DNA from: a virus
IMG/VR virus record: IMGVR_UViG_3300002835_000815
Span: 1-29,150 of that record
Reading direction: 5' to 3' (one strand)
Length of the DNA stretch: 29,150 bases
This document shows, piece by piece, positions 1-29,150 of the stretch. The position numbers and the translations under genes were made by a program. Position 1 is the stretch's first letter; the number at the start of each line of letters is the position of its first letter. Below the pieces are notes generated by a model. That model was not told the origin of the DNA and ran no database searches. It saw only the letters and a program-made list of their open reading frames with translations.

Positions 1-60
1 CATCGATACTGATGGTAAAGCAAATCTTTCAATATTCTTTATGTAAGTATTTTGATTCAT
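1..60 (-). CDS. Start of an unidentified protein, cut by the window edge
   Basis: An ATG at 60-58 opens a frame with no stop up to base 1, giving 20 residues that begin MNQNTYIKNIERF. It lies 1 nt after the stop of the protease gene, so it is probably the next gene of the same transcript. The segment FALPS also occurs near the N-terminus of the major capsid protein (residues 7-11), which may be chance. Too little is visible to name a function. Confidence 0.6.
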   Translation of the reverse strand, partial: MNQNTYIKNIERFALPSVSM

Positions 61-61
61 A

Positions 62-1099
62 TTACTTTAATGCTGGTGCAATACTGCCACTAGCTGCTTG
101 ACCTGGATAAGATGATGTAATACTAGGTTGTGCTTCGGTTTCAGTTAGTAAACCCAAAGTTCTTAATTTGTTTCTACTCCAACCCAATGCTGATTTACCA
201 CCCCATGCCATATACATAAGATATCCACAACCATCGGTAAATGATTTTGATACTTCTAAATCACCTTCATGTCTACTTAAAAAAGAATACATTCTCTTTA
301 TAGTATCTACACTAATTGGTTCTCCTTTTGCTAATTGATTTGCTCTTTGTTTTCCAACAGGAGTTCCACAACTACCCCAACCATTATCATTTGCATATTT
401 CAATGCTGCTTTAGCATTTGATTTAACACCATCTGGATAGTCCGAATAACTTTCCATTTCTATTCTTTGACCTTTACCATATCTTTTATCTTTCTTTATG
501 ATTGCTCTTAATGTAGATAAAAATACTTCTGCTTCTTGCTCTGTCAAATCTTCAATATCTTTTAATAGAATATCTTCTTTTGATGCATGAATTAAATTAT
601 GAGTAAAGAGTCCTTCAATACTAAATCCTTTTACCTTTCCTGTTTTCACATAATCTTTCCAAATCTTTGGGTCAGTTATTTTAAACATTCCCATCCAAGC
701 ACCATCAGGTATACCTGATAAACCATAATTATTTGATTTGTCAAGCTTACCTTCTTTAATCCAAGACTCAACGAGATGGACACCTTTAATACTCATGTCA
801 TGTTCTAATGTTGCTTTATCAGTATACTTTTTCATTAAGTAATTCTGTGCAATCTTCCTTACTGTCTCTCTAGTAAAATACACATGGTATGGTTGTCCTT
901 CTCCGTCAACTCTTAATATTTTCTTTTCAGGCAATAGTATTGGGCCCATTAACATCTGCTGTTCTTTATCAGTTGCAGCAAACATTACTTCTTCTTTATC
1001 AAAGAATATAAAATCAGATTCGATTGCTGGACTCTCTACCAAAGAGATTGCAAACACTTCATCCTCATTATCTTCAATTTTTAACTCGTACAATTTCAT
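62..1099 (-). CDS. Prohead protease, XkdF-like
   Basis: 345 aa. Probably the serine protease that matures the phage prohead by cleaving scaffold and capsid proteins. The N-terminal part (about 1-170) has the pattern of XkdF-like/U35-type proteases: a SLVESPAI segment near residue 20, a histidine in LEHDMS (H100), the conserved VESW segment (110-113) and a serine in KGFSIEG (S160). H100 and S160 are the likely catalytic pair by analogy with the family. The C-terminal part (about 215-315) contains SDYPDGVKSNA, the segment WGSCGTPVG, and MAWGG near 300, a domain often joined to this protease in Bacteroidota phages. The gene sits after the tape measure, far from the capsid gene, which is unusual. 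A strong two-block promoter motif ends only 4 nt before the ATG, so its mRNA could be almost leaderless. Confidence 0.8.
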   Translation of the reverse strand: MKLYELKIEDNEDEVFAISLVESPAIESDFIFFDKEEVMFAATDKEQQMLMGPILLPEKKILRVDGEGQPYHVYFTRETVRKIAQNYLMKKYTDKATLEHDMSIKGVHLVESWIKEGKLDKSNNYGLSGIPDGAWMGMFKITDPKIWKDYVKTGKVKGFSIEGLFTHNLIHASKEDILLKDIEDLTEQEAEVFLSTLRAIIKKDKRYGKGQRIEMESYSDYPDGVKSNAKAALKYANDNGWGSCGTPVGKQRANQLAKGEPISVDTIKRMYSFLSRHEGDLEVSKSFTDGCGYLMYMAWGGKSALGWSRNKLRTLGLLTETEAQPSITSSYPGQAASGSIAPALK

Positions 1100-1103
1100 A
1101 TTA

Positions 1104-1132
1104 TAAAAACAGATTTTTGATTAAAAATAGTT
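1104..1132 (-). promoter_or_regulatory. Two-block promoter motif, site A (protease)
   Basis: Reads AACTATTTTT, 10 nt, CTGTTTTTA on the minus strand. It overlaps the stop codon of the tape measure gene and ends 4 nt before the protease ATG. It is one of four near-identical copies with exactly the same spacing. If AACTAT and TTTTTA serve as -35 and -10 hexamers, the spacer is 17 nt, the usual sigma-70 distance. No transcript data support it. Confidence 0.65.
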
Positions 1133-2897
1133 ATCCTGCACTAAATGTTGCAGCTCTGGAAGTTCTTCTATCTAATGCCTGTTGTGATGTAACATCTCCA
1201 CTAATTACATATGCACGAATAGGTCTTTGCGATGCAGATATAGTTTCTCCTATTTGTTGTGTAGGGTTCATACCACCGGTTGTAGTTATTTGTGGTGCAG
1301 CAGTTCCTGCAATAGTCGGTGCATTTGGTATTGCTCCACTACCTGCGGATGCTACGCTTCCTCCACCTCCACCTGCTCCTGATGATTTACTTTTACCTGA
1401 TGATAAGATTGCAGCTATTTGTGCAGCTGATGAAACACCCACTGCTGCAATTTGTAAATTAGTATTTACCTTCAATGCAGCCTTACCTGCGATACCACCC
1501 GCAACTGCTGCTTTACCTGCTGCTGCTTCTGCAATACCTAATGGTGCAGTGATTGGGTTTACTAATTTTGGTATTGACATTAAGATTGCAGCGTTGCCTG
1601 TTGCAATTGCTTTATCGTATTCAAATTGTGCAGACCTTGCATTTACTAATATTTGTCCAATAGATGATGCAGCATTGATTGCAACTTGTGCAACACCGAA
1701 TGCTTTTGCCATCGCCGAACCTTGTGCAAATACATTTATTAAACTTCCAAATATACCTGAAATATTATTACCTAAATCAACCCATGATTGTGATACGGCT
1801 TGATTGGTTTTGAATGCTGAGTCTTTTCTTTGTTCATCTAATTCCTTAATTCTTTCGTATTGTTCCATTGAGAATTTAGCAAACTCTTCGGCATCTTTTA
1901 ATCTCTTCTCTTTTTCCTTTTCATCTAACTCAGCTTGTTTAGCTAAATACTTATCATCAATTTCTTTTAATGCATCAGCTTGTGCAGCTTTTAATTGAGT
2001 TGTATCTTCACCATATTTAGTTGCAAGAAATAATAATCTAGAATAATGTTCGTTTACCTTAAACTCTTCAGCTTCTCTTTCAGAAAGTAATTCCAACATT
2101 GCTTCTTTCTGACCATCCATTAATTCTTTTAACTCCTCTTCTCTTATTTTTTTCGTTTCATCCGTATGTTCTTTTAAATCTTTCTTTTGTTCTTTAAGAT
2201 TTTCTTTTTGAGTTTTAGTCATTTTCTTTTGACCTACTTCAAATCTTTGAACTGCTGTATCGTAGTTATCACTAAATCCTGTTACTGATGATTTAGCATC
2301 TTCCCATGCACCTTTGAAATCTCCTTTAAATAATTTTACAATTGATGAACCTAACTTACCTATTGATTGGAATACTGCCGTTACTGCTGAATAAACTACT
2401 TTAAATGCCTTTGTTACATATGGCATTACATCAATAGCTAATTCTATAAATCCATCTATAAGTGGTTGTAATGCACCTAATATACCATTTAATGCCTGTT
2501 CGAACATAATAAGGATAGGTTCAAACTTTTTCATTGTCTCATCAGACTTTGAAAGAGCTGCAGCAAATCCTCCTAATAGAGAAACGATTAAACCGATACC
2601 TGTTGCTTTTAATGCAGCACCCCATGATTTAGTTGCAAGTTCTACTTTTTTAAGTCCAGTAAATAATTGTCCGACTGGACCAGGTGCAGCTTCTAAAGCA
2701 CCTGCAAAATCTTCTGCACCCAATTTAGCACCTGCAATTGCATCTTCTACATCTCTGATTTCTGCAGACAATTTTTTGAAATCGGCAGAACCTACGGCAA
2801 CTTCTTTCAATTGCTTCTTTAATGCTTTTAAATCTGCAATAGAATTGGCTGCGTTGGTTTCAACATCAACCTTTACTTTGATTTTCTTATCGGCCAT
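1131..2897 (-). CDS. Tail tape measure protein
   Basis: 588 aa. Tape measure proteins fill the tail tube and set its length; at about 0.15 nm per residue this would suit a tail of roughly 90 nm (inference). Visible signs are an N-terminal helical region starting MADKKIKVKVDVET, hydrophobic membrane-like segments around 100-115 and 135-170, a long charged coiled coil (about 225-360) rich in K and E, a second Ala/Gly-rich hydrophobic region (about 390-500), and a Gly-rich linker before a C-terminal RPIRAYVISGDVTSQQ segment typical of Bacteroidota phage tape measures. The start overlaps the end of a 52-aa gene by 25 nt, so the two are probably translationally coupled. The TAA stop lies inside promoter motif site A. 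Confidence 0.88.
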   Translation of the reverse strand: MADKKIKVKVDVETNAANSIADLKALKKQLKEVAVGSADFKKLSAEIRDVEDAIAGAKLGAEDFAGALEAAPGPVGQLFTGLKKVELATKSWGAALKATGIGLIVSLLGGFAAALSKSDETMKKFEPILIMFEQALNGILGALQPLIDGFIELAIDVMPYVTKAFKVVYSAVTAVFQSIGKLGSSIVKLFKGDFKGAWEDAKSSVTGFSDNYDTAVQRFEVGQKKMTKTQKENLKEQKKDLKEHTDETKKIREEELKELMDGQKEAMLELLSEREAEEFKVNEHYSRLLFLATKYGEDTTQLKAAQADALKEIDDKYLAKQAELDEKEKEKRLKDAEEFAKFSMEQYERIKELDEQRKDSAFKTNQAVSQSWVDLGNNISGIFGSLINVFAQGSAMAKAFGVAQVAINAASSIGQILVNARSAQFEYDKAIATGNAAILMSIPKLVNPITAPLGIAEAAAGKAAVAGGIAGKAALKVNTNLQIAAVGVSSAAQIAAILSSGKSKSSGAGGGGGSVASAGSGAIPNAPTIAGTAAPQITTTGGMNPTQQIGETISASQRPIRAYVISGDVTSQQALDRRTSRAATFSAG

Positions 2898-3031
2898 AAT
2901 CTGCGTTTAATATTTTTACCTATATCTCTAAATGTGTAAGGTATAGCGTATTTACCTTTTGCAATGTTTACATTTTCACTTATTCCGTAAAACTCGTTTG
3001 TTTGTAATAAATCTATTATACTCTTTATCAT
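2873..3031 (-). CDS. Small protein before the tape measure, unknown
   Basis: 52 aa. ATG at 3031; the frame runs through the tape measure start and stops at TAA 2873-2875, a 25-nt overlap in another frame. The protein begins MIKSIIDLLQTNEFYGI and ends with a basic stretch containing NIKRRLWPIRK. I do not recognise it. A variant of the two-block promoter motif ends 4 nt before the ATG, which supports a real gene start at this place. The position just before the tape measure would suit a small tail assembly helper, but that is inference from order alone. Confidence 0.6.
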   Translation of the reverse strand: MIKSIIDLLQTNEFYGISENVNIAKGKYAIPYTFRDIGKNIKRRLWPIRKSK

Positions 3032-3035
3032 ATTG

Positions 3036-3064
3036 TAAAAACATTAAAACCTTTATAAATAAGT
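3036..3064 (-). promoter_or_regulatory. Two-block promoter motif, weaker site F
   Basis: Reads ACTTATTTAT, 10 nt, ATGTTTTTA on the minus strand. The downstream block differs from the consensus at one base; the upstream block matches at 7 of 10. Spacing equals that of the strong copies. Like site A, it overlaps the stop codon of the upstream gene (glycosyltransferase) and ends 4 nt before an ATG. Confidence 0.45.
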
Positions 3065-3985
3065 GAGGGGAGAAATACTTGCTACTTTCTCTATCCATTT
3101 ATAATACTCATAGGAACAATACTCCTGTGAAATAAGGAGGTTTTTACCATAAGGTAAGGTATTTGTATATCCACCTTTATAAAATAAATTTTGACCCATT
3201 TCTGTCACTCCTGCATTATGTAAGAATTGTTTATCATGCATCCATTCAATCTTATCAGTTGCCCAACAAAAGTTTAATTTATCACTTACCTTTACTTCAT
3301 TTCCAAAATACCATGCATTCCAAAGTAATGACCACATTCCAGCAGTCCATTTTTGTATTGGATAATCTCCATCATGTTTCTTTTGGTATAGATGTTCGGT
3401 CTCACAAAACATTTTATATAATGCAATACTATCTTTTTCAACTTTATTCCAAAAAGAGTATGTAGAGTTCTTAATTAAATGTTGTGCTCCACCTGAATTT
3501 GAATTACATATTTTAGGTACTATACCATCTAAACCAACTATGTCTAGCATTCTTTGGTAAACATCTTCACCTTTCTGCATTATGTAATCATAATTGATGT
3601 ATGAATTAGTATCACTAAAATACCAAATCTTATTTCCTAATAATTGCCAAGTTTGTTCAAATGGTTTTAATAATATTGTATCACTATCATGAAACATTAT
3701 TGTCTCATTCTCTAATTCAGGATGTTTTTTAAAGTGTTGTTTTACAGCATTAAAATATATAGAAGGAATATAAGACTTATCATTCCTATTATCATTGTAA
3801 AAATGAAATCCAATAAAAGGGTAACTTCTTTGTAAAACTTCAATTTCTTTTGGTATTTCACCATCAGTAAGAAATAGAACATGAATATCAGCAGGAGAAA
3901 CCCCATTTTGAATGAAATTATTTACATATACTTCTACTTGCCATGCGTAATATATTGTTGCAGGTTGTGCAGATATCCACTTCAT
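3053..3985 (-). CDS. Glycosyltransferase, GT-A-like with DxD motif
   Basis: 310 aa. Probably transfers a sugar from a nucleotide-sugar donor. The metal-binding DxD motif is visible as D100-S-D102 in FHDSDTILLKPF, preceded by the hydrophobic strand TIMF, as in GT-A enzymes. Further on are the segment SNSGGAQ and HNAG near residue 257, compatible with acceptor or nucleotide loops. There is no signal peptide or membrane segment, so the enzyme should be cytoplasmic. Its ATG lies 1 nt after the stop of the Thr-rich virion protein gene, and both are on one transcript. That placement in the tail gene cluster suggests that it modifies a virion protein, with the Thr tract of its neighbour the natural candidate (inference). 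The sugar and the acceptor cannot be read from the sequence. Confidence 0.78.
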   Translation of the reverse strand: MKWISAQPATIYYAWQVEVYVNNFIQNGVSPADIHVLFLTDGEIPKEIEVLQRSYPFIGFHFYNDNRNDKSYIPSIYFNAVKQHFKKHPELENETIMFHDSDTILLKPFEQTWQLLGNKIWYFSDTNSYINYDYIMQKGEDVYQRMLDIVGLDGIVPKICNSNSGGAQHLIKNSTYSFWNKVEKDSIALYKMFCETEHLYQKKHDGDYPIQKWTAGMWSLLWNAWYFGNEVKVSDKLNFCWATDKIEWMHDKQFLHNAGVTEMGQNLFYKGGYTNTLPYGKNLLISQEYCSYEYYKWIEKVASISPLTYL

Positions 3986-3986
3986 A

Positions 3987-4811
3987 TTAACAAGCCGATT
4001 GTACTGTAAATGTTAAATTACTACTACCTCCAATTGTTCCATCAATAATACATGCAGTATATACTGTACTATTTGCATCAACAGTTCCACCAACTCCGCT
4101 TCCACCACATCCAGTTCCACTCCAATATCCAGTATATCCACTACCATTGGTAATTTGATATGTGTCACAATCAGGTGCTAATGTTGTAGTTGTTGTCGTT
4201 GTGCTTGTAGTAGTTGTACTTGTCGTAGTCGTACTCGTTGTTGTAGTGCTCGTTGTAGTTGTTGTCGTTGTAGTTGGCGTATTTGCTTCCGCAGAACTAA
4301 ATGTATCACTAATAATCGGCCCTAACAATTGTAAATTACATGAACCATCTTTTAATGAATAATCGTTTATTGCACGAAGGTGATAATAATTACCTCTGAA
4401 ATTTACAATGTCATTCAATTCCATAGTGAAATAATCTTTCAATGGAATGATTGCAGAACAATTTACTAATCTTGTTGTAGGGTTGTAAAGTAAAGATATG
4501 TATGTTTCCCAATAATTTGTATAAAGACTACCTGTTGGTACTTCACCATAAGATGCTCCTTCATTATTAAAAAGTAAACTATCACTATCTATCGTTGGAA
4601 AACTACCTGTTACTACATTATAATTGTCGAAATATGGAAATGAGGTTTGTGCATATGTTACACCACCAAAAGTTGCAGAACCACTTTCTATCCAATATTG
4701 TTCACAATCAATCAGTCCATTGTAAAAATAGACATGTGGCAAAACTCTTGCAGGATTATAGTTTTGGTCACTAATAAATGTTGGTATGTATATTGGAATT
4801 ATTTGACTCAT
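3987..4811 (-). CDS. Virion protein with a Thr-rich linker
   Basis: 274 aa. The N-terminal part (1-175) is beta-rich with no cofactor motif and resembles small baseplate or tail-tip proteins of Bacteroidota phages. Residues 178-210 are almost only Thr, broken by Ser every five residues (TTTTS repeats). Residues 211-274 form a small domain with cysteines at 215, 235, 254 and 274 and many Gly and Ser, probably a surface-exposed decoration or binding domain. The Thr codons in the tract vary (ACA, ACT, ACG, ACC), so the peptide repeat is kept although the DNA repeat is not. A glycosyltransferase gene follows after 1 nt. Function as an adhesin or decoration protein is inference; structural role is fairly safe. 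Confidence 0.65.
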   Translation of the reverse strand: MSQIIPIYIPTFISDQNYNPARVLPHVYFYNGLIDCEQYWIESGSATFGGVTYAQTSFPYFDNYNVVTGSFPTIDSDSLLFNNEGASYGEVPTGSLYTNYWETYISLLYNPTTRLVNCSAIIPLKDYFTMELNDIVNFRGNYYHLRAINDYSLKDGSCNLQLLGPIISDTFSSAEANTPTTTTTTTTSTTTTSTTTTSTTTTSTTTTTTTLAPDCDTYQITNGSGYTGYWSGTGCGGSGVGGTVDANSTVYTACIIDGTIGGSSNLTFTVQSAC

Positions 4812-4822
4812 AATATTTTATT

Positions 4823-6835
4823 TTAGCAGGAGTAAAAGGTATCGCTTCCTATTATTCCGGTTGTAGTATTAACTGCAGTTGTTGAAATTCCAGGCCCTTT
4901 ACTAAACCACCTAAATCCAGTTACAGGTGATGTTGCATATTGGTCATAGAATAAAATCTGACCTGGTGTGAATGCACCATCTAGTGTATATACATTAGTT
5001 GAAATCGGTGAGCTACATACATAAATTGGATTAGGATTTGAACTTAATTTCACATTACCTGCAAAGAATGCAGTAGGTGTTGGATTTACATTAGAAACAC
5101 TACCTGATAATCCTGTTCCTGCAATTCTTATCAATGGGTCAGATGCAAATGTAGTTTTAACTTCAAATGTACCTTGTGAATAAAAATTGGTTGTATCTAT
5201 GTAATATGTTTTACCATATTCTCTATTTGCAGCTTTACTGAATTGTTGAGAGATATAATCTTGGTCTAATGTATCACCAAAGTTTAGTTTATTTACTGCT
5301 AAGTTATTTGCAGCAATTACTTCTATCTTATCATCTAAATTAATGTATTTATTAAAATCTTTTACCTCACCTCTTTTATACCATTCATTAAATGTTTCAA
5401 TTATAAATTCATTAGGTTTAGTATTATTAGGATAAATTACTAAATTAAACTTCTTTTGCAATCCTAATATAAAATCAATCTGTTTAATACCTGTTGTACC
5501 ATATGGCATATTAGAAGGTATATCCATCACTCTACCATCAGCTGCCTGATTTACTTCTCTAATTTCTATAAAAGATTTAGTTGTCCCTTTTGGGTCTAAT
5601 GTCACAAGAGGTTGTGCAGTTGGTGGTGGATTATTTGGTGATTGTCTTATTTGAAAATAATAATTACCTGCTGGTATAGTATTGAATTTGAATTGACTTC
5701 CTAATTCATATGTTGTATTGATACCGGTTGCACCTCTACTTTGTTGTAGTTGGTCAAAGAAATTAATATACGATGATACAGCTTGTGTAGAATAAGGAGT
5801 TGAACTACCTGTTTCTAGCATTCTTATTTGCCATGTTCCATTCGCAGTAAGTGTACCTGGCATATTATTTACCGAGCAACTTACATTTATATTTATATTT
5901 AATGCACCTTTTAAGTTAGTCGTTTTCTCAACTCTATATGCACCATTTGTATAAAAGTTTTGTGGGTCGGATAACTCATTATACCAAGGTAAAGTTGTCC
6001 AACTACCAGATGCAAGTGTTATGTCTGTCATACCACTACCTGATATTGCACCTACTTTTATTTTACCATATGTTTCCAAATCAACACCAGCAAACTCAGG
6101 ATATTTTAATGAGTTATTACAAAATAAATACATATCATTTATAAATGGTTGATTCATAAATGAAGATGTGTAAGTATATCCTGCTTCTTCAAATATTGCA
6201 TCTAATACAGGTTTAACTCTAATAGCTGGTTTGAAGTTTTGAACTGTCAATGCACCATCCTGGTCATCCATACCAAATAAATTATCTGAACCTTGTGTAA
6301 ATGCATATCCACTACCATAATCTGCTAGGGGGTAAACTATATCACCATTGAAAAGATTACCACTCCAACTTGCTGAAATGTTATCTAATGATGCAGTATG
6401 GTTATATTGTGATAAAGAAGTTAAATTCGTTAAATACAATCTATTTGTATCTCTTGCAAAAGATGAAAGAGTACCATACAAAGTAATTTCATAACTTTCA
6501 ATAAACTTATTTGCAATTACATTTACTTTGTTAAGTTGTATATAACCATCGATAAGATATATTGAATCAAAATCAATGTATGCGGGTACTTTTATATTCG
6601 TTGCAAATAAAAATGGATTTTCAATACTGATATCATATACATGTTCAAAGAATGCATTATTAACTTTTGTTCCAGGTAAAGATATCTGACGAGTGAATGT
6701 AGCAGGTAAAACTCCTATGTCAAAGAGGCCTGTTACATTATTAGATAATTTTATATCCTCATCATCAAATATGTCTAATTGTGTTCCGTTTGCTATTAAT
6801 CTAAAAGTAAACGCTTGTGTACTGATTATACCCAT
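4823..6835 (-). CDS. Baseplate or tail-tip protein
   Basis: 670 aa. The N-terminus has the pattern FRLIANGTQLDIFDDEDIK followed by FTRQISLPGTKVNN and FFEHVYDI (about residues 60-90), which I associate with a large baseplate/tail-tip protein family of Bacteroidota phages, probably the tail hub or tail-associated structural component. The middle (about 200-480) is beta-rich and contains IKQIDFILGLQKKFNLVIYPN, another conserved patch of that family. There is no lysozyme or peptidase motif. The C-terminal 60 residues hold two cysteines and look like a small add-on domain. The last base of the 388-aa gene's stop codon is shared with this gene's start (TAATG), so the two are coupled. Confidence 0.65.
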   Translation of the reverse strand: MGIISTQAFTFRLIANGTQLDIFDDEDIKLSNNVTGLFDIGVLPATFTRQISLPGTKVNNAFFEHVYDISIENPFLFATNIKVPAYIDFDSIYLIDGYIQLNKVNVIANKFIESYEITLYGTLSSFARDTNRLYLTNLTSLSQYNHTASLDNISASWSGNLFNGDIVYPLADYGSGYAFTQGSDNLFGMDDQDGALTVQNFKPAIRVKPVLDAIFEEAGYTYTSSFMNQPFINDMYLFCNNSLKYPEFAGVDLETYGKIKVGAISGSGMTDITLASGSWTTLPWYNELSDPQNFYTNGAYRVEKTTNLKGALNININVSCSVNNMPGTLTANGTWQIRMLETGSSTPYSTQAVSSYINFFDQLQQSRGATGINTTYELGSQFKFNTIPAGNYYFQIRQSPNNPPPTAQPLVTLDPKGTTKSFIEIREVNQAADGRVMDIPSNMPYGTTGIKQIDFILGLQKKFNLVIYPNNTKPNEFIIETFNEWYKRGEVKDFNKYINLDDKIEVIAANNLAVNKLNFGDTLDQDYISQQFSKAANREYGKTYYIDTTNFYSQGTFEVKTTFASDPLIRIAGTGLSGSVSNVNPTPTAFFAGNVKLSSNPNPIYVCSSPISTNVYTLDGAFTPGQILFYDQYATSPVTGFRWFSKGPGISTTAVNTTTGIIGSDTFYSC

Positions 6836-8001
6836 TACATAATTAATTTATAAGGTTGTCCGTATTGGAATTCAAATTGATATTGAATTAGTTTATCGAC
6901 AACCCCTGTTTTAAATACTATATTTTGAGATACAATAGTCATAGGTCTTAATGCACCCGTTGCTTCATTATAAATCCAATAGATTTCATCACTTACTAAT
7001 AATTGTTTTAGAATGTCGTTATAACTTTCAGGTAACCAAAATGTATTTACTGATAAACCTTGTTTAGAATCTACAATGTATGCACTATTCGCAGTATCGT
7101 AATTTTGATAAGACAATGTAGAACTTTCCCATGTACCTAATTGTGGCTGATAAGTTTTCCTTTCAGTAGTAAACGATTGCTTACTTACCATATAGAAGTT
7201 TAACCAATCAAATTGTCCAAAACGATTTTTCCATTTCATTCTTACATTAGGATATTTTTGTTCACAATTGATATCATATCTTATTGGTAATCCTAACGCA
7301 GATGCACCATTGTAAGGTTGAACTGTATAATAAGTTAATCCTGTTGTAGATAATGGAAAACCAGGTTGAGAAGGTGCAATAGGATATTGTTGAATTTGTC
7401 CAGAAGAACTAACATTTGCAGTTAATGTGAAATCACCCGTACCTGTATTACCTGTATAAACTATTTTTGTAGGTGTAGTTGCACCTATGTTTCCACCATA
7501 TACAGATGATAAACCTTGATTATCTAAAAATGCAGATTGTGTTGCCGGCCCATCGGTTAGTAATGGCCAGTAAGGAGTTGTAGTCTGCATTTGTTGTCCA
7601 ATAGATTCAGGAAATATTCCATATCCATCGACTGCTTTATATGTTGCAGATTTTAAATGAGAGCCAGTAACAAATGTACTACCTGAAAGATATTGAAAAT
7701 AAAAATCAACTGCAAAATACATTACATTTGAAGTATTTTGTTGTGCATAATCTGTAAGTGTTGAATTGATTATTCTATTCAAATCAAATAGACCAACACC
7801 GACTGTATTAGGAAACTTTGCAATTGTATAATCTGCTACCGAAGAAGATGCATTTGGTGCACCTTGCCAATAATATAATTCACCTACATATTGAAATGAA
7901 GATGATGTTGTTGTAGCAGTATTGCTTTCACTTAATGAAAATATAATTGGTGATTGTGCAAATGAACAACTTGCAGGAGTCTGTAATAATGATAAAGCCA
8001 T
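6835..8001 (-). CDS. Tail/baseplate structural protein
   Basis: 388 aa, beta-rich, no transmembrane segment. The region around 240-285 contains CEQKYPNVRMKWKNRFGQFD followed by WLNFYM, a conserved pattern (W-x-NRFG-x-FD-x-x-NF) that I know from baseplate-type proteins next to the LPGTK protein in Bacteroidota phages. The order with the next gene (4823-6835) supports a pair of adjacent tail-tip components. A weak two-block promoter motif (site G) lies 17 nt before the ATG, so this may be the first gene of a transcription unit. The exact role is unknown. Confidence 0.6.
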   Translation of the reverse strand: MALSLLQTPASCSFAQSPIIFSLSESNTATTTSSSFQYVGELYYWQGAPNASSSVADYTIAKFPNTVGVGLFDLNRIINSTLTDYAQQNTSNVMYFAVDFYFQYLSGSTFVTGSHLKSATYKAVDGYGIFPESIGQQMQTTTPYWPLLTDGPATQSAFLDNQGLSSVYGGNIGATTPTKIVYTGNTGTGDFTLTANVSSSGQIQQYPIAPSQPGFPLSTTGLTYYTVQPYNGASALGLPIRYDINCEQKYPNVRMKWKNRFGQFDWLNFYMVSKQSFTTERKTYQPQLGTWESSTLSYQNYDTANSAYIVDSKQGLSVNTFWLPESYNDILKQLLVSDEIYWIYNEATGALRPMTIVSQNIVFKTGVVDKLIQYQFEFQYGQPYKLIM

Positions 8002-8018
8002 TATGTATTATGTTTATA

Positions 8019-8047
8019 TAAAAACCACCTTTTCAGTAAAAGTATGT
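8019..8047 (-). promoter_or_regulatory. Two-block promoter motif, weaker site G
   Basis: Reads ACATACTTTT, 10 nt, TGGTTTTTA on the minus strand; 7 of 10 and 7 of 9 bases fit the consensus and the spacing is kept. It lies in the 50-nt gap between two genes, 17 nt before the ATG at 8001 and directly after the stop of the gp10-like gene. Confidence 0.4.
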
Positions 8048-8051
8048 GATA

Positions 8052-8435
8052 CTAATATTCTGCTTCAAATTTGTCTAATTCTGATGCTATATTTCCGACT
8101 ATAAGTTTGTCAACCATCTCCTCATAATACTGATTTAACATTGACTGAACTGTTGGGTCATTTATTGCATTATCTGCAAATGGTCTTGCATCCATTTTGT
8201 ATGTACCATCATTTACATATTCACCATACTCAGCTCCATTGGGTGCATAGTCTAATTCAATTTCAAAAGAATAATCATCTTTTGTCTTTAACTCCTTTAC
8301 CATTTTGGCAGGAGTGTTTGCAGCTTTAACTTTACGAAGTAAGTTGCCTGTGTCGATTGCTCGAGTAGGTTGTCTTTGTAAGTTTAGTTGTGCTAAAGAA
8401 CTAATCTGTTTTGCTATGTCTTGTAATGATGGCAT
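8052..8435 (-). CDS. Head-tail joining protein, HK97 gp10-like
   Basis: 127 aa. The middle part contains YAPNGAEYGEYVNDGTYKMD followed by ARPF (about residues 63-87). This is the pattern of the HK97 gp10 / tail-completion family, where a Y-G-T-x-K-M-x-A-x-P-F motif is typical. Such proteins form the joint between head and tail. The N-terminus is helical (IAKQISSLAQLNLQRQ) and the C-terminus is a second helix with many acidic residues. The length fits the family, though here the gene sits after a fibre/lectin pair rather than beside the connector. Confidence 0.65.
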   Translation of the reverse strand: MPSLQDIAKQISSLAQLNLQRQPTRAIDTGNLLRKVKAANTPAKMVKELKTKDDYSFEIELDYAPNGAEYGEYVNDGTYKMDARPFADNAINDPTVQSMLNQYYEEMVDKLIVGNIASELDKFEAEY

Positions 8436-8444
8436 TTTATTTTA

Positions 8445-10151
8445 TTAAAATCTACTACTAAATACTGCAAAGTTTTGGTCTATTTCAGCTTGTGTAAGTT
8501 GTCTATTATATTGTAAATATCCCATAACATATCCATTCAAATATCCTGCAGCTCCTTGTTCTGGGTCGTGGCCAATAAGAGCCCCACTAACAGTTCCATT
8601 TCCTCTTGTATAAGTATTTGTATTTGAACCACTTATATTATTATCAAGATACATAATATGTGAATTAGTTCCATTTGTAGTAAATGTATATGCTCTCCAA
8701 GTATCAATAGAAGCTGGAATGATAGTTGTTCCAGATGGTATTACAGGGGTACCACCATAATACATTATAGGTATAACATCTTTTACATTAGATACCTCAC
8801 CTGTTACAACTACACCATTAGTTGCTTTTATACAAGGGAATCCACTATATCCATTATTCAAATTAGTCCAAGTTGATTGTTTACATTTAATAATCGCCAT
8901 TGTAGTAAATGAAGAAGATAATGCAGTGTTAAATTCTATATACTGAGCTGAACCGGTTGATAAACTTAATTGTCCTCCGTTAGTAGAACTCCAAGTTGGA
9001 TTATTAATCAATGAACCGTTAATACCATATCCTGATATATCAAATACAGTGTTACCACTTCCAGGATATGATGCTGGATTACCAAAATCATAGATAACAT
9101 TTGCTCCAGACACAAATGAATGGGTTATACTACCTGAAATACATGTGTAACATGTACCAAATGAAGCGCTAACATTTACATTTGTTAATGCAACTGAAAC
9201 TGCTAATGATGAAGTTAAATTACTAACAGTCCAACATGATGAAGTAGTAGTTAATTCAGTATTTGTAACTTTTAATACACTACCTGTCGTATACGAGTCA
9301 TCAAGATTGTCTAAAGTTGTCCATAAACTATGTGTTGATTGACAAGATGTTAAATTAAATGCAGTCTGTACTGGAACTACGCTTGTAATCCAAACACATG
9401 GCACAGTTCTATTATTTGGTGAACTTGCATCTACTGGTGGATTATTTGCAACTATATTAAGAGTTGCATTAAGAGAAGCAAAAGTTATATTATTTATTTT
9501 ACCCACATAACTACTGGCATTAATAGACCCGGAGAAATAAGTCAAATATGGAAAATAATAATTACCAGGGTCGGTGGGGTCATCTCTTTTTAATTGAAAT
9601 GTATATGTACATGGTACATTATAATGTGGATATTTTAATACTTGACCAGGAAATCTTTCAATAACTCTCCATTTCATCCAATTCTCAAAAAATGCACTAT
9701 CACTTTTTACAAATAATGGATTTGATTGAGCAATTATAGTTTTTCTATATTGTGCGTATGTTAATGTATCATTAATTATGTTTCCATTTTGGTCTATATA
9801 ATTAAAATAACATGTTCCCAATTCAATATTTCTAGGATATTCTACTTCTATATACCAAGCTTCTGGTCCTGTTTTTGGAGGTGCACTTATACAACAAGTT
9901 CCTGACCCACTTAATTCAGCCGTGCAAAAGAAAGATGCACCCGCTTGTAATATAGCTCCCTTTTCAGTTGCTGTGTTTGCTTCAGCATCTAAACAAACTG
10001 GTACTATAACTCTACCAGCTATACTACTAGTTGTATAGGTTATAGCATTATAATTGTAATTAAAATTACCCGCAGCGTTTGCAAAATACATTGCTTTCAT
10101 ATGTGGTATTCCACCACCCGGTGATTGCCAATAAGAAACTGGAATATACAT
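8445..10151 (-). CDS. Tail protein with C-terminal LamG lectin domain
   Basis: 568 aa. Residues 1-340 are beta-rich with scattered Cys and contain WMKWRVIERFPGQVLKYPHY (about 163-182), without an enzyme motif. From about residue 345 a concanavalin/LamG-like domain begins: IYDFGNPASYPGSG, then FDISGYG, with the closing strand near LQYNRQLTQAEIDQNF. These jelly-roll domains bind glycans, so the protein is a candidate receptor-binding or adhesion protein. The domain is paralogous to the 241-aa protein at 17244-17969, which shares the YDFG-x-x-ASYPGSG and V-x-D-x-SG motifs. As there, it directly follows a Ser/Thr-rich fibre gene, here with a 2-nt gap. Confidence 0.7.
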   Translation of the reverse strand: MYIPVSYWQSPGGGIPHMKAMYFANAAGNFNYNYNAITYTTSSIAGRVIVPVCLDAEANTATEKGAILQAGASFFCTAELSGSGTCCISAPPKTGPEAWYIEVEYPRNIELGTCYFNYIDQNGNIINDTLTYAQYRKTIIAQSNPLFVKSDSAFFENWMKWRVIERFPGQVLKYPHYNVPCTYTFQLKRDDPTDPGNYYFPYLTYFSGSINASSYVGKINNITFASLNATLNIVANNPPVDASSPNNRTVPCVWITSVVPVQTAFNLTSCQSTHSLWTTLDNLDDSYTTGSVLKVTNTELTTTSSCWTVSNLTSSLAVSVALTNVNVSASFGTCYTCISGSITHSFVSGANVIYDFGNPASYPGSGNTVFDISGYGINGSLINNPTWSSTNGGQLSLSTGSAQYIEFNTALSSSFTTMAIIKCKQSTWTNLNNGYSGFPCIKATNGVVVTGEVSNVKDVIPIMYYGGTPVIPSGTTIIPASIDTWRAYTFTTNGTNSHIMYLDNNISGSNTNTYTRGNGTVSGALIGHDPEQGAAGYLNGYVMGYLQYNRQLTQAEIDQNFAVFSSRF

Positions 10152-10153
10152 AA

Positions 10154-11494
10154 TTAAACTAAATTTTTGATACTAACTGCATATAAAGATGATGTATCAA
10201 ACGAAACGAATGATAATATATCTTGTGAATTTGCAAATACTGATGCTGAATAATCCGAACCTGTTGGAAATAATATATTAGATGAATAGTTTAAACTACC
10301 TGTTGGTGATTGTTGTTTAACTAATAATTGAATAGTTTGGCCTGATTGTATATTTGTAGGATTCAAAAATGTTACAGATGAAGTTGGTAAAGTTAATACA
10401 AAAAAGTTTCCTAAACTTAAATCCATACTAGCAGTTTGAGATACAACACTCAATGTTGTGGTTATACCTCTAACGCTTCCACTAAATGTTGAATTTCCTA
10501 TTACATTTAACTCAATTGCTGCAGATGATGAAAGTGTTAAACTACCTGTGATAGTTTGATTTCCAATAAAATTATTACTTCCTGTTGTTGCGAATGATGC
10601 TATAACTTGATTTGTAGATTGTGTATATGCATTAAACGAAGAAGTATTTAACTTTTGGTTAATTTGATTTTGTAAGAAAGATGCAGTTTGAGTTAATTCA
10701 GCTTGTGTAGCAAAGTTAGTATCTAACGATTGACTCCAAATCTCCAATTGGTCTAATCTCAAATCAACAGATGCAGAAAATGTTGTATTTAAATAAGATG
10801 CGGTTGCTTCTACTGCATCCAATCTACTATCTACTGATGTTGAAAATGGAATATATAAAGATGCAGTTGCTTCAACTATATCTAATCTTGCATCTACACT
10901 TTGAGAATAAGTAGTTACATTACCAATTCCACTAATTGTAGAGGATGAAATGTTACCTAATACATTTAAGTCACCTGTAATACCCATAGAACCCGTCAAA
11001 GAACTGCTTCCTGACATTATAATACTTCCGTTGAGTGTTTGTGTATCTGCAGTGCTATCTCCCAAAATATTAGACCCAGATGAGAATATGACAGAACTAC
11101 TTTCTATTGTAGTTACTATCTTAAATGCACTAATTGTACCACTAACGATTAAATCATTTGTGATAAACATATTAGATGCAGTAATTGCATTTGATATTGC
11201 TAAACTACCTGTTAGATTAGTTGCTCCACTAACTTCTAAATTACCATTTACTCTTACATTATCATTTACTGTCACCTTACCTTCTATGTCAAATGCACCA
11301 CTAACAATAAAGTCACCACCAACACTCAAATCACCATCTAATGAAGCACTACCAATTGAATTAAGATACAATCCTAATCCATTACCAAATCCATCTTCAA
11401 TTTGCGTTAATGTTACAGATGCAGTATTGTTACTACCAAAGTGTAATAAACTTTGAAATGATGATGAAATATATAAGTTACTTAAACTTCCCAT
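10154..11494 (-). CDS. Tail fibre protein, Ser/Thr/Asn-rich
   Basis: 446 aa. The first 190 residues hold parallel repeats of the type LSVGGDFIVSG and VRVNGNLEVSGA, which predict a beta-helical or triple-beta fibre. Residues about 195-290 hold coiled-coil-like repeats (SVDARLDIVEATASL, SVDSRLDAVEATASY, SVDLRLDQLE), as in trimeric phage fibres. The last 95 residues (352-446) form a domain shared with the 816-aa fibre at 17970-20420: TASMDL-x-x-GN-x-F, PTNIQ-x-G and DILSFVS occur in both. That shared end may be a trimerisation or tip domain. The gene is followed by a LamG-containing protein, so fibre and lectin form a two-gene cassette that occurs twice in this window. Confidence 0.75.
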   Translation of the reverse strand: MGSLSNLYISSSFQSLLHFGSNNTASVTLTQIEDGFGNGLGLYLNSIGSASLDGDLSVGGDFIVSGAFDIEGKVTVNDNVRVNGNLEVSGATNLTGSLAISNAITASNMFITNDLIVSGTISAFKIVTTIESSSVIFSSGSNILGDSTADTQTLNGSIIMSGSSSLTGSMGITGDLNVLGNISSSTISGIGNVTTYSQSVDARLDIVEATASLYIPFSTSVDSRLDAVEATASYLNTTFSASVDLRLDQLEIWSQSLDTNFATQAELTQTASFLQNQINQKLNTSSFNAYTQSTNQVIASFATTGSNNFIGNQTITGSLTLSSSAAIELNVIGNSTFSGSVRGITTTLSVVSQTASMDLSLGNFFVLTLPTSSVTFLNPTNIQSGQTIQLLVKQQSPTGSLNYSSNILFPTGSDYSASVFANSQDILSFVSFDTSSLYAVSIKNLV

Positions 11495-11513
11495 TTATTT
11501 TTATTTTATAATT

Positions 11514-12380
11514 TTAATCGTATTGCCACTTTCTAAATGCTACATCCGTTCCTAATCCCCATTTTTGTGGTGTGGTATTCCATATTTGTGGATTTGCCCA
11601 CAATAAACAATAATCACATGTCACAAAATTATCATATGGTAATTCCAATACTGGTAAATTAACATAATCAAAATCATCTTCTCCACTAAATGTACCTACA
11701 ATCGTGTAACAATGATAGTCATAGTAAGTAGTTATGTCTCCTGATGAATTAGGAAATGGTCTACTCATAAAGACTTGACCTATACTTCCAGTTTCATCCA
11801 ATACTGCTTTATACCTATCACCACCTACACAATCTTCAATTATATACCCACTACCTGACGGATTAATTAAAAAAAAAAGACAACGATTTTTATCATTGTG
11901 GGTCGTTAACTCAAAGGTTGCAACCCATCCGGCCAATCCATTATTGAACTGGTCAGAGAATGCCGAACAATTTATGTCTCCGTTTATCTCAAATCCTGCA
12001 ACTCCTCTTTGCGTATATGAAGTTAAGTCATTTAAGATACCCAATGTGTTTGCGTGAATATCAACCGTATCATCTGTTCTATAAAATGGTACAGTTTGTT
12101 TATTCGTTCTTTCGTTACTTTCGTTATTCTTATTTTTAATCTTGTCAGCAATCGTCAACTGAATTGTATAATTGGTTACATTAGTACCAAAGTTACTTTC
12201 AGTTATTAAAATATTTCCAAATGGATATGATGGAAACTCATCTGTATCTATCTTTGTAATATCACCTTGTGTTACTGCATTAATAGATGGATGGTTTTGC
12301 ATTATTGTTTTAAAATAATTCAAAGCATTGTAATAGAGAGTATAGTTTACACCTGTATTATGAACGATTTGTTGAGCCAT
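11514..12380 (-). CDS. Tail terminator-like protein with extra C-terminal domain
   Basis: 288 aa. Residues 1-168 resemble tail terminator proteins of Bacteroidota phages: a helical start with NYFKTIMQNHPSINAV, then DEFPSYPFGNILITES, and an end ELTTHNDKNRC, at which related proteins often finish. After residue 168 the frame crosses a run of ten T (11869-11878) and enters about 117 residues that look like a separate small domain with YIIEDCVGGDRYKA, CYTIVG and CDYCLLW. A one-base slip in either direction on the run meets a stop at once (TAA in the +1 frame; Phe-Asn-TAA in the -1 frame). Two products or a length-variable switch are therefore possible. The family call for the N-terminal part is from pattern memory. 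Confidence 0.6.
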   Translation of the reverse strand: MAQQIVHNTGVNYTLYYNALNYFKTIMQNHPSINAVTQGDITKIDTDEFPSYPFGNILITESNFGTNVTNYTIQLTIADKIKNKNNESNERTNKQTVPFYRTDDTVDIHANTLGILNDLTSYTQRGVAGFEINGDINCSAFSDQFNNGLAGWVATFELTTHNDKNRCLFFLINPSGSGYIIEDCVGGDRYKAVLDETGSIGQVFMSRPFPNSSGDITTYYDYHCYTIVGTFSGEDDFDYVNLPVLELPYDNFVTCDYCLLWANPQIWNTTPQKWGLGTDVAFRKWQYD

Positions 12381-12385
12381 AGTTA

Positions 12386-12904
12386 TTATAATTGTATTCC
12401 ACCGAAGTATTGATTACTTTGGTCAGGATATATTTGTGTTTGATTTCCAACAGTCTGTAAGTATTGAGGTATATTATTAGAATATGCAATTAAGTAATTC
12501 TGTAATCTCAATGCGTAATAGTCTGCATTGTTTAGAGCTTTGTTTAAAAGATAATCAATTTCAGATTTAGCAGGAGCTATACCTTGTTCACTTTGTTGTT
12601 TAACTGCTCCATTTGATTTAAATTGAACTGAACTAAATGGAATATATTCAACACATGCATACCACAATAAAGTATATTTGATGTGGTCATCCATTAAGTC
12701 CTGATAATAAGAACTTAAAGAACTAAATGTGTTTGCAGTGATTTGTGCTTGTAAGTAATCAAATAGGACAGTTCCTAATAGATTCTTTAAGTATTTATCT
12801 TGTGCAGTTCTACAAAACGGCAATAAAGCATCTGCATCAATTGCACCTTGCAACGGAGAGTTCTTTATAATATCGTTTCTGTTTATGAATAATGCGTATG
12901 ACAT
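12386..12904 (-). CDS. Head-tail connector protein
   Basis: 172 aa, mostly helical. It begins with a DALLPFCRTAQDKYLKNLLG segment (about 25-44) and has YQDLMDDHIKYTLLWYACVE in the middle, typical of head-tail connector (adaptor) proteins of Bacteroidota phages. These bind under the portal ring and close the capsid. It lies 2 nt after the portal stop and 5 nt before the tail terminator-like gene, in the expected portal-connector-terminator order. There is no sign of truncation. Confidence 0.65.
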   Translation of the reverse strand: MSYALFINRNDIIKNSPLQGAIDADALLPFCRTAQDKYLKNLLGTVLFDYLQAQITANTFSSLSSYYQDLMDDHIKYTLLWYACVEYIPFSSVQFKSNGAVKQQSEQGIAPAKSEIDYLLNKALNNADYYALRLQNYLIAYSNNIPQYLQTVGNQTQIYPDQSNQYFGGIQL

Positions 12905-12906
12905 AA

Positions 12907-14187
12907 TTATTTTTTATATATTTCGTATTCTTTACTTAATATTGTTGGCATTGTAAACTTCTCAGTTGGCAATGGTTCATTTGGAGTTTGGTCAGCAGTA
13001 TCTTCTGTTGTTGCTGGATTTTCCATGCTATCATTAGTTTCATCTTCAACTTGGTCAATTGTTTTACCAGTTTCTTCCGCAGTTTGTGAAAGAATTACTA
13101 ATGGAGTTAATTGTTCAAAGTATAATTCAGCTTCTGTATATCCAGAACAAGTTAATGCGTAATCCAAAGTATTTAATATAATGTTTTGGAAAGGTGCAAT
13201 AGTCATTGTTTGTAAGATACTAAATGCAGTTTTCATTTCTTCACTTTGAGAACTGAAACCATTGTTCTTTGTTCTAATACCAAACAATAAAGGAGATGTT
13301 ACTCTATGTGCTACAAGGATTCTATCCTGTGTGTATTCTGCAACATAGTCATACTTCTCATGTAAGTTTGTGATATCAATTACATCAATCGTAGGTTTAG
13401 TTAATGGGTCATCGTTAAATGACAACATAAATCTACCTGCGTTATCCGTACCTGTGAATTTAGCTTGAACTAAATCTTCAATAGTTTGTCTTTCTTCAGG
13501 TGCAGGAACTCCATTGTTGAAGTTTAACATCACTGCTGGTAAGAAACCATTGACAATATTATTAAAGTGTAAATTACTTATCTCACCTTCGGCCATTGCT
13601 AATTGTAAAGCAGATACCCAATCTGGTAGAGAATAGTAATACAAACCTGGACAATAATGTTTGATGTAAAGTATTTCCATTTTCTCATTAGAAGTTTCAA
13701 AAGCAGGTATTTTCTTTTTATCTCTTACCTTTCTTTGGTCGTTCCAATCAGTACAATAGTAATAATTTTCTATCATTGGAGATGAACCTAACTTCTCTGC
13801 TCTTAATAACTGAACAGGTATGTGATACATCTTTTTAATTTTAGTATGTGTATCATCCCAATAAACTTGGAATGCTGCATTACCAAATAACTTTAAGTCG
13901 AATGCTACTCTCTTAACTTCCTCTTGCGGAATCATCTTTTGTAAAGTCTCATTGAATACTTGGTCTTTGGAATATAAACCTTTACCGAATATTAAATCAG
14001 CAATACCTTCGATAGATGCTGCATTAGTTGTACTAACATTGAAAGCAGTAGTAACTGCATCAAAGAAATCATCATTGCCATACACACCAAATGGAACGAA
14101 TGGATAACGAGTTTTAGTATCTTCCTGTATAATAGGAAGAGAATTATTATTTACATTAACTATTGAGAATTTTTGTTGTCCTTTCAT
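12907..14187 (-). CDS. Portal protein
   Basis: 426 aa. The portal forms the ring at the capsid vertex through which DNA is packaged and ejected. The length and pattern fit PBSX/Bacteroidota-type portals: FGNAAFQVYW (about 101-110), the segment IPVQLLRAEKLG, KHYCPGLYYYSLPDW (about 176-190), and the stem/clip region with YDYVAEYTQDRILVAHRV followed by SPLLFG-I. The last 60 residues are acidic and low complexity, ending with a basic KEYEIYKK. It lies 2 nt after the 121-aa gene and 2 nt before the connector gene, on the transcript starting at promoter site B. In most related phages the portal precedes the capsid gene; here it follows it. Confidence 0.85.
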   Translation of the reverse strand: MKGQQKFSIVNVNNNSLPIIQEDTKTRYPFVPFGVYGNDDFFDAVTTAFNVSTTNAASIEGIADLIFGKGLYSKDQVFNETLQKMIPQEEVKRVAFDLKLFGNAAFQVYWDDTHTKIKKMYHIPVQLLRAEKLGSSPMIENYYYCTDWNDQRKVRDKKKIPAFETSNEKMEILYIKHYCPGLYYYSLPDWVSALQLAMAEGEISNLHFNNIVNGFLPAVMLNFNNGVPAPEERQTIEDLVQAKFTGTDNAGRFMLSFNDDPLTKPTIDVIDITNLHEKYDYVAEYTQDRILVAHRVTSPLLFGIRTKNNGFSSQSEEMKTAFSILQTMTIAPFQNIILNTLDYALTCSGYTEAELYFEQLTPLVILSQTAEETGKTIDQVEDETNDSMENPATTEDTADQTPNEPLPTEKFTMPTILSKEYEIYKK

Positions 14188-14189
14188 GT

Positions 14190-14555
14190 TTAATCCATTA
14201 TGATATATTTGTTCTCACTAATGTGGGAAACATATTGTGTATTTTGAGTTTCGTATACTGATTTATCTATTGATTGAGATGCATATACTTGCCAACTACC
14301 ATTCCATATATCAATAGATGCACTACCTGATTGATTATATAGGACTGCACGATATTCACCACCTACACTTGCACTTTGTATACTTGCAGTGAATGATAGA
14401 ATACTTTCGTATGCAGAATAACTAACTTCTGTCATAGATGCAGTAAATGTATTCAATCCCATCATATCAGTCAACGACATAGTAAATTGATTACTACCCG
14501 TTATCTGTGTTCTAATAGTGTATGAGTTTGATTGAGATATGTAATAGCTAAGCAT
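14190..14555 (-). CDS. Small beta-rich structural protein, unknown
   Basis: 121 aa from the ATG at 14555. A longer reading from 14585 exists, but its extra residues are encoded inside and just after the promoter motif, so the shorter start is preferred. The protein is rich in Ser, Tyr and Thr and has a repeated beta-strand pattern. The core YESILSFTASIQSASVGGEY and the end SHISENKYIIMD recur, as I recall, in small proteins of Bacteroidota phages beside the portal, but no function is established. An Ig-like or spike-like fold is possible. It is the first gene after a strong terminator and promoter site B, upstream of the portal. Confidence 0.6.
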   Translation of the reverse strand: MLSYYISQSNSYTIRTQITGSNQFTMSLTDMMGLNTFTASMTEVSYSAYESILSFTASIQSASVGGEYRAVLYNQSGSASIDIWNGSWQVYASQSIDKSVYETQNTQYVSHISENKYIIMD

Positions 14556-14573
14556 TATCTTGTCTTTATATAT

Positions 14574-14602
14574 TAAAAACACCAACTTAGATAAAAATAG
14601 TT
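14574..14602 (-). promoter_or_regulatory. Two-block promoter motif, site B
   Basis: Reads AACTATTTTT, 10 nt, GTGTTTTTA on the minus strand, 18 nt before the ATG at 14555. It begins only 4 nt after the T run of a strong terminator (14607-14636). A terminator immediately followed by this motif and then a new gene is the best positional evidence in the window that the motif is a promoter. Confidence 0.75.
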
Positions 14603-14606
14603 AAAT

Positions 14607-14636
14607 AAAAAAACCCCACTCCGAAGAGTAGGGTTT
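14607..14636 (-). terminator. Intrinsic terminator with UUCG tetraloop after the tail tube gene
   Basis: On the minus strand an 11-bp stem with one G-U pair is closed by C(UUCG)G, and seven T follow (complement of 14607-14613). It lies 29 nt after the tail tube stop. It separates the capsid/tail-tube transcript from the portal transcript. Confidence 0.9.
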
Positions 14637-14665
14637 AATATTTTTAGTGTTTATACCGAATGATA

Positions 14666-15229
14666 TTATGCAGATGCTCCGTAAACTACTGTGTAGTTTG
14701 CAGTTAATCCACCTAATGCATCTGCAGTAGTGCTTCCAGATAAGAATTGAGCAGGGAATTGTTCTTGTCCTGTGAAAGTTAAAGAGTATCCGTAAAGGTC
14801 TCCTAAAGCTCCACCAGTTTGAATTGTTCCACCGGTCATATCTGCACCTTCTTTTTTACCTACTAAGAATGCATCACCATTGTTAGTCCAAACGATTATT
14901 TGAGGTCTACCATAAGCCATAAGCTTTAATTGAGTCGTCATTTCGTTTGTTAACTTCTTTAAGTTAAGAGTTAATTCTTGTGAAAAGAATGTAGTTCCGT
15001 TCTCACGAGAAGTGTTAACAGTTTCAGTATATGCACTAGTTCCTTTCAATTCGTAGTAATACAAAATTGAGCCAGATGGAACACCTGACAACAATCCTGA
15101 TGGAGTTGCTGTTTGAGCTGCTGTTTCTGTGAAAGAACCCGTCGTATAATTGATAAAGTAAACACCCTGTAAACCACCGATGCTTTCTTTACATACTTCG
15201 TTTCTTCCTAGAGTTAATGAACAAGGCAT
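14666..15229 (-). CDS. Major tail (tube) protein
   Basis: 187 aa. Probably the tail tube subunit, an abundant structural protein. The start MPCSLTLGRNEVCKESIGG and the middle KLMAYGRPQIIVWTNNGDAF followed by LVGKKEGADMTGG are typical of tail tube proteins of Bacteroidota phages, and the length fits. The fold is expected to be mainly beta. It stands alone between two intrinsic terminators: one 26 nt upstream after the capsid gene and a stronger one downstream. Readthrough of the first would be needed for expression from the scaffold promoter, since I see no clear copy of the two-block motif in front of this gene. Confidence 0.75.
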   Translation of the reverse strand: MPCSLTLGRNEVCKESIGGLQGVYFINYTTGSFTETAAQTATPSGLLSGVPSGSILYYYELKGTSAYTETVNTSRENGTTFFSQELTLNLKKLTNEMTTQLKLMAYGRPQIIVWTNNGDAFLVGKKEGADMTGGTIQTGGALGDLYGYSLTFTGQEQFPAQFLSGSTTADALGGLTANYTVVYGASA

Positions 15230-15254
15230 ATATTAATTTTTTAGTTTTGTTATT

Positions 15255-15281
15255 AAAAAAGGTGGGTGTTGAGACCCACCC
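15255..15281 (-). terminator. Intrinsic terminator after the major capsid gene
   Basis: On the minus strand GGTGGGT and ACCCACC (15261-15267 and 15274-15280) form a 7-bp GC-rich stem with a 6-nt loop, followed by six T (complement of 15255-15260). It lies 14 nt after the capsid stop codon. Confidence 0.88.
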
Positions 15282-15294
15282 TTTAATTATTTTT

Positions 15295-16263
15295 TTAGTA
15301 AGCTCCGTAGTATACGATGTCTTGACCAATACCGAATTGAGTACCACCTGTGTATCTCATTACAATTCTGTAATTTTGAGAACCATCGATGTTAGCCATA
15401 TCCAATACTTTTACTTCATTGTAGTCAGAAAGTAAACCTGTTCCGAAGAATAAGTTTGATTTTTGAGCTGCAACAATCTTAGAAGAACTCATACCTGGAC
15501 ACCATACAATCTCAATACCATTGAAGTTGAAAGGTTTTTCACCCACGTTCATTTGGTTGTTCCATCCGTTTGCACCGATAGCACCACCTGCTAAAGCTTG
15601 TTGGTATGCTTTAGCTACATCAGTAGATACATACAACAATACATCAGGCTTACCATAAACAGTATCAGGGATAGTGTTTACAACTGAATTTAATTTGTCT
15701 AATACATTTGCAGAAGTTACACTTCCAGAAATTACGATTGAACCACTCTTAGCTGCTAATACTGCTGTTGAACCACCTGCTGCGATTGAAGCAGAGAATG
15801 CTGTTTGGAAACCACCGAATTGTCCGTTAGTTGTGTTAACACCTTCCCAGATAGACTCTTCAGTTGCTTCTGCTACTTTACCACCTACATAAGAGATTAA
15901 GAAATCGTTGAAGTTCTTTGGAATTTCATCGAATGCAGAGAAACCTAATTGTAAAGCTTCCCAGCTATCTACGAATTCTTGCTTACATAATAGTAAGTTA
16001 ACTTGTAACTCTTTTGGAGTCAATACTTGTTCAGTAATAGCAACGCTACCTGAAGTTGTGAAATCACAAGAAGCATCTTGTACGATACCGCTCACGTCTA
16101 ATTTTTGGATTACAGATTTGAACTTCACGTTTGGCATGATAGTTACAAGTTTCTTATCCAAAGTGTTTGCACTTAACAACGCTGCTGCGATGTATCCTGC
16201 TGCTGCCTCACCTGCGTAGGTAGTCGTAATGCTAGGAAGTGCGAAATTTTGTCTTGCTTTCAT
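15295..16263 (-). CDS. Major capsid protein
   Basis: 322 aa. Probably the main shell protein with an HK97-type fold. It starts MKARQNFALPSITTTYAGE and contains VQDASCDFTTSGSVAITEQ (about 61-79), then the LTPKELQVNLLLCKQEF segment, an E-loop-like and spine-helix pattern usual for capsids of Bacteroidota phages. Between 185 and 260 lies the A-domain-like part with DVLLYVSTDVAKAYQQAL. Position after an acidic scaffold gene and before a terminator and the tail tube gene supports the call. Codon choice is somewhat more GC-rich than in the fibres, as is common for a highly expressed gene (impression only). The leader before the ATG is A/T only, without a Shine-Dalgarno site. Confidence 0.85.
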   Translation of the reverse strand: MKARQNFALPSITTTYAGEAAAGYIAAALLSANTLDKKLVTIMPNVKFKSVIQKLDVSGIVQDASCDFTTSGSVAITEQVLTPKELQVNLLLCKQEFVDSWEALQLGFSAFDEIPKNFNDFLISYVGGKVAEATEESIWEGVNTTNGQFGGFQTAFSASIAAGGSTAVLAAKSGSIVISGSVTSANVLDKLNSVVNTIPDTVYGKPDVLLYVSTDVAKAYQQALAGGAIGANGWNNQMNVGEKPFNFNGIEIVWCPGMSSSKIVAAQKSNLFFGTGLLSDYNEVKVLDMANIDGSQNYRIVMRYTGGTQFGIGQDIVYYGAY

Positions 16264-16289
16264 TTTTTTAATTTAATGATTTTAATAAT

Positions 16290-17021
16290 TTATTTATAAA
16301 GTTTAGATAAGAAAGAAGATTGTGCGTCTTTTGATTTCTTACCATAATTTTTTCTATTTGTTTCAGATGAGAATTTTGTAGCTTCTTCTGTTGGAGCACC
16401 ATCTAATTTAGGTAACTCTTCTTCATCTTCAGCAGCCATTGCAACTTCTTCGTCAACTTCTTCGTCAACTGGAGGCATCATAGCTTCTTCCATTTTCATC
16501 ATCTTCTTTTCCATCTCTTCGATTCTGTAAGCCATTTCTTCTAACTTCTTACCTAATTCGATTTCGATTTCAGGCTTCTCATCTTCAGGCTTTAATTCTG
16601 CATCAGCATCTTCTGGTAACATTTCTGTTTCATCAGTTTCTTCTGCTGCTTTTAAAGTTCCTTTTTCGATTTGACCTGGTACTTCTGGCATCTTGTCATC
16701 TTCTGTGTAAGTGCCTGCCTGTGGAATGTCTTTAACTTTTTCGTCAGACATTTCTACATTCTCTCTCTCAACGATTTTACCATCTTCTGATTTTACCTTT
16801 AAAAGAGTTTCGTTACCTTCTTCGTCTTTCAACATTAAATCGTGAAATCCGTTTGGAGCTGGTGACTTAGTTCCATCTTCTGAAACTACGAATAAATCTT
16901 CACCTACATCGAATGTTGCAGATTCTACAATTGTTCCATCTGCTAATTTTGCATAAGTTAATTCAACTTCTGTTTTTGATAAAAGTGACATTATCTTATT
17001 TAATACTGTTTTTGAGTTCAT
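16290..17021 (-). CDS. Capsid scaffolding protein
   Basis: 243 aa, very acidic. It starts MNSKTVLNKIMSLLSK. The middle (about 100-150) is disordered and full of E, D and P; a coiled coil follows at about 155-182 (KKLEEMAYRIEEMEKKM), then an acidic stretch, and the C-terminus is basic (RKNYGKKSKDAQ and SKLYK). This layout, with coiled coil plus basic tail that can bind the inner capsid surface, is typical of scaffolds, and the gene directly precedes the major capsid gene by 26 nt. The prohead protease encoded at 62-1099 is its expected degrader. Promoter motif site C lies 19 nt before the ATG, so it is the first gene of the scaffold-capsid unit. Confidence 0.75.
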   Translation of the reverse strand: MNSKTVLNKIMSLLSKTEVELTYAKLADGTIVESATFDVGEDLFVVSEDGTKSPAPNGFHDLMLKDEEGNETLLKVKSEDGKIVERENVEMSDEKVKDIPQAGTYTEDDKMPEVPGQIEKGTLKAAEETDETEMLPEDADAELKPEDEKPEIEIELGKKLEEMAYRIEEMEKKMMKMEEAMMPPVDEEVDEEVAMAAEDEEELPKLDGAPTEEATKFSSETNRKNYGKKSKDAQSSFLSKLYK

Positions 17022-17040
17022 ATTATAATTGTTTGTAAGG

Positions 17041-17069
17041 TAAAAACACCTTATGTTTAAAAAATCGTT
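17041..17069 (-). promoter_or_regulatory. Two-block promoter motif, site C (scaffold-capsid)
   Basis: Reads AACGATTTTT, 10 nt, GTGTTTTTA on the minus strand. It begins 4 nt after the stop of the 56-aa gene and ends 19 nt before the scaffold ATG. Both blocks are identical to those of site D. Confidence 0.75.
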
Positions 17070-17073
17070 ATTT

Positions 17074-17244
17074 TTATTGATTGTTAATTATTTGATTTAA
17101 AGATGCACCCATAAATTCTTCAATTGTATGTGTTGTTGCTTCATCTACTTCTACATATGTCCAATTTCTATTTTGGATATGTTGTAAATATTCTTGTGAG
17201 ATTATCATCTCTATTCCGTTTGCTGTTAGTTTATAGTTATTCAT
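17074..17244 (-). CDS. Small protein after the lectin gene, unknown
   Basis: 56 aa. The ATG (17244-17242) shares one base with the stop of the lectin-like gene (TAATG), and the frame ends at TAA 17074-17076, just before promoter site C. The protein begins MNNYKLTANGIEMIISQEYL and contains NWTYVEVDEATTHTIEEF; it is acidic and has no membrane segment. The tight coupling and clean fit between two elements make it a likely real gene. I do not recognise a family. Confidence 0.65.
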   Translation of the reverse strand: MNNYKLTANGIEMIISQEYLQHIQNRNWTYVEVDEATTHTIEEFMGASLNQIINNQ

Positions 17245-17969
17245 TATCTTGCATTAAATATATTATAGTTTTGAGTAATGTCAGCACCACTCAATACAGA
17301 TGGATATACCAACCATGCTACTAATTCACCACTACCTTCATATCCAATCTTTACAGTTTGATTTGTTGGAGTAAATAAAGTTCTATCTATTCCATTATTT
17401 TGGGTATTAACATTTGTCGTATTTACATAATATTCAGAGGTATTTGTACTATCATTAGTTCCTGAAAAGAATGTAAATATATTTTGAATATTAGTCCCTG
17501 CACCTTGGTCATTATATGCAGCACCACCAGTAGTACCAGCTGCACCACCCCAATATTGTTGATATACACCACTATTATCAGGCCATCCAGTATCAATTGC
17601 TAATATCATACCATTATTATTTGCTTGTCCGCCAATTGCAGGATAAGCAGGAGATGTACCTGATGTTATTTTATAATATGCTTGAACAGTATATGCTGCA
17701 GGGAAGCTTCCACTATATTCAATATAATTAGATGAATTAGTAGTTAAAATACCACCCTTTGTTGCAGAACTATATGTAGGTGAACCTACAAATGTTGCAG
17801 TCGGGCCACTATTTCCACTTACATCATACACCGATGTTCCACTACCTGGATAAGAAGCTGCATAACCAAAATCATATATTAAAGATGCACCTGCAACATA
17901 GTTTGGTGCCGGAGGCCCTGCTGCTGCACTTACTTTCTTTCTATTAAATCCAAAGTTTTGAAATATCAT
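17244..17969 (-). CDS. LamG-like lectin domain protein
   Basis: 241 aa. Almost the whole protein is one concanavalin/LamG-like jelly roll: IYDFGYAASYPGSGTSVYDV at about 31-50, a central AYTVQAYYKI strand, and a closing VAWLVYPSVLSGADITQNY near the end. It starts with a short basic segment MIFQNFGFNRKK. The domain is a paralogue of the C-terminal part of the 568-aa protein at 8445-10151. As there, it directly follows a fibre gene (no gap: the fibre stop ends at 17970). Probable role is glycan binding at the fibre tip or head surface, inferred from the domain and position. Confidence 0.7.
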   Translation of the reverse strand: MIFQNFGFNRKKVSAAAGPPAPNYVAGASLIYDFGYAASYPGSGTSVYDVSGNSGPTATFVGSPTYSSATKGGILTTNSSNYIEYSGSFPAAYTVQAYYKITSGTSPAYPAIGGQANNNGMILAIDTGWPDNSGVYQQYWGGAAGTTGGAAYNDQGAGTNIQNIFTFFSGTNDSTNTSEYYVNTTNVNTQNNGIDRTLFTPTNQTVKIGYEGSGELVAWLVYPSVLSGADITQNYNIFNAR

Positions 17970-20420
17970 TTATATCATGTTTAATGTTGATACTACAAAC
18001 AAACTACTAGAGTTAACTGAAACAAAAGATAATATATCAATACTACCAGATGTCGGAACATAGGCCGAACCCGATGGTTGTTTAACTGAACTATCAAATG
18101 TTACCAACGAGCCTGATAAAGTAGTAATTACTAATGTTGCACTTGTTCCTGCTTGTATATTTGTTGGAGATATTCTAGTTGATGACCCGGAAGGTAGGGA
18201 TAATGTAAAATAGTTACCAGTATTCAAATCCATAGATGCAGTATTAGATGCAATAGACATTGATATTACATTACCAAATGCACTACCTGTTATTTTCAAA
18301 CTGCCACTCATTATTTGAGAGCCAGTAATTATGTTATTTGCATTTAACAATACAACCGATGATGTAAATGTGTTTAAACTTGCGGTTGCAGTATTTAAAT
18401 TACTAATAGAGATTAATGCGGATGCACTAAATGTTTCTAAATTAGCAGTTTCAATTAATAAACTCGCAGTAGTTGTTTCAATGTTATTCAATCTACCATT
18501 AGTAGAAGAAGTATATGCATTGAATGATGCAGTTGTTGTAAAACTACCTGTTATACCTTCCAAATTATCCAATCTACTATCTACCGATGTAGAGAATGCA
18601 AGAGGGTCACCTAAACCATTTATTGTTGATGAACTAAATGAGTTTGCACTTAATGCTCCTACGAAGCCAGCTTGTGTTCCACCACCTTGCCCCATTGCAA
18701 CTATAATAGTTCCAGCGGATGTTTGTAATTCTAATCCATTACTTCCTTGTGCTCTAACATGGTGTGTTACTAAATCAGCACCATTCACCATATTGATTGA
18801 ACCACTTATGTTTATACTACCTGTTATAGTTTGATTACCTACGAATGTGTTACTGCCTGTTGTTGCAAAGTTACCTGTTGAGCCACTAACATCAGGAATG
18901 TTTACACTAAATGTAGTTGTATCTCCTTTTGTGAATGTAAGGTTTCTAGTACCTGTATCAAATGATGCAGTTACTAATGCTAAACTAGCTGAAGTATTCA
19001 AACTTGCAGTAGCAGAATTTAAATTAGTTACAGATGTGTTTACACTTGCACTATTAGTATTCAAATTACTTATTGATATTAATGCAGATGCACTAAATGT
19101 GTTTAATTCAGTTATAGAAGTTACTAACGATGCAGTAGATTGAGATGCAGTGAATGTGTTTAAAGCACTTACTGATGTAAATAAACTTGCAGTAGCTGAA
19201 TTTAAATTAGTTACAGATGTATTAACACTTGCACTATTTGTATTTAAGTTATCAATACTAATTTGTTGAGATGCAGAACTTGCATTCAAATTACTTATAG
19301 ACACTAATGCAGATGCACTAAATGTGTTTAATTCAGTTATCGATGTTACTAATGATGCAGTTGATTGAGATGCAGTATATGTGTTTAATGCAGATATAGA
19401 TGTATTAACCGATGCACTATTCGTTTCTAAACTACTTACTCTTTGATTATTAGAAGAGGTGTAAGAGTTAAATGATGCAGTTGTTACTAAAGTATTTACA
19501 TTAAACGAAGAAGTATATAAGTTTAAATTATCTATACTAACTTGTTGAGATGCAGTATTTGCATTCAATTGAGTTATAGATGAATTAGTTGATGCAGTAT
19601 ATGCATTGAACGAACTTGTATCTAATCCTTGTACTGATATAATTGCTACACCACCTGCTACAATTGCACTAATCGCAGAACCTGTAAAGTTAAGTGATAC
19701 TGCATTACCTTGTGGAACACCTTCATCTAATATCGGCATTGAGATAGAAGAAGTAATACCTGTTAACTTGCTACCATCACCAACGAATTGAGATGCAGAT
19801 ACAAATGAACTTGCACTAATAGATGTGAATGTATTAGCAGCAGTGAATGTATTACTACCGGTTGTTGCAAAACTACCAGTCTTAGCATTTATACTATCTA
19901 TTGATACCTGTTGAGATGCAGAACTTGCATTCAAATTAGTTATAGAGATTGCAGTCGATGCAGTAAATGTATTGATATTAGTTACCGAAGTATTTAAACT
20001 TGCAGTAGTAGTATTTAAATTATTTATTGATACCTGTGCAGAAGCAGTAAATGCCTGTAAAGATGCAGTAGCTTGATTTAAGTTACTGATATCAGGAATA
20101 CTACCTGTTGCAACTGTCACATTAAATGTAGAACCATTACCTTTAGTAAAAGTTATTACATTACTATTTGCTTGTGCAGATGCAGTTATTAAAAGAGATG
20201 CAGTAGTTAGGGATTGTGCTGATGCACTAAATGCATTCAATTGAGATATACTACTATTCCAACTTGCACTATCTACATTGTATCCTATCTCATCAACCAT
20301 AGAGTCAATCATATTTACATTGAATGCTCTAAGTATTGCTGGAGTGATTGCTCCTGCGTTATTATTGGGGAAGGAAGAGTTGTTGTCAACCTTCAATGCC
20401 TGTTTTGTAATTTCAGCCAT
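17970..20420 (-). CDS. Large tail fibre protein with heptad-like repeats
   Basis: 816 aa, extremely rich in Ser, Thr, Ala and Asn. Most of it consists of short repeats of the type ISNLN-x-x-SAS, LNTSVTNLNSATASL and NTFTASQSTASL, which suggest a long trimeric coiled-coil fibre. A globular insert near 205-280 contains SASQFVGDGSKLTGI, a motif common in marine and freshwater phage fibres. A second insert near 570-620 has GLELQTSAGTI. The last 92 residues (725-816) are homologous to the end of the fibre at 10154-11494. Two nearly identical segments of about 100 bp (19064-19165 and 19288-19390) show recent internal duplication. It is the second gene behind promoter site D. Confidence 0.75.
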   Translation of the reverse strand: MAEITKQALKVDNNSSFPNNNAGAITPAILRAFNVNMIDSMVDEIGYNVDSASWNSSISQLNAFSASAQSLTTASLLITASAQANSNVITFTKGNGSTFNVTVATGSIPDISNLNQATASLQAFTASAQVSINNLNTTTASLNTSVTNINTFTASTAISITNLNASSASQQVSIDSINAKTGSFATTGSNTFTAANTFTSISASSFVSASQFVGDGSKLTGITSSISMPILDEGVPQGNAVSLNFTGSAISAIVAGGVAIISVQGLDTSSFNAYTASTNSSITQLNANTASQQVSIDNLNLYTSSFNVNTLVTTASFNSYTSSNNQRVSSLETNSASVNTSISALNTYTASQSTASLVTSITELNTFSASALVSISNLNASSASQQISIDNLNTNSASVNTSVTNLNSATASLFTSVSALNTFTASQSTASLVTSITELNTFSASALISISNLNTNSASVNTSVTNLNSATASLNTSASLALVTASFDTGTRNLTFTKGDTTTFSVNIPDVSGSTGNFATTGSNTFVGNQTITGSINISGSINMVNGADLVTHHVRAQGSNGLELQTSAGTIIVAMGQGGGTQAGFVGALSANSFSSSTINGLGDPLAFSTSVDSRLDNLEGITGSFTTTASFNAYTSSTNGRLNNIETTTASLLIETANLETFSASALISISNLNTATASLNTFTSSVVLLNANNIITGSQIMSGSLKITGSAFGNVISMSIASNTASMDLNTGNYFTLSLPSGSSTRISPTNIQAGTSATLVITTLSGSLVTFDSSVKQPSGSAYVPTSGSIDILSFVSVNSSSLFVVSTLNMI
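19012..19390 (-). repeat. Imperfect internal direct repeats in the fibre gene
   Basis: The segment 19012-19165 recurs at 19196-19255 plus 19288-19390, with about 30 bases inserted in the second copy. The best-kept part encodes VTSITELNTFSASAL in both copies. This indicates duplication and length change within the fibre shaft. Confidence 0.7.
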
Positions 20421-20437
20421 GTTATTTTAATTATTTA

Positions 20438-20716
20438 TTAGTCTAATATTATGTCGAAACCATCACTATAACCATCTGAGAAACCACCACCCTTAGTTCT
20501 ATTAGGAGATTGAGTTTGTCCTATACCTTGGTTCATAAGAAAACCCTTACAACATTTTACATCGTAAGTGTTACTTTCCAAGCAAATACACCCTTGTCTA
20601 CTATTCTTAGGTGATGATAATCCTTTTGTTGGCCCTATATAGATTCCCGAGTTATTCTCTCTATTGACAGAATACCTCAAATTTCCATTTCTACTATTAC
20701 TCCATTTACCAGACAT
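20438..20716 (-). CDS. Small Cys-containing phage protein, unknown
   Basis: 92 aa from the ATG at 20716; an upstream ATG at 20740 lies inside the promoter motif and is rejected. The protein is basic at the start (MSGKWSNSRNGNLRYSVN) and has four cysteines in the pattern GCICLESNTYDVKCCKG (C43, C45, C55, C56), followed by NQGIGQTQSP. This Cys cluster followed by x-QGIG recurs, as I recall, in small proteins of Bacteroidota phages, and may bind a metal. It is the first gene behind promoter site D and precedes the large fibre by 17 nt. The role is unknown; its position suggests a structural or fibre-assembly role. Confidence 0.65.
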   Translation of the reverse strand: MSGKWSNSRNGNLRYSVNRENNSGIYIGPTKGLSSPKNSRQGCICLESNTYDVKCCKGFLMNQGIGQTQSPNRTKGGGFSDGYSDGFDIILD

Positions 20717-20731
20717 TGAATTGTATTTTAT

Positions 20732-20760
20732 TAAAAACACTTATAACCCAAAAAATCGTT
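20732..20760 (-). promoter_or_regulatory. Two-block promoter motif, site D
   Basis: Reads AACGATTTTT, 10 nt, GTGTTTTTA on the minus strand, 15 nt before the ATG at 20716. It overlaps the stop codon of the upstream frameshift product (TAA at 20759-20761). Confidence 0.75.
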
Positions 20761-21025
20761 ATGACCCTTGCTGTTTCTTTAATGCTTCTCTATGTAGTAA
20801 GTTCTTTAAGGTAGTTTCGTCTGATTTGTATGCAAGATATAGTAAACATTTCTCTAATGCCTGCTCCGTTACCCAATCTATCCTACCATATTGTCCGTCT
20901 GCAAGTTCAATAAGCGTTTGGTAATTTCCCCACTTTTTTCCAAAATTGATTTGATGTTGGGTGGCATCCCCTCCACCTTCAAATACTTCAGGGTACCGCT
21001 CAACAAGTCCGTTAACAAATTGACA
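20759..21025 (-). CDS. -1 frameshift extension of the tail chaperone-like gene
   Basis: Frame -1 relative to the 216-aa gene, open for 88 codons after the T9 run (complement of 21025-21033). Slipping back one base on T-TTT-TTT joins residues 1-168 of that gene to CQFVNGLVERYPEVF and onward, giving a 256-aa fusion. The extension holds QINFGKKWGNYQTLIELADG and WVTEQALEKCLLYLAYK, a pattern (FGKKWG-x-Y, then L-x-x-CL-x-x-L) that I know from Bacteroidota phages, so it looks selected. There is no ATG; the only in-frame start is a GTG just before the T run. Both frames encode plausible protein over 20878-21025. This fits the G/GT mode of tail assembly chaperones. An assembly error in the run is the main alternative. 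Confidence 0.68.
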   Translation of the reverse strand, partial: CQFVNGLVERYPEVFEGGGDATQHQINFGKKWGNYQTLIELADGQYGRIDWVTEQALEKCLLYLAYKSDETTLKNLLHREALKKQQGS

Positions 21026-21528
21026 AAAAAAAAGAGACACCCGAATTGTATATCCATTGGAACTTGTAAAAATAGTTTATCATCTATCTCACCTTTGTAT
21101 GCTTCAATAGAATACATATCACCTTTCTTATCTGTAATAGGTCTATATAGTATTGACATTATCTTTGGCCAGTTATCATCAATAGTTAATTGTCCAAACT
21201 TACTGATATCTACATATGCACCATAAGACATCTGTGATAGGTTAGGTTCAAATCCATACTCCTTGCCATTGATGTTAATTATTTTCTGCAAGGGATATTC
21301 AGTATTAGTAATGAATCCTTCCAATGTCATACGAACTGTATTATAATCTTCAATTGAAAGAGACTTAATATACTCTGCATTTAATCCACATAAGTGAGAC
21401 AACATTAAAGCAGTTTGTGCTTCTTCGTCATCACCATAGTTCTTCATATCTTTTTGTAGAGTTAAATACTTCTTTAAACTTACACCACTCCAATCAGTTG
21501 GGATAGTTAATGTTATTTCCTTGACCAT
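20878..21528 (-). CDS. Tail assembly chaperone-like protein (short form)
   Basis: 216 aa, cytoplasmic. The N-terminal part has IPTDWSGVSLKKYLTLQKDM (about 9-28), then DEEAQTALMLSHLCGL. The middle has GFEPNLSQMSYGAYVDISKF followed by WPKIMSILYRPI, a conserved pattern of a Bacteroidota phage family found near packaging and tail genes. At residues 166-168 the frame crosses nine T (FFF). Reading straight on gives a 48-residue end with LEKSGEITKRLLNLQTDN; slipping -1 gives a longer product (see the extension entry). Two products from one start, sharing a long N-terminus, is the hallmark of long-tailed phage tail chaperones (lambda G and GT). Here, unusually, the gene follows the large terminase and not directly the tape measure's upstream side. 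Confidence 0.62.
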   Translation of the reverse strand: MVKEITLTIPTDWSGVSLKKYLTLQKDMKNYGDDEEAQTALMLSHLCGLNAEYIKSLSIEDYNTVRMTLEGFITNTEYPLQKIININGKEYGFEPNLSQMSYGAYVDISKFGQLTIDDNWPKIMSILYRPITDKKGDMYSIEAYKGEIDDKLFLQVPMDIQFGCLFFFVNLLTDLLSGTLKYLKVEGMPPNIKSILEKSGEITKRLLNLQTDNMVG

Positions 21529-21691
21529 ATAATAATTTTATTATGTTACTTAATTTTTTGTTCTTTGCTTCTTCATTATTCAACTTTGCTTGCATCATAA
21601 TCAATTGAGCAGATTTTGTATCTACTTCTTCCTGTAATGACTTTGCATATAGTATCAGTTCTTTAATCTCTTCTTCATTCCATGTCTGCAT
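21494..21691 (-). CDS. Small coiled-coil protein, unknown
   Basis: 65 aa. Begins MQTWNEEEIKELILYAKSLQ and continues as one long amphipathic helix rich in E, K, Q and L up to about residue 50, so a coiled coil is likely. It starts 1 nt after the terminase stop and overlaps the start of the chaperone-like gene by 35 nt, so all three are probably translated together. There is no catalytic motif and no family that I recognise. Confidence 0.65.
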   Translation of the reverse strand: MQTWNEEEIKELILYAKSLQEEVDTKSAQLIMMQAKLNNEEAKNKKLSNIIKLLYGQGNNINYPN

Positions 21692-21692
21692 A

Positions 21693-22859
21693 CTAATATC
21701 TTAAATTTCCTATTGTGATTGCATATGTTCCTTTTGCCTGTGCTTTCTGTGACAAACTCATCATGCATCCGTATCTTGCAGCATCTATTGCATGGTCTAA
21801 ACCTCCTTCAGGTCTATCCGTTACATATCCATGCTTATCAGTTTCATATTGGTATGCATACATCTCATTAATTAAATTCTGTGAGGTTTTAAGTATCTTT
21901 ATCTTATAGTTCTTCATTACCTGAATACCAAAGTTAATACTATCTTTACCTTTCACTACTGGCTTTGTATTGAATCCACTTCTATATAACTCCTCTATCA
22001 AACGGGGTTCACTACTATCACACCATATAGTTTGCATCTTATCTATCTCTAAGTGTCTCAATCTATCTATGATGTCATTCGTAACCATACCCTTTTCATA
22101 AATGAGTTCCTCCAAAAATAGAGTGTCACTATTCTTATAGATTGCCACAAGAGCACAGGGGTCATTAGAATAACCAGCATCAAACCCAAAGCAGAGAAAA
22201 TCAGCTTCAATAGTATCGCATAACTCAAATTCAAATATCCCTTTATCGTTTGCAGCATATTCACCTTGTCCATATATCTTCCAATATTTAGGGTTAGTTA
22301 ATTGTAAATCCTCAATTGCTTTAATCATTTCTTTAGGCAAGTAAGGGTTATCTCTATATGTTGTAATAAACCTTTCGCAGTCTTGCATCTTTCTTAACCA
22401 ACTGAATGGGGATATAGTAGGATTATAAGCTAAAATAATTTTACCTGATGTTCTAATAGATAACTGAAAGAATGACTCTTCATCTATCTCACTTGCTTCA
22501 TCTATAAAAAGTATATCCGATTTAACTCCTCTTAACTTTTCAGCATCATCAGTTGAAATAAATTGTATTGTGCTCTCTTGTAGTTTGTATACTCTATCCG
22601 TTACATTCCAATCATCTTCTCTAAATAGTTGAAGTGATTTTAGGATATCTATGAAGTCTTTTATGATTGTTCTTTTCAGAGATGGTATAGTCTTTCTTAC
22701 AATCGTTATAGTTTGTTGATGTTCTATTGCTTGTACTATGCAGTATTGCAGGATAGCAAAACTCTTTCCACTACGAGTGCCCCCTATGTGGTGTGTAGTT
22801 CTTGCAATACTATTTAAGATATTATCAAACGTGACAGTTGTATCAATCGTTATTTCCAA
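21693..22859 (-). CDS. terL: Terminase large subunit
   Basis: 388 aa. Packages phage DNA into the prohead with an ATPase motor and cuts it with a nuclease. The Walker A motif is GGTRSGKS (26-33) and Walker B is ILFIDEA (116-122) with the catalytic Glu121; the coupling motif YNPT is at 145-148. The RNase H-like nuclease has its acidic residues in FGFDAGYSNDP (D227), WCDSSEPR (D281) and LDHAIDAARYG (D355, D359). All key residues are present. The size is at the short end for the family, as in PBSX-type terminases. Its start overlaps the small-subunit gene by 17 nt. Confidence 0.93.
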   Translation of the reverse strand: MEITIDTTVTFDNILNSIARTTHHIGGTRSGKSFAILQYCIVQAIEHQQTITIVRKTIPSLKRTIIKDFIDILKSLQLFREDDWNVTDRVYKLQESTIQFISTDDAEKLRGVKSDILFIDEASEIDEESFFQLSIRTSGKIILAYNPTISPFSWLRKMQDCERFITTYRDNPYLPKEMIKAIEDLQLTNPKYWKIYGQGEYAANDKGIFEFELCDTIEADFLCFGFDAGYSNDPCALVAIYKNSDTLFLEELIYEKGMVTNDIIDRLRHLEIDKMQTIWCDSSEPRLIEELYRSGFNTKPVVKGKDSINFGIQVMKNYKIKILKTSQNLINEMYAYQYETDKHGYVTDRPEGGLDHAIDAARYGCMMSLSQKAQAKGTYAITIGNLRY

Positions 22860-23148
22860 TTTCTTTTCTGTTTATGTTAATACTAATCTGCTGTATCCTA
22901 TGTTCTATCTCACCCTTCATCTCTGTCCTACTCAATTTAGGTAAAGTATATTCCATTAACTTTAACGCAAGGTCTATTGCTTTCTCTGGGTCTCTCTTCT
23001 TTATCTCCTCTAAATCTTTTTGTATTGTGTCCAATGTATTATTAACTGCACGAGCAATAGTTAACTTCATTTGTTCTGTGCTTCTATTCATTGCACCTAA
23101 TGGTCTCCCATTTTTATTTATCCTCGTATCTCCTTTAACGAATGGCAT
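22843..23148 (-). CDS. Terminase small subunit (putative)
   Basis: 101 aa. Small terminases bind the packaging site and feed DNA to the large subunit. The start contains FVKGDTRINKNGRPLGAMN, a KGD-x-R-x-N-x-x-GRP-x-G pattern found in short DNA-binding proteins next to terminase genes, followed by helices (EQMKLTIARAVNNTLDTIQ; DLALKLMEYTLPKL). It overlaps the large-subunit start by 17 nt, the usual arrangement. Identity rests on position and this pattern, not on a full match to a known small terminase. Upstream lie a half copy of the promoter motif and a GC-rich dyad that might be the packaging site. Confidence 0.65.
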   Translation of the reverse strand: MPFVKGDTRINKNGRPLGAMNRSTEQMKLTIARAVNNTLDTIQKDLEEIKKRDPEKAIDLALKLMEYTLPKLSRTEMKGEIEHRIQQISININRKEIGNND

Positions 23149-23176
23149 ATTGTATTATTATTGTATTTTACTATAT

Positions 23177-23185
23177 TAAAAACAC
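23177..23185 (-). promoter_or_regulatory. Downstream block of the promoter motif only, before the small terminase
   Basis: GTGTTTTTA is present on the minus strand 28 nt before the ATG at 23148, but the upstream block is not: the expected place reads ACTACAAAAT. This may be a degenerate promoter or chance in AT-rich DNA. Confidence 0.3.
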
Positions 23186-23228
23186 CTCTTACTTTATTTT
23201 GTAGTAGATAGTATTCATTTGTAGAGAT

Positions 23229-23266
23229 GTGGTCAGGACGCCACCTTAGAATTAGGTTGTAACCTA
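23229..23266. other. Two adjacent dyads in the gap before the terminase genes
   Basis: GTGG and CCAC flank a GC-rich core at 23229-23244 (11 of 16 bases are G or C in an AT-rich genome). TAGGTT and AACCTA flank GT at 23253-23266. They lie in the about 120-nt non-coding gap upstream of the small terminase gene. A packaging signal or a protein-binding site is possible. The second dyad is followed by five T on the plus strand, but no plus-strand gene is seen. Confidence 0.4.
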
Positions 23267-23269
23267 TTT

Positions 23270-23368
23270 TTATAATGAAAGGTATTTACTACATAATAAT
23301 ATAAATGCAATTGCACCTATGTATGCAATTAATAAAATCCATATTTCGTTTCCTTTATTCTTTTTCAT
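23270..23368 (-). CDS. Tiny predicted membrane protein
   Basis: 32 aa. ATG at 23368 lies inside the end of the GT-B-like gene (14-nt overlap) and the frame ends at TAA 23270-23272. After a positively charged start (MKKNKGNE) comes one hydrophobic segment (residues 9-27, IWILLIAYIGAIAFILL) and a short end CSKYLSL, a clear single-pass membrane pattern with an N-in orientation by the positive-inside rule. The overlap with the upstream gene is in keeping with neighbours. It could be a lysis-related or superinfection-related peptide, but nothing in the sequence decides this. Confidence 0.5.
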   Translation of the reverse strand: MKKNKGNEIWILLIAYIGAIAFILLCSKYLSL

Positions 23369-24365
23369 CTATCACTTCTTTTATTAGTGTATCAAATTTA
23401 TCTATGTAATATTTCTTATCCATTACTCTTGCTTTATAAGTCTCTAATATCTCATTATACATCTTATTAAAAAACTTATCATCTCTTAAATGAATTATCT
23501 TTTCTTTTAATTCTTCGTATGTATTACATCTCTGCCATTCACAATTAACTATCTCATTATCTATATCGTAATCTTTCCAAACTAATGGTATTGTTCCACA
23601 CGCCAATGCTTCTCCGTATCTACTTGTAAATCCTTTTGGTGATACATTCAAACATATAGTTGTTCTACTTCTACCTATATCGTTTAGATGTTCTTTCATT
23701 CCATCCTTATACTTCTTTACTCCTTTTACATCCCATCCTATTAGTATTTTAGTTATATCCTTATCTTTCCTTATAGTATTCATTAAATCTTTTCTATCAT
23801 CCTTCTTATGCATTACTCCCCAATAACTGAAATCTATATCCTTATTCTTGTCAAAAGTTTCCTCACATATAAACTCATGCTTTAAGTTATGTATACCACC
23901 AATAAAATCATTCTCGTCTATTCTATACCATTCTATATTTGGTGATGGTAATGTAGTTGATAGTAATTCTATTGTATCTAATTTGTCCGATGTCAGTATT
24001 ATTGCTTTCCTCATCTTACCATCATTCAATACTTCGTTAATTCCTTTAATCCATTCATCAGTCTTTCTTTTTAATATGAATGGTGCAGTATCTAAATGAT
24101 ATACAAATTCCATTTCAGTTGGTATAATAAGATAATCACTTTCTTTTATATCAATTAAGTTTCTTGGCCTTTTCTTTATATTCCTTATAGATAAATTATA
24201 ATAACGATATTCAAATTGAGGATTGTTTTGTATAAATAAATCCAATAGATAATAGAAACTATCCATTGTATGTTGTAAGTTCTTACCTGTATATTTGTGT
24301 GAATTTCTTAACCTTAATATTGTAACTACTTTCTTTTCCTCTTTATATTCAAAAAATTTACTCAT
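23355..24365 (-). CDS. Glycosyltransferase, GT-B/exostosin-like
   Basis: 336 aa. Probably a cytoplasmic sugar transferase. The C-terminal half contains ICLNVSPKGFTSRYGEALAC followed by GTIPLVW (about 237-263), the donor-binding pattern of exostosin-like and related GT-B enzymes (G-x-x-S-R-x-x-EAL-x-x-G-x-IP). An earlier part holds DYLIIPTE (77-84) and KAIILTSDK, compatible with the first Rossmann-like half. The start ATG overlaps the stop of the 54-aa gene (ATGA), so the two are coupled. Its place between the sigma factor and terminase genes suggests expression in mid infection. Target could be virion protein, phage DNA or host surface; the sequence does not decide. Confidence 0.72.
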   Translation of the reverse strand: MSKFFEYKEEKKVVTILRLRNSHKYTGKNLQHTMDSFYYLLDLFIQNNPQFEYRYYNLSIRNIKKRPRNLIDIKESDYLIIPTEMEFVYHLDTAPFILKRKTDEWIKGINEVLNDGKMRKAIILTSDKLDTIELLSTTLPSPNIEWYRIDENDFIGGIHNLKHEFICEETFDKNKDIDFSYWGVMHKKDDRKDLMNTIRKDKDITKILIGWDVKGVKKYKDGMKEHLNDIGRSRTTICLNVSPKGFTSRYGEALACGTIPLVWKDYDIDNEIVNCEWQRCNTYEELKEKIIHLRDDKFFNKMYNEILETYKARVMDKKYYIDKFDTLIKEVIDEKE

Positions 24366-24526
24366 ATTATTCTATCGTATCCGTATACCCTTATTGTCTT
24401 ACCTTCACTATCTGCAATTATTAACATACCACCCATACTATTCCCTTTAAGTATAATTTGCTTATCTCTTATCCATGTCCAATTAAAGTTTAGATGCACA
24501 TACTGATAATCTATATTAGTATTCAT
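24362..24526 (-). CDS. Small protein between zinc-ribbon and GT genes, unknown
   Basis: 54 aa. ATG at 24526 overlaps the end of the zinc-ribbon gene by 11 nt, and the TGA stop overlaps the ATG of the glycosyltransferase (ATGA), so the frame fits exactly between two genes. The protein begins MNTNIDYQYVHLNFNWTWIR and ends with IRVYGYDRII; it looks like a small beta fold. Both overlaps are the kind that indicates translational coupling. No family is recognised. Confidence 0.65.
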   Translation of the reverse strand: MNTNIDYQYVHLNFNWTWIRDKQIILKGNSMGGMLIIADSEGKTIRVYGYDRII

Positions 24527-24962
24527 AGTAGTCATGATGATTTGGATAATCTTTTGTAATACTTTTTCTACTCTTTGATTGTTTAGCTTCTAATGTTTCT
24601 TTATCTCGTCTGTCCAATATCCATTTCATTATTCCATTCTCCTCTATCTCTTTTATCTGTTTATCATAGTGTTGAGTTATGATACTTTTATCACCAGTCT
24701 TTTTAAATTCAATCCATGCTTTCCTTAATTCTCTTTGTATTCTATGAAATCTACTACCTGCTTCATTAGTTCTATTATCAAATGGATAGTTATCTTTCTT
24801 TTGATATAAACTCCTTTTCTTTTGTTCAACTATCTTTTGCTTTTTGTTTTGACAAGGTTGGCATGTATATACAGGTTTCTTTGCATGGAATGTTTCACCA
24901 CATTCTTTACATTGTCTTGTTTCACCATTCTTGTGGTCAAACTTTGTATTCCATATTGCCAT
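24516..24962 (-). CDS. Zinc-ribbon protein, unknown function
   Basis: 148 aa, strongly basic. A zinc ribbon is formed by C18-x-x-C21 (CKEC) and C34-x-x-C37 (CQPC), then a basic helix QKKRSLYQKKD. The rest is charged and helical, including HRIQRELRKAWIEFKKTGD (about 73-91), and the tail is rich in K, S and H. A nucleic-acid-binding role is likely from the zinc ribbon and charge. Its place directly after the sigma factor gene (3-nt gap) makes a transcription-related role thinkable, but no HNH or other catalytic motif is visible. Confidence 0.62.
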   Translation of the reverse strand: MAIWNTKFDHKNGETRQCKECGETFHAKKPVYTCQPCQNKKQKIVEQKKRSLYQKKDNYPFDNRTNEAGSRFHRIQRELRKAWIEFKKTGDKSIITQHYDKQIKEIEENGIMKWILDRRDKETLEAKQSKSRKSITKDYPNHHDYYEY

Positions 24963-24965
24963 AAC

Positions 24966-25517
24966 TTATTTATTAAATGGATTATCCAATGTATTCTCTA
25001 AATACTTTCTTATTTTCTTAACTGAAAGGAATACAGTACTCTTACTTATCTTTGTATCTCTTGCAACTTCGTCAAGCGTTTTGTCCGACATCCAATAGAG
25101 TTCAAATATCTTTGCTTGTGGCCACATTCTTGTTACTTTTAATTTAGTCAACTCTTGCATGACTTCTTCATGTGCAGTCTGCAATTCCAAATCTCTATCT
25201 ATATCATACTCCTCTTCCATTACTTCTTCAGGCATCTCTTCTTTGTATACAACTCTATTCAATTTCTTTGTCTTATTTATCCATCTGCTTTCTAAAAAAC
25301 GATAACAATAAAACATATTGTATGCAGTACCCCAAAATATCTTTGGATTACATTTCTTATGTAGATACTCATAAAGTTCTTGTACTAAATCTTCACCCTC
25401 TTCTTTACTTTTAGTAATCTTTGATGCGTGTTTAATTAACCAATGATTTGAATCCACATATAGATTAGTTAGTCTTTGTTTACATTCATTGTATTGTATA
25501 CTACCTGAATCTATCAT
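24966..25517 (-). CDS. Sigma-70-like RNA polymerase sigma factor
   Basis: 183 aa. Expected to bind host RNA polymerase and direct it to phage promoters. Residues about 18-80 fit region 2: WLIKHASKITKSKEEGEDLV followed by QELYEYL, and the aromatic-rich FLESRWINKTKK. An acidic linker follows (91-118). Residues about 118-172 fit region 4, with the helix-turn-helix TLDEVARDTKISKSTVFLSV and a recognition helix ending KKIRKYL. The layout is that of short ECF-type factors. It sits in the middle region, before the structural genes, and the window contains at least four near-identical two-block motifs that could be its promoters (inference). Confidence 0.78.
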   Translation of the reverse strand: MIDSGSIQYNECKQRLTNLYVDSNHWLIKHASKITKSKEEGEDLVQELYEYLHKKCNPKIFWGTAYNMFYCYRFLESRWINKTKKLNRVVYKEEMPEEVMEEEYDIDRDLELQTAHEEVMQELTKLKVTRMWPQAKIFELYWMSDKTLDEVARDTKISKSTVFLSVKKIRKYLENTLDNPFNK

Positions 25518-25727
25518 TTACTTATTCTTTATGTAATCATTAAGAAACTCGACTGCTCTTTTCCAATGTGCTCCACTACTTCCACACATACATGGTTGTG
25601 GTTCGTGTTCACCTCTTATATGATTGAATGTATTCCAAATGTAATGTGCTTTATCCTCTGGTAATCTAGTCGTAATTTGTTTTAGAATACCTTTTAGTTC
25701 TTCTAATTGTACTTCTGTTAATTCCAT
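25518..25727 (-). CDS. Small CxC-containing protein, unknown
   Basis: 69 aa. The N-terminal part is an amphipathic helix (MELTEVQLEELKGILKQI). The middle has HIRGEHEPQPCMCGSSGAHW with C46-x-C48 and nearby histidines, followed by KRAVEFLNDY. A PC-x-CGSS pattern next to W-K-R recurs in short phage proteins, possibly a small metal site, but no function is established. The stop directly abuts the sigma factor ATG (no gap), so the two should be translated together. Confidence 0.65.
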   Translation of the reverse strand: MELTEVQLEELKGILKQITTRLPEDKAHYIWNTFNHIRGEHEPQPCMCGSSGAHWKRAVEFLNDYIKNK

Positions 25728-25728
25728 T

Positions 25729-25989
25729 TTACTTAACTCCTTTTAATTTAGGTAATTCAATTGATTTCTTTTCTGATTGTCCTTGTTGTTTAATAGGATT
25801 TTGTAGATTTAAGAATGGTTTTAATGCTTGAATGTTAGGATGGTTGCCTGGAAATCCAATCGCCATACTTGCTAATATCAATACCATATCATTTACTGAT
25901 TGCATCTTTGACCAGTCTACCATATATACTGCGGTCTCATCTATTACTAATTCTTGTTCCTTTGGTGCGTCTGCGTAACTAATACCCAT
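25729..25989 (-). CDS. Small protein upstream of the sigma operon, unknown
   Basis: 86 aa. Begins MGISYADAPKEQELVIDETA and has a hydrophobic stretch NDMVLILASMAIGFPG at about 38-53, then a charged basic end (SEKKSIELPKLKGVK). The hydrophobic segment is short and Met-rich, so membrane insertion is doubtful. It ends 1 nt before the next gene. I do not recognise the family. Confidence 0.6.
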   Translation of the reverse strand: MGISYADAPKEQELVIDETAVYMVDWSKMQSVNDMVLILASMAIGFPGNHPNIQALKPFLNLQNPIKQQGQSEKKSIELPKLKGVK

Positions 25990-25999
25990 AATTTATATT

Positions 26000-26791
26000 T
26001 TATTTTGTTTTAAATAATTTTGTAAGTGTTTCATTTCTATCCCATTGATGTATTAACGGATAAGGTTTATTAGTTATAGGATTATATACAACACCATCTC
26101 TAATGTCTAATTCTTCATTTAAAGTACCAACCTGCAGACATAAGTCATTTACAATTGTAACCTTATCTTTTATTAAATCGTTGTGAATAAGTAGGTTTAA
26201 AGATGATTGGTCGGTATAATGACGAACATCACCTGCTTGAGATACTAACCAGTTCAACATAAGTAATGCTTTTACTCCATGCCATTTACCTGCAATAATA
26301 CCTACATTACCTATCTCTTTGTTTTTAATCCATTCCCAATAGATGTTACCATACCCTTCATGTATATTTTTTATATTCCATTCTTGTTTATGATATTGCA
26401 ATCTTTCACTTGCAACAAATACTTCTGTCTTTTCCCACCATCCACTTAATCTATCTCCATAATAATATTTCTCCTCTAAATAGTCAGATGGATTAGTTTG
26501 GAATATTACATCTCTAACATCAGTTGTAAATACAAAACGATATCCTGTAATATGTGTTTCTAATATCTGCCACATATCAATTAATCTTTGCATGTGTGGA
26601 TGTCCATTCAAATTGTTTTCGTAACACTTCCATCCATTGTCATCAAGGAACTTTAAAGTTTCGGATGGGAGATTATAACAAATCATTATCTTGTCTCCTT
26701 TAAATCCACATTTGTTTACTGAGTCTACATACTCTTTAATCTTATCAGGAGTGTAATTTGCTACACATCCTATTATTAAATCTTTCCTCAT
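26000..26791 (-). CDS. Glycosyltransferase, GT-A-like
   Basis: 263 aa from the ATG at 26791, which lies 1 nt after the stop of the 63-aa gene; a longer reading from 26902 overlaps that gene and its extra residues do not look like the enzyme. The start MRKDLIIGCVANYTPDKIKE looks like the first beta-alpha unit of a nucleotide-sugar-binding fold. The metal site is likely D91-V-R-D94 in FVFTTDVRDVIFQTNP. Later come NVGIIAGKWHGVKALL (about 162-177) and YTDQSSLN, which resemble the acceptor and donor loops of such phage enzymes. It is one of three glycosyltransferases in the window. Substrate unknown. Confidence 0.72.
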   Translation of the reverse strand: MRKDLIIGCVANYTPDKIKEYVDSVNKCGFKGDKIMICYNLPSETLKFLDDNGWKCYENNLNGHPHMQRLIDMWQILETHITGYRFVFTTDVRDVIFQTNPSDYLEEKYYYGDRLSGWWEKTEVFVASERLQYHKQEWNIKNIHEGYGNIYWEWIKNKEIGNVGIIAGKWHGVKALLMLNWLVSQAGDVRHYTDQSSLNLLIHNDLIKDKVTIVNDLCLQVGTLNEELDIRDGVVYNPITNKPYPLIHQWDRNETLTKLFKTK

Positions 26792-26792
26792 A

Positions 26793-26984
26793 TTATAATT
26801 TAATACCATCTGGACATCCAAATAGTTCGTTAAGATAAATCTGTCTTTCCAAACATCCACATGATTGTTTATTGAATACTTTAATTGCAATCCATCCTGC
26901 AATGTCTTTTGCTCTACCTAAGAATACAATATCTAACACCGCAGATACTATATTTCCAACTTTTATTACACAAAACTTTTTCAT
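26793..26984 (-). CDS. Small Cys-containing protein, unknown
   Basis: 63 aa from the ATG at 26984 (the longer reading from 27035 runs into the HNH gene and lacks support). It has two hydrophobic stretches (VIKVGNIVSAVLDIVFLG; IAGWIAIKVF) and ends with SCGCLERQIYLNELFGCPDG. The pattern C-x-C-x-x-R-x-x-x-LN is one I associate with short phage proteins encoded near structural or regulatory genes. It may bind a metal or a membrane; this is not settled by sequence. One base separates it from the downstream glycosyltransferase gene. Confidence 0.55.
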   Translation of the reverse strand: MKKFCVIKVGNIVSAVLDIVFLGRAKDIAGWIAIKVFNKQSCGCLERQIYLNELFGCPDGIKL

Positions 26985-26994
26985 ATTGTTTATT

Positions 26995-27360
26995 TTAATA
27001 AGGATACATTGGGTGTTTTGGATTTGCTGCACCATACAATACTCCTGCTTCTATTCCGTATTTCATATTATCCCATTGGTCTACAAGTTGTAAATTATCC
27101 AATGAATTATTATGTTTGTCATGGTCTATGTGATGACACTGTAAACCATCTTTAATCATTCCGTTGTGACACTCATATACAAACCTGTGGATAAGATACA
27201 TTTTAGGAAAACTATCATGTATACAAAATTGTTGATACCCTCTTGTGTGATTAACTTTTGATAATCTTTTAACCTTATTGAATTTAAGAGAATAAATATT
27301 ACCATCTATGTCCGATGCGTAATTTGTAAATACTGGGTGTTTTTTTAATTCCATAGTCAT
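26995..27360 (-). CDS. HNH endonuclease
   Basis: 121 aa. Nuclease with the HNH fold: YLIHRFVYECHNG (55-67), then QCHHIDHDKHNNSLDNLQLV (74-93), which gives the His pair H76-H77, the NN pair and the final N-L of HNH_3-type homing enzymes. The N-terminal YASDIDGNIYSLK looks like a short NUMOD4-like segment. It is small but seems complete. The conserved ATTTGGTAA/ATTTGTCGT element ends 12 nt before the ATG. Such free-standing HNH genes in phages are usually mobile. Confidence 0.78.
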   Translation of the reverse strand: MTMELKKHPVFTNYASDIDGNIYSLKFNKVKRLSKVNHTRGYQQFCIHDSFPKMYLIHRFVYECHNGMIKDGLQCHHIDHDKHNNSLDNLQLVDQWDNMKYGIEAGVLYGAANPKHPMYPY

Positions 27361-27372
27361 TTTGTTTATAAT

Positions 27373-27405
27373 GTAATATACGACAAATATTTTAATTTAC
27401 CAAAT
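27373..27405 (-). promoter_or_regulatory. Conserved leader element, copy 2
   Basis: On the minus strand it reads ATTTGGTAA, 8 nt, ATTTGTCGT, then ATATTAC, and lies 12 nt before the HNH gene ATG. The same blocks with the same 8-nt gap occur at 28900-28933. It does not fit the Bacteroidota -33/-7 promoter consensus or the two-block motif of the structural genes, so it may be an early promoter or a repressor site. Confidence 0.5.
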
Positions 27406-27443
27406 CGTATAACAATATATATTAGTTCCCGGCCCAAAGCAAC

Positions 27444-27482
27444 AAAAAACCCAGCGCGAATGACAAAAAACGGCTGGGTTTT
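27444..27482 (-). terminator. Intrinsic terminator (works on both strands)
   Basis: AAAACCCAGC (27446-27455) pairs with GCTGGGTTTT (27473-27482), a 10-bp stem with a 17-nt loop. On the minus strand six T follow; on the plus strand the stem ends in TTTT. It closes the putative small RNA transcript and also lies behind the 186-aa HNH gene. Confidence 0.85.
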
Positions 27483-27547
27483 AATATGTTGAGTAGGACT
27501 TCATATATGTAATGCTGAATAGCGATGAAGTATTTTTTAACCTACCT
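27444..27547 (-). ncRNA. Putative phage small RNA (about 100 nt)
   Basis: No protein frame fits here, but a promoter-like motif (site H, 27552-27580) points into the stretch and a strong terminator ends it. The predicted RNA has a bulged hairpin: GUAGG (27545-27541) pairs with CCUAC (27497-27493), and ACUUCAU (27531-27525) with AUGAAGU (27504-27498), leaving an A-rich 9-nt bulge on one side and a 20-nt loop with a small inner GCU/AGC stem. The ends are set by motif positions, not by data. Function is unknown. Confidence 0.5.
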
Positions 27548-27551
27548 TATA

Positions 27552-27580
27552 TAAAAACATATTATGAATGTAATATAGTT
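27552..27580 (-). promoter_or_regulatory. Two-block promoter motif, site H (small RNA)
   Basis: Reads AACTATATTA, 10 nt, ATGTTTTTA on the minus strand: 8 of 10 and 8 of 9 bases match the consensus with the exact spacing. No start codon follows; instead a structured stretch and a terminator follow. Confidence 0.5.
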
Positions 27581-27605
27581 AAAATATTTCACTTCTCCAA
27601 AACAT

Positions 27606-28166
27606 TTATATAAATTGTTTTGCTTTAGGATGATATATCAATGAGTAAACATATGCAATACTAATACCTAAATCTTTTGCAATCTCTTCAACCAAGTCTT
27701 TTGCTTTACCTGAGTATGAACCTTTATTAGTATAATATAATTTAACTACTCTTTCCATACTATCCATATACTTTCCCTTTGTCTTTGCTGTATTTCTTAT
27801 TGTAATCATTTGTGAGTTCATATAATGAGTTCCCCACTTTAGATTAGTTACTGCATTATTATTAGGATTGTCGTCTTTGTGTAGGACTAATTCTTTACCT
27901 GGTCTTTTCTTTATCCAAGCCAATGCAACTAATCTATGCACATACTCCATCATTCTTTGACCACTATCATTTGAAATACAAACTTGTAAGTGCCCCTGCA
28001 TAGGTAAAGCTCTTGGTGATAATACTAAACCACATCTACCATTTGTTTTACCTGATACCGTAGTTGTTTGTGTTCTTGCAAGTTCAGGTACTCTCATTAT
28101 CTTTCCTGTATTTGATGCAATATATTTACTATATCCAGGAATGCATTTCCATTTTTCTTGTTTCAT
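27606..28166 (-). CDS. HNH endonuclease with NUMOD4 domain
   Basis: 186 aa. Homing-type endonuclease. The NUMOD4 DNA-binding segment is at 6-24: W6-K-x-I-P-GYSKYIASNTGKI. The HNH_3 core lies at about 75-112: YVHRLVALAWI (H77), then LVLHKDDNPNNNAVTNLKWG with H96, D98-D99 and N102-N104. The C-terminal 50 residues (LVEEIAKDLGISIAYVYSLI) form a helix-turn-helix that may set target specificity. All catalytic residues are visible. It lies 3 nt after the replisome-organiser-like gene and probably shares its transcript. Confidence 0.85.
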   Translation of the reverse strand: MKQEKWKCIPGYSKYIASNTGKIMRVPELARTQTTTVSGKTNGRCGLVLSPRALPMQGHLQVCISNDSGQRMMEYVHRLVALAWIKKRPGKELVLHKDDNPNNNAVTNLKWGTHYMNSQMITIRNTAKTKGKYMDSMERVVKLYYTNKGSYSGKAKDLVEEIAKDLGISIAYVYSLIYHPKAKQFI

Positions 28167-28169
28167 ATT

Positions 28170-28775
28170 TTATTGTTTTTCATCTGCAAATATATTATCA
28201 AACTTATTTGCTATTTCTTTTTGTTCTTTATCTAAACTACCTGTAATAACATCTGCTAACATATCTTGTCTTTCAGCTTTTGTTTTAACTTCTTCTTGTT
28301 CCTTGATTATATCTTGAACTTTATCTTTCTCTTTATCCTTGTCTTTAATACTATCGGTAGTGTATTGATAGGGTATAGATAGAGTATCAATAGAGTTATC
28401 AAAGACTATCTTTGGGGTATAGATACCAGATGTATCTACTTCTAATACTCTAGCAATAATCAATTTTTTAATTGCTGATAATACAGCTTTGTTCTTACTA
28501 TTTAAAAAATCTATTCCATATTGATAAACACAGAATTTATTTATAATCCATTTATCAGTATCAATTTTAGTAATTCTACCTTTGAATATTTCAGCAAGTC
28601 TTTCTAAACTTATATTAGTTCCACAACTGAAATTTAATAGTTTTATATTTTGTTTCCATATACCAGCGTTGTCACAAGTATCTAATAAGTAAATCCAAAT
28701 AATTTTATAATCATTGGACATTTCCGTGAACCATTCATCTTCCCATTTTTGGGTGTCTGTAAATCTTTGAGCCAT
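28170..28775 (-). CDS. Replisome organiser-like protein
   Basis: 201 aa. The N-terminal 110 residues match, by pattern, the winged-helix N-domain of phage replication initiators and DnaD-like helicase loaders: MAQRFTDTQKWEDEWFTEMS, then IIWIYLLDTCDNAGIW (26-41) and FKGRITKIDTDKWIINKF with YQYG. The C-terminal third (about 140-190) is charged and helical (KDKDKEKDKVQDIIKEQ) and lacks a visible ATPase motif. Likely role is recruiting host helicase or binding the phage origin, which is inference. It is the first gene after the right-hand control region and lies only 9 nt after an intrinsic terminator, so its expression may be controlled by readthrough. Confidence 0.6.
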   Translation of the reverse strand: MAQRFTDTQKWEDEWFTEMSNDYKIIWIYLLDTCDNAGIWKQNIKLLNFSCGTNISLERLAEIFKGRITKIDTDKWIINKFCVYQYGIDFLNSKNKAVLSAIKKLIIARVLEVDTSGIYTPKIVFDNSIDTLSIPYQYTTDSIKDKDKEKDKVQDIIKEQEEVKTKAERQDMLADVITGSLDKEQKEIANKFDNIFADEKQ

Positions 28776-28784
28776 AATCTAATT

Positions 28785-28830
28785 AAAAACCCCGTTGAAC
28801 TATGAAGTTGGATTTCATAATTCTCAGGGG
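28785..28830 (-). terminator. Intrinsic terminator just before the replisome organiser-like gene
   Basis: CCCC (28790-28793) pairs with GGGG (28827-28830). A 3x3 internal loop, GAA/TTC and TATGAA/TTCATA complete an imperfect stem with an about 7-nt loop. On the minus strand GGGG is followed by five T and AATT. It lies 9 nt before the ATG at 28775, in the leader of that gene, and could act as an attenuator. Confidence 0.7.
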
Positions 28831-28899
28831 TGTGTTTTGGAATTTCTTCCGTTATCTTTAATATAGTATCCAACACTATATGTTTTTTGTTTGATATAA

Positions 28900-28933
28900 G
28901 TAATATTACGACAAATTATTGATATTACCAAAT
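28900..28933 (-). promoter_or_regulatory. Conserved leader element, copy 1
   Basis: On the minus strand: ATTTGGTAA, 8 nt, ATTTGTCGT, A, ATATTAC. Apart from the 8-nt gap and one extra A it equals the copy at 27373-27405. It lies 125 nt before the replisome-organiser-like gene, upstream of the terminator hairpin. Confidence 0.5.
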
Positions 28934-29108
28934 TATTCAGTATTTTAATTTTACCTACACATATACATATTATCGTTTCTCAAAAACATAATACAAAAAA
29001 ATGTAATATATAACTCACACTATTTGTCAAAGTGAAAACTGTGTGTTTTTACGCATATAAAAAAATTACTATATATAACTGCAAAAAGGGGTATTCCATG
29101 CATAAATC

Positions 29109-29149
29109 GTTGATTTTCAACCGTTTAGTATAACCTATTGATTATCAAT
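29109..29149. promoter_or_regulatory. Pair of 13-bp dyads, possible operators
   Basis: GTTGATTTTCAAC (29109-29121) and ATTGATTATCAAT (29137-29149) are both inverted repeats and share RTTGATTWTCAAY. Their centres are 28 bp apart. Paired dyads of this size next to an early region are typical of repressor operators, though no repressor gene is in the window. Confidence 0.45.
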
Positions 29150-29150
29150 G

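Follow-up and report, generated by a model that had tools for sequence, protein, structure and literature searches.

One group of Bacteroidota viruses carries an undescribed family of structured small RNAs, and the RNA is real: its fold, the covariation of its terminator loop with the translation start of the adjoining homing-endonuclease gene and two promoter motifs beside it are conserved among related viral contigs. Comparison of these sequences led us to propose that it is a phage antisense RNA that probably represses translation of the adjacent endonuclease gene. The element was studied in a 29,150-base IMG/VR virus fragment (the window), whose minus strand holds most of its genes. Among the matches listed for the terminase and portal proteins of the window, the best are phages of Bacteroidota, and its portal protein shares 35% identity with the one from Nonlabens phage P12024S. 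DNA similarity searches against annotated phages returned only short matches for the window (E 0.2-0.8) and none for L158, one of its relatives; the relatives were collected via HNH genes, DNA patterns and a GIY-YIG-like gene, and all of them are uncultured contigs. Three genes of the window bear on the RNA:

26995..27360, minus strand: downstream HNH_3 endonuclease gene, the proposed target (Pfam HNH_3, E 3.7e-11)
27606..28166, minus strand: upstream NUMOD4/HNH_3 gene, an insertion missing from L006 and L009, both of which keep the RNA
24966..25517, minus strand: sigma factor gene of the phage, whose product may read the late motif (PHROG 1740 RNA polymerase sigma factor, E 8.3e-9)

The 245-base gap between the NUMOD4/HNH_3 and HNH_3 genes contains no listed open reading frame, and none of at least 50 aa is present in 27361-27605, in agreement with a first-pass annotation that had read the gap as free of protein frames and placed a candidate small RNA there. 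Other regions of the window also showed distinctive features. A replication-type gene (28170-28775) has a C-terminal tail, TKAERQDMLA-VITGSLDKEQK, that is nearly identical among relatives, while its N-terminal part is swapped in relatives for an unrelated DUF1376-like one. A long gene at 17970-20420, with many repeats at multiples of 42 bases (14 codons), probably encodes a coiled-coil tail protein. A 51-nt stretch without a long open reading frame (29030-29080, TATATAACTGCAAAAAGGGGTATTCCATG...) is 88-90% identical in L002 and L009, where its orientation is opposite to that of the neighbouring matches.

A covariance model built from five relatives finds the small RNA in about 27 related contigs (27 distinct elements) and scores the window element at 86.7 bits (27443-27546). 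In contigs that were searched whole, the element, wherever it was detected, had a single convincing copy. The first-pass annotation had named stem covariation in relatives as a check on its candidate; in the 27-sequence alignment, compensatory changes on both sides are present at 25/25 modelled base pairs. Paired cells amount to 98.5%, compared to 36-46% with partners slid by 1-3 columns, a margin far beyond the lean toward structure that comes from fitting the alignment to the model. In the window, L002, L163, L219 and L228, one whole P1 pair is missing, both partners having been lost jointly. The predicted window transcript (27443-27566, minus strand) folds at -30.0 kcal/mol, compared to -15.9 +/- 3.1 for shuffles (z -4.5), and when folded alone adopts the family structure.

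Searches beyond these contigs were negative. The comparison with known RNA families suggested by the first-pass annotation gave no Rfam family at gathering score for the window or the relatives, and the permissive hits, to microRNA, leader and small-RNA families, were at chance level. Loci matching a loose stem pattern were nearly all chance, the model finding nothing in 84 of them. Bacterial genomes contained 22 pattern loci with no convincing model match (best 21 bits), and 395 genomes of one phylum gave no model match, which is weak evidence given stricter filters and no positive control. The distant cultured relative Nonlabens phage P12024S likewise gave no convincing match (18.7 bits). 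A search with the terminator pattern alone brought one new contig, and the scaffold was present there too. The parts of the RNA are as follows:

27443..27565, minus strand: small RNA gene from predicted start to terminator end, about 122 nt (model match, covariation and fold; start predicted from the -7 box)
27556..27564, minus strand: P0 5' strand UAAUAUGUU, pairing with 27482-27490 (permutation p about 1e-5 over 27 elements; MFE fold)
27541..27546, minus strand: P1 5' strand GGUAGG, pairing with 27492-27497 (compensatory changes at every pair)
27532..27540, minus strand: conserved A-rich bulge UUAAAAAAU (alignment of 27 elements)
27525..27531, minus strand: P2 5' strand ACUUCAU, pairing with 27498-27504 (compensatory changes at every pair)
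27514..27523, minus strand: P3 hairpin GCU-AUUC-AGC, a small apical stem (compensatory changes at all three pairs)
27498..27504, minus strand: P2 3' strand AUGAAGU (covariation; fold)
27492..27497, minus strand: P1 3' strand CCUACU (covariation; fold)
27482..27490, minus strand: P0 3' strand AACAUAUUA (permutation; fold)
27444..27481, minus strand: intrinsic terminator hairpin and T run (eight of eight modelled pairs covary; 100% of cells paired)
27459..27470, minus strand: terminator loop UUUUUUGUCAUU, the proposed seed (seed/target covariation in relatives)

In the overall architecture, helices P0, P1 and P2 are nested and interrupted by two A-rich bulges; the small P3 and the terminator complete it. 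P0 is the outer helix that joins the leader to the stretch preceding the terminator; it runs 7-11 pairs in about 20/27 elements, and because an element's own pairs beat permuted ones (p about 1e-5), it is supported separately from the covariance model. The terminator loop of the window is mostly unpaired in the ensemble. A kissing interaction between the A-rich bulge and the terminator loop, sought by eye, was inconsistent across relatives and was dropped. These data strongly support a stand-alone structured small RNA with its own predicted promoter and terminator. The first-pass annotation had correctly placed the bulged hairpin and the six-T terminator, and its central proposal of such an RNA fits these data, with two helices (P0 and P3) and a second promoter that it had missed; the terminated transcript it had put at about 100 nt has a predicted length of about 122 nt (27565-27443).

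The first-pass annotation proposed no target, and the terminator loop supplies one: it is complementary to the translation start of the adjoining homing-endonuclease gene, and across relatives the two covary. Among 26 distinct seed/target pairs, 0/200,000 permutations were as good, in a test that treats the pairs without phylogenetic relatedness, a problem lessened at the class level, where 6/362,880 exact permutations of nine loop-class representatives did as well. The pairs extend to 11 bp in L158 (UGCCAUCGGUU/AACCGAUGGCA), 10 bp in L279 (UGCCAUGUUU/AAACAUGGCA) and L230, and 9 bp in L131, and in L008 (UUGCUAUU/AAUAGCAA) both sides have departed from the AUG motif together. Since AUG is present in nearly every start region, a CAU-AUG match alone does not account for the covariation. 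For L180 and L163, whose complement is out of frame and 10 nt ahead of the probable start, the need to keep amino acids or codons does not explain it; a Met-Thr codon bias as the cause of the complementarity was rejected on this position together with the permutation among true starts.

Several other properties of the pairing were examined across the contigs surveyed. First, in contigs whose seed differs from the common UUUUUUGUCAUU, the neighbour's start matches best among all open reading frame starts, except in L100, in which another AUGACAAA start outscores it. Second, the common seed is A/U-rich and in some contigs also matches other AUGACAAA starts. Early-type genes with such a start that match the common loop (L006 at 2477 and 2699, L002 at 3453 and 3675, L166 at 4102) are possible further targets of the RNA. 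Third, the gene downstream of the RNA encodes either HNH_3 or, in the same place, a zinc-finger-like N-terminal part with a GIY-YIG-like motif, recognised by eye and with no Pfam match; in either case the gene is preceded by a sigma-A-type promoter of its own. One seed is common to HNH and GIY-YIG-like neighbours, and GIY-YIG-like neighbours that are 59-78% identical carry different seeds; judged from these comparisons, the seed tracks the start sequence, not the protein type. This pattern bears on whether the loop and the start region could instead be the two DNA halves of a site, operator or homing, to which the endonuclease binds, as suggested by the inverted complementary sequences that flank the endonuclease promoter and by I-TevI, which binds an operator at its own promoter in autorepression (PMC2988022). 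We regard such a DNA-level signal as highly improbable, since unrelated endonucleases share a sequence pair while similar ones differ, the spacing varies, and one copy always sits in the hairpin loop of a covarying terminator.

The window itself offers a weak example of the proposed antisense pairing:

27356..27361, minus strand: AAUGAC, the proposed target, which spans the downstream HNH gene's start codon (6 bp; weak in the window)

AAUGAC alone makes up this pairing, which taken singly is not significant (shuffled-target p 0.28), and because it is so short the antisense claim rests on the relatives. The window RNA is 98% identical to that of L002 and similarity falls at the HNH gene, as if the window target had been replaced by recombination. 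In L228 the complement is partly lost, and some HNH homologues occur without the small RNA. Between L006 and L100, P1-P3 are almost the same while the terminator and the endonuclease differ, which suggests that the seed is exchanged along with the endonuclease cassette.

We next consider whether the RNA would act on a separate message or within its own transcript. In L007 a 234-codon gene lies between the RNA and the matched start, an arrangement suggestive of action in trans. In L282 the RNA lies elsewhere, on the other strand and not beside the endonuclease; two comparable candidate target starts compete there, leaving this contig ambiguous as proof of trans action. In the same contig (2380-2492) an inverted repeat, TTGTCAGGAATTA...TAATTCCTGACAA, flanks the HNH promoter and leader, perhaps another control of the HNH gene where the small RNA lies elsewhere. 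Under cis control, the loop in transcripts that read through the terminator would mask the endonuclease start some 70-100 nt downstream on the same molecule, and translation would come only from mRNA of the endonuclease's own promoter; in T4, hairpins likewise make the ribosome binding sites of homing endonucleases inaccessible when the transcript is long (PMC2988022). The RNA and its target are in cis in nearly all relatives and seed/target covariation fits this arrangement equally well, but cis masking needs neither an elaborate scaffold nor a conserved promoter and strong terminator of the RNA's own, and with the intervening gene of L007 also against it we consider it unlikely.

Two promoter motifs precede the RNA, and the downstream endonuclease gene has a sigma-A-type promoter of its own:

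27570..27601, minus strand: sigma-A-type promoter TTTGG-N19-TATATTAC (two window matches compared to 0.09 expected; 20/27 elements)
27552..27580, minus strand: two-block motif of late type, AACTATATT-N12-TGTTTTTA, which overlaps the promoter above (three in the window compared to 0.00 expected)
27373..27404, minus strand: sigma-A-type promoter of the downstream HNH gene (pattern match)

The sigma-A-type promoter of the RNA reads TTTGG-N19-TATATT at 27601-27572, and the only other match in the window precedes the downstream HNH gene. Its spacing is exactly 19 nt in 20/27 elements, compared to 16/27 elements that have the late motif in relaxed form, and it is kept after differing upstream genes and after the HNH insertion. 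The motif is similar to the sigma-A consensus of Bacteroidota, a -33 TTTG and a -7 TAHHTTTG box at fixed spacing, with the first T at -12 (PMC6847099). It departs from that consensus at the end of the -7 box, where the window has TTAC in place of TTTG; counted from -12, the predicted start is 27565, one base before P0. Conservation of this promoter weighs against the view that the element is a mere structured 3' end and terminator belonging to the transcript of the upstream replication gene, its complementarity to the next gene being due to chance. The RNA does follow a replication gene and end in a terminator, but the promoter is conserved between that gene and the RNA and retained after the upstream HNH insertion, the loop and bulge are conserved, and seed and start covary, making this a very remote prospect.

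The late-type motif is genuine. The two-block motif that the first-pass annotation reported is present at exact spacing at 27552-27580 on the minus strand, and in the form AACTATNTT-N12-TGTTNTTA it has exactly 3 window copies (1104-1132, 14574-14602 and 27552-27580), with 0.00 expected in shuffles. The motif AACTATTTT-N12-TGTTTTTA, with the same exact N12, lies upstream of structural genes in relatives, and the copies at 1104-1132 and 14574-14602 are those of the structural region of the window. The annotated ATG (1099) begins only 4 nt after the first of these, where the message may be leaderless or use a later start codon. Among the RNA elements, the TGTT block persists in those that lost the AACTAT block, and P0 pairing accounts for this conservation no less well than a promoter would.

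The first-pass annotation had gone further, predicting that the RNA would be made together with the structural genes if the phage sigma factor reads the motif. The motif, its place before structural genes and the presence of a sigma factor gene fit a part of this; late-only transcription is not supported, because the late motif overlaps a sigma-A-type promoter whose predicted start borders P0. On these motifs the host sigma factor is likely to transcribe the RNA early, late transcription is possible, and early or early-plus-late expression appears likelier than late expression alone. A late RNA directed at a host or unknown target draws on the three exact motifs in the window, their conserved spacing in relatives and the sigma factor gene, but the overlapping sigma-A-type promoter is more widely conserved, a start just after the late motif would omit the P0 5' strand, and the neighbour's start is a good target. 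We thus consider such a role improbable.

Antisense control of the neighbouring gene has parallels in known systems. The gene for c4 RNA immediately precedes its target and has the same orientation. In phages P1 and P7 this RNA folds into a scaffold, and loops on it base-pair with a phage mRNA where translation begins; the RNA here shares the plan of a phage RNA scaffold with variable loops that give specificity (PMC5320573). Here, too, complementarity to the translation start of the following phage gene is seen, in covarying pairs but through a single loop. However, c4 is cut from a longer transcript by RNase P whereas a promoter of its own is predicted here; c4 uses two pairing loops against the ribosome binding site, compared to one seed in the terminator loop; and c4 acts in lysogenic immunity, whereas the proposed target here is a homing endonuclease. 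The Rfam C4 model gave no match at gathering score in the window or relatives and was absent among the permissive hits. In its proposed action the small RNA is closest to c4 of P1/P7, without being a member of that family.

In T4-type control (I-TevI, segB and Aeh1 mobE), the message itself folds into a cis hairpin that conceals its ribosome binding site (PMC2988022). Both cases involve RNA pairing that restrains, or here would restrain, translation of a phage homing endonuclease, with promoter choice as part of the control. Unlike in the T4 messages, none of the conserved hairpins contains the endonuclease start, which follows both the terminator and the gene's own promoter, and we propose a trans solution, a separate terminated RNA with a complementary loop. 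In its sequence features the RNA has the marks of a trans-encoded antisense sRNA: its own promoter, a terminator and short imperfect complementarity to the start. Cyanophage S-PM2 CfrI is also a phage antisense RNA adjoining a homing-endonuclease gene (review PMC12197685), but it is antisense to psbA, which it overlaps, and is not a seed-type RNA against the endonuclease start. For the LhrC small RNAs of Listeria, the terminator loop is discussed as a contact with target mRNA (PMC4132741); these RNAs are cellular and multicopy and have different targets.

Taken together, the following mechanism is proposed. Host RNA polymerase would transcribe about 122 nt from the sigma-A-type promoter to the intrinsic terminator, and the phage sigma factor would perhaps transcribe the RNA later from the overlapping late motif. 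The 5' two thirds would form the conserved scaffold (P0-bulge-P1-bulge-P2-P3), and the seed would be the loop displayed by the terminator hairpin, about 12-20 nt long and predicted from the relatives to form 7-12 bp with the endonuclease mRNA around its start codon. This message would begin at its own promoter just downstream of the RNA and carry a short leader; most likely, the RNA would bind the leader and start codon and block initiation. Messages of Bacteroidota are without a Shine-Dalgarno sequence, and flavobacterial translation is tuned by structure around the start (PMC6847099); because the Shine-Dalgarno is absent, masking the start codon would block initiation. The scaffold appears to stay with the phage while the terminator/seed and the endonuclease are exchanged together, so that seed and target would remain matched. 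Its purpose may be to limit damage by the nuclease or to confine the nuclease in time. More tentatively, and with somewhat less than even confidence, we suggest a modular antisense brake: a fixed scaffold with an interchangeable seed swapped with each endonuclease, in which overlapping promoters might pass the RNA from host to phage polymerase specificity, with silencing outlasting the endonuclease's early promoter.

In the literature searched, we found no trans-encoded small RNA that controls a homing endonuclease. If the proposal is true, this RNA would be one way in which phages tolerate selfish nucleases and a natural example of a seed and target exchanged together, and the matched RNA/target pairs of the family would be ready material for tests of antisense control at start codons in bacteria whose messages lack Shine-Dalgarno sequences.
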